A stretch of 64,000 bases of DNA from a virus. Shown piece by piece: positions 1-64,000 of the stretch. A program made the translations under genes and the position numbers. The notes under the pieces were generated by a model. The model was given only the letters and a program-made list of their open reading frames with translations. It did no database searches and was not told the DNA's origin. Every line of letters starts with the position of its first letter. The first letter of the stretch is position 1. The stretch lies in IMG/VR virus record IMGVR_UViG_3300027861_000001, positions 85,054 through 149,053 of that record, one strand, 5' to 3'.

Positions 1-333
1 TGCTTGACAAATTACATTTGCTTCAGCGTGTACTGCTGGACAATGCTCCATCCCCTCTCCAGATGCGTATCCCATTTCTCTCCTAGGACAAATATCACTT
101 TGTTTTGTAGGTTTGTAATCACCCTTACTGTCTCTGTACTCACAATGAGTAATACCAGAAGCAGGTCCATTATACCCAGTAGAAACTATGTGATTGTCTT
201 TAACCGCAACAGCCCCTATTTTCCTAGATAAACACTTACTGTGCTCTGAAACTAAATTAGCTACCTTTAAAAAATGAATATCTAGTATTAACTGTCTTTG
301 TCTTTCTTCTGCTACTGTTCTGTTACTAGTCAC
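1..333 (-). CDS. deoxycytidylate (dCMP) deaminase, 3' part missing
   Basis: Partial gene running off the left edge; 111 codons are visible. It would convert dCMP to dUMP, feeding the thymidylate synthase at 4272-4910. The translation contains RKIGAVAVKD and STGYNGPASG, then the zinc-site signature HAEAN (CPAVHAEAN) typical of dCMP deaminases of the ComEB/T4 Cd type; the downstream PCxxC zinc ligands lie beyond the window. The start is a GTG at 333-331 with GGAG about 10 bases upstream, right after the polymerase stop. Family assignment is firm because the catalytic HAE and its context are intact; the length and allosteric residues cannot be judged. Confidence 0.88.
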   Translation of the reverse strand, partial: MTSNRTVAEERQRQLILDIHFLKVANLVSEHSKCLSRKIGAVAVKDNHIVSTGYNGPASGITHCEYRDSKGDYKPTKQSDICPRREMGYASGEGMEHCPAVHAEANVICQA

Positions 334-352
334 TTATTACCGTCTCCAATCA

Positions 353-2287
353 TTATTTTGGTATTAAATATAACTGTTGCCTATCTGTATTATCTTCGGG
401 GTGGTTTTCTCCACCCCACGCATCTTTAATTTCCAAATCCACTAATATAGGAACTTGTTTAAGGAATTTCCTTGCACCTTCAATCATGGTATCATTAACA
501 ATGCGAGCCGCTATTATTGCATTTTCTTCAGGAACCTCAACGCACACCTCATCATGAATTGTGTTTACAAGTCTACCACCAATTTTTTGTAGTGGATAGA
601 ACATTAGAATAATGGCTGTTTTCGTCATGTCAGCACTTGTACCTTGAATTGGATGATTTTTTCCAACTCTTATATAATAATTTTCCAACCTTCTACGCTC
701 TTTAAAGTCAATGTCCCTTTTACTAAGGTCTGGAAACCACCTACAACGCCCACCAACAGTTCTAGTTAATCCTTTCTCTAAAGCCTTATTACCTGCGTTA
801 GTTAAGTACTCAATCAGAACACTGTAAGTATTTTTATATCTTTCCAAATGTTCAGCAGCCACACTTAAACTACAACCTATTCTTTCGGACAAGGTTTTAA
901 CTTCCATTCCATAAATGATTCCAAAGTTCAAAGTTTTTGCTGCCCTACGAAGATCATCATCAACGTCCTCAGTATCATACATGTCTCTGGCTGTTGACCA
1001 ATGCAAGTCTTCACCTTTAGCAAGAGCAGCTAGCATTAATGGATCACCACTCAACTCAGCGGCTAATCTAAGCTCTATTTGAGAATAGTCAGCCACAATA
1101 AACTTACAACCTTTCTCTGGAACAAAACACGCTCTCAAGATTTTTCCGTCTTTTCCCTTCTTCTTTATATTCTGAAGATTTGGGTCTGAGCTGCTAAGTC
1201 TACCACTATCTGTCCCAGTTTGATGAAATCTGGCGTGTATCCTCCCATCTTTAGCAATGTGCCCAAGCAAGCTCTCTCCGAATGTCTTTTCAACCTGCTT
1301 AACTTCCCTATAATCAACCAAGCTTTTTATAATTTGTTTCTTTTTATCGTCATCACACATAGATATAGCATAAAGCAAAGTAGCGTTATTGGTCAATCCT
1401 TTTCTAGTTACTTTATTAGCTCTATTTAAGTCAATTCCTACCGCATCAAATGCTTCATTTACTTGTTGCCAACTATCTAGATTAAGAACTGGTGGTGGTT
1501 TAGGAACAGCGTTATTTTTGTACGGTGTTCCATCCTTCTTTATCCTCACAGGTTTTGGTGGAGGTGGTAATGGAGCAGGAAGCTCATCACGTAAGAACCG
1601 ACTCAAATTAAACACTCTCTCATTAATTTGTACTAATGTTTTTCTCCACTTAACAGCATCAAGCTTTATACCAGCAATCTCCATATGAGCAATAGGTTCT
1701 ATTAACCTAAACTCTAGGTTCGATATGGCAGTCATCTTAAACTCTTTTATATACCTTTGCTGATTCTTCATGATATCAATTAGATACCAAACATCCAGCG
1801 CGGAATACTCTAACTGCTCGTCAGTAAAAACACCATTCTCGTGGTCGAAGTCAACAAACGTTTGCCTTACCTGCTTATCAAGAGTAACATCACAATACTT
1901 CTTAACTAGCTGTAATAAGTTTGTGCGAACATTGTACATACCAGCATGTAGTAATTTCTCAGCAATTTGTGTATCATATATTCCCTTTACTGATATGCCA
2001 GCTTTAACATATAACATTTTGTAATCAAAATTTGCATTTTGAATAATTTTAGTATATGCTCTATCTTCTAACACTTCCTTAAGTGGGGATAAATCAACCT
2101 TCCTTGCATCAATTACGTATGCCACATCACCAACCAACAACTGAACAAGCAACAGTTTAACGTTATCATCTAAATAATCTAGTCCAGTAGTTTCTGTATC
2201 TAGAGGAATAAATTGTTGTTTCTTTGCTTCTTCAACTATATTAGGAACGTCTTCTTGTTTAATAATATATTTGTATATTAAGTCCAT
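353..2287 (-). CDS. polA: family A DNA polymerase with 3'-5' exonuclease domain
   Basis: Phage replicative DNA polymerase of the Pol I type, 644 aa, without a 5'-3' nuclease domain. The proofreading domain is intact: ExoI LDTETTG (D30, E32), ExoII NANFDYK (D88) and ExoIII YSALDVWYL (Y161, D165). Polymerase motif A is VADYSQIELR (D400), motif B is RRAAKTLNFGIIYG (K451, F455) and motif C is IHDEV (H578, D579, E580). F455 aligns with E. coli F762. A proline-rich stretch near residues 238-266 lies between the exonuclease and polymerase domains. The gene starts at an ATG overlapping the previous stop by one base (TAATG), implying coupled translation. Confidence 0.95.
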   Translation of the reverse strand: MDLIYKYIIKQEDVPNIVEEAKKQQFIPLDTETTGLDYLDDNVKLLLVQLLVGDVAYVIDARKVDLSPLKEVLEDRAYTKIIQNANFDYKMLYVKAGISVKGIYDTQIAEKLLHAGMYNVRTNLLQLVKKYCDVTLDKQVRQTFVDFDHENGVFTDEQLEYSALDVWYLIDIMKNQQRYIKEFKMTAISNLEFRLIEPIAHMEIAGIKLDAVKWRKTLVQINERVFNLSRFLRDELPAPLPPPPKPVRIKKDGTPYKNNAVPKPPPVLNLDSWQQVNEAFDAVGIDLNRANKVTRKGLTNNATLLYAISMCDDDKKKQIIKSLVDYREVKQVEKTFGESLLGHIAKDGRIHARFHQTGTDSGRLSSSDPNLQNIKKKGKDGKILRACFVPEKGCKFIVADYSQIELRLAAELSGDPLMLAALAKGEDLHWSTARDMYDTEDVDDDLRRAAKTLNFGIIYGMEVKTLSERIGCSLSVAAEHLERYKNTYSVLIEYLTNAGNKALEKGLTRTVGGRCRWFPDLSKRDIDFKERRRLENYYIRVGKNHPIQGTSADMTKTAIILMFYPLQKIGGRLVNTIHDEVCVEVPEENAIIAARIVNDTMIEGARKFLKQVPILVDLEIKDAWGGENHPEDNTDRQQLYLIPK

Positions 2288-2628
2288 TAAAGTGTCCCAT
2301 CAGCACTAGTATATGTATAAGGCCCAGTTGTTGTTATAGTTGTCGTATCGTAAGTAGGGTTGCTTGTTGTAGCCCAAGAACTCCCACCGTCCGAATACGT
2401 ATACGGAATATTCCAAGCAGGTGTACTAGGATTAAGATTATCTTTTAGATGTTCTACTATTTGAATCAATGCAGCTTCTCTGCCTAACCCTTGTGCCATA
2501 AGAGCCTCAAACATTCCTTGAAGATTGTCATCTGAGAATATCTTCTCTTGCGTAAAACATTGAAATCTTTGATCACAAGTCTCACACAAACATTTTTTGG
2601 TTCCAGCTTTACTTTTGTGGTTTATCAT
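2287..2628 (-). CDS. hypothetical protein with N-terminal Cys cluster
   Basis: 113-aa protein with no recognised function. The N-terminus has CLCETCDQRFQCFT, a probable metal site (CxCxxC then C), and the last 40 residues are low-complexity Thr/Ser/Tyr. The same CxxCxxRFxC(F/Y)T pattern occurs in the 70-aa protein at 56933-57145. The frame stays open to 2709, but the longer version would overlap the upstream gene by 100 bases and its extra N-terminus reads like a shadow of that gene. I chose the ATG at 2628, which overlaps by 20 bases; its ribosome site (GAAAAG) is weak. The stop overlaps the polymerase start. Confidence 0.6.
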   Translation of the reverse strand: MINHKSKAGTKKCLCETCDQRFQCFTQEKIFSDDNLQGMFEALMAQGLGREAALIQIVEHLKDNLNPSTPAWNIPYTYSDGGSSWATTSNPTYDTTTITTTGPYTYTSADGTL

Positions 2629-2977
2629 TCTTTTCACACTCACAATTAGTACAAGAGTCAGCGTCTTCACTACACCCAAACGCCAAGTCAATATAGTTGT
2701 GTGCATCAAAAATAGTGTCTTTAACAGACTCGTTCTCAGGTGTTTTACCTTGACTTTTAAGATTGTTCCATCTATCCATCTTCAGCATCAATAAGAACAT
2801 TGCGCAATCTTGAGAACTTCGACGTGGATCGATGTCTAAAGTCTTACAAAGAACATGCATCCTCTTAAAGTTACTCAGAACATCTGTTGTCGCATAATCG
2901 TGACTCTTTCCTATTAATAATTTTTGTCTTTCCTTCTCAATATCTTTTACTAATTTCTCAAATTCCTTTCCTTCCAC
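2609..2977 (-). CDS. MazG-like / DUF1599-type (nucleotide modification associated domain 1) protein
   Basis: 122-aa protein with the layout of small phage proteins of the DUF1599/NMAD1 type: KSHDYAT followed by SNFKRM near residues 24-40, then SQDCAMFLLMLKMDR, and ESVKDTIFDAHNYIDLAF near residues 83-100. The acidic and aromatic residues of these helices resemble all-alpha NTP pyrophosphohydrolases. The C-terminus has a Cys-rich tail (CTNCEC). It sits among dNTP metabolism genes, so a role in the nucleotide pool or in base modification is an inference; the substrate is unknown. Confidence 0.6.
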   Translation of the reverse strand: MEGKEFEKLVKDIEKERQKLLIGKSHDYATTDVLSNFKRMHVLCKTLDIDPRRSSQDCAMFLLMLKMDRWNNLKSQGKTPENESVKDTIFDAHNYIDLAFGCSEDADSCTNCECEKNDKPQK

Positions 2978-2988
2978 TGCTAGTTCTC

Positions 2989-3327
2989 CTAATTATTTAT
3001 TACTGGTACTATGTTTGGTAAAAATATGCTGCTAACTTCTAGTGTAGGATGATAATCTTTACTTATAACCACCCTAAAGGACTGAACACCACGAAGCATA
3101 GACTCACCCGCAAATAAAAGTGTATTTTCTGGAGTACCATCACTTAAAAGCGTATATTCACCAAGTAAAGCGATGTTTCCCAAACCTTCTACCAGCTCGC
3201 TATTTATAACCACAGCGATTTTATCCAAGTCTGCCCATATCTCTATCAACTTAATGTCTTTAACCTCGTTATCATCAATAAAAACTTTTGTGTTTTGATA
3301 TGAACCATCACCTTTTATTATTAACAT
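2989..3327 (-). CDS. hypothetical protein
   Basis: 112-aa protein, not recognised. It has a predicted beta-rich pattern of alternating hydrophobic residues, no Cys cluster and no membrane segment. Its ATG overlaps the stop of the upstream exonuclease gene by one base (TAATG), so it is probably translated with it and may serve replication or repair. The overlap and the long open frame support a real gene. Confidence 0.6.
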   Translation of the reverse strand: MLIIKGDGSYQNTKVFIDDNEVKDIKLIEIWADLDKIAVVINSELVEGLGNIALLGEYTLLSDGTPENTLLFAGESMLRGVQSFRVVISKDYHPTLEVSSIFLPNIVPVINN

Positions 3328-4262
3328 TACCTTGCCACCGAAATTAAAGTTGCAGACTTACTACCTTTTCTAACTCTATTGACAGCACCACAAGCTTCAC
3401 ATCTATATGTTTGATAAATATTAACTGTAGCCCTATACGGTTTAGTAAGTTCTGTCAGTTTCAAACCACCACAATTAGCACAAACTTTCTCATCCGTGTC
3501 TAGGTACATTCCCATATTAGGGTGACTCTTAACCCAAGGACGTAATTTTATGTATACTTCCTCTAGTAGTTGAACATCTTGCCTATTATATACAACCATA
3601 TTATCAAGAGACTCTTGGTCACCATTCATACATCCAGACCACAGCGCAAAAGAAGTTTTTATCTTGCTGTCACCAACAAGTTGAAACCCTAACCAATCTA
3701 GTTTGCGACTCGTAAAGTACATTTTTTTAGTCACTTTTAGTGTGTCTATGCTCTGGTACGGTGATGGAGGTAGCATATCGTACATCATGAACCTTCCGTT
3801 CACCCAAGGTAAATCAAAGTTATCTCCATTGTGTGATATTATAATATCTGCCTCGTCAATCAGCTCCCACAATGCTTTCACAACTTGTTTGTCGTTACCA
3901 GCTTTAGCATCCTTTGGTGATATACAAGCACTCATTACTGTGTCACTGAACAACCACTTCGCAGACCAACATATAATGTACGCCGGTCTAACAATTTGGT
4001 CAATACTAATGTTCTGTTTAAACAACCCCCAAGAATAAACTACGTTCGGGGCTGTCTCTATGTCAAATACCAGAATTTTAGCTTCTTTTTTCTCTGTTAA
4101 GGTCGTCATCAACCTAGTTATTTTGTTGTGAACAGCGTCCCTAGAGAAATTTTCCGAAAATTCGTTAGTCATCATTTCAGCAATTTTTGATTCGCTGAAA
4201 CGTTGCTCATCAGCATGTAGGCTAACAAGCTTACTTACTTTTGGTTGTGTCCAATCAATCAT
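3327..4262 (-). CDS. DEDDy 3'-5' exonuclease with N-terminal HTH-like and C-terminal zinc ribbon
   Basis: 311-aa DnaQ/RNase H-fold exonuclease, separate from the polymerase proofreading domain. Exo motifs: VFDIETAP (D67, E69), ISHNGDNFDLPW (D147/D150) and the DEDDy third motif YNRQDVQLL (Y225, D229). Residues 1-52 resemble a helix-turn-helix (FSESKIAEMM, then SRDAVHNKITRL), reminiscent of GcrA-like N-termini. The C-terminus has two CxxC pairs (C261/C264, C288/C291) forming a likely zinc ribbon. Both flanking modules would bind nucleic acid, suggesting targeting to a particular structure or site; that part is inference. Confidence 0.82.
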   Translation of the reverse strand: MIDWTQPKVSKLVSLHADEQRFSESKIAEMMTNEFSENFSRDAVHNKITRLMTTLTEKKEAKILVFDIETAPNVVYSWGLFKQNISIDQIVRPAYIICWSAKWLFSDTVMSACISPKDAKAGNDKQVVKALWELIDEADIIISHNGDNFDLPWVNGRFMMYDMLPPSPYQSIDTLKVTKKMYFTSRKLDWLGFQLVGDSKIKTSFALWSGCMNGDQESLDNMVVYNRQDVQLLEEVYIKLRPWVKSHPNMGMYLDTDEKVCANCGGLKLTELTKPYRATVNIYQTYRCEACGAVNRVRKGSKSATLISVAR

Positions 4263-4271
4263 GTTTTCTCC

Positions 4272-4910
4272 TTACAACTCTCTTGCCCAATCCCAAGCAT
4301 ATTCGTATAAATGTAATCCTTTACTAGTTGCTATCAGTTCACCATCATCAACACCTATAGCTTTTGCCATAGACTCTTTTAGCAACTGTAATCCACCTAG
4401 GTTCACAGGGAATCCTCCCCACAAATCCCATGAACGAAAATAAACAAAAAAGTTCAACTTACCTTCTTTTATTCTTGTATCAACAACACGCAGACATGGT
4501 GGATGTTCTTGATAAATAGAACCAACATCACCAATGTTCATCGTAAGTTGATTACACTCATGCCCGTCTCTGTCATACCTTAACAACACTTCAGTAAGTT
4601 GAGGAACCAAGTATTGCCCATAAGTATAAATCTCATTTGCTTCTAAGCAATTCCTAAGAAGCTCTTCACTGTGGTAATGTTCAATTTCCTTATCAGTGCA
4701 AGGGCTTGGAATTCCGTCTGGAATATCTGGTGCTAATGGTTTTGTAGATGGTTGTTTAATTTGAACAGTTACAAAATCAAATTCCAATCTTCTTGTCCCT
4801 TCAAAACTCCCCTTATCAATAGTGTATATATTTCCTTTCTTTAAAATCTCTCTGTTGCACAGAAAGAACGCTTCCGACAAGTCTCTTGCTTCAATTGTTG
4901 TTATGTTCAC
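4272..4910 (-). CDS. thyA: thymidylate synthase (ThyA family)
   Basis: 212-aa folate-dependent thymidylate synthase making dTMP from dUMP. The key residues align with E. coli ThyA in order and spacing: catalytic Cys139 (PPCL, C146), Arg159-Ser160 (R166-S167), Asp162 (D169), Asn170 (N177), His200 and Tyr202 (H207, Y209). The equivalent of Asn177 distinguishes uracil from cytosine; dCMP hydroxymethylases carry Asp there, so this enzyme should use dUMP and not make hydroxymethyl-dCMP. It is shorter than the 264-aa bacterial enzyme, closer to the small archaeal and phage forms. The start is a GTG overlapping the upstream stop (TAGTG). Confidence 0.85.
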   Translation of the reverse strand: MNITTIEARDLSEAFFLCNREILKKGNIYTIDKGSFEGTRRLEFDFVTVQIKQPSTKPLAPDIPDGIPSPCTDKEIEHYHSEELLRNCLEANEIYTYGQYLVPQLTEVLLRYDRDGHECNQLTMNIGDVGSIYQEHPPCLRVVDTRIKEGKLNFFVYFRSWDLWGGFPVNLGGLQLLKESMAKAIGVDDGELIATSKGLHLYEYAWDWAREL

Positions 4911-5416
4911 TACTTATTCTTTCCTTTTTTAAGTCTATCATTTTCTGCTTGTAAAGCAAAAATTTGATCTTTTAGCTCCTTGTTTTCCATAGCTACTTGT
5001 GTAGCGTTTGAAATAAGACCATCTACTCTTTTGTAATCTATATACAAATCATTTACTTCTTCTAATAGTGTAGACATTACCTCGAACGGGATTATAAGGT
5101 ACTTTTCGTTGGTAAACTTAAGTTTCATTGCCCAAAACGGAAGAAACTCCATTTGTTTAGATTGCTCTTTGTGCTTATCGAACCATTCTCTTTTTAAGGT
5201 CATTGATTTGGCTCTTGCGTCTGGTCTAGAGTAACCGTGTTTACACTCACCAACCATTAATTTTGATAACCACGGAAAGTCCCATCTACAATCTCCAGCC
5301 AACCTAGTTATCCCCTCAGTAGTACCATAAGCTCCTGACCTAGGAACTCTCTTTCCATAACTACCAGCTAAATCAGCTGTTTCTCTTTCGAACTCTTGTC
5401 CTTTTTTGGTTGCCAT
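4910..5416 (-). CDS. Holliday-junction-resolvase-like PD-(D/E)XK nuclease
   Basis: 168-aa predicted endonuclease. The N-terminus has KGQEFERETADL, then RVPRSGAYGTTEG, LAGDCRWDF with a candidate catalytic Asp42, and VGECKHG, which fits the (D/E)xK core (E57, K59). This order is typical of small phage and archaeal Holliday junction resolvase-like nucleases. Residues about 125-168 are predicted coiled coil (repeated Leu/Ala/Glu/Lys), a likely dimerisation element. Between helicase and thymidylate synthase genes, a role in resolving replication or recombination intermediates before packaging fits. Confidence 0.7.
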   Translation of the reverse strand: MATKKGQEFERETADLAGSYGKRVPRSGAYGTTEGITRLAGDCRWDFPWLSKLMVGECKHGYSRPDARAKSMTLKREWFDKHKEQSKQMEFLPFWAMKLKFTNEKYLIIPFEVMSTLLEEVNDLYIDYKRVDGLISNATQVAMENKELKDQIFALQAENDRLKKGKNK

Positions 5417-5430
5417 AAACTCCTCACTTA

Positions 5431-6948
5431 CTAAGTCGCACTACTGAATCCACCATTATGCTTTTTAATCCCTTCCACTGTGTTCTTCTCAACATTTTCA
5501 TACTCATCAGTAGCTTCGTCTAAAAAGTCTTCTACATCTTCCTCTGGAGGATCAGTCTCAGAAAATTTCAAACAAACTTCATCAAAATTAAGCTCCACTT
5601 TGTCTGTTGTCTTACCACCTCTGTTCTTGGCAATTGAGTACCACCCAATATTTCTTTCTCTTAATTTTGTAGTACTGTTTCTGTGAAGTAGAACAACAGC
5701 ATCAGCTTTGTTTTCAATGTCTCCGCTCTCTTTTAGATCATGTAATTCCGGTTCAGCACTTTCTGTTCTTCTTAACTGGCTAACTACAATGAAAGCAATG
5801 TTATTAGCTTTAGCAAAAGAAAAGAACTTGTTGACTATATCTGTTATAGCTTTTCTTGTGTCCCCAAAATATTTCAAAGTTTGAAGATAATCAACCACGA
5901 CAACATCAACAGGGTGATTTAACATGTGTCGTTTAACACTGTTAACTATAAAATTACACGTCTGGTCACCCCTATCTTCTATCCATAAACCATCTGGTAC
6001 TTCACTTATGAACATTTGTTGTGTATTAGCAATCTTCTTCAGTTCATGGTTAGTAACAAGTGCTTTTTTCCAATCGTCTATTGATACACCCGCCTCAGCG
6101 CAAACTAGACGGTCAATGTACTGACCTTTTGTCATTTCTGGAGTAAAAACAAGAACTTTATCACCGTTTAAAATAAAATTAGTTACCATATTAGAAACCA
6201 TAATTGACTTGCCTATATTAGTCTTAGCACCTAGTACCGTCAATTTCTGTTTACAAATCGCATCGTTCTTATCCAACCAGTAAAATCCTGACTTAACACC
6301 TTTATATTTAATTGGGTTTTCCTTCCTGTCCTTAAATCTATCATAAGCATCTGCCAATAAGGTATCTAACCTAACCAACCCATGAGTACTTAAAGTATTA
6401 TCTAAAAGAACATTCTGCATCTGTGAAACTACCTCAATCAATTTAGTTTCATCAAAGCGTTTAGTTGTTTGTATTTTACTCGCTGCGTCTTTAAACTTGT
6501 TTAGTCTGTATCGTTCGAAAACTAATTTTACATACTCTTCCGTAATTTGTAGGCTAATGATACCTTCTGCTGCATGGAGTAGCTTCATTATGGTAGCTGG
6601 ACCTCCAATATAATCAATAACCTGTGTACCATCTGGCATTGGGTCTTGCTTCTCAATCTCGTCTACTACTAACTCGTAAGTACAAACCCTTCTGGTCATA
6701 CGAACGTTAGTTAAAATAGGAAAAATGATTCGATTTCTTTTCAGCGAAAAGTGTTCCTCAGTAAGTCCACTCTTTACTATTAAAGAAGCACAATCATCGT
6801 CCTGCATAAATATGCCAAGAACTGCATTCTCTGCGTCTTGATAAGATACAGAAACAACTTCTTCGTCTTCGTTTTCTATAGAAACAATGTCAGCTTGCGG
6901 TTCTGGATTATTAGCAAAGTCACTAAAACTACTACCTTCTCTTTCCAT
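5431..6948 (-). CDS. dnaB: replicative DNA helicase, DnaB-like
   Basis: 505-aa hexameric helicase of the DnaB/SF4 family. The N-terminal domain has DAENAVLGIFM near residue 38, typical of DnaB. The RecA-like core has Walker A GAKTNIGKS (240-248), Walker B VVVVDYLQ (about 349-355) and the sensor strand FIVVSQLRR with Q391 and R393/R394. An acidic N-terminal tail and an acidic C-terminal stretch (about 450-485) flank the core. The gene overlaps the primase gene by 17 bases, so the two replication-fork enzymes are co-translated. No separate helicase loader was identified. Confidence 0.92.
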   Translation of the reverse strand: MEREGSSFSDFANNPEPQADIVSIENEDEEVVSVSYQDAENAVLGIFMQDDDCASLIVKSGLTEEHFSLKRNRIIFPILTNVRMTRRVCTYELVVDEIEKQDPMPDGTQVIDYIGGPATIMKLLHAAEGIISLQITEEYVKLVFERYRLNKFKDAASKIQTTKRFDETKLIEVVSQMQNVLLDNTLSTHGLVRLDTLLADAYDRFKDRKENPIKYKGVKSGFYWLDKNDAICKQKLTVLGAKTNIGKSIMVSNMVTNFILNGDKVLVFTPEMTKGQYIDRLVCAEAGVSIDDWKKALVTNHELKKIANTQQMFISEVPDGLWIEDRGDQTCNFIVNSVKRHMLNHPVDVVVVDYLQTLKYFGDTRKAITDIVNKFFSFAKANNIAFIVVSQLRRTESAEPELHDLKESGDIENKADAVVLLHRNSTTKLRERNIGWYSIAKNRGGKTTDKVELNFDEVCLKFSETDPPEEDVEDFLDEATDEYENVEKNTVEGIKKHNGGFSSAT

Positions 6949-8968
6949 AAATTCTCTTATCCTCTATCCTTAAATAATCCTCTACGTTTAAGGCTCCTTT
7001 TACCGCAATTTCAAACTTTCGAAGACCTTCTACCTCAAGAAAAGTATCAAGGTCTGTTTTATCAGCACCACGTAAAGGTAGAAAAGCAACTTTCAAGTTC
7101 TTTATTACCTCACCTATAGAACGAGCCATAATAAATCCTGGCTTTCTTTTACCTGGTGATGCTTCATTGTCTGGAATTAAAATTACCTCTTTACCTTTTA
7201 ACTCTTCTACCCATCGATCATCCCATCTACCAATACCTGCGGTAGCAACACATGGAAATCCGTTCTGAACAGCTGCCATAGCTTTGAACTCACCCTCAGT
7301 TATAAGAACTGTGCTGCTATTTTTTATAACGTCATGGTTGAACAAAAAATTAGCTCCTCTAGCAGAGTAGTTGCCAGACAAGCTTAAGTACTTTGGTGTA
7401 TTCGTTTTGTAAGAAAAAAGTGTCTCCAACATTCTACCTCTTATATCAGTAACTTCATCACCTACTATATAAGGAATAGTTACACGATTAGAGAGTAGTG
7501 GATACTGTTGAGAAATAACACCCGCATCACTGGCAATCGAATTAGCATACTCACTATAATAATCTGCTGAACAGAAACCAATCCTAAAGTCATTTAAGGT
7601 TTTTTCCTTAAATCCTCTAGCTTTTAAGTACTCCAAAGCAACAGGTAAGTTACTGTGGAACTTATCTGTTAACTCTTTATAAAACTCTCTTATTTTTGGT
7701 ACGTCAAGAACCTTCTGTTCAACTTCTTTTACTACATAACCTTCTTCTGGTATTATTCTCCCCTTACCGTTATAACAATGCCAACAGTTGTGTACAAGTA
7801 CACCATTAACCGTATATTTATGTGAGTCCTCAATAGCCAAGTCATAGAAGTAGTCTTCACAATCTTCTAAAACTACAGTATCTACTTTTATACCATTAAA
7901 CCAAGTATTTAAGCGTCTTGATATGCTGTAAGTGCTATTATTACTACACGCATCAGAAATCCAATTAATATATGTAGGTTTTTTTGTGTCTTTATAATAA
8001 TTTTTAGCAAGATAACCCGAACAACTGTACCCACAATATGAAGCTATTTCCTTTACTTGCATACACAATATTTCTGATGTTTGCCCTAGTCTATTGGATT
8101 TAACGCTATCGTTAGACGTATTATAACCGTCACCATCAAGAATACCTTTTAACAATATTTTAGCTCTATTTATAGGTAATGTCATTAATCCTAGTGGTAT
8201 TTTTTTATTAGTACAACCATACCCAAACATTGAACCAAACAAGTAGGACAAATAAACACTACTTATAGTTACTTTAGTGCAAGTTTTAGTTTTACTCATA
8301 TATCTCCTAGGAGAAAAACCTTTTCTTGAAAAATAGTCTTCTACAAATTTTATATAATCCTTTTCATTAGAGTTAAAAGCAAAACTTATTTGCCCGTAAG
8401 ACGCACTACCTTCAGCAATATACAACCCTGACACTCTTAAGAACTCGTCGTCAGTATCAACTACAAAATATTTTACTATGTCACCAAAATATTTACTCAA
8501 TAATGAAGCATCTACCACGATTTCTCTACGATCTTGTAAGTCATTTATAACTGGATATACGAGTATGTCACCTTTTTTTAACTCTTCCGCACATTTTTCT
8601 TTTATATCAGTACCGTCTTGAACATACAGTATATGATCAGGAGTACATATTATCGGTCTAGTCAATTGTTTAGAAATTATGGTAGCTTTTTTGTATACTT
8701 TATTCTTGAATGTTTTTACTACCTTATTAAACTTACCAAATTCGGACAAAACCATGTCACCTTCGAGTACAGTATCTATGGTTTTATATCCTTCTCTAGT
8801 AAGTATCAAACTTGATTTATCAAAGCAACGCCAAACTAGTTTTTCTGTGTTGAAGTTAGCATCAGAACAACCGCAACAAGGACAAACACCTAAAAATTCT
8901 CCTCTATGCCGTTGCTTAATGACAAGGTCATCTACCATGCTCATTCGTACGTTCACGTGCCCTTCCAT
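6932..8968 (-). CDS. dnaG: DnaG-like primase interrupted by an intein
   Basis: 678-aa precursor; 331 aa remain after removal of the intein at residues 48-394. The N-terminal zinc finger reads CPCCG (29-33) up to WR47, and continues after the intein with CWHCYNGKGR (395 on), restoring a CxxC...CxxC knuckle. The TOPRIM domain follows: ITEGEFKAMAA carries the catalytic Glu and IPDNEASPGK the acidic metal ligands. It makes RNA primers for the helicase-polymerase fork. The ATG at 8968 has AGAGGAAAGGA directly upstream and overlaps the previous gene by 41 bases. Because the intein splits the zinc knuckle, the enzyme should be inactive until splicing. Confidence 0.9.
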   Translation of the reverse strand: MEGHVNVRMSMVDDLVIKQRHRGEFLGVCPCCGCSDANFNTEKLVWRCFDKSSLILTREGYKTIDTVLEGDMVLSEFGKFNKVVKTFKNKVYKKATIISKQLTRPIICTPDHILYVQDGTDIKEKCAEELKKGDILVYPVINDLQDRREIVVDASLLSKYFGDIVKYFVVDTDDEFLRVSGLYIAEGSASYGQISFAFNSNEKDYIKFVEDYFSRKGFSPRRYMSKTKTCTKVTISSVYLSYLFGSMFGYGCTNKKIPLGLMTLPINRAKILLKGILDGDGYNTSNDSVKSNRLGQTSEILCMQVKEIASYCGYSCSGYLAKNYYKDTKKPTYINWISDACSNNSTYSISRRLNTWFNGIKVDTVVLEDCEDYFYDLAIEDSHKYTVNGVLVHNCWHCYNGKGRIIPEEGYVVKEVEQKVLDVPKIREFYKELTDKFHSNLPVALEYLKARGFKEKTLNDFRIGFCSADYYSEYANSIASDAGVISQQYPLLSNRVTIPYIVGDEVTDIRGRMLETLFSYKTNTPKYLSLSGNYSARGANFLFNHDVIKNSSTVLITEGEFKAMAAVQNGFPCVATAGIGRWDDRWVEELKGKEVILIPDNEASPGKRKPGFIMARSIGEVIKNLKVAFLPLRGADKTDLDTFLEVEGLRKFEIAVKGALNVEDYLRIEDKRIYGKRR
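7787..8827 (-). mobile_element. intein with LAGLIDADG homing endonuclease in primase
   Basis: 347-aa intein, primase residues C48 to N394. Splicing block A is CFDKSSLILTREGYKTI, block B is ICTPDHILY (T109, H112), block F is YFYDLAIEDSHKYTV, and the end is VLVHN followed by Cys395 as the +1 nucleophile. All splicing residues (Cys1, block B Thr and His, His-Asn, +1 Cys) are present, so it should splice. Two LAGLIDADG-type motifs, VSGLYIAEGSA (179-189) and LLKGILDGDGY (272-282), mark a dodecapeptide homing endonuclease, so the element should be mobile. The insertion point is the first Cys of the second zinc-knuckle pair. Confidence 0.93.
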
Positions 8969-9470
8969 TCCTTTCCTCTTTTATCTTTCTCTGCTTTTGA
9001 CATGTAGTGCATATTCCTGTCTTGTTTGTTTTCCTTATTTTCTCACCACATATAGAACAAGCAGAACTTTTAAAGTTATATGGTCTAAGACTTTCAACCA
9101 ACTCTAGCGAAGCAGGTTTTCCTCTTTTTTGCTTAGGTTCTGTATGATAAGTTCTTTGTTGAATTTGGGCTAATACACGATTCTTTAGGTTCTTTAAAAA
9201 GATACTCTTTAGCGCAAACTTATTAAACCTATTACGTTCTGGAATAGCCCACAAGTCCAACAAAGCCTCAAAAACATCCATAGTGCTTGTAGCTTTCATA
9301 GCATCTCGTATTTCTTTGTCAGTGAAATACACATCTACCATCTCGATGAAACATTGCTGCCATCGCTTAACAAACTCTTGTTTAACTGGAGCTTTTAGAG
9401 AACTCCAATCATCGCTTTCTTTTAACCTAGACCACCACCAAAGTAATCTTTGATCACTCCTAGCGTTCAC
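8928..9470 (-). CDS. hypothetical protein with C-terminal zinc ribbon
   Basis: 180-aa protein, not recognised. Residues 1-110 are helical and Trp-rich (WWWSRL near 11-16), while CSICGEKIRKTNKTGICTTC near 138-157 forms a four-Cys zinc ribbon followed by a basic tail. It lies between the SSB and primase genes and overlaps the primase start, a place where helicase loaders or primase partners are often coded; that is inference only. The start is a GTG overlapping the SSB stop (TAGTG). Confidence 0.6.
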   Translation of the reverse strand: MNARSDQRLLWWWSRLKESDDWSSLKAPVKQEFVKRWQQCFIEMVDVYFTDKEIRDAMKATSTMDVFEALLDLWAIPERNRFNKFALKSIFLKNLKNRVLAQIQQRTYHTEPKQKRGKPASLELVESLRPYNFKSSACSICGEKIRKTNKTGICTTCQKQRKIKEERNGRARERTNEHGR

Positions 9471-10219
9471 TACTCATCCTTTTTGCCAACAACGTTGTAA
9501 AAAGTTTCACCATCAAGAATTCTTTTAGTATCTGCTGGTGCCAGTGGAGTAGTAACTTCTTTTACATCGTACAGTTGTTCTTTCCAATTGTCACCCAAAA
9601 TATCAGCAACGCTTTCGCTGCTAGGTTTAGGAATACAAGTGGTTACTGAGTCCTTACCTGTACCACGTGTATCAAATTTAACATCGTAGCCGCTTAAGTC
9701 ACCTAAGTCGTCATCTTGCTCAAAAGTTGCCAACTGCTTTATAACAGTTATCCCTTTCTGCATAATTTGAACTTTATCTTTTGGTGCACTAACCACGCTA
9801 GTTAAGTCTGCCCCACAAGTAGGACAATCTTCTACCCACGTATCATTCTCATAATACGCTACGTAACCACAATCCTCTGTTGGGCAAGCTTTAACTGGTG
9901 TTCTATCTATCACATTAAACGAATACACCGGTCTCACTTTCAGTAATCCTGAATCATCTGTCGGTAAACTTTTGTTCCAAGCGCACACTGGACATGTATT
10001 CTGTCCTGAACACATAACACCTATACCATTACCATTATTTGCATTCGGAAATCCTTTATGTCCTTTAGGTACAAAGTGTTGCCAACTCTTTGTTGGTGCA
10101 TCATCAACTACCCGCAATACTGTTTGATGCTGTGAGGTAATCCTTACATAGTCAGACCCAAAAGTTACTTTTGGTTTAGGTTTTGATTCCTCTGTTACTG
10201 TGTCATTAAAACTTGTCAT
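9470..10219 (-). CDS. gp32-like single-stranded DNA-binding protein (predicted)
   Basis: 249-aa protein resembling T4 gp32 in its zinc-binding core: HFVPKGHKGFPN, then VMC (C70) and NTCPVCAW (C76, C79), followed by VYSFNVIDRTP, comparable to the strand after the zinc site in gp32. An extra CPTEDCGY...CPTCGADL segment (C112, C117, C132, C135) looks like a second zinc ribbon inserted in the OB-fold region. It is the second gene downstream of the 10.8-kb promoters and precedes primase and helicase, as expected for an SSB. The acidic C-terminal tail seen in most SSBs is short (GKKDE). Call rests on motif similarity and position. Confidence 0.6.
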   Translation of the reverse strand: MTSFNDTVTEESKPKPKVTFGSDYVRITSQHQTVLRVVDDAPTKSWQHFVPKGHKGFPNANNGNGIGVMCSGQNTCPVCAWNKSLPTDDSGLLKVRPVYSFNVIDRTPVKACPTEDCGYVAYYENDTWVEDCPTCGADLTSVVSAPKDKVQIMQKGITVIKQLATFEQDDDLGDLSGYDVKFDTRGTGKDSVTTCIPKPSSESVADILGDNWKEQLYDVKEVTTPLAPADTKRILDGETFYNVVGKKDE

Positions 10220-10237
10220 TTCCTCTCCTTCGCTTTC

Positions 10238-10612
10238 CTATTCTTTATTTTGTGCTTCAGTTAAAATAATGCTTTCAGCATCCCTAATTCTACTTAGGAA
10301 TTCAATCATAGTTTCAGGTAATCCAATTAAGCAATCATAACATCTTCGAACATGAGCCATTTGCTCTTTGTCAAGAATTATAAATCCAGACTTTTCATCT
10401 CTAACTGCGTCTGCAATATCTTTTGCTTTGAACATTTCTTCAGGTTTAAGTTTTAAATCTGGATGAAAACAGATAGTAGCTAAATTCTCTTGTACACTAA
10501 CTGTCGTCATACCATCACCTGGTTGCCCTAGTCTATTTTCAACTCTGTACTCTCTAATGTCAATCTTAAACCCAGTCAATCCAATTTTGTCAACTCCGTC
10601 TTTCTTTTCCAT
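10238..10612 (-). CDS. hypothetical protein, first gene of replication operon
   Basis: 124-aa acidic protein, not recognised. A beta-rich N-terminus is followed by helices; it contains PEEMFKAKDIADAVRDE and RRCYDCLIGLPE. It is the first gene downstream of two tandem sigma70-like promoters (10751-10845), so it should be strongly and early transcribed with the SSB, primase and helicase genes. No membrane segment or catalytic motif is visible. Confidence 0.6.
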   Translation of the reverse strand: MEKKDGVDKIGLTGFKIDIREYRVENRLGQPGDGMTTVSVQENLATICFHPDLKLKPEEMFKAKDIADAVRDEKSGFIILDKEQMAHVRRCYDCLIGLPETMIEFLSRIRDAESIILTEAQNKE

Positions 10613-10750
10613 ATATTATCTCTCCCTTTCCTATTCATTAACTCTTTGTCTAAATTAGTTAATATTTGCTTTGGCATTTATTGCTATTTGTCACACTTGT
10701 CTTTTCTATTTCATACTGAACCTTTCCCCTTATTTTTAATCTATACTTAT

Positions 10751-10780
10751 ATTATACCACACCCACCCAACGGTTGTCAA
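10751..10780 (-). promoter_or_regulatory. consensus sigma70-like promoter for replication operon
   Basis: Minus-strand TTGACA (10780-10775), 18-base spacer, TATAAT (10756-10751): both hexamers match the consensus. It lies about 140 bases upstream of the 124-aa gene at 10612 and points into the replication genes. Confidence 0.85.
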
Positions 10781-10816
10781 GCCTTTCACCCAACTTCCAT
10801 ATTTTCTACCATACTA

Positions 10817-10845
10817 ATGATATCATATGCCTAGAAATTTGTCAA
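10817..10845 (-). promoter_or_regulatory. second upstream sigma70-like promoter
   Basis: Minus-strand TTGACA (10845-10840), 17-base spacer, TATCAT (10822-10817), about 65 bases upstream of the promoter at 10751-10780. The preceding bases (AAAGGC/TTGACA) are nearly the same in both (GAAAGGCTTGACA), suggesting duplication. The -10 box is one mismatch from consensus. Confidence 0.65.
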
Positions 10846-10873
10846 GCCTTTTGACTAGTATTTCGTAGCTTCA

Positions 10874-11128
10874 TTACTCTTTATGTTTTATTGGTTTTGG
10901 AATATCTTCCTTCTTGTCAGTCTCCCAATCGTACTTCGCTTTCGGAAAGGTAACTTTACCTAAATAGGTTGTACCGTCATCGTCGTATGAATCTTTCCTC
11001 TCCTCAAGCGTAACCTCAGCTTGAAACCCAGCAGCTTTGTACCCTGCTGCAATAGCCTCAAGTGCATCAAACGCCTCCGCCTCATCCTCAATCCCAGTCT
11101 TGAAATTTGCTACTTTTAATATAAACAT
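10874..11128 (-). CDS. hypothetical protein downstream of tail fibre
   Basis: 84-aa acidic protein, not recognised: FDALEAIAAGYKAAGFQAEVTLEER followed by a short beta segment and a charged tail. It follows the tail fibre gene after 15 bases and is the last gene of the structural operon before the 10.8-kb promoters. Position suggests a fibre chaperone or accessory, which is a guess. Upstream AGGAGG-like sequence (GAGGAAG) supports the ATG at 11128. Confidence 0.6.
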   Translation of the reverse strand: MFILKVANFKTGIEDEAEAFDALEAIAAGYKAAGFQAEVTLEERKDSYDDDGTTYLGKVTFPKAKYDWETDKKEDIPKPIKHKE

Positions 11129-11143
11129 GACTTCCTCCTATGT

Positions 11144-14100
11144 TTAATTTGGTATTCTCAAATATTTGAAACCTGCTCCACCGCTATCATTTGCTCCGAC
11201 TGACACGAGCTCTAATGCTCCATCAGCATTTATATAGACTCCATCCGTCCCGTCCAATTGGAGCATCTCAGTATCAACACCACCATCCATAACATAGAAT
11301 CGCAACCTCGACTGCTCTGAACCGTCAGTCACTACCCTGAGTCCACAATCAATATGGGCATACTGGATTTCCTCGGTAGCATCATTCTCGCCAGCAAACC
11401 GAATCTTCGCTGGTATATCAGCAGCAGCAGGTGAAGCTGAGTTCGTGTAAATGTCTAGTAAAGCACCGGAAACTCCATCGGTAGCACACTGAATCCGAAG
11501 TCCATAATTGGAGTCAGAAGCATAGAGGATGTTTTGTCCGCTACCTGTCAACTTCAGCTTCGAAACAGGGGTGCTACCGTGTTCGGTTACTTGAAAATCA
11601 AGCAATCCGTCTGAGTCCCCCCATGAATTATCTAATATGCTACATAGTATTTGTGAATAGGTTACTGCTCCAACGGTGTCATTGCCTTTGATAACAATGC
11701 TGGCGACTGCATCATTAATTGCTGGAGAAGCGGAATCGGTATATAAGGTCAGTGTTGCTCCAGTTGCCCCGTCCTGAGTATTAGTGATGTAAAGCCCTGT
11801 TTCTGCTGTGGTGGTATAGAAATAATTTTCAGTGTCATCGAGCCGGAACTTCCTGAGCATTGAGCCATCGTGTATGACATAGAAAGACATTCGTCCATCT
11901 TCCGCACCATTCGCAGGATTAGCTATAACACCATCAATCCTTACAAAATCATGGTTAGCAGAAGCATCATTCTCCCCACGCCACTCAATAGACCCTATGA
12001 CATCACCGGCGGCTGGAGAAGCAGAGTTCTGATAAAGAGTTAAATATGCCCCAGTAGCTCCATCCTGAGTGTTGGTGATATAAAGTCCAGTGTTTGCTGC
12101 CGTGGTATAGAGGTAATTGTCTCCGCCACCATACATTTGGAACCTTTGCTTTTCAGCACCAGCTTCCATCAAATAGATGCTTACACCGCCATCTTCCGCA
12201 CCATTTGTAGGATCATAAATGTATCCTACAATGTATGCATATACGTGGTTATTCGAAGCACTATCTTCACCACGAAAAGATACCTTGCCTATATTATCCC
12301 AAGCTGCGGGACTAGCTGAATTTTGATATAAAGTAAGTATTGCACCACCAGAAGAATCTTGGGTATTGGTGATATAAAGACCGGTATTTGCTATTGTGGT
12401 ATAGAGGTAGTTGTCTCCGCCACCATCCATTCTGAACTTCTCAACCCAACCACCATCCTCAGTAACATACATCCTAATGCGACCATCTTCGGAGCCATTT
12501 GTTGGGTCACCAATCTGTCCATAAATAGCAGCATAATTAAGAGTATTGTCTCCGCTATCTTTACCAGAGAAAGCCAGATAGCCGACACTATCATTAGTTG
12601 CTGGTGAAGCTGATACCTGCCTTAATGTCAAGGAACATCCTGTTGCTCCATCCTCGGTATTCTGGATTACCATACCTAAACCAGAACCAGCAGTATAAAA
12701 ATAATGAGTCCAACTTGCCCCAAGTCGTGCAGCGAGGGTGATTGCTCCATCTTTCATGGCGTAAAAGTCAAGCAATCCATCCTCAGAACCATTGGACGAG
12801 TCATAAATAAGTCCTTCAATCTTAGCGTAAATAGTTTGATTCGAGGCATCATCTTCACCCTTGAAATCAATCCGCCCGACAGTATCCCACGTAGCAGGAG
12901 AAGCTGAGTCTTGCCTGAGAATAAGTATTGCACCCGTAGTTCCGTCCTGTGTGCTGATAATATCAACACCGACACCACCAGTTACTGTCAATACTTGCAA
13001 ACTTTGAGTTAAGGTTGGAGTAATTTGGTCTATATTGATTATACCATTACCCTGCATATCTATGTCTTTTGTTACATACATTCCAGAGAACGTTGGAGTT
13101 GCTCCAATTGTTACATCTTGATCTATATACGTGTGGTCAGAACCATCACTTGACACGTGTGTATAGGCAGCATCCCACTCTGTTTGTAGTACATGAGCTG
13201 GAATAGTTCCTGACAAAGCTGCTGCTGATAAGTTATCACCAGTATTCCATTGTGTAGACCCTACAGCAAAGTTTTGTCCTGTTGGTAATGTTAAAGCACC
13301 AGCAGCACCAAGTGTTACGTTATCAAGCCAACCTGTTAGCTCTGTATGTTCGCTGTTTGTTAGGTGATAATACTCATTAGCAGTACCACCATCTAAACCT
13401 CCTAAACCATTATGCACGGTAACACCGGCAGACACCACACCACCGTTCCAAGGAGTACTAATATTTGTAAAACTAGATGTTTCGTTCTTTGCTATAGTTA
13501 TTCTAGCTATTAATAACCCAACTGAAATTACTTTATTAGGTAACCCTTCAGGAACTGTTGAGTCAAGAGCGTCTGCCAATGTATAACTATCTTGTCCCAT
13601 TATAACGTGAACATCACCATCATCATGTTGATATACCCAAAATACACCATATTTGTTATTATCTAATGTTGCAGGAGTTCCACTATCATCATCGTATACT
13701 GTGTTTGGTATTTGTGTTTCCCCTGTAGACTCAGTCCAACCTGTACCACCGTCTCTATACCACAAAGAAAATGTGTCAGTGTCTGACGTGTCTGTAGCTA
13801 CTGTAACGTGCCTTTTTTGTGCTATATACATCACACCAGCAGTTATGTCTAGATTACGATCTCCTGTTTCTGTTAAAACCATTCCAGAAGCTCTTTGTAA
13901 TCCGTAAAGTTCCCACATTCTATAACCAAGAATGTGTGGATTATTCATATAATATTGCCCTGCTGCTACTATATGAAGCTCATTATCGTCCCTATAAACA
14001 CGACCAATAATAAATTCATCATTAAAGCTTACGCTGTTTAAATCAGTTGTTGAAGACACTACTGGAGTACCACCACTATAACCAACATATATCCAGTTGG

Positions 14101-15763
14101 CAGCATTGTTAGTTAAGTCTATATTATCAGCACCAGCAAAGTCGAAATTAACAAGATCACCTATTTCATTGTCTGTTGTTCTAATTAAACCAGTACCAGA
14201 GGCTACAGCAATTTGACCAGAATCAGAGTCTGTAATTTCAAAACCAGTAATAACACCGGCTGAAAAAGTATTACTTATATGTGCTTGTACACTGTCGAAC
14301 GAAGGAGTACCAATACCATCAAGACCTATGAGAGACGCCCCAGCTGATCCATATGTTGTAGAGTTTAACTCTGTTTGTCTATAATAAATATCATCTTTTA
14401 CTTTAAGAGTATCAGACTCTATTTCTATAGTATCATCATCAACATTTACTGATATTGTTCTATTCTCTGCTATTGTTCCTCCACCAGTAAGACCATCACC
14501 AGCAGATATTGTTACTGTAGTATGATCAATATGTTCATCAGCAACAAAATTGGCTAAGTCATTATGATCTATTTCATTATCAACAGTAGAAATTAATACG
14601 GTATCACCAGCATCAGTCTCTACTAAGATTCCACCATTACCTTCAATTGTAAGTGTATCACCATGTTCAATTACTTGATCTGTTCCAGATTCGGCAGCTA
14701 CAGTAAAGTAATAAATCCCGCTTGGTGCAGCATTTACCCAATAACCTGTTGCTGAATCATATTGAAGAAAGTCGTTGTCAGCCACACTAATAATACTTAC
14801 ATCTCTAAGTTCATTAATATCTGTATTTGCAGCAACAGTGTCTGCCAACCCTGATAGTGTAGTATTTACCCACTGACCTCCGCTGTACATTATAAGCTCA
14901 CCAGTGATAGGTGAATCTATAGCTACATCGTTTAAGTCATCTAAACTACCACTACCAGACACAGTAATCATAGTTCCATCTGCTGCAACGCTAACAAAAC
15001 CAATACCAGATACAGTAAGTTCTCCTGTTAAATCATTTACTTTATTAACGATTGATTCATAATTCCATTTGGTATTGGAATCTTTGTAAATTAAAGCATC
15101 ACCGTCTGCCAAAGTACCAGACATTACATAGTGATTCAATATTTGCTCTGCGTTCCAATGGGCGGTTTCTGACCCAACCATATAGTATTCCACGTCATGT
15201 GGATTTGTAGTATCTAATATGTGAGTATCAATATCGTCATGGCTATACAAACCAATATTTTGTAGTAAATCGTGATCTATTTCCGTATCAACGAATGTTA
15301 AGTTAACATTATTATCACTACCGGAGACTGAGATAACTGAGTCTCCAAGTATTTTCTTGAACTCTAGGTCTACTCCAGCTTTTTGCTTGAAGATTCCGAC
15401 ACCACTAACACCAACGTTTGAGGCAGTATTGTCCTCACCAACTTCATCAGGACTAAATCCTGAGACAGTTATGGTTTGTCCATCTTCACTTATAGTTACA
15501 CCACCAGACCCTGCTAGCGTGGCAACACCAGCAACGCTGTTAATGGTTTGTACATAAACACCACTCAATCCACCTGGAGCAGAAGAAAACTCTAAACCGT
15601 CTTCTCCAGCTGTAACCCTAACAAATTGCATTGCTGCACCACTATAACTATCAGGTGTATCTTCTAAACCAGTAAAATCATACCCACTAACTGTGTGCCC
15701 AGATACAGCTTCATACAATTGTCGTGTTAATATCGGACCTACCGAATCATGATAAACTAACAT
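11144..15763 (-). CDS. tail fibre / receptor-binding protein with six C-terminal repeats
   Basis: 1539-aa secreted-type structural protein, the largest gene in the window. The N-terminus (DSVGPILTRQLYEAVSGHT, then FTGLEDTP) resembles virion-anchoring segments of phage fibres. Residues about 60-620 are beta-rich with many Asp-Asn-Gly loops and NPHDV-type motifs. From about residue 920 there are six repeats of roughly 97 aa, each carrying a TGLYITNTQDGATGA-like strand, LTLYQNSASPA, a GENDAS-like loop and NGAEDG. The last 25 residues (LELVSVGANDSGGAGFKYL) look like a C-terminal tip. Fibre identity follows from size, repeats and position at the end of the tail genes; the ligand is unknown. Confidence 0.8.
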   Translation of the reverse strand: MLVYHDSVGPILTRQLYEAVSGHTVSGYDFTGLEDTPDSYSGAAMQFVRVTAGEDGLEFSSAPGGLSGVYVQTINSVAGVATLAGSGGVTISEDGQTITVSGFSPDEVGEDNTASNVGVSGVGIFKQKAGVDLEFKKILGDSVISVSGSDNNVNLTFVDTEIDHDLLQNIGLYSHDDIDTHILDTTNPHDVEYYMVGSETAHWNAEQILNHYVMSGTLADGDALIYKDSNTKWNYESIVNKVNDLTGELTVSGIGFVSVAADGTMITVSGSGSLDDLNDVAIDSPITGELIMYSGGQWVNTTLSGLADTVAANTDINELRDVSIISVADNDFLQYDSATGYWVNAAPSGIYYFTVAAESGTDQVIEHGDTLTIEGNGGILVETDAGDTVLISTVDNEIDHNDLANFVADEHIDHTTVTISAGDGLTGGGTIAENRTISVNVDDDTIEIESDTLKVKDDIYYRQTELNSTTYGSAGASLIGLDGIGTPSFDSVQAHISNTFSAGVITGFEITDSDSGQIAVASGTGLIRTTDNEIGDLVNFDFAGADNIDLTNNAANWIYVGYSGGTPVVSSTTDLNSVSFNDEFIIGRVYRDDNELHIVAAGQYYMNNPHILGYRMWELYGLQRASGMVLTETGDRNLDITAGVMYIAQKRHVTVATDTSDTDTFSLWYRDGGTGWTESTGETQIPNTVYDDDSGTPATLDNNKYGVFWVYQHDDGDVHVIMGQDSYTLADALDSTVPEGLPNKVISVGLLIARITIAKNETSSFTNISTPWNGGVVSAGVTVHNGLGGLDGGTANEYYHLTNSEHTELTGWLDNVTLGAAGALTLPTGQNFAVGSTQWNTGDNLSAAALSGTIPAHVLQTEWDAAYTHVSSDGSDHTYIDQDVTIGATPTFSGMYVTKDIDMQGNGIINIDQITPTLTQSLQVLTVTGGVGVDIISTQDGTTGAILILRQDSASPATWDTVGRIDFKGEDDASNQTIYAKIEGLIYDSSNGSEDGLLDFYAMKDGAITLAARLGASWTHYFYTAGSGLGMVIQNTEDGATGCSLTLRQVSASPATNDSVGYLAFSGKDSGDNTLNYAAIYGQIGDPTNGSEDGRIRMYVTEDGGWVEKFRMDGGGDNYLYTTIANTGLYITNTQDSSGGAILTLYQNSASPAAWDNIGKVSFRGEDSASNNHVYAYIVGYIYDPTNGAEDGGVSIYLMEAGAEKQRFQMYGGGDNYLYTTAANTGLYITNTQDGATGAYLTLYQNSASPAAGDVIGSIEWRGENDASANHDFVRIDGVIANPANGAEDGRMSFYVIHDGSMLRKFRLDDTENYFYTTTAETGLYITNTQDGATGATLTLYTDSASPAINDAVASIVIKGNDTVGAVTYSQILCSILDNSWGDSDGLLDFQVTEHGSTPVSKLKLTGSGQNILYASDSNYGLRIQCATDGVSGALLDIYTNSASPAAADIPAKIRFAGENDATEEIQYAHIDCGLRVVTDGSEQSRLRFYVMDGGVDTEMLQLDGTDGVYINADGALELVSVGANDSGGAGFKYLRIPN
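11215..12995 (-). repeat. six tandem ~294-bp coding repeats in tail fibre
   Basis: Six units of about 290-297 bp, diverged but clearly alignable. The best matching blocks encode GLYITNTQDGATGA at about 11760-11800, 12050-12095 and 12340-12390. The first and last units are the most diverged. This stretch looks noticeably richer in G+C than the rest of the fibre gene, suggesting separate acquisition or exchange of the distal fibre. Confidence 0.8.
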
Positions 15764-15790
15764 TCACTTACCTCCAACCAACTCCGATGG

Positions 15791-15955
15791 TTATTCAACC
15801 ACCTCTTCTTCCTTTTCTCTACTCTCTATCTGTCTGACTTGAGATGCTAAAGCACTAATAAGTATATGCAGGGCTTCTTCTATAGTTAAATCTCCTGCAA
15901 AGTTAATGCTCCCATCTGCTTGATCAAGCGCAAACGAAAAAAATCTTGTATTCAT
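15791..15955 (-). CDS. small hypothetical protein between tail genes
   Basis: 54-aa protein (MNTRFFSFALDQADG..., ending EEEVVE) found in the gap between two tail genes. It has a strong ribosome site, GGAGAGGAAATAATG, and a full-length frame without interruption. A DGSINFAGDLTIEEALHIL segment precedes a charged helix that may form a coiled coil. It is not recognised; position between the baseplate protein and the fibre suggests an assembly accessory. Confidence 0.65.
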   Translation of the reverse strand: MNTRFFSFALDQADGSINFAGDLTIEEALHILISALASQVRQIESREKEEEVVE

Positions 15956-15969
15956 TATTTCCTCTCCTA

Positions 15970-17211
15970 TTAAGTAACATCTGACCCTAAAACCATCCAG
16001 TCACTGCTTGGATTAACTACAATAGTTTTATCACCGTAACTATATCCAATCATTCTAACAAGCTCACCTTGTAATGAAGGTGCTGTTTCCGAAAATTCAC
16101 CATCAACCCCAAGATATAAAGGTTCTCCGTAGTTCAAGTCACCATATTCTGCTCTTACATACCCGACCAAAACTATGTGAGTTTGTGTCCCGTCAACTAC
16201 AGCAACCCCAAGTAAACTTTTTCCTCTTTCATAATCATACTCGTCTGCGTTAGATGCTGGTAACCACGTACCACTATCACAAAAGCAAACCATACCTGTA
16301 GATATAGAACCAGAAGTAGTTACATTATAAACAACTGTTCCACCATACAAGTTTGAATCATTAATAGAGTAACCATCACCTTTAAGTTGAATAAAGTTTC
16401 TAGTGTCTGGGCCTGTTGTAACATACATCCATGACCATAATTCCAACGGAACAGAACCATGAATCCACATCTTATAACCTGTTCCTGTGTACGTATTTGT
16501 ACCACACCCAACAGTTCCACCGACACCGTCTACACTACTTAAAATAGATAGTCTACCAGCTCCACCGCAAACTGTTATGCCATCCTCATCTAAAACTACA
16601 TCACCACCAGCTGCATAAAAATGGCCATCCACTGTGCTTAACTCTACTTGTAACTCATTGTTGTGGTATCCCTGTAATCCAAGGTAAGACATGTCCATTC
16701 GACTGCTACCTTCTGTCCGAACACCGTTCTCATCAATGATAAATCCTCTTGCCGATAACCTAATTTTTCCAGGTTCAAACTCACTCATCTGTGTCCAGTG
16801 AACCTTTTTCCAGTGTGTACCATCACCTAGGTCGTCTAAACTCTTCCCACCAAAAAACGTATGATATGCACCTTCTGGAATCTTGTCACTTGTAAAGCTA
16901 CCATCAACATACGTTCTTTCTGTTAATTGAATATAACCAGCCGTAATCTCTGTTGATAAAAGCTTGGCATAAAGAGTTCCATCATCAATATTATCAAGGT
17001 TACCAACTCCAATCCATGTTAAATCGATTAGTCCTTCTACAGTCAATCCAGCTACATTTAGATGTTTGGCTTTTAAATGTCCAACTAAGTAGTTGTCTAA
17101 ATTAAGCCAATTATCTAATTTAAAAGACTTTTCTGCCTCGGTTATCGAATCTACAACATATTTTGAAACGTCTTGCGAATCTTTAGTAGTAAGTGTTCTT
17201 CGTTTTACCAT
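15970..17211 (-). CDS. tail tip / minor structural protein
   Basis: 413-aa protein. The N-terminal 60 residues are helical and charged, then LKAKHLNVAGLTVEG and LLSTEITAGYIQLTERT are typical of phage tail-tip and fibre-attachment proteins. The middle GTHWKKVHWTQMSEFEPGKIRLSARGFI and following beta-rich part resemble phage minor structural proteins. The C-terminal 130 residues contain GKSLLGVAVVDGTQTHIVLVGYV, a compact beta domain like those found in capsid decoration proteins. It stops 15 bases before the 54-aa gene. Confidence 0.65.
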   Translation of the reverse strand: MVKRRTLTTKDSQDVSKYVVDSITEAEKSFKLDNWLNLDNYLVGHLKAKHLNVAGLTVEGLIDLTWIGVGNLDNIDDGTLYAKLLSTEITAGYIQLTERTYVDGSFTSDKIPEGAYHTFFGGKSLDDLGDGTHWKKVHWTQMSEFEPGKIRLSARGFIIDENGVRTEGSSRMDMSYLGLQGYHNNELQVELSTVDGHFYAAGGDVVLDEDGITVCGGAGRLSILSSVDGVGGTVGCGTNTYTGTGYKMWIHGSVPLELWSWMYVTTGPDTRNFIQLKGDGYSINDSNLYGGTVVYNVTTSGSISTGMVCFCDSGTWLPASNADEYDYERGKSLLGVAVVDGTQTHIVLVGYVRAEYGDLNYGEPLYLGVDGEFSETAPSLQGELVRMIGYSYGDKTIVVNPSSDWMVLGSDVT

Positions 17212-17220
17212 TATTCACCA

Positions 17221-20031
17221 TTAAATCATTGGGTCAACCCACGTAAAAGAGTTTCCTATAACACCAAAGGAAGGATTCCATCCTGTTGTTAAAACATGAC
17301 TATTGTTGGTATAAGTTAGTGTACAACCTTCTGATACTTTAATCCAATACTCCCAACCTGGTTCTATTGCTACTAAATCCCTCAGCGTAATGTCTGGATC
17401 GTAGAGCAACCATTCTGTACCAGTCCAAGCCCAAACAATTTCTAAGTAATCTGATATGCTAGCTGTTTGTACTGTTATAGAGTCATATCCAGGTGCAGGA
17501 TTAATTTCTCCTTCATCGTCGATAGCTACTGTATAGTTAAAACCAGCAGCCACATTAGAGAAATTTTCATTCCTTATCTTTAATGCAGTCTTACCCCAAT
17601 CCGATGTGACATATAACCCTGAAGCAGTACCAACCAAAGCAAAACTAGAGTAAACATCAGTATCTATTGACTGAACTGCTCCATCTAAAGATGCCCCCGT
17701 AGTAAAGTTAAATCTACCAGAGCTAGCTTGCCCATCGTAAACTAAAAGGTCACTACCAGAACTGAGTACAGTGTCTTCTGAATCGTATACGTTGAATCCT
17801 ACTCTTTTATTACCACCAGTCGGAACACTACTTCCTGTATACCAATCAGTACTAGTACCAAACTCTGAATTGCGAGCAAATCCATTGTCACCCCACACAA
17901 TTTGAATCTCTGTATCTCTCACAAACAAGTCAGTAATCGTACCGCTTACCGCATAACTAAGATGCCAGTTCCAAATGTTACTTTCAGTGTTAGTCCAAAC
18001 GCTACCACCCTCAGCTACAACAGCACTGTACAAACCAGTGCTGAATGTACTGGCGTTTATATCAGTTATAATGTTATCAAATGTATGTGCTGGTATTGTT
18101 AGAAGATTTGTTGATCCTGTAGCAATTACATTTTTGTGTAACAATAAACTTGCCCCAGATGCGACCCAGAACCATGCTGTATCTCCTTCCCAAGACTGTT
18201 TAAAACCTCTACCTGGAACAATAGCTACTGCCCAGACAGACGCTGTATGAGTATAAACTTCAACAATTGTAGTGGATACCCCAACCTCTGGTACAGTGTA
18301 AACTCTACCGTCCGATAACCCTACTACTCCAACATTAGTTTCTCTGTCTGCATCTAAAGCTGTAACAGTTGCAGGAAATACAGAAGTAAACCACGTATCA
18401 CCACCATTTTTTGTGTGATATACATTAGAACCAGATGCTGCCATTATAACAGCGGCTGTAATGTCCACTGGTGTATCAGGAAGAACGTTAAAAAGAGAAA
18501 TGCTAATAGTCTCTGTGTCTGTAGTTCCATGAATATCCGTAACCGTTAATGTTACAGGTAAAGTTGTTTGGGCTATATTTGTAACAGTATAAGAATTCTT
18601 AACTGTGGTAGCATCAGAGTAACCATCGCATTCCCACAAATAAGTTAAAGATGTTCCGTCAGGAGATACTGAACCACTAGCATCTACATAAACCACTTTA
18701 ACATAATCAGAATCGGTCTTGACCATATTAATGTACCATTGGAATGTAGCAATAGGTTTCCAATACATAGCTGCCGGAGCTTCTGAACCTAATCCACCAG
18801 CTAAGTCAATATCTGTAATCCAAGATACCCCATTAAAATTGTGGTTATACCCACCTACCACATAGTTTCTTCCACCAGGTGCCGAGTAGTCATCAACTAT
18901 CTTTATAGTTCTACCAACCTCTATCCTAGAATCTCCTTCAATTCGTACACTCCCAGTATATTGAAGTCTATTTAAGTCATCATAAACTCTTGTAGCTATA
19001 TCTGTAACAATATCAATACCATCAAGATAATCAGACTTTATTTCTGCTCGTCTATATTCTGGTGGAGTAGTAACAAACTTAGATTCCCCGAAAACTACAA
19101 CACGTTCTTCAGCTCCTTCAACAACAATATAATTCCTCGTTCCGTCATCCGATACGGTAGTGGAAACCTCTATGATGCTTCCTTGTGAATAAAGTTCAGG
19201 GCTTTGATTATCAAAGAATATAGGAAAAGCATATTCCTCACTGTTCCATGTTCTGGCATTTCTGGTTGCACCAGCATTCTTATACACAAGGTTTGTTTCG
19301 CTTATAGCAATATTTTGGATAAGTTGACACCTAACTTGACCAGAAGGGTCAGCCCATATCCTGTACCCAGTCTTACCACAAATCTGATCAATAATGTCTA
19401 TGGCGGACATGTAATAAAACTCTGCTGGGTTGTTATTACCTATTATTGGACACAATCCTTGCCCGTAATCTGGGAAGTCTAAAGTGTAACGAGAAGAAGG
19501 AATTCCACTTTCTTCTAATGCAGTAGAAATAATAACCTCAGCTGTCCGTTCACTTTCTGGTTGCCCACCATACCCATCTGCATCCACAGTAATGTGATAC
19601 ACTTTCTTGTTCTCTTCAAGATAGTAATTCATCTCACACAGTTTTAATATGTCTTGACACGCAACCTCAGTTATACCAGGTTCGTCTGTCATAGTTATCT
19701 TTTGAATAAAACCATAAAAGGTTGTCTTTAAAGTATTTAACTTGTTCCAACCTTGCCTAACTCTAACACGATCCATCGGTTTCCAATCAATCTTATTCAG
19801 AAATTCATCATAAGCATCTATAACTTGAAAAGTACACATACCAGAACGTTGATTAGCACCGTATGTAATTTTACAATTAACTACATCAGGTTTATACTCT
19901 ATTCCAGCATAGGCATCAGGAGTTCTAAGAGACTCAACCCCCAAAGCATTTTTCCAAATACTTATCTCTATTAAAGGAGTTTTTACCCTTTTGTCGTACT
20001 CTTCTGCAATATACTCGTCAACTTCTGCCAT
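17221..20031 (-). CDS. tail hub / baseplate protein fused to PKD-like domain and beta-propeller
   Basis: 936-aa multidomain structural protein. Residues 1 to about 420 resemble tail hub proteins: VNCKITYGANQRSGMCTFQV, RVRQGW and FYGFIQKITM near 50-110, then EVIISTALEESGI and a domain ending in IKIVDDYSAPGGRNYVVGG. Residues about 445-525 form an Ig/PKD-like domain (YVDASGSVSPDG, LTYLWECDG, LPVTLTVTD). Residues about 535-850 contain repeated BNR/sortilin-like propeller blades (HTKNGGDTWF, TSDWGKTAL). The last 80 residues form a beta domain. PKD and propeller modules commonly bind carbohydrate or protein, so this hub probably also touches the host surface. Confidence 0.72.
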   Translation of the reverse strand: MAEVDEYIAEEYDKRVKTPLIEISIWKNALGVESLRTPDAYAGIEYKPDVVNCKITYGANQRSGMCTFQVIDAYDEFLNKIDWKPMDRVRVRQGWNKLNTLKTTFYGFIQKITMTDEPGITEVACQDILKLCEMNYYLEENKKVYHITVDADGYGGQPESERTAEVIISTALEESGIPSSRYTLDFPDYGQGLCPIIGNNNPAEFYYMSAIDIIDQICGKTGYRIWADPSGQVRCQLIQNIAISETNLVYKNAGATRNARTWNSEEYAFPIFFDNQSPELYSQGSIIEVSTTVSDDGTRNYIVVEGAEERVVVFGESKFVTTPPEYRRAEIKSDYLDGIDIVTDIATRVYDDLNRLQYTGSVRIEGDSRIEVGRTIKIVDDYSAPGGRNYVVGGYNHNFNGVSWITDIDLAGGLGSEAPAAMYWKPIATFQWYINMVKTDSDYVKVVYVDASGSVSPDGTSLTYLWECDGYSDATTVKNSYTVTNIAQTTLPVTLTVTDIHGTTDTETISISLFNVLPDTPVDITAAVIMAASGSNVYHTKNGGDTWFTSVFPATVTALDADRETNVGVVGLSDGRVYTVPEVGVSTTIVEVYTHTASVWAVAIVPGRGFKQSWEGDTAWFWVASGASLLLHKNVIATGSTNLLTIPAHTFDNIITDINASTFSTGLYSAVVAEGGSVWTNTESNIWNWHLSYAVSGTITDLFVRDTEIQIVWGDNGFARNSEFGTSTDWYTGSSVPTGGNKRVGFNVYDSEDTVLSSGSDLLVYDGQASSGRFNFTTGASLDGAVQSIDTDVYSSFALVGTASGLYVTSDWGKTALKIRNENFSNVAAGFNYTVAIDDEGEINPAPGYDSITVQTASISDYLEIVWAWTGTEWLLYDPDITLRDLVAIEPGWEYWIKVSEGCTLTYTNNSHVLTTGWNPSFGVIGNSFTWVDPMI

Positions 20032-20037
20032 TATATA

Positions 20038-20454
20038 TTAATCCATCTTTAAAATGGTCATTGTAACGTCCCAAGAATCTTCCCCATCTCCCACTGAAGC
20101 TGTAGCTAATACTGGCCGAAAAACTGCACTAAAATCAATAATTAAGCACTGAAACGGTTCAGTAACAGAACTGCCAGGGTCTCCAGGGTAGTAAAGATGA
20201 TCCCAACATGTATCTATTATGTTTCTAGCATAATATAAGGTTTCTAATTCCCTCATCATACTACCAGCTATTGCCGTAAATTTTAACACACGCGTAGCAC
20301 CATCGAAACCACCAATTTGAACGCTTGGAACAGTCGAACCTACAAAGTTAATTTGTTCATGTCTTAATGACCGTACCCAGTAAGTATCTCCTCCAGCCCT
20401 GTCTGGATTACGTACAAATGTATAATCACCAAGAACCCATCTATTTACAGCCAT
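20038..20454 (-). CDS. probable distal tail / minor tail protein
   Basis: 138-aa beta-rich protein (MAVNRWVLGDYTFVRNPDRAGG, later FQCLIIDFSAVFRPV and SWDVTMTILKM). The size, the mixed strand pattern and its place directly after the tape measure gene match small distal-tail or tail-completion proteins of siphoviruses. No catalytic motif is visible. It is separated by only 3 bases from the tape measure stop. Confidence 0.55.
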   Translation of the reverse strand: MAVNRWVLGDYTFVRNPDRAGGDTYWVRSLRHEQINFVGSTVPSVQIGGFDGATRVLKFTAIAGSMMRELETLYYARNIIDTCWDHLYYPGDPGSSVTEPFQCLIIDFSAVFRPVLATASVGDGEDSWDVTMTILKMD

Positions 20455-20457
20455 TTT

Positions 20458-23400
20458 TTACCTCGAATTTGTTAAACTCTTACCCCTACTTTTTTGACCA
20501 GCCCTTGAAGTTAAATTAAAGTTATCAGGATCACCAACTAACATTGCTTTCATATTAGTAAGAAGCTGACCCATCTTAACGTTAAGATTATCCATTTGCC
20601 CCTCTATACTAATTAATGTACCATTACTTTGAGTTAGAATGTTATCCGTAGAACTAGTATCAACAATTAAAGGAGCACCAGGTTCTGTTCCTAACATAGG
20701 TGTTGTTGGTTGAGCTTGTAGTGGTTGAGACATTGGTACACCAGCCAACATTTGATTAGTCATATTAGGAATTAAAGCAGCTTGAGTTTCATTCCACCAA
20801 GCACGTTTACCAACGTGATAACCTGTAGGAACATTATACTCAACTTCAACCATAGCTTGAGTATTTTTTTCTATTTCTCCTGTTAGTGCATTAAGCGCAA
20901 ACGTGTTAGCTTCTTCACTATAAATAGCATTTTTATCAAGACTAGGATCATAGAAAGAAAAGACACCTTTTTCTGTTTTACCAAACAACTGAGCAATTCC
21001 AAGTAAAGATTGATATCTTTGTCCCCATTTAGAACTAGAGTCTGTAAGCCCTTGTTGTATCTTATTAATTATATCAAGAGGTTTACTTTGAATATCACCC
21101 CAATTGATAAAGGAAGTTACCCTTTTAACTGCCCCCTGAGCTATAAGGTTAACATTTTCTAGTTTTACTAAGTCATCACTAAGTGTAGAAACTGTCTTTA
21201 TTATCTCGTTTAACGAAGCCAGAGTTTCCGCATCGTTGGTAAGTTCCAACTTTTTGTTTAGGTGTTCTAAAACATCACCAAGATTTTCTTGTGTTATCTC
21301 GCCAAACACATCTGGGAGAAACCCTTTAGCATCTTTTGCTTGTTGACCGGTTATAAATGAATTCCAGCTTGTGTTAAATGTAGTAATCGTTCCTGTAACA
21401 CTTTGTAATTCCTCTAGCAGTTCAGGAGCATATTTTTTTACTTGCAAAAACTGTTCTAGAGGAATAGCTTCACCTAAAGCAGTATATTCTTCACCCAACC
21501 TTGACACTTCTTCTAAATGTGTAGCATATGATAAAGCAAGACCACCATAAACGTCCTTTAACATTTCAAAGTCTTCGGCAGACATGGTTGATCTACCCTC
21601 TAAAAGTTCTTGCATTAACTCTCTTTCTATTGCTAATAAGCTCTTACCACCAGTAGTTATTCCACCAACCTCTGAAGCAATTACACCAGGATATGTAGTG
21701 GAAAGACCAATCTGTCCGGCTTGCATTGATTCACCTAATTTACCAGTCATAAGACCAAACGGTGCTCTGAAGTCAAGGTTAGCTACTGACGATAAAATTT
21801 GGAACATTTTTTCAGTTCCTACTATTTGTCGTTCAGTATACTCAACATTTCTTTCTAAAATAGAGCTAACTTCTGCTTGGATTACAGCATACGCATTACC
21901 AGCTACCGTTACAGCTTTTTGAGTTTCAGCATACTCCTCAGCCCACTCTACAGCTAATCTATAGGTTTCAGCATCTTCTTTATATCTATCAGGAACTATT
22001 CCACCTTCATCAGTTAAGGCTTTTAATCCTCTCATAGCCGCAACAGTCCACTGAACTTCATCGCTTATGTTCTGCCACTCAACAAAACCATGTTTAGTTG
22101 CTTCGTTTAGTTCTTCTTGGCTTATTAAACCTAACTCTCTTGCTCTCTCAAGCTCAGGTAATGCACCAAGACCTTCTTTCCACGCTTTTTTTGCTTCATA
22201 GTTTTGTTTAAGAAGCTCAGCCGAATGTTGTATTTCTCGTGGAGCAAAATATTCAGCATATTTAGCTTGTCTACCACTACCAATTTTAGGATATTCTTTC
22301 TTAGCTTCTTTCCTTAATTCCTTTATTTGCTCTTCTACAGTAAATACACTACCTTCGTCTACATCAGTAGGATGATAAACTTCTTGTATAATCTCTTGAA
22401 CTTTAGTAGCAAAATCGGTAGAGACATCATCAAATATGTTCTTAAACATACCCTTCATTTTGTCTTCTGAAGATATCATACTTTTAACAATGGTATCCGC
22501 AATAAATCCACCAACTGCACCACCAGCAGCCATTCCTATAGGGCCTCCTAGAGCTAATCCAACACCACCACCAAGTCCCATTCCTGCCGATTGCCAACCA
22601 CCCATACCAAGTCCTTGTCCTACCATACCGAGCATCATACCACCCATCATACCACCACCAGCGCCAGCACCACTAGTACCCCAACTAGCAGCACCTCTAC
22701 CTACTCCTGCCCATGCTTGTTTAGGTCCACTCCAATCCCAACCTCTTGGGCTGTACCAAGCACCACCAGTTGCCGGTGCGGGTGGAACAGCTGATACTCT
22801 TCTCGTCATAGCTTCTCTATACCCGCGCGGGTCTTTTGGGTCAAGAACTAGAGTCTGTAATGCTGGAGTAGCTGCTCTACCAGCAAAAGCTGGTCTAGCA
22901 GTATCCCTAACCGGTAAAAATCGTCCAAAACCTTGTCGCATAGCTTGCATCCGTGTAGTACCAACCGATGCTGTTGTCACTAATGCTAATCTATTTTGCG
23001 CTGCTGTTAAGTTAACTGCTGCCATTTGTTGATTAGCTGTTGCTTTTAGTAATCCATTTTTTAATACTATTTCACGTCTTGTTAAAGAGGCCATTCTGTT
23101 AGTGTTTGTAGTAAGTAACTGATCAGAACGAACTCTAGCTAGATTAGCACTAGTCCTTTGTTGTTGTTGCTTAGCAAAAGCTGCTCTATTGGCAGCATCA
23201 GATACACCTAGCTTAGCAGCTGAAATTTGAGCACCCGAACCCCTCAAAGAAGCGGCTGGAACACCAGCAAACCCGGCAATACTAGCATCCATCATAGGTA
23301 GTTTTCTAGCAACACCAGCCAAACCACCTAACCAACCTCCTGCCGCTTTAGCTATCTTTAATCCAACAAATGCTGCTGCTAATATAGTTAATGTTTTGGC

Positions 23401-24651
23401 TAGAGTTAGTAATGGGCCATTTATACCAGATATCTTATCAAAAACAGTAGCTAATCCTTGCATCATGTTTGTCAAAGAACCAATTGCACCAGACTCTTTA
23501 CCAATAGTCATAAGAGCTTTATTTTGAGCAGCTGTAAATTTGTCCCAAGTATTCGCCAAAGTATTAACAATTTTTGCATTAGCATCAATAGCTTGTCCAT
23601 TAGCATTAGCAGAAATAGTAGACGTTGCTATTGCTTGATCAAAGTTATTTAACAAAGCAATAAATTGAGCATACCTTCTCTGCCCTGCACCAGCTGCTTT
23701 TGCTATTTCTAACCATGCAGACTCGTCCAACACATCTTGTTGTTTCATCGCTGATAGTTGAGACATAATGTCCCAATAGTTCCTTACTTCCCCAGCAGAG
23801 TCTCTAACAGCCACACCAAATCGTGACAATGTTTTTATAGACTCTTGGTTATATAAAGTAGACATCAATGCTCGAATCGCATTACCAACTTCTACTGGAC
23901 CTAATGTTACAGCCTCACTTAAAGCTGCAACAAGACCGTTAACTTGGTCAACATTTAATCCTGCTGAAGCCGCAGCACCTGACATTATAGCAAAACCCTG
24001 TGCTAAATCATTAACAGATGTTGCTGCGTTCTGCGAAACAGCTACCCACTTATCAAGCAGCATCATACCTTGGTCTAACTCCAACCCCGTCTGTCGTAAA
24101 GAACCAACTAAGATATCCATAGATTGTGAGTAATCCATTCCAGTAATATTAGCCAAAATAGAAGAATCACGTAACATTACAGTTGCTGTAGCCAGTCTCT
24201 TCGTCTCATTAGTAAGACTAGCTGTAGCTCGTAAAGCTAAATCCATACCCCTTAAGGTTCTTTCAATGGGCATACCAAATTCAATCGCCACGTCAGCTAC
24301 TTGTTTGAAGTATGTATAAAGTTCATCACCTACTTTTCCAGTAGTGATGCTTATTCTTGCTAATGAAAGTTCTAAGTCTTTCCAAACTTCTACAGTTTCT
24401 GCAAGCTTCTTAAATACTCCATAAACACCGAAAATCGCTGCTTGCCAAATAAGAACTTTCTTAGTAGCAATAGCAGCTTGGTTACCAAAATTTTCTAGTG
24501 TTATAGCACCACGAACACCTTCAGAACTAAAATTCATCATAGCTCTGTTTGTATGTCCCACAGCAGTACCCATAGATTGTATACCGCTGGTTGTTGCTGC
24601 TAATTGTTGCCCATACCCTTGGCTGGTAATTGGACCTGTAGTATATGCCAT
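20458..24651 (-). CDS. tail tape measure protein
   Basis: 1397-aa tape measure protein, which sets tail length and is ejected with DNA. The N-terminal 400 residues are helical with the TP901-type core (FKQVADVAIEFG, GLVAALSEAVTLGPVEVGNAIRAL). Hydrophobic stretches lie near 402-425 (LLTLAKTLTILAAAFVGL) and in a Gly/Ala/Met-rich segment near 655-720 that probably inserts into the membrane. The C-terminal third is again helical. By the usual rule of about 1.5 angstrom per residue the tail would be about 200 nm. It follows the frameshifted chaperone genes directly, as in lambda-like tails. Confidence 0.93.
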   Translation of the reverse strand: MAYTTGPITSQGYGQQLAATTSGIQSMGTAVGHTNRAMMNFSSEGVRGAITLENFGNQAAIATKKVLIWQAAIFGVYGVFKKLAETVEVWKDLELSLARISITTGKVGDELYTYFKQVADVAIEFGMPIERTLRGMDLALRATASLTNETKRLATATVMLRDSSILANITGMDYSQSMDILVGSLRQTGLELDQGMMLLDKWVAVSQNAATSVNDLAQGFAIMSGAAASAGLNVDQVNGLVAALSEAVTLGPVEVGNAIRALMSTLYNQESIKTLSRFGVAVRDSAGEVRNYWDIMSQLSAMKQQDVLDESAWLEIAKAAGAGQRRYAQFIALLNNFDQAIATSTISANANGQAIDANAKIVNTLANTWDKFTAAQNKALMTIGKESGAIGSLTNMMQGLATVFDKISGINGPLLTLAKTLTILAAAFVGLKIAKAAGGWLGGLAGVARKLPMMDASIAGFAGVPAASLRGSGAQISAAKLGVSDAANRAAFAKQQQQRTSANLARVRSDQLLTTNTNRMASLTRREIVLKNGLLKATANQQMAAVNLTAAQNRLALVTTASVGTTRMQAMRQGFGRFLPVRDTARPAFAGRAATPALQTLVLDPKDPRGYREAMTRRVSAVPPAPATGGAWYSPRGWDWSGPKQAWAGVGRGAASWGTSGAGAGGGMMGGMMLGMVGQGLGMGGWQSAGMGLGGGVGLALGGPIGMAAGGAVGGFIADTIVKSMISSEDKMKGMFKNIFDDVSTDFATKVQEIIQEVYHPTDVDEGSVFTVEEQIKELRKEAKKEYPKIGSGRQAKYAEYFAPREIQHSAELLKQNYEAKKAWKEGLGALPELERARELGLISQEELNEATKHGFVEWQNISDEVQWTVAAMRGLKALTDEGGIVPDRYKEDAETYRLAVEWAEEYAETQKAVTVAGNAYAVIQAEVSSILERNVEYTERQIVGTEKMFQILSSVANLDFRAPFGLMTGKLGESMQAGQIGLSTTYPGVIASEVGGITTGGKSLLAIERELMQELLEGRSTMSAEDFEMLKDVYGGLALSYATHLEEVSRLGEEYTALGEAIPLEQFLQVKKYAPELLEELQSVTGTITTFNTSWNSFITGQQAKDAKGFLPDVFGEITQENLGDVLEHLNKKLELTNDAETLASLNEIIKTVSTLSDDLVKLENVNLIAQGAVKRVTSFINWGDIQSKPLDIINKIQQGLTDSSSKWGQRYQSLLGIAQLFGKTEKGVFSFYDPSLDKNAIYSEEANTFALNALTGEIEKNTQAMVEVEYNVPTGYHVGKRAWWNETQAALIPNMTNQMLAGVPMSQPLQAQPTTPMLGTEPGAPLIVDTSSTDNILTQSNGTLISIEGQMDNLNVKMGQLLTNMKAMLVGDPDNFNLTSRAGQKSRGKSLTNSR

Positions 24652-24664
24652 ATAAATTATACCT

Positions 24665-24955
24665 CTACTCTATACTGGATTCATCAGTAGGAATTACAAA
24701 CTCTGTTTGTATATTGTCACCATAGACGCGATCAAACCATTCTGAAATTTTTGAGGGTTTATCCCAAATACTTCTAGGAGGTCTTTTGTCCTCTGGTAAT
24801 TCCATATAAGAGTCTATCTGTATTCTTCTCTTTATAACAAAAGATACAGTATAAGGATACTCACTGACCCCGAAACCATCTAAAGATTTATGAAGCGGTT
24901 GTTCAAGCTTTCTGACAACGTGCCACCAACCAGTGAACACGCTGTCCTCAGCTAA
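24665..24955 (-). CDS. tail assembly chaperone, frameshift extension (GT-like)
   Basis: Open frame in the -1 register relative to the 229-aa chaperone. Reading from the shift site it gives LAEDS followed by a 91-aa domain (VFTGWWHVVRKLE..., ending PTDESSIE). A free start at GTG 24940 has no ribosome site, so production by -1 frameshifting is more likely. The fused product would be about 325 aa. In lambda the analogous GT protein binds the tape measure and tail tube; here the tape measure gene starts 14 bases further on. Confidence 0.72.
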   Translation of the reverse strand, partial: LAEDSVFTGWWHVVRKLEQPLHKSLDGFGVSEYPYTVSFVIKRRIQIDSYMELPEDKRPPRSIWDKPSKISEWFDRVYGDNIQTEFVIPTDESSIE

Positions 24956-25641
24956 TTTTTTAAGTCTTCACCCATAAGTTCTAGTTTGTTGTAGGCATCA
25001 GATAGTTGTGTTTTCAAATTAATGTTACTAGAAAGATACTCTTCAAAAGAATCAAACGCAAGCGTTTTATAGTTTGTATCTTTATATGTTCCTTTATAAA
25101 TACAAAAATCTCTAAACATATTTGCAAACACTCTTGAACTCTCTATATCAATTACTGCTGTAACATATAATTTCTTTATATCTTTTGCAGCATCTTTCTC
25201 CAGCTCTTTCCTTCTTTCTTTTGACCTTTTTTCCATGTAGTCCGTCAATTGTTTTATACGAGATGTCTTTGCCTCATCTTGAGCAGCAGTATATTCTTCT
25301 TGTTCCTCTAGTGTTGGAGTATCTGACAACTCTGGTATAGCTACTTCCTTTATATGAAGCAACCCTTCCTCACTATAGCTAGGAGTCTCAGAAGCAACAA
25401 CGCTATCAATCATGTCTTCTTTTTTCAAAGATTCCAAATCGATAAATGAAGCCATATACTCTTCTGTGGTGTTGTCTCTCAGCTTCATTCGCTGTTCACG
25501 ACTCTTTCTTAAAGCAACAGTTCTTGCTTCTTGATAATCTAAGTCACCGACTACTCTTACATACACAGTAGCCTTTATATCATCTCTGTGCATAAGTTCG
25601 ACCTTTGTTTTCCATCTAAAAAGATCAGCTAAATTACTCAT
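24952..25641 (-). CDS. tail assembly chaperone (G-like)
   Basis: 229-aa helical, charged protein between tail tube and tape measure genes, the standard place of the lambda G-type chaperone. DLFRWKTKVELMHRDDIKATVYVRVVGDLDYQEAR near the N-terminus and DYMEKRSKERRKELEKDAAKDIKK in the middle give a mixed then coiled-coil layout. The frame is open to 25683, but the first 14 codons lie in the preceding terminator hairpin. ATG at 25641 with AAAGAGAGGAA is the likely start. The 3' end carries a predicted -1 frameshift site. Confidence 0.78.
   Translation of the reverse strand: MSNLADLFRWKTKVELMHRDDIKATVYVRVVGDLDYQEARTVALRKSREQRMKLRDNTTEEYMASFIDLESLKKEDMIDSVVASETPSYSEEGLLHIKEVAIPELSDTPTLEEQEEYTAAQDEAKTSRIKQLTDYMEKRSKERRKELEKDAAKDIKKLYVTAVIDIESSRVFANMFRDFCIYKGTYKDTNYKTLAFDSFEEYLSSNINLKTQLSDAYNKLELMGEDLKN
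24955..24961 (-). promoter_or_regulatory. candidate -1 ribosomal frameshift site A AAA AAT
   Basis: Minus-strand mRNA reads GAC TTA AAA AAT TAG in the chaperone frame. The heptamer A AAA AAT fits the X XXY YYZ slippery rule and abuts the stop codon. Slipping back one base yields AAA AAA TTA GCT GAG, exactly the frame of the downstream 91-aa domain. No obvious stable stem was identified by eye downstream. Confidence 0.7.
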
Positions 25642-25659
25642 TTCCTTTCCTCTCTTTAC

Positions 25660-25707
25660 AAAAATAGGGGAACCCCAAGACATATAAATGCCAATTGAGG
25701 TTCCCCT
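25660..25707 (-). terminator. hairpin terminator after tail tube gene
   Basis: Minus-strand AGGGGAACC (25707-25699) pairs with GGTTCCCCT (25674-25666) around a 24-base loop and is followed by ATTTTT. It would end or attenuate transcription after the abundant tail tube protein before the chaperone genes. Confidence 0.72.
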
Positions 25708-25766
25708 TTATTAGTCGTTATACGACTGTTCCTTTTTTAACCTATTTAATTGTTAGTCTTTATCTA

Positions 25767-26963
25767 TTATGTAGGGCCATTACCGCTATACACAATACAC
25801 TGTGAATCATCAGACGCGAAATTAAACGTTTGTGTCAGTTGTCCACCAACATTAGTAGTAGTTCCATCAGACGTAATCCTCATTGATGGGATAGTTACCG
25901 TCTTAAGGACTGTGGAGTTATCGGCTGGGTCTTTAACTTCAACCTGCAACTGCAAAGTACGAGTGTCATATTGATCAACACCATACTCTTCGTAAGCATC
26001 TCCATCTTTATCACCAGTTGTAAGCAAAGCCACAACTTCATTGTCTACGTCTAATACACTAATATCACCTGTAACGTCAGGTGGTTCTGTTATGTAACCA
26101 ACTAGAGAAGTATTTCCCATCTCCTTAATAGGAGTATTAGGGAACGAACCTCGAATTGTTACACTTTGTACCCTATACTGAGTTTCCTTAGTATCGTCTG
26201 ATGCAAAAATATAAACAGGAATGTTCTTACCTTTGATAGCTGCTGGAACTGTACCATCTGAAATTTCACTCCAAGCCATAGTAGATGTACTTGAATGGTA
26301 CACAACTAGTGTTTTATCCGCAGGGTCACCGTAACTACCGCTAACGGTAACTGTTGTACCAGCAATTGAACATTCTGGGCCTTCCTCAAGCCAATCACCA
26401 GCAATAATTACGCTAAGAGCGTAATCACCATTTCTTAATTGTTTTGGTGTTTCAGATAGCTCAAACTCATTAGAACCATCTAGTACACCAGAGTCAACCA
26501 CGACGTCATTACTAAGGTATCTCTTTTCGCTACCCCCAACTGTGTACTCTTCTGTACTCTCACCGTCAACTGAATAAGTAAAATTAAAGTCAGTAATTTG
26601 AGCATACTTTACGTGAATACACTTCAAATGCTGGGCAACATCTGCTTGCTTAATGTAAGCAATCAAGTCACAAAATCCAAGATTTACAACATCCACACCA
26701 GCACCAGGATATGCTTCATAATCTGTACCAGTCAAAACTGAATAAATTCTGTGTGACACATCAAAAGCCTGAAATGTTGCTGTTACCTCTGGAATATCGG
26801 TAACAACACCAGCTCTTCCTGAGTTACCCAACTCATTAATAGTTGTGTTTGGAATGTTTACAGGTATATCAAGACGCTGAACACGATGTGCAAAAAAGTT
26901 GTCTACTGGACCTACAATCCTTAATTCTGTATCCTGATACGGAATCGCTACTCTTTTTGTCAT
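25767..26963 (-). CDS. major tail tube protein
   Basis: 398-aa structural protein forming the tail tube. It contains an internal duplication: VQRLDIPVNIPNTTINELGN...VVTDIPEVTATFQAFDV near residues 28-70 and VQSVTIRGSFPNTPIKEMGN...YITEPPDVTGDISVLDV near 268-310. Two copies of a tube-like beta domain fit tail tube proteins that assemble as hexamers imitating a larger ring. Its position immediately before the chaperone and tape measure genes, and a following terminator implying high expression, support the call. A sheath was considered and rejected on size and absence of a second tube gene. Confidence 0.82.
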   Translation of the reverse strand: MTKRVAIPYQDTELRIVGPVDNFFAHRVQRLDIPVNIPNTTINELGNSGRAGVVTDIPEVTATFQAFDVSHRIYSVLTGTDYEAYPGAGVDVVNLGFCDLIAYIKQADVAQHLKCIHVKYAQITDFNFTYSVDGESTEEYTVGGSEKRYLSNDVVVDSGVLDGSNEFELSETPKQLRNGDYALSVIIAGDWLEEGPECSIAGTTVTVSGSYGDPADKTLVVYHSSTSTMAWSEISDGTVPAAIKGKNIPVYIFASDDTKETQYRVQSVTIRGSFPNTPIKEMGNTSLVGYITEPPDVTGDISVLDVDNEVVALLTTGDKDGDAYEEYGVDQYDTRTLQLQVEVKDPADNSTVLKTVTIPSMRITSDGTTTNVGGQLTQTFNFASDDSQCIVYSGNGPT

Positions 26964-27090
26964 TCTACAACCCTCTTATTTATTTTCCCTCTCTCAATAT
27001 ACTAACATTACCTTTTCTACCTAAATAACCTTTTTTATTCCGCACCTTTTTTACCGAAAAAATTTCTCCTTCCCTGAGAGAGTATCTCCA

Positions 27091-27570
27091 TTATTGCGCT
27101 TTAGTAGACTTAGTACTAAAACTAACATTTACACGCCAATATTTATTTTTGTTTCCGAAACCAAACCCATACGTGGGTTTTAACGTTCTGTCCTCTGGAC
27201 TTACATATTCAATAATTCTTAAGTCTACACCAATTATGCTTTTCCCTGTGTCAGCATTAAATCCAGAAGAATAATCTCTTATTGGAATGGCGTTATCTAA
27301 CGCAGCATATAACAAGTCACCCAAGTCGTCACGTTGGGTATCTGTCGATGCAAAAATATCTACAGACCAGTCTCTTTCGAACCAAGCTGCGCCAAGCTCA
27401 CCACCTATTTCAGCCGTTAACTTATGTTCAATAGAAGCTGATGGAACTATTAATGTTCCAGTTTCAATTTCATTATAAGGATAGCTATCAACAACGCTGG
27501 TTACATAGGAACCTATAATATTTTTCACAAAGAAATATACGCTTAAGTCTTCGTTTCTAAGTTTACCCAT
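27091..27570 (-). CDS. head-tail joining / tail completion protein (predicted)
   Basis: 159-aa protein of alpha/beta character: VPSASIEHKLTAEIGGELGAAWFERDWSVDIFAST, then RDDLGDLLYAALDNAIPIRDYSSGF. This layout (strand, helix, strand, then a helix with DxRDxLxDL) resembles tail terminator or completion proteins that cap the tube. It lies directly upstream of the tube gene in transcription order, where tail terminators usually sit. Function by position and general resemblance only. The 128 bases after its stop up to the tube gene hold no gene. Confidence 0.5.
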   Translation of the reverse strand: MGKLRNEDLSVYFFVKNIIGSYVTSVVDSYPYNEIETGTLIVPSASIEHKLTAEIGGELGAAWFERDWSVDIFASTDTQRDDLGDLLYAALDNAIPIRDYSSGFNADTGKSIIGVDLRIIEYVSPEDRTLKPTYGFGFGNKNKYWRVNVSFSTKSTKAQ

Positions 27571-27573
27571 TAT

Positions 27574-27762
27574 CTACATACCCAAACCAACTCCGAGAAG
27601 TACACCACCAAGCGCAAATACCCAAGCAGTAATCTTCATAAGTATCATCCAAATTGGTTCCTTATAAATAATTTCAAGAGCTACCGCACCTCCGGTAGCA
27701 ACTGTTCCTCCAGCCATCAATATTATCCCCGCCAAGCAGAACGCTACTTCTATTCCTGCCAT
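27574..27762 (-). CDS. small two-helix membrane protein
   Basis: 62-aa, highly hydrophobic protein with two predicted membrane helices (about residues 6-27 and 38-60) separated by EIIYKEP. A strong ribosome site, AAGGAGAAAAAATG, supports it. It sits inside the head-tail joining genes. A two-helix protein of this size could be a holin, but no endolysin is nearby; it may instead be a virion membrane-interacting component. Confidence 0.68.
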   Translation of the reverse strand: MAGIEVAFCLAGIILMAGGTVATGGAVALEIIYKEPIWMILMKITAWVFALGGVLLGVGLGM

Positions 27763-27774
27763 TTTTTCTCCTTT

Positions 27775-28662
27775 CTATTTTGGAATTCTCCCTGTAAACC
27801 TTCTTATTAAATTACCAAGTCTATCAAATATTGCACCACGTCCCATCAATACATTCATTGAACCAAACTTAACTACCTTCTCACTACCAGCTATGACAAA
27901 CACCATGTTTCCTTTTTTTGACTTCCACTGATAACCAAGGTGTCGTCTATCGTCTATGGTCATTACAGCAGCTTCAGTTTGTGCAAACCCTATTGTAACA
28001 TTTATCAAAGCTAATAGTCTAGCCAACACTACACTTCGTTCAAAAGCTCTTAACATCTCTTTTTTGTAGGTGTGACCAAACGATCTTAATAAATGCTTTG
28101 ATTGAAATCCGACTACTGGTTGAGAATTACCCCACTCAATCAGCTCCCAAAACGGTGCTATCTCTTCGTCTATCATAAGGCTACATTTAGCATCTGTCAA
28201 CCGACTGTAGGTGTCATTTTTATCTCTACCTTGTAGAAAAGCAATATACATACCAGTAAATCCTTCAAGAGTACCTGCATAATCACGAACCCTGTTCTGA
28301 ATTCTTTGTAAGTCAGCTAAGTCACCAAGCAACCTTAAATCAATATACTTAGCTTGATAAAGACCAGACTCATCAATGTAAACACCTGTGTGCCCGTTTC
28401 TTGCAAAAGCAGACTCTAACACTTCCATGTAAATAGGTGAGTTACTGTACTCATGAATATCATACATTGCTTTTAGAAACTCTTCTTTTAATTGTTCGTT
28501 CAGTGTAAAAGCTGATATTTTTAGTTGTTGATAAATGATGGTAGAAACTTCACCTAACATAAAGGCAATGTTTAGTGGTGAAACTACTAATCCAGCCGCA
28601 GCAATTACACCTGGCGGATTAAAAGCGACGATACTGTGTGTATGCACTAATGATCTATTCAT
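27775..28662 (-). CDS. hypothetical structural-region protein
   Basis: 295-aa protein, not recognised. The N-terminal 45 residues are hydrophobic and may form one membrane helix (GVIAAAGLVVSPLNIAFML). The centre is helical (QLKEEFLKAMYDIHEY, LADLQRIQNRVRDYAGTLEGFTG), and the C-terminus is basic (IFDRLGNLIRRFTGRIPK). Position between neck-type genes suggests a minor virion or assembly protein. It overlaps the upstream 76-aa gene by 8 bases. Confidence 0.6.
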   Translation of the reverse strand: MNRSLVHTHSIVAFNPPGVIAAAGLVVSPLNIAFMLGEVSTIIYQQLKISAFTLNEQLKEEFLKAMYDIHEYSNSPIYMEVLESAFARNGHTGVYIDESGLYQAKYIDLRLLGDLADLQRIQNRVRDYAGTLEGFTGMYIAFLQGRDKNDTYSRLTDAKCSLMIDEEIAPFWELIEWGNSQPVVGFQSKHLLRSFGHTYKKEMLRAFERSVVLARLLALINVTIGFAQTEAAVMTIDDRRHLGYQWKSKKGNMVFVIAGSEKVVKFGSMNVLMGRGAIFDRLGNLIRRFTGRIPK

Positions 28663-28885
28663 TTACTCCTTCAACACTTATACCAACCACTGTAAAAATA
28701 CCACGAGTGAAAGAGTTCATGTTGTCCAACACTATCTTTCGTACTTTTTTAAACTGCTCTTGGTCTTGTATTTCCTCTTCTAATTCTCCCAAAGCAATCG
28801 CGCAATATTTCTTTTTCTTTTTGTCAATCATTCTTACAATTTCCAGTTCTGTAAGACCACCCTCTAATTCCTGTTTTCTTTCCAT
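28655..28885 (-). CDS. hypothetical protein
   Basis: 76-aa, charged helical protein (KKKKKYCAIALGELEEEIQDQEQF near the middle). Not recognised. It is supported by the ribosome site TAAGGAATTAATTATG, its fit between two genes and an 8-base overlap with the next gene. Confidence 0.55.
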   Translation of the reverse strand: MERKQELEGGLTELEIVRMIDKKKKKYCAIALGELEEEIQDQEQFKKVRKIVLDNMNSFTRGIFTVVGISVEGVNE

Positions 28886-28928
28886 AATTAATTCCTTACC
28901 TATTTTTAAGTTCCACAGCTCTTAACAT

Positions 28929-29381
28929 TTAACTCTTCTCAAACTCTGTACATAAGAAACGAATTCTGTCTCTAGTTGGTACTCCTCTGTATATTTTCTG
29001 CGTGGGATTAAGTTTTCTGGAATCAGCAATTATGTATTTTATACTTGATATTTGGTCACTTGTTAAAACGTCTATGTCAATAGTAATTGAACAATCACCA
29101 ACAAACGATTCACCCGCTGTGTCTTTGTCAGAGATGTCTTGGGAGTTCCACCTCACGTGTGCCGTAGTGGTTACCACGTCATCAGTAAATAGATAATATG
29201 CACCAGAACACTCGCTACACAACGAATTCAAACTCGTTTTATTAATTCCATCCAACAAATTAGCACCGGAACAAAGCGAACACTCAGTATATGATCCTTC
29301 TAAATAGAACGATACAGTTTGTCCAATTGCTGCTCTAATGCTGTCTTTAGTAGATTTTGTTGACGGAAATTCAATAGCCAC
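28929..29381 (-). CDS. structural-region protein with four-Cys zinc site
   Basis: 150-aa protein. Residues about 34-62 carry CSLCSG and CSECSG, a DnaJ-like pair of CxxCxG knuckles that probably binds zinc inside an otherwise beta-rich fold (VGDCSITIDIDVLT). Comparable Cys-knuckle insertions occur in small head-tail connector proteins of some siphoviruses; the call stays general. It lies between the glycosyltransferase at 29393 and the 76-aa gene. Confidence 0.6.
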   Translation of the reverse strand: MAIEFPSTKSTKDSIRAAIGQTVSFYLEGSYTECSLCSGANLLDGINKTSLNSLCSECSGAYYLFTDDVVTTTAHVRWNSQDISDKDTAGESFVGDCSITIDIDVLTSDQISSIKYIIADSRKLNPTQKIYRGVPTRDRIRFLCTEFEKS

Positions 29382-29392
29382 GAAAAAACCTC

Positions 29393-30598
29393 TTATGACT
29401 CGTATTTTTGAGACGTTAAAGATGAATTAAGTGTTTCAACAACTAACGAATCAAATTGGTTAGCAATATAATCCCACGTAAATTCTTCTCTTTGAGTATA
29501 TTTATATGCTGTTTTAGCATATTCAGCTAGTTTTATTCTATCAAAATATAATTCGTCTAAAATCTCAACTAAGTGCTCTATACTAATTACCCCACCTTCT
29601 GTGTTAACACCACCAGTCAAAACGTCCCAGTGGTCAACATCAATTAGCGGAGCATACCCTGTCCACAATTCTTTACAAGCTGAATGGTTAGGAACAATTT
29701 GTGCAACACCACATGCTGCGCTTTCGAACGGGCTTAAACCAAACCCTTCACCCATCGATGTCATTACTTGTACATCAGCACAGTTATAAACTTTGCAAAG
29801 ATTTTGAATTGTTACCCCTTCTGCTGCTGTCATGTCCGATTGATCAGTTATATATAACTTGTCGTCTATACCCCACCTTTGTGATAAAGAAACTAAGTTC
29901 CAACCAACATCATTTAAGACCCCATGATAATAAAAAGCAATATTTTTACGGTCACTTGGACTCTTTCTTTCCAACCAAACCGACATTGCTTTCAAAAATA
30001 AATCTAAACGTTTTCTAGGTTGGTTTCTATTAACGTTCTGAACAATGAATAACTCGTCTGGAATATTCTGAAGAAGATGCCTAGCGTCTTCCATTGGATA
30101 AAACTCGTCAGTGTCTACTCCGTGACCAATAATTTTTATGCTGTGTGGATATACTTGCTCAATGGCTTTCTTTCCAAACTCAGTATACGCTGTTACTTGT
30201 GCACCAACCTCACGTATAACTCTTAACCATTCTTCCTGAACAGGTAAAGCGTCTACTGGAGAGTATATAATAACTTTTTGCCCTTCTGGCATGTGGCTTA
30301 AATACTCTTTAACAATCCACAAATCATTATTAATAATAATAACGTCTGGTTTCTCTTTACGTATGATCTCTTCTACCCTGTTAAACCCATACAAATTTCC
30401 AGTTGTTCTGGCTGGATAAATCCTAATTAACCCTTCATATCTATGTGGATCACCTATTGGATGGTTAATACCCAGCACAGAAATTTCATATTTACCTGTC
30501 CTAAGTAACCCTTCCAGCACTCCCTGAGAAACTCTCCCAAACCCCGTAGTTACGGCAGGCGAATCTCCGATCCAAAATAATTTTGTTTTGTTTCCCAT
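29393..30598 (-). CDS. GT4-family glycosyltransferase
   Basis: 401-aa GT-B retaining glycosyltransferase that would transfer a sugar from an NDP-sugar. N-terminal domain: KLFWIGDSPAVTTGFGRVSQGVLEGL. C-terminal domain: GHGVDTDEFYP, NVNRNQPRKRLDLFLKA, and the donor-binding EGFGLSPFESAACG with the E-x7-E spacing of GT4 enzymes. The start at 30598 is chosen because AAAGGAGAGGAC precedes that ATG; the 19 extra codons up to 30655 have none. It lies among head-tail joining genes, more than 5 kb away from the main sugar island. Confidence 0.85.
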   Translation of the reverse strand: MGNKTKLFWIGDSPAVTTGFGRVSQGVLEGLLRTGKYEISVLGINHPIGDPHRYEGLIRIYPARTTGNLYGFNRVEEIIRKEKPDVIIINNDLWIVKEYLSHMPEGQKVIIYSPVDALPVQEEWLRVIREVGAQVTAYTEFGKKAIEQVYPHSIKIIGHGVDTDEFYPMEDARHLLQNIPDELFIVQNVNRNQPRKRLDLFLKAMSVWLERKSPSDRKNIAFYYHGVLNDVGWNLVSLSQRWGIDDKLYITDQSDMTAAEGVTIQNLCKVYNCADVQVMTSMGEGFGLSPFESAACGVAQIVPNHSACKELWTGYAPLIDVDHWDVLTGGVNTEGGVISIEHLVEILDELYFDRIKLAEYAKTAYKYTQREEFTWDYIANQFDSLVVETLNSSLTSQKYES

Positions 30599-30675
30599 GT
30601 CCTCTCCTTTGCTATCCTTTTTTATCCTACATTCAAAATTAATACACTTGACCAAGTTACTATAGTATCACCCAA

Positions 30676-30828
30676 CTAAACTGTCTTTACGGCACCAGTA
30701 CTATCAACATCTACGACAGTCCATTTCTCACTAGAACTATCCCAACCCACTAAAACACAAATTTTTACATTTAAATTCTCAACTAAATCAGCTACTTCTT
30801 CTAAAGTATCAAATGTTCTTACTACCAT
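30676..30828 (-). CDS. small hypothetical protein
   Basis: 50-aa protein (MVVRTFDTLEEVADLVENLN..., ending AVKTV) in the gap between the glycosyltransferase and the metallophosphoesterase. The ribosome site is GGAGAGATAATATG. It is a mixed alpha/beta mini-protein with no Cys cluster or membrane segment and is not recognised. Confidence 0.62.
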   Translation of the reverse strand: MVVRTFDTLEEVADLVENLNVKICVLVGWDSSSEKWTVVDVDSTGAVKTV

Positions 30829-30838
30829 ATTATCTCTC

Positions 30839-31540
30839 CTACCAAGCTGTTTGCTTCGCTGTTACTATTATTGGAGCATGAAGTATCCTATCATCTTCCC
30901 CTACAAGAATAAGTGAATAACTAGCATTACCATGAAAGTTTACCGGTATACAACTAAATCCTTGGTCAAACCATGACATCGGTTTATTATACACGAAGTG
31001 TATCATTTCAGCAGCACGAAGATGACCAGAGTAAAGTCCTCTAACATTGTTTGTTAAATATTTATCACAACTACTGCTAGTTTTTATCCATATTGGGTGG
31101 TGTGAAAATATCAAATGAAATCTACCATCATAATTAAGACTTTCTTTCAACCATTTGTGTTGTTTCTTATCATAGTTTTCTAATGTCGCTCCCCAACCAA
31201 CAGAGAACTTACTTCCTAAGTATGAGGTATCTAAGAAGTTTAAACAGTAATTCTTTATACTTTTTGATTTGTAAGTACTGTCTCCGAAATACTGAGTCCA
31301 TAGCGTACCACAGTCGTGTTCGCCAGGGATAATAACTACCTCAGATTCAATTTTTTTAATAGATTTACTTGCAAGCTCGAACGATACCTCATCATCTTTA
31401 TCATGAACAGTATCCCCTGCAATAATGACTAAATCTACTTCGTCTTTATTTATTCTATCAACCATAAGGTCTAAATTATTTTTAAAAGGTTTGATATGCA
31501 AATCAGCAAGAAGTGCTAATTTAAATTTAATTTCATCCAT
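30839..31540 (-). CDS. calcineurin-like metallophosphoesterase with altered metal ligands
   Basis: 233-aa phosphoesterase fold: LADLHI (D13, H15), IIAGDTVHD (G42-D43, D47), IIPGEHD (73-76), FSHHPIW (H147) and YSGHLR (172-175). The first three blocks and SHHP match the family, but the usual Asn of GNH(D/E) is Glu, and the last GHxH has Arg in place of the final metal-binding His. The enzyme may have altered chemistry or be structural. It sits between a small gene and head-tail connector genes. Confidence 0.78.
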   Translation of the reverse strand: MDEIKFKLALLADLHIKPFKNNLDLMVDRINKDEVDLVIIAGDTVHDKDDEVSFELASKSIKKIESEVVIIPGEHDCGTLWTQYFGDSTYKSKSIKNYCLNFLDTSYLGSKFSVGWGATLENYDKKQHKWLKESLNYDGRFHLIFSHHPIWIKTSSSCDKYLTNNVRGLYSGHLRAAEMIHFVYNKPMSWFDQGFSCIPVNFHGNASYSLILVGEDDRILHAPIIVTAKQTAW

Positions 31541-31560
31541 TGTTTACTCCTATCCTTTCC

Positions 31561-32043
31561 TTATTCCCAATCTTTTGTTTGCCCATAAAGGCGACCATAA
31601 GCTGGTCTTGCCAATTTTTTAGGTAATAACATGTTTAATTCATCTACATCGTCTTGAAGAGCCGAAGATCGCTGCTTAGCAGACTCAATATTAGAATAAG
31701 ATATTTCTTCATCTCTCCAACTCACAGCCGAACTAACCGACGAAAACTTCGAACCGCTTTTTATCATAATAGCAGCTTGAAGAACAATTGGTCTATTGTC
31801 TTGTCTTTGTATTACTGGTGGAGAAGAAAAATCAAAAGTAACTCCTGTCCCTGTATTTCGCAAAGCTACTCCATCATTATCAAGATAATATCTGTTAGAC
31901 CATCTTGGCATTAGCGCATTTACTGCGTGTCTTAAGATATTATGCAATAACTCATCAGTATACGTATACGGTTCAGTAGTATCACCTATGTGAACTCTAA
32001 GAGGTATCAAAATTTCCTCAAGATTTGATTGTGTAAAAGTCAT
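31561..32043 (-). CDS. head-tail connector / adaptor-like protein (predicted)
   Basis: 160-aa helical protein: LEEILIPLRVHIGDTTEPYTYTDELLHNILRHAVNAL near the N-terminus resembles connector proteins of the gp6/gp15 kind (short helices, a YTDEEL-like segment, then a helix). It follows the capsid and two small genes, the standard place of the first connector. Function from pattern and position only. It ends shortly before the metallophosphoesterase gene. Confidence 0.6.
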   Translation of the reverse strand: MTFTQSNLEEILIPLRVHIGDTTEPYTYTDELLHNILRHAVNALMPRWSNRYYLDNDGVALRNTGTGVTFDFSSPPVIQRQDNRPIVLQAAIMIKSGSKFSSVSSAVSWRDEEISYSNIESAKQRSSALQDDVDELNMLLPKKLARPAYGRLYGQTKDWE

Positions 32044-32318
32044 TATATTGTGCCCTTAACCTCAATATATTTTCTATCTCGCTTAGTTTCAGTCCCAAGA
32101 ACATAATCAACATCAGCTATGTACCCACCTGTTGTGGTAGGTGCCCATAAGAAATAAGCATAAACACCAGAAACTGTAGCTTGTCCACTAGTAACCACAT
32201 CCTCAGTTGCAATATCATAAATAGTATAAACAGCTGATGATGGATTAGTTACTGAAGAAACCTCTGCCGAATCAGCAGAAGTTACGACAAACCTAGTTTC
32301 ACCTACATACCATATCAT
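32043..32318 (-). CDS. small beta-rich virion protein (predicted)
   Basis: 91-aa protein with an Ig-like or head-fibre strand pattern (SAVYTIYDIATEDVVTSG, then GVYAYFLWAPTTTGGYIADVDYV). Such small beta sandwiches are common between capsid and connector genes. The stop overlaps the next start by one base. GGTAGGTGTCAG supports the ATG. Not otherwise recognised. Confidence 0.55.
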   Translation of the reverse strand: MIWYVGETRFVVTSADSAEVSSVTNPSSAVYTIYDIATEDVVTSGQATVSGVYAYFLWAPTTTGGYIADVDYVLGTETKRDRKYIEVKGTI

Positions 32319-32337
32319 ACTGACACCTACCTACAAA

Positions 32338-32850
32338 TTATATTGTTTTTACAGAGGTTGTACCATCGTCTACTGAGGTAACACCTGTAATATCACCACG
32401 CTCCTTTTCCTCAAGGTTTTCGGCTGCTTTTCTTATAAAAGTAACAGTTTTAATTGCTTTATTATCTTCTTCAGCAAGCACCAACAGTCTCCTAATTGGT
32501 GTTGATGAAGTGAACTCACCCACACTCTTTTTCATTTTTGGGTAAGGTTGTTTCAAAAGGTCTTTCAAGAAACCATCGCTAACGGCATTTGTCTCATCAA
32601 TCTCAACGTTATGTGTTTCTAATTGCATTAAATACCCGTTCTTAATAGCTCCTTTGTTTTTCTTCATGAAGAACTTTTCACCTTCCTCATCAAATATCTC
32701 CAATGTAATATCATCAATATCTGTTTCAGAATTATTTGGATCACCTTTTAAAATATATTCGTCAAGGTCACCTCTTTTGGTTAAGCAAAGTCCACTAACT
32801 GCCCCTTTGACTACTTTCCGATAAAATATCGGATACGTCTTATCGTTCAT
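32338..32850 (-). CDS. hypothetical head-region protein
   Basis: 170-aa protein, not recognised. The beta-rich first half (YPIFYRKVVKGAVSGL, then DDITLEIFDEEG) is followed by charged helices and a Thr-rich end. The ATG at 32850 is chosen for its ribosome site AAAGGAGAAAATAAAATG; the frame extends upstream to 32901 but lacks one there. It is the first gene after the major capsid terminator hairpin. Confidence 0.58.
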   Translation of the reverse strand: MNDKTYPIFYRKVVKGAVSGLCLTKRGDLDEYILKGDPNNSETDIDDITLEIFDEEGEKFFMKKNKGAIKNGYLMQLETHNVEIDETNAVSDGFLKDLLKQPYPKMKKSVGEFTSSTPIRRLLVLAEEDNKAIKTVTFIRKAAENLEEKERGDITGVTSVDDGTTSVKTI

Positions 32851-32934
32851 TTTATTTTCTCCTTTTAACTTTATTTTACATCGAAATTTTAATCCTCTCA
32901 CTCTTCCGATGTGTTAGATTTATATAATCTAACG

Positions 32935-32965
32935 TTTTAAAGGGGAGGAGAGTTACTCCTCCCCT
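32935..32965 (-). terminator. hairpin after major capsid gene
   Basis: Minus-strand AGGGGAGGAG (32965-32956 region) and CTCCTCCCCT form a 10-bp stem with a 5-base loop, followed by TTTAAAA. A second 8-bp hairpin (GTTAGATT/AATCTAAC) lies just beyond, at about 32913-32933. Likely partial terminator or mRNA stabiliser below the capsid gene. Confidence 0.75.
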
Positions 32966-32971
32966 GAAAAA

Positions 32972-33889
32972 TTAGGCATCAGTTCTTATAATTACGATGT
33001 TGTCCATACCATCAAGAATCATACCAAACTGTTGATATATTCTTATATGCCATGTTGGAGGAGCAGTAGCCATTTCTGTCCACTGATCTTCTCTAACATC
33101 ACCATAAGTTATAAACTCACCAACGTTGTCTCCAATAACGCAAATCATATCGTCTTGTATTAACTTGTTTCTATCATATACGTTATCATAAATTTGCTCT
33201 AAAGCTACAAAGTTTGCACCATAGTAACCCCCAAACCAACCAGTTCTTCGAATTTCTTCTAAAGCTGATGGTACTGGAAGAGCACAAGTAGGTGAAGCAA
33301 TGTCAGCAGTTATTGGTAATCTATACCCAGCAAACTTAGTAATAGGAGCCAAGGCTGTTCTTCTACCAACTACGCTGCGAACACCGCCTGATACGTCAGC
33401 TATCTGATCGATAGCGTCTTCCAGAGCAGTTCGTGTTAGCGAGCTTGCGTAATAGAAATTGACTGAGTCATTGATTGTTGCCAATGTATACAATGCACCT
33501 ACTACTTTTGCTACATAGAAATCAGAAAGTTTAGCCATCATCTCTGCACGAATTGAATCGACTGTACCAATCTCTCCAGACTCTACTTCCCACTCATTAT
33601 GGGAAACTTCTGCATATGCTTGATCTAAGTTCCAAGTCACATTATCTTTGATTGTGATTTGACTTGCCAGTGTGTTCTGACCAGGAACCAACTGACGAAC
33701 CTCGATACCTCTTCGAACTTTCTTCACTAAAGCATCACCAGGTTTCAATGATCGTGTATTTAAAAACATTCCTACCACATCTCTCGATACGTGGTTAGGA
33801 TCGATATATTCCACAATCAACTCTGCCAAAGCTCGTCTATCGGTCTTAGCAACTTCGGCATAAGCTTCTTTAAATTTCTCCTGTTCCAT
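32972..33889 (-). CDS. major capsid protein
   Basis: 305-aa protein with the layout of HK97-fold major capsid proteins of the type lacking a long N-terminal delta domain. A helical N-terminus leads to GDALVKKVRRGIEVRQLVPGQ, then the beta-rich core and a long helix region (IRAEMMAKLSDFYVAKVVGALYTLAT), and a C-terminal TWHIRIYQQFGMILDGMDNIVIIR strand pair. It follows protease, scaffold and decoration genes and is bracketed by GC-rich hairpins, consistent with very high expression. The ATG at 33889 has GGAGAG 7 bases upstream; the ATG at 33904 has no ribosome site. Confidence 0.85.
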   Translation of the reverse strand: MEQEKFKEAYAEVAKTDRRALAELIVEYIDPNHVSRDVVGMFLNTRSLKPGDALVKKVRRGIEVRQLVPGQNTLASQITIKDNVTWNLDQAYAEVSHNEWEVESGEIGTVDSIRAEMMAKLSDFYVAKVVGALYTLATINDSVNFYYASSLTRTALEDAIDQIADVSGGVRSVVGRRTALAPITKFAGYRLPITADIASPTCALPVPSALEEIRRTGWFGGYYGANFVALEQIYDNVYDRNKLIQDDMICVIGDNVGEFITYGDVREDQWTEMATAPPTWHIRIYQQFGMILDGMDNIVIIRTDA

Positions 33890-33907
33890 TTTTTCACTCT
33901 CCATGTA

Positions 33908-33927
33908 GGGAGGGTTTTACCCCTCCC
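33908..33927 (-). promoter_or_regulatory. GC-rich hairpin just upstream of capsid ribosome site
   Basis: Minus-strand GGGAGGG (33927-33921) pairs with CCCTCCC (33914-33908) around a 6-base loop, ending a few bases before the GGAGAG that serves the capsid gene. There is no T-run after it, so it is more likely a 5' mRNA stabiliser or processing site than a terminator. Confidence 0.55.
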
Positions 33928-33943
33928 CACAAGTTAATTAAAT

Positions 33944-34504
33944 TTATTGACCAGTTTTAACGGTCAGTGTGGCGTTAGCTTGACTATACTCAAAAACAAC
34001 ACCAGTTTTCTCTGACGCTGTGGCTGTGTATGCCCACTTTCCACCTGCTTCGCATGTCACATAATTACCAACTGCTAAGTTATCGCTATAAGTAAAGCAA
34101 CCAGATGTAACAGCATAAATACCATCATCATAAGCTAGCATCAAAGCACCAGAAACGATTGTTTCCTCTTCTTTCAAGCGAGGTACAACCATTCTTAGTG
34201 TAACGTCAGCAGGAAGGTTCTCACTCCCCTCAATAAAACCACGTAATGTATACGGTTGAGAAGTTGTATTACCAGTTTCATCAAGCGTAGGAAGGGTTTC
34301 ATATAGCGGAGGTTTTTCGTTGTAAACTCTGAAAGCTGCCACGAAATGAGCATCGGTGTCTGCACCAGCAGTAGGAAGCAAAGCACCTTGAACTACGTCA
34401 GGCGAAGATTTTCCAAGGGCTGGTGTAAGTTTTACAGCGAGTCCTGCTACTATTGCTTGTTGTGCAACGCATGGGATAGCTGTTCCCTGTAATTTGATTT
34501 CCAT
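33944..34504 (-). CDS. capsid decoration protein (predicted)
   Basis: 186-aa beta-rich protein directly before the capsid gene. It reads MEIKLQGTAIPCVAQQAIVAGLAVKLTP, later LRMVVPRLKEEETIVSGALMLAYDDGIYAVT and AVGNYVTCEAGGKWAYTA, a pattern shared by head decoration and capsid-stabilising proteins of the D/DUF2190 kind. Position between scaffold and major capsid supports it. AGGTAAGAAAAT precedes the ATG. Confidence 0.68.
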   Translation of the reverse strand: MEIKLQGTAIPCVAQQAIVAGLAVKLTPALGKSSPDVVQGALLPTAGADTDAHFVAAFRVYNEKPPLYETLPTLDETGNTTSQPYTLRGFIEGSENLPADVTLRMVVPRLKEEETIVSGALMLAYDDGIYAVTSGCFTYSDNLAVGNYVTCEAGGKWAYTATASEKTGVVFEYSQANATLTVKTGQ

Positions 34505-34539
34505 ATTTTCTTACCTCATATTAGTTGTTGACAACTAAT

Positions 34540-35187
34540 TTATTTTTCTTCTTTATGTTCTTGCAGTCCCTTTCTCAACCTATCAGTAGCGGTTCCTTCT
34601 TCATCAGAGCTGTCTGACTTGATTGGGGGAACTGTTATACTCGCCGATGCGCTTGCACCTTCTTTTTTCATCTCACTCATTTTATTTAAAGTGAATTCGA
34701 ATACCTCATCGGACATGGCAAGCCAGTTATCGTCACTTTCGAGATCAATATCAAGCTCTGCCTCCTCGACCTTTTGTTTTCTAGCAGCTAGAGTAGCTAC
34801 CCTCTTATCTTGCTCCTCTTTCATTGCTTCAATTGTTTCTTTGTATGTTTGAAGCTCCTTTACTGTTTCTTCGATTGCTACTTTTTCAGTTGTTACTGCT
34901 TCTGTTTGAGATACTTGAGCCTGAAGTTCACCCACTTTTTCGTCTAATTTGGCAACCGTAGACTCAAGTTTTGCTTTTGTTTCAGTCAATTCATCTCGCA
35001 GCACTTGAATTTCTTTCTCGTCCATATTTTTTACCTCTTCTTTAGCTTTTGCCTGTTCAGGGTCAAGCTCTTCTTCTATATTTTCTATCCTTTCCTCTGC
35101 TTCTGCTACAGCTAATTGGTTTCGTTCACTGAGAATCCCCCGAACTTCTTGTAATAAAAACTCAGTGTACTTCTTATTCGTCATCAT
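34540..35187 (-). CDS. head scaffolding protein (predicted)
   Basis: 215-aa, highly charged protein that is nearly all coiled coil from residue 20 to 145 (repeats such as ELTETKAKLESTVAKLDEKVGEL), followed by a helix (VFEFTLNKMSEM) and a basic/acidic tail. This is the classic composition of phage scaffolds, and the gene sits between protease and capsid. It overlaps the protease gene by 14 bases. GAGGTGGCTAATC precedes the start. Confidence 0.75.
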   Translation of the reverse strand: MMTNKKYTEFLLQEVRGILSERNQLAVAEAEERIENIEEELDPEQAKAKEEVKNMDEKEIQVLRDELTETKAKLESTVAKLDEKVGELQAQVSQTEAVTTEKVAIEETVKELQTYKETIEAMKEEQDKRVATLAARKQKVEEAELDIDLESDDNWLAMSDEVFEFTLNKMSEMKKEGASASASITVPPIKSDSSDEEGTATDRLRKGLQEHKEEK

Positions 35188-35782
35188 GATTAGCCACCTC
35201 TTCTGCTAACGCAAGTTCAAGCTCTTTCAACTCTTTTGTAGGTAAACACTTCAACCATGTTGAACTGATTGTAAGAAGAGAAGTTCGACCCTCATAAGCA
35301 GGGTCTTGAACAGCTGTAATTGCTTTCGTAGTGGTATCTTTAAGCCATTCTACATCATCAGCTACTTCAGCTTCTCGGTAACGAATCTCCCAAGAAAAGT
35401 CTATTGCTCTTCCTTCGTTAACTTCGCTTTTAAAGTAGTCTATAATGTTAGGATACTCGTCTTTGTATAAAGCACCCTGAGCCACAAGCTTATTTCCGTC
35501 TCTTACTCCGTTTTTTATTAATCCAATAATGGTAGCATCAGCATGACCACCTAATCCAGCCTCTGAATCGAAATTCGCTTTAATCGGCATGAACTTCATT
35601 GACCTTAACAAATTATCAAATTCGTCTTGGCTTATACCTTGGCTATTGGCGTTTGGTTGATCATCAGTAAAAACTAGCTCTACTGGACTTAATAAGGGAT
35701 TAGTATACTCATCCCCAAGTTCAGCTGCTGCTGCTTTATCTAAAAAATTTAAACTTAAATTAAATTTGGCTTCTTTATCCAT
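35174..35782 (-). CDS. prohead maturation protease-like protein
   Basis: 202-aa protein with the layout of prohead proteases of the S78/U9 group: LGGHADATIIGLIKNG (candidate catalytic His), GNKLVAQGALYKDEYPNIIDYF, then NEGRAIDFSWEIRYREA (candidate catalytic Ser). It would cut scaffold and capsid during maturation. The assignment rests on these two blocks and on its place before the scaffold and capsid genes. The ATG at 35782 is preferred because GGAGGATGTACG precedes it; the upstream ATG at 35803 has no ribosome site. Confidence 0.68.
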   Translation of the reverse strand: MDKEAKFNLSLNFLDKAAAAELGDEYTNPLLSPVELVFTDDQPNANSQGISQDEFDNLLRSMKFMPIKANFDSEAGLGGHADATIIGLIKNGVRDGNKLVAQGALYKDEYPNIIDYFKSEVNEGRAIDFSWEIRYREAEVADDVEWLKDTTTKAITAVQDPAYEGRTSLLTISSTWLKCLPTKELKELELALAEEVANHDDE

Positions 35783-35846
35783 CGTACATCCTCCATCGAC
35801 CAAGTCACAGATTTGCTAAACTAGCACATACTATCCCTCTAGTATA

Positions 35847-35880
35847 TATAGTACATGTTCTGCCCCATAACGTCGCATTT
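35847..35880 (-). promoter_or_regulatory. candidate late promoter element, copy A
   Basis: Minus strand AAATGCGACGTTAT, 7 variable bases, AACATGTACTATA, found again with identical spacing at 57182-57215. Read as a promoter it gives TGCGAC, 18 bases, TACTAT. It lies 65 bases upstream of the protease start at 35782, so it could drive the head and tail operon. It does not match the sigma70 -35 box used elsewhere in this genome. Confidence 0.55.
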
Positions 35881-35895
35881 TACGTACGTTGCATA

Positions 35896-36357
35896 CTATA
35901 CAGTTTTATACCCTCTAGTTATTATCCTCGTATCTTTCTTAGCTTCGGTTACTTCTTTCCAGTCTTCTACTTTTGTAACTTTAACTGAATTGCTCCAATC
36001 AAATGTAACAGCATCTTCTGTCATTTGATAAGGTACTTTGAAGTAATCATTTCCTTTGCTTATAATTACGTGTGTTTCAAAAACATCAGATATCCACATA
36101 GATGAGGTTAATTCTGGTTGTGGACGATTACTATCAAGTGCATCGTATATCTTCCTCTCAATCTCTCTAAGACTGGTTTCACTTATAGCCTCGCTAGTAC
36201 CTTTCTTTGAAAGTTGTACTTTGCAAATTGCTACTTTCTCTCCTTTAGTATAAGGTTTACCAGTACGTTTACTTTTTCCGCTTATACCACTAACGCACTT
36301 CTCCATCCACGTATTGTTTTTAGGTGTATCTAAATTTTTAGGTAATCCATAAGGCAT
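35896..36357 (-). CDS. conserved head-region hypothetical protein
   Basis: 153-aa protein. The N-terminus MPYGLPKNLDTPKN, WMEKCVSGISGK and EKVAICKVQLSK resembles small proteins often coded next to prohead proteases. The C-terminal half (ISDVFETHVIISKGNDYFKVPYQMTEDAVTFDW) is a beta domain also seen fused to or beside XkdF-type head proteins. Function unknown. GGAGGAGAATAATATG gives a strong start. It separates the sugar island from the head genes. Confidence 0.6.
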   Translation of the reverse strand: MPYGLPKNLDTPKNNTWMEKCVSGISGKSKRTGKPYTKGEKVAICKVQLSKKGTSEAISETSLREIERKIYDALDSNRPQPELTSSMWISDVFETHVIISKGNDYFKVPYQMTEDAVTFDWSNSVKVTKVEDWKEVTEAKKDTRIITRGYKTV

Positions 36358-36358
36358 A

Positions 36359-37273
36359 TTATTCTCCTCCGACTAGCCTCCAAAAGGCAATTATTTTTTC
36401 CTCGTCGTCCCTTGTTTCTATATTAAGTGTTGGGTACAATACCACCTCGTTACCTAATGCTGCACTATTGTCATTAAACGGTAGTGTGTAAGCCTCTTGA
36501 CCAAAGTCACCACCCCACTTCGCCAAATAAAATTCTCTGTTTTTCCTAAAGTATCCATGATGTTTATTTGTGTCTATTTGCTGTTCATGTATTGTCCTGC
36601 TCCAGAAATGAAAATACCACGAATTGCCTGAAGTACATGATTTTATGTCTCCTGAGTTTACTGCTCTTCGACAATAATCATTATCCGAGTAGTATGCGGG
36701 ATAAAAGTTAACATCAATATACCCCAACTTCTCCATTACAGACTTCTTATACAGTGTAAAATTGTGAACATCACCCATCGGTACTGGTTGTATGTCTACT
36801 TCTTCAGAGTGTTGATCAAACTTTTCCCAACACCTGTGATCTAAAGAAAGCGGACTGAAGCTATGCTCTGCAAAATATTGGTTACACTCAGGATAAGTAA
36901 TACATAAATCTCTAACATCTACTTGCTTGGCACATACCCACTCATAACCAGCGTCAGAAATTTCTATCATAGAAGCTATAGCATAAGGATAAACAATAGT
37001 ATCGTTACCCATAACTATTAAATTTTCATAGTCGTTCTCTTTCCATGCAAAATCGTACATATCATTTATTGAGTATGGAAATCCCTTATTATACTCATGA
37101 ACTACGTAACTTAATCCGTTTTGTTCGGCATAATCTATAGTCTCAACATCTGTATTTTTTCCTATTACCAAGAAAACATCACACGCATCTGATGTTTCAA
37201 ATACTGACTCTACTGCTAGTTTAGTAAAAGGAAAGTTACCAAACGCAGCTATCCCTACCAGCGTATTACGCAT
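36359..37273 (-). CDS. GT2-family glycosyltransferase
   Basis: 304-aa GT-A glycosyltransferase. N-terminal nucleotide-sugar fold MRNTLVGIAAFGNFPFTKLAVESVF, NLIVMGNDTIVYP supplying a DxD-like acidic pair, and YYSDNDYCRRA, the ED-type acceptor/base region of GT2 enzymes. HFWSRTIHEQQ follows. It is the last gene of the sugar island and overlaps its upstream neighbour by 8 bases. Donor and acceptor are unknown; GDP-sugars made by the island are the obvious donors. Confidence 0.78.
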   Translation of the reverse strand: MRNTLVGIAAFGNFPFTKLAVESVFETSDACDVFLVIGKNTDVETIDYAEQNGLSYVVHEYNKGFPYSINDMYDFAWKENDYENLIVMGNDTIVYPYAIASMIEISDAGYEWVCAKQVDVRDLCITYPECNQYFAEHSFSPLSLDHRCWEKFDQHSEEVDIQPVPMGDVHNFTLYKKSVMEKLGYIDVNFYPAYYSDNDYCRRAVNSGDIKSCTSGNSWYFHFWSRTIHEQQIDTNKHHGYFRKNREFYLAKWGGDFGQEAYTLPFNDNSAALGNEVVLYPTLNIETRDDEEKIIAFWRLVGGE

Positions 37274-38135
37274 AAATCTTCTCCATCTGTTCTTTTATAT
37301 CAGAAAAAACTAGTTGTAACTCAGTATTAGGAGACCAAACTTTGTTAGCAGGAAGTGTATTTACATACACGAAATGAGAGGCTATCCTCTTGTATGTAAA
37401 AGACATTATTGTTTTTGTCTCATCCATCCAAGTATCATAGTTCTGGCAAAATACCTGCGGACCTGAGTTTCTCCCTATTATAAGCTTACAACTTTTTCCT
37501 AAATAAGCTATTTCATTTAAATCAAACATTCCTTTATTTATTATATCACTAGTTGTGAACAGGTTGTCCTTTTCAAAATCCACTCCCTGCGTAACCACAA
37601 AAGTTATGTCTTTGTACTCATCACACAGCAAAGAAACTACTGCGTTTAAGTCAAAGTTCTCAGCTTGACATGATTGTACTGGACCGTTCGATATAAGAAC
37701 AATTTTTTCCCTGTCTTTTACAAACTTGTCTATAGTATCTGTTTTATAGTATTCAAAGTTAATTTTTGGTATGTAGTCATGCGGTTGATTAGGAAGAGTA
37801 CCCAACCCCAAAACACTCAACATATCACTATGCATCTCATATAATTTCTCTACAACACAACCTATTCCTGGTAAAACATATCTACCATCCCTACCTATCC
37901 AAGTATTTATGTAAATCGTGTCTTTGTCTATAACAAACATAGCCATAGAGTGCATAATCTCTGTCACTTCGATTGATGTTATATTTGGTATATCTTTAAT
38001 TATTTCTTTGTCTTTGCCGTGAGCATAGTAGAAAGAAGACGTTGGGAAGCACTTCATCCAGTACTTAACGAACTCTCTTGATTCATAAATATCTCCAGCC
38101 CCAAAATGATTATAAAAAACAACTTTATTCATCAC
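37266..38135 (-). CDS. glycosyltransferase-like protein (GT-B, GT9-like)
   Basis: 289-aa protein with two Rossmann-like halves: NKVVFYNHFGAGDIYESREFV at the N-terminus (a GD-x-h glycosyltransferase opening) and, in the C-terminal half, DREKIVLISNGP, LCDEYKDITFVVTQG, and KSCKLIIGRNSGPQVFCQN, which matches the donor-site region of heptosyltransferase-like GT-B enzymes. The call is by fold pattern; no exact family can be named. It overlaps both neighbours. Confidence 0.62.
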   Translation of the reverse strand: MMNKVVFYNHFGAGDIYESREFVKYWMKCFPTSSFYYAHGKDKEIIKDIPNITSIEVTEIMHSMAMFVIDKDTIYINTWIGRDGRYVLPGIGCVVEKLYEMHSDMLSVLGLGTLPNQPHDYIPKINFEYYKTDTIDKFVKDREKIVLISNGPVQSCQAENFDLNAVVSLLCDEYKDITFVVTQGVDFEKDNLFTTSDIINKGMFDLNEIAYLGKSCKLIIGRNSGPQVFCQNYDTWMDETKTIMSFTYKRIASHFVYVNTLPANKVWSPNTELQLVFSDIKEQMEKIYA

Positions 38136-38373
38136 TATATGTTTTGGATGTAGGACTTATAGTTTCTTCACCCAACCTTTTATCTATTGCTCTAATTAGA
38201 GCATTTCTTTTTGCGTTTAGTTCTTGAGCTTGCTTCGCTGCTACACATAATTCCTTATCACTAGCAGGGTTCATCACCACTTCCTGCGCCAGAAAGCACT
38301 TGATATCAACTGTACAAAGCTCGTCTAGGAGCATGCCGATGCTCTTAACTTCAATTTCGATTTTATCTTCCAT
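38125..38373 (-). CDS. DUF4254-like small helical protein
   Basis: 82-aa helical protein: IGMLLDELCTVDIKCFLAQE, then DKELCVAAKQAQELNAKRNALIRAIDKRLGE. The pattern (two helices, LNxxRNxLIxxID) matches DUF4254 proteins, which are typically coded within polysaccharide and LPS gene clusters. The start at 38373 is chosen for CAGGTG upstream and an 11-base overlap with the epimerase; the frame extends to 38403. The role is unknown. Confidence 0.6.
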   Translation of the reverse strand: MEDKIEIEVKSIGMLLDELCTVDIKCFLAQEVVMNPASDKELCVAAKQAQELNAKRNALIRAIDKRLGEETISPTSKTYSDE

Positions 38374-39334
38374 TATTTTGCACCTGTTCATTAATCCAAG
38401 CATATGTTTTATTCATACCATCAACTAGTAGAGCAGTTGGTCTCCACCCTAACTTCTCTTCTATTAAAGCATTATCTGAGTTACGTCCTAATACACCTAA
38501 CGGACCTAGAATGTTTTTAATTACCAAAGTCTTACCTGATATATCAATAACCATCTTAGCTAAGTTGTTAATAGAAATCATCTCATCAGACCCAATGTTA
38601 ACTGGCCCAGTGAAGTCAGAATCCATCAACCTACGAACAGCTTCAAGGCACTCATCAATATAAAGGAATGACCTTGTTTGTGTCCCATCACCCCAAACCT
38701 CAATAGTCCCTCCATCATTAGTTTGAGCTACTTTTCTACACATAGCTGCTGGAGCTTTTTCCCTTCCACCGTCCCAAGTACCTAAGATTCCAAATATATT
38801 ATGAAACCTAGCAATTGCTACATTTAATCCGTAGTTCCTGTTATAAGCCAAATAAACCCTCTCACTGAACAACTTTTCCAACCCGTAGTCACTGTCTGGG
38901 TCAGCTGGATAAGCAGAGTCTTCCTTACAGTTAGGATTATCTGGGTCTAGTTGATTATATTGTGGATATACACAAGCCGAAGATGAAAAGAATACTTTTC
39001 CTACTTTAAACTCAGCACACAGCTTTGCTACGTTTAAATTTATCGTTGCTGAGTTATGTACGATGTCTGCATCGTTCTCACCGGTGAACACAAACCCAGC
39101 ACCACCCATATCGGCTGCTAGTTGGTATACTTCGTCATATTCACCACATTCAAATGCTTTATAACAAGCATTAAGGTGCCTTAAATCCCCTATAAAAAAT
39201 ACATCGGCTTTAGTGTGTTCATATTCTGGATATTTTATATCAACACCGACAACAAAGTAATCTCTCTCCTTTAAATAGTTAACTAAGTGATGTCCTATGA
39301 AACCACCAGCTCCGCAAACTAATGCCTTTCTCAT
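38363..39334 (-). CDS. GDP-mannose 3,5-epimerase-like SDR enzyme
   Basis: 323-aa extended SDR. NAD site CGAGGFIGHHL; AADMGGAGFVFTGEN; active-site SSACVYP and YGLEK (Tyr/Lys); GTWDGGREKAPAAMCRK; QTRSFLYIDECLEA; and PVNIGSDEMISINNLA followed by GRNSDN. This block order matches plant-type GDP-mannose 3,5-epimerase closely, which turns GDP-D-mannose into GDP-L-galactose. Such close resemblance is unusual for a phage gene, so a GDP-linked hexose substrate is likely even if the exact epimerisation differs. Confidence 0.82.
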   Translation of the reverse strand: MRKALVCGAGGFIGHHLVNYLKERDYFVVGVDIKYPEYEHTKADVFFIGDLRHLNACYKAFECGEYDEVYQLAADMGGAGFVFTGENDADIVHNSATINLNVAKLCAEFKVGKVFFSSSACVYPQYNQLDPDNPNCKEDSAYPADPDSDYGLEKLFSERVYLAYNRNYGLNVAIARFHNIFGILGTWDGGREKAPAAMCRKVAQTNDGGTIEVWGDGTQTRSFLYIDECLEAVRRLMDSDFTGPVNIGSDEMISINNLAKMVIDISGKTLVIKNILGPLGVLGRNSDNALIEEKLGWRPTALLVDGMNKTYAWINEQVQNNGR

Positions 39335-39343
39335 ATTTCCTCC

Positions 39344-40633
39344 TTACATTCCGTATAACAAATCTTTAGCAATATCCCAACGATATTCTTGTAGTTTATC
39401 CATCTGCTCGTCGGGGATGGGAATCTCTAACAGTATCTTAACTAACTCTATAGGAAGTTGATGTTTAACGGCAAAAAACCACCACTTATGCAACCTATCT
39501 ATCTTTTCAGGGTCTGGAATCTTTAATTGCGTACCAGAGTAAAAAGTTTTAGCTTGAGTATCCTCCTCTATTATCCCAGTGTCTAAGCAATACTTCCACA
39601 AATCTGTTTTAGGAAACGGTTGAAATATTGCTGACCAAGAGTCAGTAGGATTTATTTTTATATTATATTCCAACGTTTCTAAAGCGTCGGCTAGCGGGTC
39701 ATCAACTGGAAGACCTATCATATTTTGTAATCTAACCTTTATCCCTAATTCATCACAATATCTACAGGCTGCTTCTACTTGTTCATTAGTAATGTTGCCT
39801 CTCCGCAAAAACTTTTGTGTAGTTGGGTTGGCTGATTCAAGTGCAATATTTAAAAAATCGCATCCTGTAATTGCCATATAGTTCAAAATATTGAAATCAA
39901 CGCTGCTGGCTCTGATAGAACCGCAGTATGGAATATTTACCTCTTTTGCGTATATGTCACCGAACTCAAACAACCAATCCTTGCTGGCTGCCAAGTCGTC
40001 ATCATTAAAGTATGTTAACTCTAACCCATATGTGTCTTTCACTTGTTTTATCTCATCAACCATTTTTCTAGGTGTTAGATGCTGCTTAAATTTATCTTTC
40101 TCATCTTTATACAAGCTTTTGAACAAATGATTAAAACAGTACTTACAGCTGTGTAGACAATATCTAGTAGCAATAAACCGTTTCATTCTTGCTTTGCCGA
40201 ACTCGTCATACTTATACAACAGTGAACGATCTGGTGCTGGAAAGCTATTAACGTCCGGTAGTGAACCTACAACTTGCCTAGGTAACTTACCACCAACTAA
40301 ATCAAGAATGATGTTTTCACCTGGACCTTGAACCACATAATCAACATAAGGATTATCTAATCCTTGCTCAGGGAAAAATGTAAAATGCGGACCTCCCATA
40401 ACTGACTTGAACCTGTGTTCCTTTTTTAGTTCCATGTTCTTTTCTAGAAACCACTCATGATCACCAGTCATAACAGAGTACATTATGAAATCAGTTGGAA
40501 AGTAACTGTCTATAGACTCTACACCAACTTGGCAAAAATCAACTTTATGCCCAGCTTCTTTTAATATGCTTGCTAAGTATAAAAAACCAATCTTATCAGT
40601 CCTTAGTTTGTCTTCAACAAATAATACTCTCAT
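39344..40633 (-). CDS. radical SAM protein with N-terminal B12-binding-like domain
   Basis: 429-aa protein. The N-terminal Rossmann-like domain (RVLFVEDKLRTDKIGFLYLAS, SVMGGPHFTFFPEQ, VVQGPGENIILDLV) resembles the B12-binding module of class B radical SAM enzymes, but the DxHxxG cobalamin motif is not evident. The SAM/4Fe-4S site is CLHSCKYC (C159, C163, C166), followed by ltyFNDDDLAA and LNIALESANPTTQKFLRRG, typical of this family. It probably modifies a sugar or lipid by methylation or rearrangement. Its start is the ATG overlapping the previous stop (TAATG). Confidence 0.82.
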   Translation of the reverse strand: MRVLFVEDKLRTDKIGFLYLASILKEAGHKVDFCQVGVESIDSYFPTDFIMYSVMTGDHEWFLEKNMELKKEHRFKSVMGGPHFTFFPEQGLDNPYVDYVVQGPGENIILDLVGGKLPRQVVGSLPDVNSFPAPDRSLLYKYDEFGKARMKRFIATRYCLHSCKYCFNHLFKSLYKDEKDKFKQHLTPRKMVDEIKQVKDTYGLELTYFNDDDLAASKDWLFEFGDIYAKEVNIPYCGSIRASSVDFNILNYMAITGCDFLNIALESANPTTQKFLRRGNITNEQVEAACRYCDELGIKVRLQNMIGLPVDDPLADALETLEYNIKINPTDSWSAIFQPFPKTDLWKYCLDTGIIEEDTQAKTFYSGTQLKIPDPEKIDRLHKWWFFAVKHQLPIELVKILLEIPIPDEQMDKLQEYRWDIAKDLLYGM

Positions 40634-41547
40634 TAAAACACTCTTTGATAACACTCAAACGCTTTCAACGCTTCTGGTGTTAAGTACTGCCTAAAGTTAT
40701 CTATGTCTTCCAACATTGATTTGGTGTGCTTGTATCCAAAGATTTCTCTTTCAAGATTTACTATTAACGACTGCTCGTTTCTGTCTTGATAAACACTTGG
40801 TTTACAAAAAACAGGTCTAACACCACATAAATGTTGAACAACGTAACCACCCCATATATCATCCATTCTTCCTACGTGTGGTAGCACCATATAGCTAGGA
40901 ATAAGTTGCCTAGACAAAAAAGTATTCTGGCTATCGAATGGAGTAATTTGCTCTGAAGTGTACGGTTCCGTACTATCAAACTTTACTAATGGACTATATA
41001 TGAGCCTATATGTAGCATCAATGTCAGGATCACCGTCCCACAGGTCTGCCTGTATTTGTACCTTTGTGGTCTTTTTTCCTAGATATTTTGGATTCCTATC
41101 TTTTATATACTGTATTGGATAACCTCTATGCCACAGCTCAGGATACTTTGTAACACTTAATGGATCAAATACTCCAATATTGTCTTCGTAGTGATCAACC
41201 TCCAGCGTTTTTCCTATTAGTAAGTTTTCACCCCATCCATCATATGGCATATTGTCATCATCTATGGTAGCTACAACCTCTGCACCACGTTTATAAGCTT
41301 CTACAAATCCTATATTTCTACGCATAATGCAGTTCCAACCAATAGCATCACTCAACTCAGGGTATTGTTCTTTCTGATAATCAGGATGCAAGTAAATCCA
41401 AGAGCCGTTCTCGTATGCTTCGTGAGGTGTTTTCAAATCACCTACGATTATCATTTGCCAATTTAACATTTTTGAAAACTTCAATGTAGCTTCTGTAGGA
41501 GGTTGTATTGTAGTTGTTACTATAAATTTACGCACCTGTCTCCTCAT
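40633..41547 (-). CDS. glycosyltransferase-like protein (RGP/STELLO-like)
   Basis: 304-aa protein. It opens with FIVTTTIQPPTEATLKF, then QMIIVGDLKTP, MRRNIGFVEAYKRGAEVVATIDDDN (D96-D98) and later GRMDDIWGGYVVQ. This pattern matches the reversibly glycosylated polypeptide/STELLO group, which includes UDP-arabinopyranose mutases and glycosyltransferase-like proteins. Either a sugar-ring mutase or a transferase is possible. A GTG at 41535 preceded by GAGGAG is an alternative start. Confidence 0.68.
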   Translation of the reverse strand: MRRQVRKFIVTTTIQPPTEATLKFSKMLNWQMIIVGDLKTPHEAYENGSWIYLHPDYQKEQYPELSDAIGWNCIMRRNIGFVEAYKRGAEVVATIDDDNMPYDGWGENLLIGKTLEVDHYEDNIGVFDPLSVTKYPELWHRGYPIQYIKDRNPKYLGKKTTKVQIQADLWDGDPDIDATYRLIYSPLVKFDSTEPYTSEQITPFDSQNTFLSRQLIPSYMVLPHVGRMDDIWGGYVVQHLCGVRPVFCKPSVYQDRNEQSLIVNLEREIFGYKHTKSMLEDIDNFRQYLTPEALKAFECYQRVF

Positions 41548-42142
41548 GTTTATAAATTACAAGATTGATTTCGGTATCAAAGTAAACGGTATTGTTCTCA
41601 GCAAAAGAATTAATAAAGGTATTTACATCTGGACAATAACTATTAGCATAATCATCCCAAATTACATAACCTCCAACACGAACCATTTTAATAGCATTCA
41701 TACTGTCGCTTTGTATAACATCTAAAGTATGCCCACCGTCAACAAACACAATATCCATCTTATTATAAAACCGTTCAAAATTCAAACACATAGAGTTATC
41801 TTGTATAATCTCTATCTTGTTTAGTGTTCTTTTTGGTATACCAACTAACAATTCCCTTCTTAACTCATCAGACATGTACAAATCTTCAAACTCAGAATGA
41901 CTACCTACAGCGTCACTTGGCAAATCTAACGTATATATTTTTGCATCGTCTGGTAAGTTGACAGCAATATTAAGTGTAGTTCTTCCTCTAAAAGTACCAA
42001 ACTCAAAAATATTTTCTGCTTGTGTCTGTTTAATAATACTTAAAAGCGCCGATAAAGCACCGTCTGGTAGGTCACCAAATACCCACCCCCCTAACAAGGA
42101 CTTTGTGAATAGCTCTCTGTAATCTACAAACTCCACTGCCAC
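41528..42142 (-). CDS. class I SAM-dependent methyltransferase
   Basis: 204-aa methyltransferase of the Methyltransf_24 type. The SAM loop is FEFGTFRGRTTLNIA near residue 46-60, then KIYTLDLPSD, and DIVFVDGGHTLDVIQSDSMNAIKMVRVGGYVIWDD, the hallmark DGxH strand of this subfamily used by sugar O-methyltransferases. Given the neighbours, sugar O-methylation is the best guess. It overlaps both adjacent genes by 1 and 20 bases. Confidence 0.78.
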   Translation of the reverse strand: MAVEFVDYRELFTKSLLGGWVFGDLPDGALSALLSIIKQTQAENIFEFGTFRGRTTLNIAVNLPDDAKIYTLDLPSDAVGSHSEFEDLYMSDELRRELLVGIPKRTLNKIEIIQDNSMCLNFERFYNKMDIVFVDGGHTLDVIQSDSMNAIKMVRVGGYVIWDDYANSYCPDVNTFINSFAENNTVYFDTEINLVIYKHEETGA

Positions 42143-43035
42143 TACAATACCTCCATAATTAGTCTGTCATCGTCCGAAAATCCCCAAGTATCAGTGTTAG
42201 TGCTGGTAGTGAAGTGTTGCATAGCAAACTGAACTGAGTTCCAACCACCTTGTCCTCCCCCTCCACCATCACAAGTATTATCATGCCCTATATGAAACAC
42301 TGGTATATCCCACCTGCCTTCTATGTTGTAACCATTTAGAAGTGCCTTCTTCTGTACATTACCGTCGGCGTATCCTCTTCCAATTAGGGACTCTTCAAAT
42401 CCTTTAATACTGTACCAAATGTCTCTGTGAGCAATTTGAAAATCTCCGTTACCGTTTACTAAAGTCCAAATGTCTCCCTCACAAACTGCTGTAGGCCCTT
42501 GCTGTCCCCTCCCAGGTTCGCTAAATGGGTACATGTTGTTTTCAAATAACCTTGTTAGCGTTCCTTGTACATCATAACCAACGTCACCAACGTCTCTGAT
42601 GTGTTGTAGCGAAAGCATATTCTTGGCGGCAGGAGAGAAAGTATCTTTGCTTGAAAAGCGTTCTAAATAACCCCTCCTAGGAACAAGAACATCTATATTT
42701 GTAGAAACGATAAAATCGGTACTTAACCTTCTGATACCGATGTTTCTTCCTAAAACTTCAGTGACTACTTGTGGTTCTATTTTCTGTGGGTTTAGGTTAT
42801 TCCTAATGTATTCATGTGCTTTGTCCTTACTAACAACCACATATTTTAATTTAGATTTATTAAGTAAATTATGCTTTACGTCGTCAATAAGTGGGTAAGT
42901 TTCAGATGCCCAATCTACATACACAACCTCATCAAATGATGTTAACATTGAGTTTAAAGCATATGAGGCTCTTTCTACTAAGTTACCACCATAATCATCA
43001 TTTCTAGCTACTACTATTGCTCCATAAGTATCCAT
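42142..43035 (-). CDS. GT2-like glycosyltransferase
   Basis: 297-aa GT-A-like protein: AIVVARNDDYGGNLVERASYALNSM at the N-terminus, DEVVYVDWASE, VLGRNIGIRRLSTDFIVSTNIDVLVP as the donor site region, then GDFQIAHRDIWYSIKGFEESLIGRGYADGNVQKKAL, typical of the acceptor half in polysaccharide GT2 enzymes. A CDGGGGGQGGW glycine-rich loop near the C-terminus is unusual. The substrate is unknown. The stop/start overlaps with both neighbours suggest coupling. Confidence 0.7.
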   Translation of the reverse strand: MDTYGAIVVARNDDYGGNLVERASYALNSMLTSFDEVVYVDWASETYPLIDDVKHNLLNKSKLKYVVVSKDKAHEYIRNNLNPQKIEPQVVTEVLGRNIGIRRLSTDFIVSTNIDVLVPRRGYLERFSSKDTFSPAAKNMLSLQHIRDVGDVGYDVQGTLTRLFENNMYPFSEPGRGQQGPTAVCEGDIWTLVNGNGDFQIAHRDIWYSIKGFEESLIGRGYADGNVQKKALLNGYNIEGRWDIPVFHIGHDNTCDGGGGGQGGWNSVQFAMQHFTTSTNTDTWGFSDDDRLIMEVL

Positions 43036-43652
43036 TAATTTTTCCTAAATACAAGAGTGGCAAACGCATATAAATGACCTTGGTAAATAAAGTCTGGTTC
43101 ACCGCTATAATCAGGTTCATCTACTACAGCACAACCACACCTATCTAGCACACCAAAAAGTCTAACCATATCTCCATCAGTGTATAACCTTACAACAGTT
43201 TGTGGTAGTGGTGTACCAATTCTATAGTCATTGTTAAAGTCAAGCGTTAGTACACCATGACCACCTGGATTTAAAAGATGGCAAACGTTCTCTATAAACT
43301 CTTCATCATTCCTCTCATGCTCAATAACAGACGTAGCAAATATTATGTCAAACTTTTCTTCTGTTATCTTACGAAAGTCAGTTAATGAATAATTAATGTC
43401 TTGATCAATATCAACTACGTCTATACCCATACCTTGAATAGAACCAGAAACCGAATCCTCAAAAGCGCCAACACACAAAAGCTTATCATTGTCTTTGTAA
43501 ATTCTTACTACTTCACTCAACGTAAAAGCTTGTTGTACGTTTGCAAGCGTTATTTTTCTGCTCATTATATCTGGACACAACACAAACATTTCGTCTATAA
43601 CAGACTGATAAAATACCCTATCAACGTCTAATAAAAGCCTATTAATTTGCAT
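43035..43652 (-). CDS. class I SAM-dependent methyltransferase
   Basis: 205-aa methyltransferase. KLLCVGAFEDSVSG supplies the SAM-binding strand/loop (GxxxDS in place of GxGxG), GIDVVDIDQD the acidic strand end, FDIIFATSVIEHERND the conserved post-motif and LNPGGHGVLTLDF the following strand. Similar enzymes act in surface polysaccharide clusters. The ATG at 43652 is chosen because GAGGACATGTGTT precedes it; the open frame to 43700 would overlap the neighbour by 59 bases. Confidence 0.75.
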   Translation of the reverse strand: MQINRLLLDVDRVFYQSVIDEMFVLCPDIMSRKITLANVQQAFTLSEVVRIYKDNDKLLCVGAFEDSVSGSIQGMGIDVVDIDQDINYSLTDFRKITEEKFDIIFATSVIEHERNDEEFIENVCHLLNPGGHGVLTLDFNNDYRIGTPLPQTVVRLYTDGDMVRLFGVLDRCGCAVVDEPDYSGEPDFIYQGHLYAFATLVFRKN

Positions 43653-44595
43653 AACACATGTCCTCAAATGCTTTAATAAAGTTATCAGTAGACCACTCAT
43701 TGTGATATTTCTCCAGCGGTTTAATACCTTTATTTATGATGTCAGAAATTGTATTCGTGTCTGATACGACTATATCCTCATTTATTATATGCCTAAACAT
43801 CGTACAAGCTGATATAGCTAATGGTTTTTTAACTGATAAAGCATAATCTATTACGCTGGAAATCCCTGGATGAATAGCTCCGTATAAAAATACATTAATA
43901 TCATTCTTAGCAAGGAACTTAAGTACATCTTCATCTGATATAAAATCTGTTGTAATATTAAGAGTTATGTTACTATTAACATTCTCTCTTTCGCAATCAC
44001 TCTTTACTAGTTCCTGCGTAGTCCCCTCAGCATCACCAAAAGCTGCTACTGTCATGTGTAAATTTATAATAGCCTCATCAAATGTTTCATTTACAAGCGC
44101 AACTAACTCACTAAATCCTTTATGACCAAAACCAAAACCAAAACTACCTATTGTTGGTACTTTATTAATTGTTTCTTCGCAACTACAATCAAACAAAGGA
44201 CGTGGTAATAGTATTCTTTTGTCTTGCGGAATGTCTAATACTATTTCTGGGATATCAACCGTAGTATCAACAACATCTGCCGCACCTGAAAAAATGTACT
44301 TGTCTAAACATCGTTTTATATTACCACCATCATGGAATATACCATACTGTTTACAGTAGGGTCTTAACCCAATAATTATGCTGTCGTCTAACCACCCCAT
44401 CGTACACGTATAAAAATTATATATAATTATGTCAGGATTAACGTCACCAAGGGCAGTTTCAAACTCTTGTGGAGTAGTAATCTCACAGCAGTAACACTTA
44501 ACATTTTTAGCTTTAGAAGCAAGTTGATAAACTCTCTTACCAAACTGATAAACTCCGCAACTTTGCTCTTTGTGATTTACAAACAAAACCTTCAT
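43642..44595 (-). CDS. glycosyltransferase-like protein (GT-B)
   Basis: 317-aa protein of GT-B type: KVLFVNHKEQSCGVYQFGKRVYQLA at the N-terminus and, in the C-terminal half, TIGSFGFGFGHKGFSELV, ITTDFISDEDVLKFLAKNDINVFLYGA and GISSVIDYALSVKKPLAIS. The last two blocks match the donor-binding face of GT4-like enzymes (an E/D-rich loop then a helix over the donor). It starts 4 bases inside the upstream methyltransferase gene. Confidence 0.7.
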   Translation of the reverse strand: MKVLFVNHKEQSCGVYQFGKRVYQLASKAKNVKCYCCEITTPQEFETALGDVNPDIIIYNFYTCTMGWLDDSIIIGLRPYCKQYGIFHDGGNIKRCLDKYIFSGAADVVDTTVDIPEIVLDIPQDKRILLPRPLFDCSCEETINKVPTIGSFGFGFGHKGFSELVALVNETFDEAIINLHMTVAAFGDAEGTTQELVKSDCERENVNSNITLNITTDFISDEDVLKFLAKNDINVFLYGAIHPGISSVIDYALSVKKPLAISACTMFRHIINEDIVVSDTNTISDIINKGIKPLEKYHNEWSTDNFIKAFEDMCYAN

Positions 44596-45788
44596 AAATA
44601 ATATACTCCGTCTTTAGTAAATACACAAGGTTCTGGCATTGGTGATATAAAAGAACCACCGCTTTCCAAATAAGGTGAGTGCTTGACAGCTATTGTAGCA
44701 GAAAAGTGCCAAGGTAATATTAAAAAATACTCTGGATGTTGTTTAAGAAGTTCAACCTCAGAAACTATCGGAATATTTGTTCCTACAGTACGCAATCCAA
44801 ACTTGTCCTCGTTAACTTCGGCAGCTGCTTTTATCTTCGTATTATCTAATCCAAAGTATTGAAGTAATGTATTACCTTTTGTAGAGGCTCCGAAAACAAA
44901 GATATCTTTATCGTCTATAAACCCCGTAACTTTTTTCTTTATTATTTCTACTCTATTAGCGAATGCTTCGAATGGGTTTTCAAATAATGCCATGTACTCA
45001 ACTTCTTCTTGTAAAGCACGCTCCACGTTGTCGTTTACTGTGTACATCCCAGCATAAGACACAAAAGCTCTTATACTACCGCCGTTAACTTCGTTGAAAG
45101 AAACATCGAATATTTGTAGTCCCTTCTGTCTCATCATACCACACAAGACACTCAACGAGTAATATTCCAAGTGTTCATGACATATATTATCAAAAGCATT
45201 TATCTTTAGCATTGACACTAGGTCAGTGAACTGAATAACCCACACACCGTCATCTGCCATAATGGTTTTAATGTCGTCTATAAACTCCATAGGGTCTTCT
45301 AAATCATAAAACATAGCTATGCTTGTAACAACTTTAGCTTTTTCAATAGGGTATGTAGAACTGAAGTAGTCATTTATAAAAACATCACAAAGCTTTTCGG
45401 CTTCTTCTTTTAGGTTATACGCAGGATCAAACCCTATTTTAACTATCCCTTCATCAAAAAAACTAAGCATTGTTCCATCGTTACAACCGATGTCAACAAC
45501 AACATCACCTTTGTTAAGTGTTACTTTACTGTTTACGTCGTGAACCACGTCTTCCAAAGCCTCTATCATAGACTTATTAAGGGCTGATTTATACCAGTAC
45601 TGTCTGTACATCATATCTAGGGGAACAGCCTCTTTAAGCTGTACCAAACCACACTCACAAACACACAGACACAGCGGATACTTCTCACCGTGGTAAGTAT
45701 CAGAAACGAAATTAGATGGATATAAGTCCCCCAAATCTAAAACAGTCTCTAAGCTACCACCACAAATTCTACATGTGTTATGTTCCAT
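44592..45788 (-). CDS. NDP-sugar C-methyltransferase
   Basis: 398-aa three-part enzyme: an N-terminal zinc-binding Methyltransf_13 domain (CRICGG near 6-11 and CLCVCECG near 41-48), a SAM domain (VVDIGCNDGTMLSFF; FINDYFSS; FDNICHEHLEYYS with the catalytic-region His), and a C-terminal Methyltransf_14 domain (FVFGASTKGNTLLQYFG; LPWHFS). This is the layout of TylCIII/NovU-type C-methyltransferases, which add a methyl group to the ring carbon of a 4-keto-6-deoxy NDP-sugar. The product of the neighbouring GDP-mannose dehydratase would be a suitable substrate. Confidence 0.85.
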   Translation of the reverse strand: MEHNTCRICGGSLETVLDLGDLYPSNFVSDTYHGEKYPLCLCVCECGLVQLKEAVPLDMMYRQYWYKSALNKSMIEALEDVVHDVNSKVTLNKGDVVVDIGCNDGTMLSFFDEGIVKIGFDPAYNLKEEAEKLCDVFINDYFSSTYPIEKAKVVTSIAMFYDLEDPMEFIDDIKTIMADDGVWVIQFTDLVSMLKINAFDNICHEHLEYYSLSVLCGMMRQKGLQIFDVSFNEVNGGSIRAFVSYAGMYTVNDNVERALQEEVEYMALFENPFEAFANRVEIIKKKVTGFIDDKDIFVFGASTKGNTLLQYFGLDNTKIKAAAEVNEDKFGLRTVGTNIPIVSEVELLKQHPEYFLILPWHFSATIAVKHSPYLESGGSFISPMPEPCVFTKDGVYYL

Positions 45789-45796
45789 TACCTCTC

Positions 45797-46849
45797 CTAC
45801 AACTTTGGTGTACCTTTCTCATGATTTGTTTTGTCGATATCATACTCTACCATTCGTCTTACTAGCTCTCCAAAAGTAACCGTCGGTTTCCACCCCAACT
45901 CTCTAGTAATTTTTGACGCGTCACCTTGAAGAAGTTCCACTTCTGTAGGTCTATAAAAAGCATCACTAATTTCAACCAACAACTTACCGTCTTGATTATA
46001 CGCTTTCGTAGAGCTACCTTCACCTTCCCAACTAAGAGTTGTGCCTACTACAGCAAAGGCTACGTCTACAAACTCTCTAACTGAGTGTGTCTCTCCTGTT
46101 GCTACTACATAGTCTGATGGGCTATCAGCAGTAAGCATCATATGCATCGCTTTCACGTAGTCTTCGGCGTGCCCCCAATCTCTATAAGCGTCTGGATTAC
46201 CTATGACTAGCTTGTCTTGTACTCCGTTATATATAGAGGCTACTGCTCTAGAAATCTTTCTAGTTACAAATTCTGCCCCTCTTAACTCACTCTCGTGATT
46301 GAAAAGAAGACCGTTACAAGCAAACATACTGTACGCTTCCCTGTAGTTAACGGTTACCCAATAAGCTGCTAGTTTAGCTATACCATAAGGGCTCCTAGGA
46401 TAAAACGGAGTTTTTTCAGTTTGAGGTGTCTCCTGAACCTTACCAAACATTTCACTTGTCGAGGCTTGATAAAATGCAGTAGTGTCACCAAACCCTAATT
46501 TTTTAACAGCTTCCAAAATGCGCACAACACCTAGCGTATTAACTTCAAAAGTGTGCTGCGGTGTTTCAAACGACGGTGCCACAAAAGACTGTGCAGCTAG
46601 GTTGTATATCTCGTCCGGTTTGTATTTTTCTATAACTTTGTGCACATTAGTAAACTCAAGCAAATCCATATGAACCATGTTTATGTCGTTTTGGATACCT
46701 AAAGCTGATAACCTCCAAGGTTCTGCGCTACCTGTTCTCCTGTTAGTTCCTATAACCTCATACCCTTTACCAAGCAGATGCTTGGATAAGTACGCAGCAT
46801 CTTGCCCAAAAATACCAGTAATCATTGCAGTTTTACGCATTTTTACCAT
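45797..46849 (-). CDS. gmd: GDP-mannose 4,6-dehydratase
   Basis: 350-aa SDR enzyme making GDP-4-keto-6-deoxy-mannose, the precursor of GDP-fucose and related sugars. NAD(P) site ITGIFGQDAAYLSK, GTNRRTGS, NLAAQSFV, the catalytic YQASTSEMFG with SPYGIAKLAAYW (Tyr and Lys), FNHES, VTRKISRAVA, and RDWGHAEDYVKAMHMML all match Gmd closely. One change: the usual PRRGxxFVTRK region reads ELRGAEFVTRK. Together with the neighbouring GDP-fucose synthase it forms a complete two-step route. Confidence 0.93.
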   Translation of the reverse strand: MVKMRKTAMITGIFGQDAAYLSKHLLGKGYEVIGTNRRTGSAEPWRLSALGIQNDINMVHMDLLEFTNVHKVIEKYKPDEIYNLAAQSFVAPSFETPQHTFEVNTLGVVRILEAVKKLGFGDTTAFYQASTSEMFGKVQETPQTEKTPFYPRSPYGIAKLAAYWVTVNYREAYSMFACNGLLFNHESELRGAEFVTRKISRAVASIYNGVQDKLVIGNPDAYRDWGHAEDYVKAMHMMLTADSPSDYVVATGETHSVREFVDVAFAVVGTTLSWEGEGSSTKAYNQDGKLLVEISDAFYRPTEVELLQGDASKITRELGWKPTVTFGELVRRMVEYDIDKTNHEKGTPKL

Positions 46850-47768
46850 ACCACTCTATAGTTTTTTTGAGTCCTTCATCAAAAGATGTTTTTGCTTTAA
46901 ATGAAAACTCTAACTCTGCTCTTGCCGTATCTAAGCATCTTCTAGGTTGTCCATCAGGTTTTGAAGTATCCCATATAATTTCTCCGTCGTAACCAATTAT
47001 ATCAGCAATCTTACCTACTAGGTCTCTGATTGAAATCTCAAACCCAGCACCTAAATTTACTGGCTCTGGTTTGTTGTAATGTAATAAAGCCTTGACAACA
47101 CCTTCACCAGCATCTTCTACGTACAAGAACTCTCTTGTTGCTGTACCTGTACCCCAAACAACTACTTCCTTATCGTTATTTACTTTAGCGTTATAAAATC
47201 TCTTTATTAGGGCTGGTACAACATGAGACCTTTCATCTGAAAACTCATCACCTGGACCATATAGATTAACAGGCAATAAAAATACACCGTTTAAACCGTG
47301 TTGTTGCCTACAAGCCTGTAACTGTACTAGCAACATCTTTTTCGCCAACCCGTACGGTGCATTAGTTTCTTCTGGATATCCGTTCCATAGTTCTTCCTCT
47401 TTAAAAGGAACTGGTGTAAATTTAGGATAAGCACAAATAGTACCAACCACTAATAACTTCTCTACCCCAGCAATTCTAGCCGCTTCAACTATGTTCACGC
47501 CCATAGTCATGTTGTCATAGAATAAGCTATAAGGGTATGCTTGATTATAGCCAATCCCGCCAACGTTCGCAGCTAAGTGAATACACAGGTCAGCTTTTGA
47601 CAACAACCGTGCACAAGCCTCTTCTTGCCTTAAGTCAAACTCATTAGACCTTGGAATAATTATCTTTGATTCCTCAGCACCGTTGTTTATTAGCTCGTTT
47701 ATTACATTCTTACCTAGGAAACCAGCACCACCAGTCACTAATATAACCTTACCTTTTAATGTTTCCAT
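46833..47768 (-). CDS. fcl: GDP-L-fucose synthase-like epimerase/reductase
   Basis: 311-aa SDR. NAD(P) site VTGGAGFLGKNVI, AANVGGIGYNQAYP, GTICAYPKFTPVPFKEEELW, catalytic YGLAK, GPGDEF, GTGTATREFLYVEDAGEGV and KPDGQPRRCLD: the block order of GDP-L-fucose synthase, which epimerises and reduces the Gmd product to GDP-L-fucose. It overlaps the gmd gene by 17 bases, so the two are co-translated. A related 4-reductase activity giving another 6-deoxyhexose is possible. Confidence 0.85.
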   Translation of the reverse strand: METLKGKVILVTGGAGFLGKNVINELINNGAEESKIIIPRSNEFDLRQEEACARLLSKADLCIHLAANVGGIGYNQAYPYSLFYDNMTMGVNIVEAARIAGVEKLLVVGTICAYPKFTPVPFKEEELWNGYPEETNAPYGLAKKMLLVQLQACRQQHGLNGVFLLPVNLYGPGDEFSDERSHVVPALIKRFYNAKVNNDKEVVVWGTGTATREFLYVEDAGEGVVKALLHYNKPEPVNLGAGFEISIRDLVGKIADIIGYDGEIIWDTSKPDGQPRRCLDTARAELEFSFKAKTSFDEGLKKTIEWYGKNA

Positions 47769-47769
47769 A

Positions 47770-48486
47770 TTACTCCTTTATACGCATAGCATCGCAAAAC
47801 CCATACTTTCGTCTTAATAATACCTCATTTGGTACTCTGCCGTTTGAAAGTGCTAGCATAGTTTTCTTTCTACTACACTCATCAACCTTATCAGAAATTG
47901 GAATTTTAGATAATAAACACGTTATCCTATCATCTATGTATGGTAAGTACACCTTAACATTACCAGAATTATTGTTTAATGGTTGTAGTTGTTCGCGTTG
48001 CAGTCTTCGTATGTAATCATAGTAAGTAATCTCTGACGGGTCTTTTTGGTGGTCATAATAACCACACACAAACTCATCAACACCGTCGCACGCTATTATG
48101 TTATGAGTATATCTACTAACAAAGTTATATAGCATTCTAACAGCGTTGTCTCCAGCAAAGTCGTCTAGTTTTATATTCTCTGTTGCATACTCTAGTGTTG
48201 GGATATAACAATACAAATTAACTCTAAGTTCATCAGTATTTAATCTATCTGCCACCAATTTAGCATGAACTATATCTGGATGATCTTTCGAACTACCAAT
48301 AGTAAAAGCATTAACAATGTCATACTTTTGTAACATAAAGTACAACATTAGCGTTGAATCAATACCACCAGAAAACGCAAGATAATTACAATCAATATCT
48401 TCTAAAACGTCAACAATCGCACTCTCAACGCTCTCTATAGTTATTTCTTGACCAACCTCGTCCCAATAGTTTGGGTATATTATCAT
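47770..48486 (-). CDS. asparagine-synthetase-like PP-loop ATPase, synthetase domain only
   Basis: 238-aa protein with the PP-loop SGGIDSTLML near residue 38, CDGVDEFVCGYYD (the counterpart of GEGADELFGGY in asparagine synthetase) and LLRRKYGF near the end. The N-terminal glutaminase domain is missing, so it would need free ammonia or a partner. It could aminate or activate a sugar or a carboxylate. ATG at 48486 is chosen: AAGGAGTGGTAATG supplies the ribosome site and overlaps the portal stop (TAATG). It is the first gene of the sugar island, directly after portal. Confidence 0.72.
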   Translation of the reverse strand: MIIYPNYWDEVGQEITIESVESAIVDVLEDIDCNYLAFSGGIDSTLMLYFMLQKYDIVNAFTIGSSKDHPDIVHAKLVADRLNTDELRVNLYCYIPTLEYATENIKLDDFAGDNAVRMLYNFVSRYTHNIIACDGVDEFVCGYYDHQKDPSEITYYDYIRRLQREQLQPLNNNSGNVKVYLPYIDDRITCLLSKIPISDKVDECSRKKTMLALSNGRVPNEVLLRRKYGFCDAMRIKE

Positions 48487-50351
48487 TACCACTCCTTGGC
48501 TTTTTGTTTCGCTGTCATACCAGAATGCATTCTCTTAGGAACTATCCCTGCTTCGTGCGCTTCCTCATCAGACCAAGTTGTTTCTTGTGTTTCTTCTAAC
48601 CCAAGTATCACATGGAACCTTCCAGCATCAAGTTCCTTACCGTCAAGATATGCTTTTCCTTTATGGATAACTAAGTGTCCTTGTGTAAATAAATTAGCTA
48701 TGTGATCATACAACATACAATGATGCAAATGTTCCTTACCGTCTTCGTCTACCTCAACATGGTGTATAAGATATTCAAAATCTTGTAAAGGAGTGTACTC
48801 CTCTGCCAACTCAGTTAAAGGTATACTTAGTTCGCTGGTTTTTTCTTTTGGTTTAGGTGTAGGCTCTGTGCTTGGATGTTTTCCTATCTCAGGAGATGAA
48901 TAAGGTAGAAGTGGAGCAGGTTCAAGACCATACTCTTTAAACTTTTCTTCCTCTCTCTTCTTTCTTTGAAGTTCAGTTTCAAAATCTAGTCCTAACATTT
49001 CTAGTCTAGTCGTTCTAGACAATGAACCTTCTTTATAAACAGACTCCCCAATAGTATTCAAATCAATCAGCTTATAAAGCTTCATTGGCTCAAACTCAGG
49101 GACTGGAAAATTCTTAAATCCGTTCTTTTCGGCTATTTCCTTATACAAATCTATAGTCCAAAGAATTAACTTATCTCTTATAGCTTCCATAGTAGCTATT
49201 GGAGAGAATGTAGCACTGTCTGAACCACCTTCAACATTAGACCTCTTTGTTTCCCCTGTAATAAGTGTACGTGGAAAACCTAAACCAGCAATTATATCGT
49301 CATCAACTGACTGATATTTTTCTTGGTTCAACATAGCTTCAGTGTTAGGAAATATCCACTCAATCGTTAAAGTATGGTTTCCAAACAATTGATAAATTCT
49401 TTCGTTTTCACCTTTAGTAGTTCTATAGTTCATCTGGTCTTTTATGTGTTGAAAGTCCCCTTCATCCGTACACGGAAAATCTTTGTCACCTAATTTAATC
49501 ATCTGTATGGCTGCTGTAACTCTAGACGATATAGAATAGTCCATCTTACGTAGATTTCTCTTGTGCATCAAAGACTCTAATGCATTACTCATATATGGAA
49601 TAGGATATGTCTCATCACTTAAACATCTACTTAATAATGGTCTAACGTTCGGTAAGAGAATATTGATCTTTGATCCTCTTCCAGCATCCTTTACAGCTTT
49701 AACAAATTCAGGATAAGACTGAATCATTTGTTTATATGTTTCTTTGTCCCACGTACCATCAGCAAGCTTTCCACCGGTTTTTATGAACTGAATTAACTCG
49801 GCAGACACCTCAACGTAAAAGTATTTCTTATTAGTTACAGGGTTGTCTTTTATAATAACTGTTTTAGGGTCTCTAAACCAAAGGTTATCTGGTACAGTTA
49901 ATCTTCTTCTGGAACCTAACTCGCTACTAAGCTCTGAACCTTTCTTCTTAACCCACTCATACTGTGGAAGAACGATACCTGATAACAAGTATTCAAGACA
50001 TGCGTTTCTGAAAAACTCCTGTAATAACCCAGCCAAGCTGTCATAAGTATAAAACTCTTCATCACTAGCTTTAATTTGATTATTTTTTATGGGTGAGATA
50101 GCGCAGTCTACCATTTTATTAAGTACTGTCCCAGCTACTGGGTCATGCTTATAAAAAAATCGGCACATCTTTATCATCTTCTTAGGATCAGACGGTAGTT
50201 CCATTCTATCTACTTTCATAGTAGAATAAACGCTCCCACTGTCATTAGACATGTTTAGAACGTTAAAAGACGCTTTTGCTAACTTATATTCTTTAGGTTC
50301 TGTGTTTTCACTTGCTATATTTTTCTCTTCCAATGTAGTACCTCGCAACAA
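48486..50351 (-). CDS. portal protein
   Basis: 621-aa portal protein, the dodecameric DNA gate at the head vertex. The N-terminal part has DPVAGTVLNKMVD, then a long helical/beta core with NVRPLLSRCLSDETYPIPYMSNALESLM, KRNLRKMDYS and GLGFPRTLITGE typical of portals. The C-terminal 110 residues contain a Pro-rich linker and a compact domain rich in His (EHLHHCMLYDH, then GHLVIHKGKAYLDG). The start is TTG: codons 1 and 2 are both TTG, preceded by AAGGA, with the second at better spacing. It follows the large terminase gene after 9 bases. Confidence 0.87.
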   Translation of the reverse strand: MLRGTTLEEKNIASENTEPKEYKLAKASFNVLNMSNDSGSVYSTMKVDRMELPSDPKKMIKMCRFFYKHDPVAGTVLNKMVDCAISPIKNNQIKASDEEFYTYDSLAGLLQEFFRNACLEYLLSGIVLPQYEWVKKKGSELSSELGSRRRLTVPDNLWFRDPKTVIIKDNPVTNKKYFYVEVSAELIQFIKTGGKLADGTWDKETYKQMIQSYPEFVKAVKDAGRGSKINILLPNVRPLLSRCLSDETYPIPYMSNALESLMHKRNLRKMDYSISSRVTAAIQMIKLGDKDFPCTDEGDFQHIKDQMNYRTTKGENERIYQLFGNHTLTIEWIFPNTEAMLNQEKYQSVDDDIIAGLGFPRTLITGETKRSNVEGGSDSATFSPIATMEAIRDKLILWTIDLYKEIAEKNGFKNFPVPEFEPMKLYKLIDLNTIGESVYKEGSLSRTTRLEMLGLDFETELQRKKREEEKFKEYGLEPAPLLPYSSPEIGKHPSTEPTPKPKEKTSELSIPLTELAEEYTPLQDFEYLIHHVEVDEDGKEHLHHCMLYDHIANLFTQGHLVIHKGKAYLDGKELDAGRFHVILGLEETQETTWSDEEAHEAGIVPKRMHSGMTAKQKAKEW

Positions 50352-50360
50352 AGTCCTTAC

Positions 50361-51932
50361 CTATACGTTCCATCCCCCTTTAGCTAAATCAGAATACTTC
50401 CCTCTAGCATTGGGTTTCTCCGGTGAGTAATATTCATAGTAATAACCGTATACCCACGTTAGCAAAGATGCTAATATGTGGTCATCTCCCTTTTGGCCAC
50501 CTTGAGCCGAATATACAAAGAACTTTGGTACACCTAACATGTCTCGCGTGAAACCAACCCTTTCAAGTTCAACTATAACATCTTCATCTTGCATAGAAAA
50601 AGCAATCATTTGATCGTTCTGACTCCACTTCTGAAGTGTTTGAATTGTGAACTTTCTAACCCTGTCCTTTATCTCTTTTTGCTCTTCGTCATACCCTGTA
50701 ACAACACTACCTTGGAAATCGACCATTATTAGTCTCTTTTCAAAGTCTTTATGTTTGAACTCATCACCCATTTGAAGCATTTGTCCCAAAGCCAAACCAC
50801 TAGACCCAGCATCAAGACAAACCATGTTGAATCTATATATATTGTCTAACCAATCAATAATTTTTGCTTGTGTTGGATACTTTATCCTTCTTAATTCATA
50901 TCTAGCAAAAATTCTCCAAACATCCTCGTTCCTATAAAGGATAGTTATTATGGTTGGATCGTTTGAAAATCCAGCGTCAATTCCGGCACAAACAAGGTCG
51001 TGTGGTTCATTAAATTCTGGAGCATTCAATATCTCATGAAAATTACCGTGCACAGACTCTAAGCTTAAATTGTTCATTAAACTAACAGTCACTGGATAAT
51101 TTTCTATCCTCATCAACTTCCTGTCAAAAACTGAGAAGGCTGGTGACCCGTGTTCACCTAAAACTAGATGAGTATAGTCATCACCCTGTTCACCACCGTA
51201 CTGCTTTAAGTCTGTCTCACGTTGCTCTACTGTATATCGAGGGCTTTGCAGCCTTGATACGTTATGCTTAGAATATTTTTCGTCTACTTGATCACACTCA
51301 AACAATACGTTCTTCTCTCGCAACCCGTTCGGAACACCGCTTACCCACAAAGTAAAACCTTCGTCCCACGTAGTCAAAACCTGTTGTAGTGAGTTCCAAG
51401 CAACATTACTAAACACCTGCCCCTCATCAACATAAATGCAAGGTACGTGCAATCCGATAACATTACTGTCAGCAGTTGATCCTACAATCCTACACCGTAT
51501 AGTAGACCCATTCTCCAACTTTATTAAATGTTCTCCAAAGTTTATACTGTTCTTTAACACAAAATGCTTTAAGAATGGGTGTCGTCTGAAGAAGGTAGCT
51601 AACCGAAGAAATACTGGTTCTAGCTGAGACTTGTTTTGAACAACTAACAAAACCTCATTGTCACTCGCTTTCAGAAACTTATTAGAAATAACATCATGAA
51701 TTATACGAGTTTCCATACTTACGGTCTTACCAGTAGAACGACCAGTACATGCAACTATGTAATGACTTTTATCATTTAACAGTAACTTCTGGTAATTATC
51801 AAAACACCATCCCAAGTCTGGTTCCCCAAGCTCGTCATCAATGGTACGTAGAAATTCACCAAAAAACACTGGATCATCCAGTACCTCTAACACTGCTAAA
51901 TCTTCGTCAGATAATACTACTTTTTCTTTCAT
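50361..51932 (-). CDS. terL: terminase large subunit
   Basis: 523-aa packaging motor. ATPase: Walker A GRSTGKT (64-70), Walker B CIYVDEGQ (D169, E170) and WVSGVPNG as coupling motif. Nuclease: GIDAGFSNDPT (D319), VCLDAGSSG (D374) and GDDHILASL near the C-terminus supplying the third acid. It cuts the concatemer and pumps DNA through the portal coded next. It overlaps the small-subunit candidate by 4 bases (ATGA-type). Confidence 0.95.
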   Translation of the reverse strand: MKEKVVLSDEDLAVLEVLDDPVFFGEFLRTIDDELGEPDLGWCFDNYQKLLLNDKSHYIVACTGRSTGKTVSMETRIIHDVISNKFLKASDNEVLLVVQNKSQLEPVFLRLATFFRRHPFLKHFVLKNSINFGEHLIKLENGSTIRCRIVGSTADSNVIGLHVPCIYVDEGQVFSNVAWNSLQQVLTTWDEGFTLWVSGVPNGLREKNVLFECDQVDEKYSKHNVSRLQSPRYTVEQRETDLKQYGGEQGDDYTHLVLGEHGSPAFSVFDRKLMRIENYPVTVSLMNNLSLESVHGNFHEILNAPEFNEPHDLVCAGIDAGFSNDPTIITILYRNEDVWRIFARYELRRIKYPTQAKIIDWLDNIYRFNMVCLDAGSSGLALGQMLQMGDEFKHKDFEKRLIMVDFQGSVVTGYDEEQKEIKDRVRKFTIQTLQKWSQNDQMIAFSMQDEDVIVELERVGFTRDMLGVPKFFVYSAQGGQKGDDHILASLLTWVYGYYYEYYSPEKPNARGKYSDLAKGGWNV

Positions 51933-52477
51933 TCTTCGTTACTGTCCACAATTATATTGCCACATCTAGGACACTCCACCCTGAACGTATACTTAATAGG
52001 TGCTAAATCTACGTTCTCATAAGCGAGTGCTCCAGGTTCGCCGTGTTCTTTTATATACACGTGGTATTTACCTACCGGTAAACTGCAATCCTCACAAATG
52101 ACAACCTTAAGTCTCGAATCCATGAATTTCTTAGCTTGTGTTTTTAGTTTCTCTACATAGCTTAAAACCGACTCGTCAGACGCGCTATCACGCTTTCTCT
52201 TAGATATACCTAACTCGGTTTGAAGCTTAACCCATGTGGCAGTAGCGTCTTTTATAGAAGTCATTAAATCCTTTGCTTTTTTAGGATCGTCCTCTAACTT
52301 CTTAATTTTATTAAGAGCACTTTGAAGCTTTTCGATAGTAATCTCAAGCTCACACATTTGATGAATAGAAGCCATATCGTTGGTTTCATTCATATCATCA
52401 AGGTCGTACTCAGATAGATACCTGTCTATCTTCTCGTTTACTGCTTGTCCTTTTTTTGGTCTTCCTTTAGTTGCCAT
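51929..52477 (-). CDS. terminase small subunit (predicted) with zinc ribbon
   Basis: 182-aa protein just upstream of TerL. It opens with a basic KGRPKKG stretch, then a long helical part (CELEITIEKLQSALNKIKKL, TSIKDATATWVKLQTELGISK) typical of small terminases, and ends with a zinc ribbon: CEDC (residues about 132-135) and CPRCG (about 171-175). It would recognise packaging DNA. Call by position and helical pattern; a classic HTH is not obvious. Confidence 0.6.
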   Translation of the reverse strand: MATKGRPKKGQAVNEKIDRYLSEYDLDDMNETNDMASIHQMCELEITIEKLQSALNKIKKLEDDPKKAKDLMTSIKDATATWVKLQTELGISKRKRDSASDESVLSYVEKLKTQAKKFMDSRLKVVICEDCSLPVGKYHVYIKEHGEPGALAYENVDLAPIKYTFRVECPRCGNIIVDSNEE

Positions 52478-52480
52478 AAC

Positions 52481-52729
52481 TTATTCTCTTCTACTCAGCT
52501 TTCTATCAGTGGATACGTCCCACTTGTCTCCTAAATGAATAAATACTGGGTTTTTCCTTCGTCTCCTTTTTCTCTCTTCCGAAATAAGAAACTTTGTCCA
52601 CTCTTTACCAGCCAGTATGTCATCTTTCCACTCAGCATAACAGCTATTACAGAAAAAGATGATGTTATTACGATAAGGTGTTTGTGTTAACTCTGACTCA
52701 CAAACAGCGCATTTTTTTGTCGTACTCAT
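52481..52729 (-). CDS. small zinc-ribbon protein
   Basis: 82-aa protein with CAVC (8-11) and CNSC (27-30) forming a zinc ribbon, followed by the very basic ERKRRRRKN stretch. It probably binds nucleic acid. It lies 3 bases before the terminase small subunit gene. An HNH nuclease was considered, but the required His residues are missing. Confidence 0.6.
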   Translation of the reverse strand: MSTTKKCAVCESELTQTPYRNNIIFFCNSCYAEWKDDILAGKEWTKFLISEERKRRRRKNPVFIHLGDKWDVSTDRKLSRRE

Positions 52730-52771
52730 GAAATGACCCCTCTTGGATTCTTGTCCAAGTACGTATAATAC

Positions 52772-54802
52772 CTAACCAGAGGTGTCTATTGGACACGCGC
52801 CGTCTTCACATTCAACACAACCTTCTAAAACTTGTTTACTCCTACTACCATCACGATAGGTCGTTAATCCCTTCAAATTATTTTCGTATGCTGATTTTAT
52901 AATTTTCTCCACTTCATCAATAGTAGTATCATAAGGTAAATTAATAGTTTTAGAGATCGAGTTGTTTACGTGTCGCTGGAACGCAGCTTGCATTTTGATA
53001 TGCCACTCAGGTGACATTTCAGTTGCTGTAATAAAAACTTTCTGCCATTTTTCTGGAACTTCTGCGATCCCTTGGACACTCCCATCATTTATTATGATTT
53101 TGTTAATTAACGACGGAGTCCACCACCCCTCTCTTTTACCAACTTCCTCAAAAACTGAGTTAACTTCGAAGAAAGTCTCACCTTCAAGAATGTTGATTTT
53201 TTTATAAACAACCATGAATACTGGTTCAATCCCGCTAGTTGTTTCAGCTATAATGCTTATACTACCAGTCGGAGCAATAGTTGTTAATGTAGCGTTTCGT
53301 TGCTTGCCTGTTATTGTAGAAGAACCAATGTTTGGAAATGAACCTTTTTCCTCTGCTAACTTCTCAGAAGCAACCCTTGCCTCTATATTAATGAAGTCCA
53401 TGACTTCCTCAGCAATTTCTACACCTTCTACAGAATTATAAGCAACACCTAACCTAAACAACATGTTTGAAAAACCCATTACACCCAAGCCAATTTTTCT
53501 GTTACCTTTAACTCGGTTTTCTATTTCCGGTAACGGGTAATTCGACGCATCAATCACGTCGTCTAAAAATCGAACAGAGTTGTGTACCACTTTTCTTAAT
53601 GATGAATAAACAATCTTATCATCATCAACAAACTTATCTAAATTGATAGACCCTAATACGCAAGCTTCATGCGAAAGCAAGTCTTGTTCACCACAAAGGT
53701 TCTTTATGAGATGCCCTTGATTTGGTGTTGGGTTGTCTTGTTCTATCTTATCCCAAAACACAATACCTGGTTCTCCGTTCATCCAAGCCGAATGAGCAAT
53801 AAAATTAAAGAGTTGTCTAGCATTAATAGTCCTAACTACCGCTCCATCAACTGGATTAAGTAGGTTAAAGTCTGAATTGTTGTAGACAGCCTTCATAAAG
53901 TCGTCAGTTATCGCCACTGAAATATTAAAGTTGGTAAATTTATTTTCGTCGTTCTTGCACTGTATAAAGTTTATGATGTCTGGATGATGAACTAACAGTA
54001 ACCCTAGATTACCACCTCTTCTTATACCACCCTGTTTTATAACATCACTGGTAACGTCAAAAGTCCTCATGAAGTCTATGGGTCCACTAGCTATTCCTTC
54101 TGTGGTATTAACCAAATCACCGGCAGGTCTCAGTTTAGAAAGGTGTAACCCAACACCCCCACCAGTCTTCTGTACTAATGCACAATCTTTTACCGTTTGG
54201 AATATTTCCTCTATAGAATCACCAACCTCAAAAGCATAACAAGCAAACAAGTAGTTTAGTTTAGCATTACCTGCGTTTGCAAGGCACGGTGTATTAGGAA
54301 CAAAGATTTGATTTGACATAAGATTATAAAATACTTTGCTCCACTTTTGCGGATTAGCTTCAACGGCTGCCACTCCCTTTGCAACCCTTCTAAACATCTT
54401 CGCTGGTGTCTCTTTCTTTCCATCGCTAGTTAACTTCAAATAACGACGATCTAAAAGTGATAGAGCGTTAACCCCAAACTTCAAATCATCGTCAATACCT
54501 AATCGATCTCTGACTTCCCTTAATTCTGCTCGTTTAGCCCGATAAAGAATATATTCTTTAGCTGTTTTACTGTCACCTGACTTAATGAGGGCAGTTTCAA
54601 CTAAGTCCTGTATTTCCTCTACAGAAATCTCAGCAAAACTATCATATGTTATATTGTTATCAACATCTGTTGCAACGACCTCTGCTAAGGTATCATCTAC
54701 AGTACCAACAGAAGCCATACAACGTGTAACTGCTGAAACAATTTTGTCTTTATTATATTTTGTTATCCTACCATCTCGTTTAATTACGCGTACTGTTGGC
54801 AA
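52772..54802 (-). CDS. nrdJ: class II (adenosylcobalamin-dependent) ribonucleotide reductase
   Basis: 676-aa enzyme reducing ribonucleotides to deoxyribonucleotides. An ATP-cone (residues about 3-95, VIKRDGRITKYNKDKI) provides allosteric control. Active site: C188 (LFACYAF), N368/C370/E372 (NLCGEQ, thiyl radical Cys), and C381 (EACVLGSINL). GGGVGLHLSKLRPAG and KQGGIRRGGNLGLL form conserved blocks. The CGEQ context and absence of a beta subunit point to class II. The C-terminal CVEC...C pair serves re-reduction. Host B12 is needed. It is the largest metabolic gene here and precedes the packaging genes. Confidence 0.92.
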   Translation of the reverse strand: MPTVRVIKRDGRITKYNKDKIVSAVTRCMASVGTVDDTLAEVVATDVDNNITYDSFAEISVEEIQDLVETALIKSGDSKTAKEYILYRAKRAELREVRDRLGIDDDLKFGVNALSLLDRRYLKLTSDGKKETPAKMFRRVAKGVAAVEANPQKWSKVFYNLMSNQIFVPNTPCLANAGNAKLNYLFACYAFEVGDSIEEIFQTVKDCALVQKTGGGVGLHLSKLRPAGDLVNTTEGIASGPIDFMRTFDVTSDVIKQGGIRRGGNLGLLLVHHPDIINFIQCKNDENKFTNFNISVAITDDFMKAVYNNSDFNLLNPVDGAVVRTINARQLFNFIAHSAWMNGEPGIVFWDKIEQDNPTPNQGHLIKNLCGEQDLLSHEACVLGSINLDKFVDDDKIVYSSLRKVVHNSVRFLDDVIDASNYPLPEIENRVKGNRKIGLGVMGFSNMLFRLGVAYNSVEGVEIAEEVMDFINIEARVASEKLAEEKGSFPNIGSSTITGKQRNATLTTIAPTGSISIIAETTSGIEPVFMVVYKKINILEGETFFEVNSVFEEVGKREGWWTPSLINKIIINDGSVQGIAEVPEKWQKVFITATEMSPEWHIKMQAAFQRHVNNSISKTINLPYDTTIDEVEKIIKSAYENNLKGLTTYRDGSRSKQVLEGCVECEDGACPIDTSG

Positions 54803-54811
54803 AGTGTCCTC

Positions 54812-55048
54812 CTATTCTTTGGAAGATATTTCTTTTTCTAGTTTTACTATTATCAACCTTAAGTCTGAATTCTCTTGTCTAACCTCACCTAAAATTCTTT
54901 GGTGTAGTTTTTTACTCTCTAAAGCCATCTCTAGGTCAAATTCTATGTTTTTGTATCTTCTCCAGTGTTTTTCTTGTTTTTTGTACTCTTTTAAGTTTCT
55001 TAAAAGTTCTTTATACCATTTAGTTCTAACTACTGTGTAAATCCCCAC
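54812..55048 (-). CDS. hypothetical coiled-coil protein
   Basis: 78-aa, very charged helical protein (RYKNIEFDLEMALESKKL, then EENSDLRLIIVKLEKEI-like heptads). Not recognised. AGGAGGTGACC near the start is a near-perfect ribosome site. It precedes the ribonucleotide reductase gene by 9 bases. Confidence 0.58.
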   Translation of the reverse strand: MGIYTVVRTKWYKELLRNLKEYKKQEKHWRRYKNIEFDLEMALESKKLHQRILGEVRQENSDLRLIIVKLEKEISSKE

Positions 55049-55082
55049 AGTCCATATCGGTCACCTCCTAAAGTTCCACACC

Positions 55083-55508
55083 TTACCAATATACAGACCA
55101 ATTCTTGAGAACCTCGACAGCCTCGGTTTCATCAGACACAACTCTGGTTGCGTGGTGATTCAACCACCCTGCTCGTAGTCCATTGGTAGCGATAACTACA
55201 GTAGGTTTCTTGGCTACAAACGTAGCATACCAAAACTCACCTGTAGTTCCCCAACTTAGGTCATCTCCGGTCAACACCAATAAAGCATCACACGAATCAA
55301 CGTCATGTAAGTCCCTTTGGACTATTTCGTTCATATGTGGTACAGTATCGTCAGTAAATTCTTTACCAGATAGATCAGCGCATCCTCTAACCGGATCAAC
55401 AGCCCTCATTCCACTCTCATAAAGTTTGTTACTAACTATTTGACGCCGCGCCATCACATCCTCGTAAACTAACCCTGTCATTTTTCCAGAAACATATACT
55501 TTATACAT
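55083..55508 (-). CDS. nucleoside 2-deoxyribosyltransferase-like protein (DUF4406)
   Basis: 141-aa Rossmann-like protein: VYVSGKMTG at the N-terminus, MNEIVQRDLHDVDSCDALLVL with an acidic strand end, and SWGTTGEFWYATFVAKKPTVVI. The D...GTxxE(F/L) arrangement is the deoxyribosyltransferase/DUF4406 signature, with Glu111 or nearby as candidate nucleophile. It may act on nucleosides in the dNTP pool next to the ribonucleotide reductase. Confidence 0.75.
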   Translation of the reverse strand: MYKVYVSGKMTGLVYEDVMARRQIVSNKLYESGMRAVDPVRGCADLSGKEFTDDTVPHMNEIVQRDLHDVDSCDALLVLTGDDLSWGTTGEFWYATFVAKKPTVVIATNGLRAGWLNHHATRVVSDETEAVEVLKNWSVYW

Positions 55509-55749
55509 CCTCTCCTCCTTCCAACCAAGTAGTTTTTCTTAAAATACGTTTGGCTGTATTAATGTCTTGATCGCTCCTCATTTGGGTCAAGACAGAACTT
55601 ATTATTCTCCTTATTAACTCTAGCTCTTTAACATCAAAAGGTTCGATTAGTTGCTCTCCTGAAGCTACTCCCCTTAGTTTCAAGCTTAAAAACTTGGTAT
55701 TCCTCTCAAGGTCTTTCATCTGCCGTTTTAGTCGATCCGCTTCTGACAT
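55501..55749 (-). CDS. hypothetical protein
   Basis: 82-aa helical, charged protein (RLKRQMKDLERNTKFLSLKLRG, then FDVKELELIRRIISSVLTQMR). Not recognised. It is the first gene after the promoter at 55764-55794 and overlaps the next gene by 8 bases; the start lies so close to the -10 box that the leader is only a few bases long. Confidence 0.58.
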   Translation of the reverse strand: MSEADRLKRQMKDLERNTKFLSLKLRGVASGEQLIEPFDVKELELIRRIISSVLTQMRSDQDINTAKRILRKTTWLEGGEDV

Positions 55750-55763
55750 CTACTGTATACCTT

Positions 55764-55794
55764 ATTATACCATACCGCACTAGTGGGTTGTCAA
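55764..55794 (-). promoter_or_regulatory. sigma70-like promoter
   Basis: Minus-strand TTGACA (55794-55789), 19-base spacer, TATAAT (55769-55764). Reads into the 82-aa gene, the deoxyribosyltransferase-like gene and the ribonucleotide reductase. The long spacer makes it somewhat weaker than the 17-18-base versions. Confidence 0.75.
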
Positions 55795-55797
55795 GTG

Positions 55798-56097
55798 CTA
55801 GTCTTTAAAGCACCCACTGCAAGTGCTCCAAATATCATCCCAATCTCTTTTTGTATACTCAGAGATAAATTTATAATATGCTGGATGTTTTTCGGCGTAC
55901 TCGTTTCTGGTAGGTGGAAAAGCTAAGTCTCTTATGTGTAAGCAACACCAAGAACAAATCTGTCTACCACCAAATAAAGCACAAGGTAAAACAACCGATA
56001 GTTCAGGACGTTTTTTCATTAGGTCCGCATGTTCTTGTAAAAGCTCTTCTTGATTTTTAAGAACGCACTCTATACCGATTGTAGTCTTAGTATCCAT
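55798..56097 (-). CDS. hypothetical protein with Cys cluster
   Basis: 99-aa protein, not recognised. RQICSWCCLHI (CxxCC) in the middle and CSGC near the C-terminus could bind zinc or an iron-sulphur cluster. It ends just 4 bases beyond the -35 box of the 55764-55794 promoter. It overlaps its upstream neighbour by 11 bases. Confidence 0.58.
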   Translation of the reverse strand: MDTKTTIGIECVLKNQEELLQEHADLMKKRPELSVVLPCALFGGRQICSWCCLHIRDLAFPPTRNEYAEKHPAYYKFISEYTKRDWDDIWSTCSGCFKD

Positions 56098-56314
56098 TTG
56101 TTTCTCCTATGTTGAAATAGTTATAAATATCAACTTCAAGATTTCCTAGAGTATCCATTATTTCCATAATTTGACAAAATATATCAAATTTTAAAGTATT
56201 AGGTGAGTCTGTTTTATACTCTTCTAAATTACTAACCAATTCTGTTAATACTAAATTAGTTTCTTTAGCATTATTTACTATATTTATAAAATTATACTTT
56301 TCTTTATTGTTCAT
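56087..56314 (-). CDS. hypothetical helical protein
   Basis: 75-aa acidic helical protein (NAKETNLVLTELVSNLEEYK...). Not recognised. It is very AT-rich, and so is the spacer 56315-56382 before it, which holds only A/T runs. It overlaps the next gene by 11 bases; the ribosome site is poor, so confidence is moderate. Confidence 0.5.
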   Translation of the reverse strand: MNNKEKYNFINIVNNAKETNLVLTELVSNLEEYKTDSPNTLKFDIFCQIMEIMDTLGNLEVDIYNYFNIGETNGY

Positions 56315-56382
56315 TTATTTATATTATATATATATTTATTATATATCATCCCGCTCCGAAAAAATTTTTAGTGAGTTTCTAT

Positions 56383-56973
56383 CTACAAGGGCGAACTGGT
56401 TGATTCTACATTAGCTTCATTAGGTTCAGTTGCTACTTTATCCATCTTCCGCCTAAGTTTAGTAATATCATTTTCAGTGTACAAAAAGAACTTACCAACC
56501 TTCTTCCCTTTGCTCAGATTCATTGGAACATCTATATGCTCTCCGGTAAATTTGTGTCGTTTGTTTTTTCTCCTTCTCCAATACCTACTGTTTTTAGTGT
56601 TCACAAAGGCATGGATATTAAAATAAATACCTTTATACTTGATTACATAATCAACACCGGATATATCTATTTCTTCATCATAAGTAACATCATCAAAATA
56701 CTTCTCAAGTAAGAACCCTAAATGATACTCTCTTATGTACGACATGTACGCTCTCTTCAACCTAGAGACAATTCCTCGTATCTTTAAATCAGGATGATTG
56801 TTTTTAAACTCAAGGATGAAAGCATTTTGTGTTGGTGGGATACCCTCAAAAATTAACGACCTAAATGTCGTAAGCATAAACGGAAGTGACTGTTCTTCAG
56901 CCTCTTTAACCAAGGTCTTTGGTTTGTTCAGTTTATACTTTTTTAAAATCTCCTCTAACTCTTCTATCTCCAT
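56383..56973 (-). CDS. hypothetical protein, possible nuclease-like domain
   Basis: 196-aa basic protein. The first 95 residues are helical (EELEEILKKYKLNKPKTLVKE). Residues about 103-155 contain DISGVDYVIKYKGIYFNIHAF followed by NTKNSRYWRRRKNKR, which could be a PD-(D/E)XK-like core with D107 and a basic loop; the match is weak. The C-terminus is Thr/Ser-rich. It overlaps the 70-aa gene by 41 bases. Confidence 0.55.
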   Translation of the reverse strand: MEIEELEEILKKYKLNKPKTLVKEAEEQSLPFMLTTFRSLIFEGIPPTQNAFILEFKNNHPDLKIRGIVSRLKRAYMSYIREYHLGFLLEKYFDDVTYDEEIDISGVDYVIKYKGIYFNIHAFVNTKNSRYWRRRKNKRHKFTGEHIDVPMNLSKGKKVGKFFLYTENDITKLRRKMDKVATEPNEANVESTSSPL

Positions 56974-57145
56974 TGGACAACCTTCTCATATCCAAGCCTT
57001 TCCTTGTTTCTACCAACTGTTGTAGTTCGCTTAAATCTACTTTGATCGGATCAGTGGTTGTGTAGCATTTAAATCTTAATAAACAGCTTTCACACTCCCA
57101 AACACAAGGAAACTCTAGCTCATCTATAATTAATGTTCTATTCAT
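56933..57145 (-). CDS. small Cys-motif protein
   Basis: 70-aa protein. WECESCLLRFKCYTT near residues 16-30 repeats the CxxCxxRFxC(F/Y)T pattern of the 113-aa protein at 2287-2628, suggesting a shared metal-binding or partner-binding element. The rest is helical. It is the first gene after the regulatory element at 57182-57215 and the promoter at 57309-57338. Confidence 0.6.
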   Translation of the reverse strand: MNRTLIIDELEFPCVWECESCLLRFKCYTTTDPIKVDLSELQQLVETRKGLDMRRLSNGDRRVRGDFKKV

Positions 57146-57181
57146 ATTACTTCACCATAGCGAATACTATCCTCTATATAC

Positions 57182-57215
57182 TATAGTACATGTTTGTGTA
57201 TATAACGTCGCATTT
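57182..57215 (-). promoter_or_regulatory. candidate late promoter element, copy B
   Basis: Same 34-base layout as 35847-35880: AAATGCGACGTTAT, 7 variable bases, AACATGTACTATA. Here it lies 37 bases before the 70-aa gene and about 95 bases downstream of a consensus sigma70 promoter, so the same genes may be read at two stages of infection. The rest of the 298-base spacer (57146-57443) holds an imperfect AT-rich hairpin near 57264-57300 and no gene. Confidence 0.55.
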
Positions 57216-57308
57216 AAACTACTTTTAAAGTATAGATGAAGTAACTACTAACTTCTTAAAGTTTAGAAATAGATAAATTTTTTATATCTATTCTAACCCT
57301 ATACTACT

Positions 57309-57338
57309 ATTATACCATACCCTAACCTTAGTTGTCAA
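57309..57338 (-). promoter_or_regulatory. consensus sigma70-like promoter
   Basis: Minus-strand TTGACA (57338-57333), 18-base spacer, TATAAT (57314-57309), both perfect. The leader to the 70-aa gene is about 155 bases and contains the regulatory element at 57182-57215. Confidence 0.85.
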
Positions 57339-57443
57339 GCCTAAGCAGTGATATAAGGTTACGGGTTATAGCGCACGACTATAGGGCTCAGGACTTATAT
57401 AGTATACTGAGTAATTATGGTATAAAAATACAATAATTTTTTT

Positions 57444-57827
57444 TTATTCTTTTTTATTATTTTGTTCGGATAACAACCGCCCTATGTCAGGTGGAACCCA
57501 TCCAGGTGGTTTTAGTCTTTTACCATCTAATCTAACAGGTCCATCTTTCTTAGCCATGTTAGTGGTATGGACTTCGTCCCAAATAGGTCTAAGGTCAATA
57601 CCGTAGGCAATACACATTCCCAAAATTACAACAATAGAGTCTGCGGCTGCATCAGCTATCTCAACAAGATCATCATTAACAAGAGCAGGGAGTAGCTCTG
57701 TATTGACTTCCTCTTTGATTAACTCTATCCGAAGCTTCTTTGTATCTTCGTCTGGTATTTGTGGTTTACTACGACATTTTTGCTCCATAGCAGTCATAAA
57801 ATCTTTTATATCTTGATACCAATCCAT
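57444..57827 (-). CDS. MazG-like NTP pyrophosphohydrolase
   Basis: 127-aa all-alpha NTP pyrophosphohydrolase. LRIELIKEEVNTE supplies the EExxE metal motif and EIADAAADSIVVILG the ExxD motif; VHTTNMAKKDGPVRLDGKRLKPPGW is a block shared with phage MazG/PRA-PH-like enzymes. It would hydrolyse NTPs or dNTPs, possibly to clean up the pool or blunt (p)ppGpp signalling. The start at 57827 is chosen because AAAGGAGAAGGC precedes it. Confidence 0.78.
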   Translation of the reverse strand: MDWYQDIKDFMTAMEQKCRSKPQIPDEDTKKLRIELIKEEVNTELLPALVNDDLVEIADAAADSIVVILGMCIAYGIDLRPIWDEVHTTNMAKKDGPVRLDGKRLKPPGWVPPDIGRLLSEQNNKKE

Positions 57828-57863
57828 GCCTTCTCCTTTAATTTGGTCCTGCACCTGGTCCAT

Positions 57864-58232
57864 CTAGGTTTCAAGCGGAACGCTTGATACTAATCTAGAT
57901 AAATTCCCCATAGTAGTTGCAGCATCTTCGGTTAAATCTAAAGTACCCACCATGTCTTCTCCTTCGTAACAGAATACGAAATAAATCTCCTCATAACCTA
58001 TAGTAATACTCAGTAAATTTTTGGGGGAGGAGTACCATTCTAATGTTAAATGCCCATGTGGATCAGCCGATACTTCAGGGGTAAGTAAATCTATAGGTAG
58101 CTTCTCCAAGAAGAAGGTTACAGCATGAATACCTTTACCAGTTATTTTATCAGCACCATATCCATCCCAATCATTCTCCATACATTCATAAGAAGTCTCT
58201 AATATCTCTGCTAATACTTTATGTTTGTTCAT
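57864..58232 (-). CDS. conserved hypothetical protein (WDGYGA family)
   Basis: 122-aa protein with NDWDGYGADKI near residue 19, a helix (AVTFFLEKLP), then beta strands (GHLTLEWYSSPKNLLSITIGYEEIYFVF). This arrangement is seen in small uncharacterised bacterial and phage proteins; no function is known to me. An 8-bp hairpin (ATCTATCC/GGATAGAT, near 58257-58276) lies upstream, between this gene and the previous one. Confidence 0.6.
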   Translation of the reverse strand: MNKHKVLAEILETSYECMENDWDGYGADKITGKGIHAVTFFLEKLPIDLLTPEVSADPHGHLTLEWYSSPKNLLSITIGYEEIYFVFCYEGEDMVGTLDLTEDAATTMGNLSRLVSSVPLET

Positions 58233-58300
58233 TTTAAATCTACCCCCTATACACTATATCTATCCTAACGGATAGATGCCAAAGGAAAACCAGCCCACAA

Positions 58301-58696
58301 CTATAAAATATCTCTCTTAGAAATAGCGTTTAATAAAACGTAATCATTTATTAGTTGAAAATCCCACTCTGATAAATACTTTAAATATTTATGTATATTA
58401 GACTTAAAGAACGGAGTCAAATAGATTCTATCTAAATCTTTAAGAGGGAGATTAAGAATTATATGTCTACCAGTATTACTTGAAATTAGTAACTTCTGAG
58501 TATCTTTATTAACTATTAAGTAGTTACCTTCATTGGTTTGTTTTATAAAGTTATATGTTTGGATATCCACCCAAGCATCACCCCCAACCTTCGAACCTAC
58601 TCTTGCATCCTCTATGTACTCTAAGTAATCTTTTGTAATAGATACTCTGTAAGGAATATAATCAATTGTAGAAGCATATATTGTTTTTAAATCCAT
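58301..58696 (-). CDS. hypothetical protein
   Basis: 131-aa protein, not recognised. Mixed alpha/beta, Tyr- and Ile-rich (MDLKTIYASTIDYIPYRVSITKDYLEYIEDARVG-like opening in two strands), ending in helices. It is the first gene after the promoter at 58713-58743; GGGGGAGTAAATG gives a good ribosome site. Confidence 0.58.
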   Translation of the reverse strand: MDLKTIYASTIDYIPYRVSITKDYLEYIEDARVGSKVGGDAWVDIQTYNFIKQTNEGNYLIVNKDTQKLLISSNTGRHIILNLPLKDLDRIYLTPFFKSNIHKYLKYLSEWDFQLINDYVLLNAISKRDIL

Positions 58697-58712
58697 TTAC
58701 TCCCCCATTATT

Positions 58713-58743
58713 ATTATAGCACACACGCACTCGTAGTTGTCAA
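58713..58743 (-). promoter_or_regulatory. sigma70-like promoter
   Basis: Minus-strand TTGACA (58743-58738), 19-base spacer, TATAAT (58718-58713). Reads into the 131-aa gene. GGGGC precedes the -35 box, as GGC does at several sister promoters. Confidence 0.75.
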
Positions 58744-58957
58744 GCCCCTTTTTACGATCAATTTTTACTAAATTTTATTAGTTTTATTAAAATATGAAAT
58801 ACGGCATATATTCAATATTTTTTTTATAATTTTTTTCATGCCAAGTAATCTCTAAAATAAGGAAAAAATAAGGATATTGTATAGTATACCTAACCTAAAA
58901 ATGCCCAACTCGAAATATTTAAATTTTTCTTATACTCTCTGAGGGTAACACAACAGC
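58744..58957. other. AT-rich non-coding stretch
   Basis: About 210 bases with long A/T runs (for example near 58820-58850) and no supportable gene on either strand. It lies between the promoter at 58713-58743 and the decamer repeats, and would be a natural DNA-unwinding region if the neighbouring repeats bind an initiator. Confidence 0.5.
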
Positions 58958-59027
58958 GAGACGACGTGAGACGGGTCGAGTTATGTTGAGACGGGGCGGG
59001 GGTACTTGATACGGGTTGAGACGACTT
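58958..59027. repeat. seven-unit 10-bp phased repeat (GAGACGGGTT-like)
   Basis: Units begin at 58958, 58968, 58978, 58988, 58998, 59008 and 59018. Four start GAGACG, one GATACG, one GAGTTA, and one (58998) is degenerate. The period equals one DNA helical turn, so bound proteins would line up on one face. The G-rich block stands out from the AT-rich surroundings. GAGACG occurs again at 60519-60524 (minus) and 60603-60608 (plus). Confidence 0.75.
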
Positions 59028-59042
59028 TTATAATATAATAAA

Positions 59043-59071
59043 TAAACGAGGTGTTGTTAGCACCTCGTTTA
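59043..59071 (-). terminator. strong hairpin terminator
   Basis: Minus-strand TAAACGAGGTG pairs with CACCTCGTTTA (11-bp stem, 7-base loop), followed by TTTATTTATT. It lies just after the 74-aa gene and closes the transcript from the 60.3-kb promoter. Confidence 0.85.
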
Positions 59072-59094
59072 TAATCTAGGAAAGTTAGCACTTG

Positions 59095-59319
59095 TTAATA
59101 TCCGTGATGTAACACTCTGCTATCATCCTGTAAACATGGTTCAAACTTACACGTAAATGGTCTTTCAACTAATAAACACTGGTTACCAGCGTTGTGAAGT
59201 ATGCAAGGTTTACTAGGGTTTATTTTTGCGTTCCATATGTGAATAGCTTTGTTTAGCTTGACTTTGTTCGAAGAAGTTAGCAAGTCTTTAGATTCTATCC
59301 CACTTCCAAAATATAACAT
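59095..59319 (-). CDS. small Cys-rich protein
   Basis: 74-aa protein with four Cys: CILHNAGNQC (residues about 39-48) and CKFEPC (57-62). This resembles a small metal-binding fold but no family is recognised. It follows the 261-aa gene and ends just before the terminator at 59043-59071. Confidence 0.58.
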   Translation of the reverse strand: MLYFGSGIESKDLLTSSNKVKLNKAIHIWNAKINPSKPCILHNAGNQCLLVERPFTCKFEPCLQDDSRVLHHGY

Positions 59320-59378
59320 TTATTCATTCCTTTTTAGGTTTGGGGGAAGGTGCTACCCTTCCCCCATTTACCTAAAGT

Positions 59379-60164
59379 TTACTTCCGTTTACCTTTGGTT
59401 TTTGGTGGTGGTGGTGATTCTGGAAGTGGTATTGTTTCGGGATTGATAAGGATTTTGTATCCAGCTTTACTATTGGTTGGAATTTGTTTTACACCATAGT
59501 TTGAGGTTTGCAGTTCTTTCTCAATAGCAGGAGTGGAGCAAAACAGATTGATTGGTTTTACAAGTCCCTGTATCATTTCGCATCTGACAGAGTCTTGCTC
59601 ACGTGCTAAGGTACTTCCGTCTTTCCAACCAGATTCGTGTCTAACGATCATATTCAGTGGATTGATGTCTTTGTCACGTTGTATCAATCCGTTGTGGTCA
59701 AATGGGTGTTTGGGTACTGAGTAGGGGATATATGCTCCGTCAAGCAAACTGGAATGGTATCCCAATACTTGCATTGCAATACCAAACTCTACCAAAAAAT
59801 CGGTCTTTACTTGTTCTGGTTGCTCATACCAATTTGTCAGCATCGTGGTATTGAGGTACCTTGCAACCGTGTCAGCACTCGTTTTAATGTCCAGTATAAT
59901 TTGCTTGTCTTTCTCACGTTTCCCTTCACTGGTTGCGGTTTGCGTGGTTTGTGCATTTACCACTATTGCACTCGCAATGTCTATTGGAATCTTCATAACA
60001 TCGGATAATTTTTGTGCGTCCGCACCAAACTCCAATGCGTTATTCACTTTCGCAACCGCAATTTTGAGAGGTTCTTCGGTAAACTTTCCCTTATCATCGA
60101 TAGGTGCTATATGGTAGCTTGCACCCTGTTTTGTCCAACCATATATTAATGTATCTGTGGTCAT
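59379..60164 (-). CDS. hypothetical protein, strongly promoted
   Basis: 261-aa protein, not recognised. It has an alpha/beta N-terminus (DTLIYGWTKQGASYHIAPI), a helical middle (AVAKVNNALEFGADAQKLSDVMKI) and a Pro/Lys-rich C-terminus (PLPESPPPPKTKGKRK). Its promoter (60301-60330) matches consensus at both boxes; a leader hairpin (AAACAAACT/AGTTTGTTT) and AGAGGAGTATAAAA precede the ATG. Repeat-rich non-coding stretches lie on both sides. A DNA-binding or origin role is possible but only from context. Confidence 0.7.
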   Translation of the reverse strand: MTTDTLIYGWTKQGASYHIAPIDDKGKFTEEPLKIAVAKVNNALEFGADAQKLSDVMKIPIDIASAIVVNAQTTQTATSEGKREKDKQIILDIKTSADTVARYLNTTMLTNWYEQPEQVKTDFLVEFGIAMQVLGYHSSLLDGAYIPYSVPKHPFDHNGLIQRDKDINPLNMIVRHESGWKDGSTLAREQDSVRCEMIQGLVKPINLFCSTPAIEKELQTSNYGVKQIPTNSKAGYKILINPETIPLPESPPPPKTKGKRK

Positions 60165-60300
60165 TTTTTATACTCCTCTTTTTTTTTTTGTTTCCAGTTA
60201 AAACAAACTATAAGCGTTTTACCTGAGTTTGTTTCCTCTCTATTTGATTGTTAAGGATAGGGTTACTTGGTTTCCATCTCACCTTTCATCCTATGTATAG

Positions 60301-60330
60301 ATTATACCAGCTAACCTTTCAACTTGTCAA
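60301..60330 (-). promoter_or_regulatory. consensus sigma70-like promoter
   Basis: Minus-strand TTGACA (60330-60325), 18-base spacer, TATAAT (60306-60301). Reads into the 261-aa gene through a leader of about 130 bases. Confidence 0.85.
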
Positions 60331-60555
60331 AATTTTGCTACGTGTGAAAAAATAAAAGATTGGTAAATAAGATAAACGTTCGGTAAAAATGGCAGCGATT
60401 TGGATTTATAATCGTGTTAATTTCAATGTTATGGTAAGTTAAAAATAAACACCCCCAAATTTATAAAAATGCTAACTTTTGAGGAAATTCTCCTGGGAAT
60501 ATAAAAGTCGTATTAAGACGTCTCACACGCAAAATTTTTGCGATCTGTGGTTTAC
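60331..60555. other. non-coding stretch with palindromic GACGTC site
   Basis: No gene on either strand. Contains an AAGACGTCTCAC site (60515-60526) related to TTGAGACGTCTT at 60602-60612, and ACGACTTTTATA (minus, about 60499-60510), which also follows the last decamer unit at 59021-59032. Otherwise AT-rich. Confidence 0.5.
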
Positions 60556-60732
60556 TTTACATAAAGGGTTTAGTGCGACCCAAATACACCTTAAAACGAC
60601 TTGAGACGTCTTTTCCACTCGTGGCAACTTTACATAATAATTTACATAAGAAACTATCTATCTACACATTATGTCAAGTAATAATCACGTTATGTCAAGT
60701 AACATTATGTCAAGTTGGCTTATTTGACATAA
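60556..60732. repeat. iteron-like cluster of TTATGT(C/A)AA boxes
   Basis: Seven copies of a 9-bp box within 177 bases: plus-strand TTATGTCAA at 60669, 60690 and 60705 (each extended to TTATGTCAAGT), and inverted copies TTTACATAA at 60556, 60629, 60641 and TTGACATAA at 60724. The spacing is irregular. The array lies in a gap of more than 500 bases without genes and looks like a binding region for an initiator or repressor. Confidence 0.72.
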
Positions 60733-60886
60733 AATTTTTTTCTCTGTCTTTTTTGCCAGCATTAAAATCGAGAACAGAACTTTATAGCCGACATGTTTTG
60801 CCTGAACGGAACCTGGACTTCTGGCTTTTATGCCAATTGTAAAAAGCCTGAACGGTGAACCTGGTGCTGGCTATTTTGCAAATACA
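60733..60886. repeat. non-coding stretch with imperfect direct repeat
   Basis: GCCTGAACGG followed by ACCTGG occurs twice, at about 60799-60815 and 60846-60862. No supportable gene is seen. It lies between the iteron-like cluster and the 48-aa gene. Confidence 0.45.
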
Positions 60887-61033
60887 TTAACGAAGTATAG
60901 ACTCGGCTACAGTAGAACGTACCTTCTGTTGAACTTGAAGCCAAATATGATATTCTTGTACTGTAACTCCCTTATCTAAACGGGCTTTATCGCACTCTTT
61001 GTCTATCCAATCTTTTAACTCAACCAGCGTCAT
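60887..61033 (-). CDS. small hypothetical protein
   Basis: 48-aa helical protein (MTLVELKDWIDKECDKARLDK..., ending STVAESILR). The ribosome site AAGGAGAATGAA is ideally spaced from the ATG, and the frame is uninterrupted. It continues the cassette begun by the promoter at 61789-61817. Not recognised. Confidence 0.68.
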   Translation of the reverse strand: MTLVELKDWIDKECDKARLDKGVTVQEYHIWLQVQQKVRSTVAESILR

Positions 61034-61043
61034 TTCATTCTCC

Positions 61044-61208
61044 TTAATGGCTATTTTGCAACTCTTCTAGCTTCTTCTTTAGGTTGGATATTATTAGTGG
61101 GTCTCTTATGGCAAATTCCTCTACACAAATAACATAATGTATTTTAGGCTTTCTCGTTGCTTTAAATGCCCTGGCTTCTTCGATTGAAATCTTTTCAAAT
61201 GTAGCCAT
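61044..61208 (-). CDS. small hypothetical protein
   Basis: 54-aa protein (MATFEKISIEEARAFKATRK..., KKLEELQNSH). Not recognised; alpha/beta. The ATG at 61208 overlaps the stop of the 24-aa membrane peptide (TGATG), which supports this start over an upstream TTG at 61259. Confidence 0.62.
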   Translation of the reverse strand: MATFEKISIEEARAFKATRKPKIHYVICVEEFAIRDPLIISNLKKKLEELQNSH

Positions 61209-61282
61209 CAGAAGTTCATTACTCCGGCAAATATGAGTAATCCTAAAAGAGTTGTCCAAATTAGCTTATCTTCTATCTTCAT
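61208..61282 (-). CDS. 24-aa single-pass membrane peptide
   Basis: Predicted peptide MKIEDKLIWTTLLGLLIFAG plus VMNF. One hydrophobic helix follows a charged N-terminus. Its stop overlaps the next ATG by one base and its start follows the previous stop by one base (TAGGATG), so it fills the space between two genes exactly. No independent ribosome site is clear, so it would depend on coupling. Confidence 0.5.
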   Translation of the reverse strand: MKIEDKLIWTTLLGLLIFAGVMNF

Positions 61283-61283
61283 C

Positions 61284-61514
61284 CTAGTAATCCACACCAA
61301 GGATGTCCGAAATACTCTCGCCAGTCTCCTCTCCCCATTGCTCTCGTGATGCTAGCAGTTGACCAGACATATTGTAATCTCTGCCACAGTCACAAGTGTT
61401 GGTGAATCCCATCAGGAGAACTTCCTCACCACAAACGCATTGGGCTACTTTGCGGTTTACCTCCCTCATTTGGTTATTGAGAACCTTCTCTGTTCTTAAG
61501 ATTTCAAGTGACAT
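61284..61514 (-). CDS. small zinc-ribbon protein
   Basis: 76-aa protein: CVCGEEV (26-32) and CDCGRDYNMSGQLLASREQWGEETGE after residue 41. The two CxC(G) pairs form a probable zinc ribbon. The DYNxSGQxLAxREQWGEETGE segment looks strongly conserved in type and is likely functional, but no role is known to me. It overlaps the upstream stop by one base. Confidence 0.68.
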   Translation of the reverse strand: MSLEILRTEKVLNNQMREVNRKVAQCVCGEEVLLMGFTNTCDCGRDYNMSGQLLASREQWGEETGESISDILGVDY

Positions 61515-61768
61515 TAATTTCCTCCTTTCATATTAATCATATCGGCTACAGCTTCTGCAAACTCATATTTGTCTAAGTCGGGAGAGATAAACTCTGATAC
61601 ATCCACATTGCCAGGAAGTTCTTCAAATCTAATACCGTACTTCTTTAGTAACAACCCGTTGGCTACTTTCTTAGCATACTCAATAGCTTCCTTTTCTGTT
61701 GCCATCCGAGTTGTATGCTTACATGGATCGAAGCCTATACCTCCACAAGTCTCACATTTTTGCAACAT
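61514..61768 (-). CDS. small protein with DnaJ-like Cys knuckle
   Basis: 84-aa protein, first gene after the promoter at 61789-61817. KCETCGGIGFDPCKH at the N-terminus resembles one DnaJ-type CxxCxGxG zinc knuckle. The rest is helical and acidic. AAGGAGGTGAAGG is a near-perfect ribosome site. Confidence 0.65.
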   Translation of the reverse strand: MLQKCETCGGIGFDPCKHTTRMATEKEAIEYAKKVANGLLLKKYGIRFEELPGNVDVSEFISPDLDKYEFAEAVADMINMKGGN

Positions 61769-61788
61769 TCCTTCACCTCCTTATAATG

Positions 61789-61817
61789 ATTATACCACTA
61801 GCCCACCAAAAAGTCAA
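61789..61817 (-). promoter_or_regulatory. extended sigma70-like promoter
   Basis: Minus-strand TTGACT (61817-61812), 17-base spacer, TATAAT (61794-61789). A CCTGGCA box sits about 13 bases upstream, as in three sister promoters further right. Spacer has GGGCTAGTGG before the -10 box. Confidence 0.82.
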
Positions 61818-61889
61818 GTGGTAATTTGCTGCCAGGTGCTGGTAGATTTATGCTGTTACTCATGGCTTATAAGCCACAATAGGTTGAAA

Positions 61890-61922
61890 GGAGTAAGCTG
61901 GCTAATCCGAAGAGCTTACTCC
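61890..61922 (-). terminator. hairpin ending the 62.6-kb cassette
   Basis: Minus-strand GGAGTAAGCT pairs with AGCTTACTCC (10-bp stem) and is followed by TTTC. A second small CCCTCC/GGAGGG hairpin lies next to it (61921-61934). Confidence 0.68.
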
Positions 61923-61968
61923 CTCCAAGGAGGGTAAAAAATGAGAACCTTTCGGCTTTAATGCATAA

Positions 61969-62250
61969 TTATTCCTCTTTATGAACAGCCACAATCTCGC
62001 AAGACTCTCTTGATTGTAGTTCTAAGATAGCATAGTAGGTATTTAAAGCTATGTGGTAAGCTTCAGTGGCTTCGAGCAACCATTGTGAATAGCAGGCTGC
62101 ACCACTATAATCCCCACGAAAAGCTTTGTCGGCTATTTCCCTGTCAAGCTTCTCTATGGCTTCTTTGCTGTACCTGACAGCAAATATGGCTGTTTTGCGT
62201 AGGGTTTGGTAATCCAGTTTTACACAGTCGGACGATATATCATGATACAT
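61969..62250 (-). CDS. small helical hypothetical protein
   Basis: 93-aa helical protein (AIEKLDREIADKAFRGDYSGAACYSQWLLEATEAYHIALNT-like pattern). Not recognised. The start at 62250 is chosen because the ATG follows the stop of the 56-aa gene by 4 bases with GGGAAG upstream; the open frame reaches 62283 but would overlap that gene. Confidence 0.62.
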   Translation of the reverse strand: MYHDISSDCVKLDYQTLRKTAIFAVRYSKEAIEKLDREIADKAFRGDYSGAACYSQWLLEATEAYHIALNTYYAILELQSRESCEIVAVHKEE

Positions 62251-62254
62251 TTTA

Positions 62255-62425
62255 TCACTTCCCACAGTTAGCAATGTGATCATCGGCTATTTTAGCGCAT
62301 CTCATCAATTCGTCTCTTGCAGCTTTCCTACCTTCAGTAGTATCACCATTGATTGCCACTTCAATCAACATTGGTAACACACCCTGCCACGTGGGAGTAC
62401 AAACAACGAAATCATTATCACTCAT
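62255..62425 (-). CDS. small hypothetical protein
   Basis: 56-aa protein (MSDNDFVVCTPTWQGVLPML..., ending DDHIANCGK). The frame is clean and fits exactly between its two neighbours; AAGGTAGTGAATT precedes the ATG. Helical, with three Cys. Not recognised. Confidence 0.65.
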   Translation of the reverse strand: MSDNDFVVCTPTWQGVLPMLIEVAINGDTTEGRKAARDELMRCAKIADDHIANCGK

Positions 62426-62431
62426 AATTCA

Positions 62432-62638
62432 CTACCTTACTTTAATAATGATTCCGTTTGCAATGGTAGCCGTAGCGTACCATTTGTGTGGTTGTGGGTA
62501 ATGAGGGCCCTCTATACAGACATTGCCATCTTTTTGACTAGGGAAGATACCTCCAGGCTGATAAACTGGTATCTGTTTCCCTGCTTTGAAGTCAGCCACC
62601 AATTCCTTCTTTGTTTGATAGTTCTTTTCTGCGTACAT
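62432..62638 (-). CDS. conserved small hypothetical protein
   Basis: 68-aa protein: KNYQTKKELVADFKAGKQIPVYQPGG, then EGPHYPQPHKWYATATIANGIIIKV. This EGPHxPxPHxWYA pattern is characteristic of a widespread small protein family in phages and bacteria, with no function known to me. It is the first gene after the promoter at 62658-62686; AAGGAGGTGAGAT is the ribosome site. Confidence 0.7.
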   Translation of the reverse strand: MYAEKNYQTKKELVADFKAGKQIPVYQPGGIFPSQKDGNVCIEGPHYPQPHKWYATATIANGIIIKVR

Positions 62639-62657
62639 ATCTCACCTCCTTACATAT

Positions 62658-62686
62658 AGTATATCATCTGCCCGAATAAAAGTCAA
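62658..62686 (-). promoter_or_regulatory. extended sigma70-like promoter
   Basis: Minus-strand TTGACT (62686-62681), 17-base spacer, TATACT (62663-62658), with GGCA about 13 bases upstream of the -35 box and CGGGCAGATGA in the spacer. Confidence 0.78.
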
Positions 62687-62785
62687 GGAGCAGTTTAGTG
62701 CCACACCTATACCCAGGCTATTTAGCCTAGATACAAGTATAGACACAGGCTATAAAGAACCTATGCCTATTATGAACAGGAACAA
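62687..62785 (-). terminator. spacer with small hairpins
   Basis: Holds AGGCTA/TAGCCT (about 62716-62729) and an imperfect AGGCATAGG...GCCT stem downstream of the 64-aa gene. No long T-run follows, so termination is likely partial. Confidence 0.45.
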
Positions 62786-62980
62786 TTACTCTGGCTTTAA
62801 TGCTCTTAGTATTTTACCTCCATTGCATTCTGCCGTACCTTTGTACTCACAGGACTCACAAGCCCTTAAACCCATGACTTGAACAAGGAAACAATCGCTT
62901 GTCATTTCGCTCTGCGGCTTTGAGTAGGTTTCTGTCTCAACGAACTTGCCATTGACTATATCACCTATAACTAAGTCCAT
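62786..62980 (-). CDS. small Cys-motif protein
   Basis: 64-aa protein. CESCEYKGTAECNGGKIL near residues 41-58 (CxxC then C) is a probable metal site. Not recognised. GGAGGGAGTTC is the ribosome site. It is the last gene of the 63.6-kb cassette. Confidence 0.65.
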   Translation of the reverse strand: MDLVIGDIVNGKFVETETYSKPQSEMTSDCFLVQVMGLRACESCEYKGTAECNGGKILRALKPE

Positions 62981-62997
62981 GAACTCCCTCCTTCCGG

Positions 62998-63156
62998 CTA
63001 TTCTACTCTCTTTCCTTCATTATCTACTAAGATATAACCACCGCACCCCTCGCAAAGAACTTGTGCTAGTTTCCCCTCACCGGCTAATCCGACAAAGTCA
63101 TTAGGTAACCCTTCACCGAACAACTTTTTGGTACATTCCTCACAGAAGTCAGCCAT
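62998..63156 (-). CDS. small zinc-ribbon protein
   Basis: 52-aa protein: ADFCEECTKKLFGEGLPNDFVGL, then LCEGCGGYILVDNEGK. The two CxxC pairs give a zinc ribbon; the pattern resembles small phage proteins of unknown role. The ATG at 63156 is chosen because it overlaps the stop of the 42-aa gene (TGATG) and lies 6 bases after GGAG; the frame is open to 63204. Confidence 0.68.
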   Translation of the reverse strand: MADFCEECTKKLFGEGLPNDFVGLAGEGKLAQVLCEGCGGYILVDNEGKRVE

Positions 63157-63284
63157 CATCTTCTCCTTTTGTCTTTGGATATGGATGCCGAAGCTTGTCC
63201 ACACTTAGGACAGGTGGCTGGAGAACCATTACCTCTCCAAGGCTTACCACATTTGACACATACCTGTTTGGTTACTAACCTCAT
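63156..63284 (-). CDS. 42-aa zinc-ribbon protein
   Basis: Peptide MRLVTKQVCVKCGKPWRGNG followed by SPATCPKCGQASASISKDKRRR. Two CxxC pairs (CVKC, CPKC) and a basic tail suggest a nucleic-acid-binding zinc ribbon. Its start overlaps the previous stop (ATGA) and its stop overlaps the next start (TGATG), strong evidence for a real, coupled gene. Confidence 0.72.
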   Translation of the reverse strand: MRLVTKQVCVKCGKPWRGNGSPATCPKCGQASASISKDKRRR

Positions 63285-63562
63285 GATGTTCTACCTATGA
63301 TCTCGGTATGAATACCAAAACTTCTCCAGCGGGCTTGGGTATAATGTTTGCTTATGACTGTCATGCAATACCTCTTAAACCCTTGTATTTCTTTGCCACC
63401 AGGAAGAATTGCGGCTGTTATGACAACATCACCTTGTATATCTCCAACATCATACCTTAACATATCAGCAACAACTTCCCTTGCAACCACCTCTGGTACT
63501 GCACCTTCCACTAATAAGCTGTGGACAGTACCCTTGACCTCCAATATGTAGCCTTTTCCCAC
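63281..63562 (-). CDS. small hypothetical protein
   Basis: 93-aa alpha/beta protein (GYILEVKGTVHSLLVEGAVPEVVAREVVADMLRYDVGD..., then GFKRYCMTVIS). Not recognised. First gene after the promoter at 63583-63611 with AGGAGGTGAGACG as ribosome site. Its last codons overlap the 42-aa gene start. Confidence 0.65.
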   Translation of the reverse strand: MGKGYILEVKGTVHSLLVEGAVPEVVAREVVADMLRYDVGDIQGDVVITAAILPGGKEIQGFKRYCMTVISKHYTQARWRSFGIHTEIIGRTS

Positions 63563-63582
63563 GTCTCACCTCCTATACAAGT

Positions 63583-63611
63583 ATTATAACATTAGCCTGA
63601 GTCAAAGTCAA
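63583..63611 (-). promoter_or_regulatory. extended sigma70-like promoter
   Basis: Minus-strand TTGACT (63611-63606), 17-base spacer, TATAAT (63588-63583). TGGCATC lies about 13 bases upstream; the spacer ends GGCTAATGT. Confidence 0.82.
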
Positions 63612-63664
63612 CAGGTAGTTTGATGCCAATTACTCATTACGGCTAATGTGCCATAGTAAAACAT

Positions 63665-63699
63665 GGAAGAAATCCAAGCCAGACGCTTGAACTTCTTCC
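63665..63699 (-). terminator. long imperfect hairpin after 52-aa gene
   Basis: Minus-strand GGAAGAA pairs with TTCTTCC, extended by an imperfect inner stem (TTCAAGC with GCTTGGA), then ATGTTTTACT. Likely terminator of the rightmost cassette. Confidence 0.65.
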
Positions 63700-63713
63700 G
63701 TAGGAGATAAGAA

Positions 63714-63872
63714 CTATGCTTTGATTAGTTTCTTAGCCGCTGTACCAAGCTCCTCTCTATCAGTTTCAGATAGTTCTTTCAGTTCCTTCATGGAAACCTT
63801 GGAACCACCTTCGGCTTCAAAGAAATTCTTGATTGCTTTGACATTGGATATTTCGGCTGTCTCTGTAACCAT
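63714..63872 (-). CDS. conserved small phage protein
   Basis: 52-aa protein MVTETAEISNVKAIKNFFEA followed by EGGSKVSMKELKELSETDREELG and AAKKLIKA. Helical and charged, of a type common near phage early genes, possibly DNA- or polymerase-binding. AAGGAGGTGAAT is a textbook ribosome site. First gene after the promoter at 63893-63921. Confidence 0.75.
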   Translation of the reverse strand: MVTETAEISNVKAIKNFFEAEGGSKVSMKELKELSETDREELGTAAKKLIKA

Positions 63873-63892
63873 ATTCACCTCCTTCACTGTAT

Positions 63893-63921
63893 ACTATAAC
63901 AGCTGCCTAACTGGAAGTCAA
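63893..63921 (-). promoter_or_regulatory. extended sigma70-like promoter
   Basis: Minus-strand TTGACT (63921-63916), 17-base spacer, TATAGT (63898-63893), with CCTGGCATCC about 13 bases upstream and AGGCAGCTGT ahead of the -10 box. Confidence 0.78.
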
Positions 63922-63959
63922 GTAGTAGTTGGATGCCAGGTATATCCTCTGGCTAATAT

Positions 63960-63982
63960 GCCTAGAATGATATATTCTAGGC
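63960..63982 (-). terminator. hairpin near right edge
   Basis: GCCTAGAAT and ATTCTAGGC form a 9-bp stem with a 5-base loop. It probably ends a gene lying beyond the window; the remaining bases show no gene. Confidence 0.5.
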
Positions 63983-64000
63983 TGATCTGACATTCACACG

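Follow-up and report, generated by a model that had tools for sequence, protein, structure and literature searches.

Introduction

Bipartite bacterial origins, such as oriC of B. subtilis and H. pylori, have clusters of DnaA boxes that flank dnaA, and in the iteron plasmids F and P1 the ori and inc iterons lie on both sides of repE/repA. In lambda, the iterons lie within the O gene, and the OL/OR type of phage operator consists of tandem sites. Iterons have been reviewed, including those of lambda-type phage origins, where the O protein acts on four of them (PMC10797057). The PLE origin pairs a RepA_N protein with iterons, and the helper phage ICP1 begins early replication at one place (PMC7145576). 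Next to nothing is known of the sites at which large uncultured phages begin replication, or of the circuitry of their early control. The locus described here, in which two groups of sites (elements U and D) flank one gene, has a conserved two-part site and a gene of an undescribed family. It is identifiable by sequence in eight phage genomes or fragments, so that tests of origin and regulator need only one protein and two short pieces of DNA.

With bipartite oriC, this locus shares short sites in two clusters separated by 1-2 kb, a single gene between the clusters and AT-rich DNA beside one of them, but its sites are CTTKACATAA, TAGTGCGA and GAGACG decamers instead of DnaA boxes, and its gene, which lacks an AAA+ domain, is not dnaA. 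As in F and P1, repeats flank a candidate initiator gene and have an AT-rich neighbour; here, however, their spacing is irregular, both orientations occur, no winged-helix Rep domain was found and the gene occurs inverted in one relative. Phage-encoded repeats near replication control are reminiscent of lambda-type origins, except that the sites lie between genes and a homologue of O was not recognised. The PLE origin offers another parallel, repeats in a noncoding region that has a candidate protein of its own, although the repeats differ and no RepA_N is among the Pfam matches listed here. Tandem 10-bp repeats in split blocks are shared with ParR/parC and TubR/tubC (PMC5016525), whose motor gene (ParA was searched for) or RHH gene was not found here. 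Finally, like lambda OL/OR, the sites overlap promoters and form two groups between which looping is possible, but the units are 10 bp long, no repressor was recognised and the conserved sites lie apart from promoters.

The phage and its relatives

The window (the whole 64,000-nucleotide stretch analysed) corresponds to bases 85054-149053 of a 149,053-bp IMG/VR record, G000. Although classed as linear, the record probably represents a complete genome of 148,926 bp, either circular or permuted, since it has a 127-bp direct terminal repeat (window 63874-64000 and record 1-127); G009 and G010, two of its relatives, also terminate in direct repeats. Relatives were found via the terminase (67-76% identity) and the p196 protein (alignment A6), and comprise G004 (148 kb), G007 (67 kb), G008 (71 kb), G009 (139 kb), G010 (134 kb), G011 (153 kb) and a 13-kb contig, G002. 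No GenBank phage matched the relatives, the sole match being a weak terminase one for the window's own protein, and a terminase search in genome contigs gave no host clue. A polymerase, a DnaB-type helicase and a primase are encoded by the phage itself, a point in favour of an origin at this locus; an initiator was not recognised.

Elsewhere in the genome, record positions 1-95 kb hold genes resembling RtcB, polyA polymerase/CCA, ribosomal protein S21, peptide deformylase, ClpP, RecA, NADAR, DruA and Lar restriction alleviation. Within the rightward arm at 25-57 kb (L003, L004), many proteins of 70-120 aa match the same few ORFs of relatives, that is, they form multi-copy families, and several of the small ORFs in this region have zinc-ribbon Pfam matches.

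Coordinates of features at the locus (window positions) and of the leader RNA in relatives
Feature	Position	Strand	Remarks
AT-rich block beside D	58769..58888		second weakest 120-bp duplex of the 149-kb genome
Promoter of 131-aa gene, TTGACA-19-TATAAT	58713..58743	-	position conserved in relatives
GTTGTGTT block of D	58947..58954	-	in register with GTTGTGTTGGATC of relatives (TCGCTnnGTTGTGTT)
Decamer array	58958..59027	+	four GAGACG and one GATACG in one 10-bp phase; this phage's version of D
D core inside array, TACCCCCGCCCCGTCTCAACATAAC on gene strand	58980..59004	-	explains units 3-5; local alignments with G007 and G004, same start base
Promoter A, TTGATA-17-TATAAT (11/12)	59006..59034	+	overlapped by last decamers; rightward, antisense to 74- and 261-aa genes
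Intrinsic terminator	59042..59072	-	12-bp hairpin and T-rich tail; ends leftward 261-aa/74-aa operon
74-aa ORF	59095..59319	-	no match
261-aa gene	59379..60164	-	distant p204-family member; family HMM E = 3e-7, best of all genome ORFs
Perfect promoter, TTGACA-18-TATAAT with TG	60301..60330	-	drives 261-aa gene
Promoter B, GTGAGA-17-TATATT	60498..60526	-	two decamers, register as at promoter A
Cluster U, seven TTKACATAA sites	60555..60735	both	strict CTTKACATAW at 60555, 60628, 60678, 60699, 60714
Composite site CTTTACATAAAGGGTTTAGTGCGA	60555..60578	+	exact to family pattern CTTKACATAW-N6-TAGTGCGA
Third two-decamer site CTTAAAACGACTTGAGACGTCTTTT	60590..60614	+	no -10 box
53-nt leader RNA	L032:9634-9686, L040:17774-17826, L080:8958-9010, L086:4199-4147(-), L097:14467-14519		relatives

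The decamer array as element D

The initial annotation had described the array as seven 10-bp units with a common consensus, of which the phased repeat is real. GAGACG starts at 58958, 58968, 58988 and 59018 and GATACG at 59008, all in one phase, and no period other than 10 yields such a set. At least four in-phase copies of any hexamer were seen in none of 3000 dinucleotide shuffles, in which the array or the intergenic region was shuffled, and four GAGACG within any 70 bp of the genome have a Poisson expectation of 7e-7. Seven units are nonetheless too generous, because units 3 (GAGTTATGTT) and 5 (GGGGGTACTT) misfit the decamer and Tandem Repeats Finder did not include the array among its reported repeats; the lag-10 autocorrelation (z 1.9) is itself too weak to serve as a test of the array. 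The two misfit units match another conserved element instead, namely the ACATAA and C-rich parts of D.

D is found in eight phages (this one and the seven relatives) between the same genes, and in the relatives it is noncoding, downstream of the p204 gene and before a conserved strong promoter. Its order is a C-rich tract, ACATAA (absent in G010), some 35-40 bases, TCGCTnnGTTGTGTT and then an A/T block, with GTTGTGTT lying 39 bases past the C tract in G000 and its counterpart 41-42 bases past it in G007 and G008. Local alignments of the array with G007 and G004 share the same array start base and beat 299/300 and 297/300 shuffles, respectively, and the next promoter past D also aligns (0/300 shuffles as good, for G004 and G008), from which it follows that the array corresponds to D in this phage, its misfit units being D's conserved words. 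A search pattern for D, CTTTACATAA..TGTGTTGGATC, brought up 16 stretches, 12 of which were not D but resembled protein-coding DNA from unrelated phages in which the words coincide by chance.

The AT-rich block beside the array has its parallel in G008 and G011, where the weakest duplex of the genome falls within U-D; as the DNA between genes is AT-rich in any case, this counts as modest support. Close to D in G009, another decamer (GATTTTAAGC) is repeated in tandem immediately upstream of the p204 promoter (L069:6972-7000).

Element U and its dedicated site

U contains clusters of CTTKACATAA on both strands, in this phage as well as in G007 (37335-37600) and G002 (128-436); start positions shift by one base depending on whether the pattern begins with TT or CTT. 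The spacing of these sites is irregular, which, together with their occurrence on both strands, sets them apart from classic direct iterons. Counts of the strict site CTTKACATAW inside and outside U-D are 5 and 1 in G000, 10 and 2 in G007, 4 and 3 in G008, 4 and 2 in G009, 4 and 2 in G011, 2 and 3 in G004, and 0 and 5 in G010. It is thus concentrated in U-D in five of the seven genomes (4-10 copies inside) and at or near chance outside, which argues for a dedicated site and not for the operator of a regulon. The composite pattern CTTKACATAW-N6-TAGTGCGA is exact once in G000 and twice in G009, and occurs four times in G007 with one to three mismatches; with a five-base gap there are no matches, the true gap being six. 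By eye, the GAGACG decamers look as though they could derive from the TAGTGCGA half of this site (compare TTAATACGAC with TTAGTACGTC).

The gene between U and D

The 261-aa gene encodes a distant member of a so far undescribed family, p204 (204-267 aa overall; 204-252 aa for the relatives' genes between U and D), that shares the core GKRExDK ... GWxDGS ... R.Q ... SGY and is present in all relatives near the divergence of two transcription arms. A second family member of 267 aa exists in this phage (L002:6622-7425, E = 2.5e-5), and G009 likewise has two paralogues. The 261-aa protein has no match in viral contigs, phages or genome contigs, nor any in Pfam or PHROG, and neither it nor p204 has a recognisable DNA-binding domain. 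Structure prediction gave mean pLDDT values of 60 for p204 and 35 for p261, with residues 11-66 of p204 confident and all-helical, and Foldseek with the p204 model returned only matches of E > 0.7 and no fold match. Pfam, PHROG and fold searches (the last with low-confidence models) thus reveal no known initiator fold in the adjacent gene, and at this model confidence a hidden domain in p204/p261 is possible. As a binder of the flanking sites, the 261-aa product is the first candidate by position only, and the two paralogues in G000 and G009, like the lack of a recognisable DNA-binding domain or fold match and the low-confidence model, count against the origin/early-control reading set out below.

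G009 provides a natural rearrangement of the locus. Its p204 gene is inverted, U and D have neither moved nor changed orientation, and U, from which the gene has been flipped away, has no adjacent promoter of 11/12 or better. U is therefore not there merely to control the p204 gene.

A candidate origin or early-control locus

The claim that two groups of sites resembling protein-binding sites flank the 261-aa gene has held up, and this architecture is conserved in the relatives. On comparative sequence grounds, the array makes up the D half of a conserved, untranslated locus, U - p261/p204 gene - D, that would act in cis at the DNA level. The best reading, to which we assign a probability of roughly 0.4, is that of a bipartite origin/early-control locus whose sites a phage protein binds. 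A nucleoprotein site of this kind is favoured because the sites are dedicated to the locus, conserved in position, outside the leftward transcript and unaffected by inversion of the gene. A phage protein, with the 261-aa product as first candidate, would fill sites in both U and D, the two complexes may interact across the intervening 1.3-1.5 kb, and the very AT-rich DNA adjoining them would melt. The decamers would represent a lineage-specific extra type of site over promoters A and B, through which binding is probably coupled to transcription nearby.

Measured against an iteron origin, the locus has clustered copies of short sites in one noncoding region and an AT-rich, easily melted block adjoining the repeats; as for helical direct repeats, five decamers are in phase but the conserved CTTKACATAA sites are not so arranged. 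The initial annotation had proposed an origin-type site, which is made credible by the conserved two-group architecture and the exceptionally weak duplex beside the array; the cumulative GC skew that it had put forward as a check does not switch here but at 14.7 kb of the circular record, ~18 kb from the array. The skew follows the direction of transcription anyway, and its unequal arms (~43 versus ~91 kb) fit transcription more than replication. A point in favour of an origin is that in six relatives the switch of skew and transcription lies 1.2-4.5 kb from U-D, the greater distance in G000 being accompanied by extra DNA in between. Counted against an origin are that greater distance and the unequal arms in G000, the lack of strict sites in G010 and the overlap of decamers with promoters, which suits operators. 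That U-gene-D might be, more specifically, a bipartite phage origin with a new class of initiator (p204/p261) and CTTKACATAW-N6-TAGTGCGA as its two-part site, to which a phased decamer here adds a tie between firing and two promoters, is an unlikely scenario.

Alternative readings

Two tandem decamers, ANACGNNTTNANACGNCTTTT, form a shared module with exactly three matches in the 149-kb genome, at 59009-59029 (+, the array end), 60523-60503 (-) and 60594-60614 (+), and its reversed control pattern has none in the whole record. Palindromic AGACGTCT sites are indeed present near 60516-60523 and 60604-60611, as had been noted, and of ACGACTTTTATA, said to follow the repeat at both places, there are two exact copies (59021-59032 (+) and 60511-60500), the second of which is, however, on the minus strand and tied to the 60519-60524 site only. 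Through this exact 12-mer, the first two modules run into TATA and make the -10 regions of promoters A and B, which are sigma70-like and which decamers overlap in identical register to the -10 box, in this phage only; the initial annotation had not noted this overlap with promoters, of which A is close to the consensus. A palindrome, CGCAAAATTTTTGCG, lies at 60527-60544 between promoter B and the composite site.

These features suit a set of purely transcriptional operators, in which a regulator would bind the tandem decamers in the spacers of promoters A and B and at the third site, and the same or another factor would bind CTTKACATAA, so as to switch the 261-aa gene and the neighbouring operon early, perhaps through a U-D loop or antisense transcription from A. 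Since the decamers are peculiar to this phage and sit on promoters, this explanation is nearly as likely as the origin/early-control locus, and it gains from the strong early promoters that adjoin U and D here and in most relatives. What speaks against it is that the conserved U and D sites of relatives are 60-400 bp from promoters with no overlap, that promoters A and B were not seen in relatives (their D has no counterpart of A at 10/12 or better), that U persists in G009 with the gene flipped away and that no HTH_3 or RHH regulator was found. Decamer 8-mers are not enriched in the control regions of relatives, and the exact two-decamer pattern has no match in viral contigs.

An RNA element is much less probable. 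The array or D would then act within RNA as leader, attenuator or terminator, and D does fold into stable hairpins in G004, G008 and G010 (z -3.3 to -5.1), but G000, G002, G007 and G009 show no excess stability, and the RNA reading of D was dropped for want of a shared fold across relatives. There is no Rfam match either, and the array, which sits between the terminator of the 261-aa/74-aa operon (59072-59042 (-)) and the next leftward promoter at 58743, is for that reason outside the leftward transcript.

A centromere-like site for a ParR-, TubR- or ParB-type protein, the partition alternative of the initial annotation, is very improbable. ParR sites are known to contain 10-bp repeats in tandem (PMC5016525) and the sites here are in two blocks, but no ParA-type ATPase (AAA_31) was found in five genomes, with controls working, and neither RHH_1 nor HTH_3, which a centromere-binding protein might carry, was found in this phage and four relatives. 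The negative for a motor gene refers to ParA, the ParM search being uninformative with its controls silent. No other partition gene is among the Pfam matches listed for ~200 ORFs, at the 25 commonest families per scan, and the phage is apparently lytic (inferred from the lack of a visible integrase or repressor) and would have no need of partition.

A functionless chance cluster of GAGACG in a G-rich patch, to which the two misfit units of seven and the weak overall periodicity might point, is scarcely credible in the face of the shuffle test, the restriction of the module to three places and the conserved position of the array.

Other RNAs near the locus

Relatives have a tmRNA gene between D and p196 (L069:8846-9178, L071:8562-8904 and L073:8586-8919); none was found in the window. 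A 53-nt three-way-junction RNA, absent from this window's genome and without an Rfam match in the three genomes scanned, is present in five relatives within the 5' leader of p204, with one copy per genome. Compensatory changes on both sides were seen in 5 of its 15 pairs (five sequences), and it is possibly a new cis-regulatory RNA.
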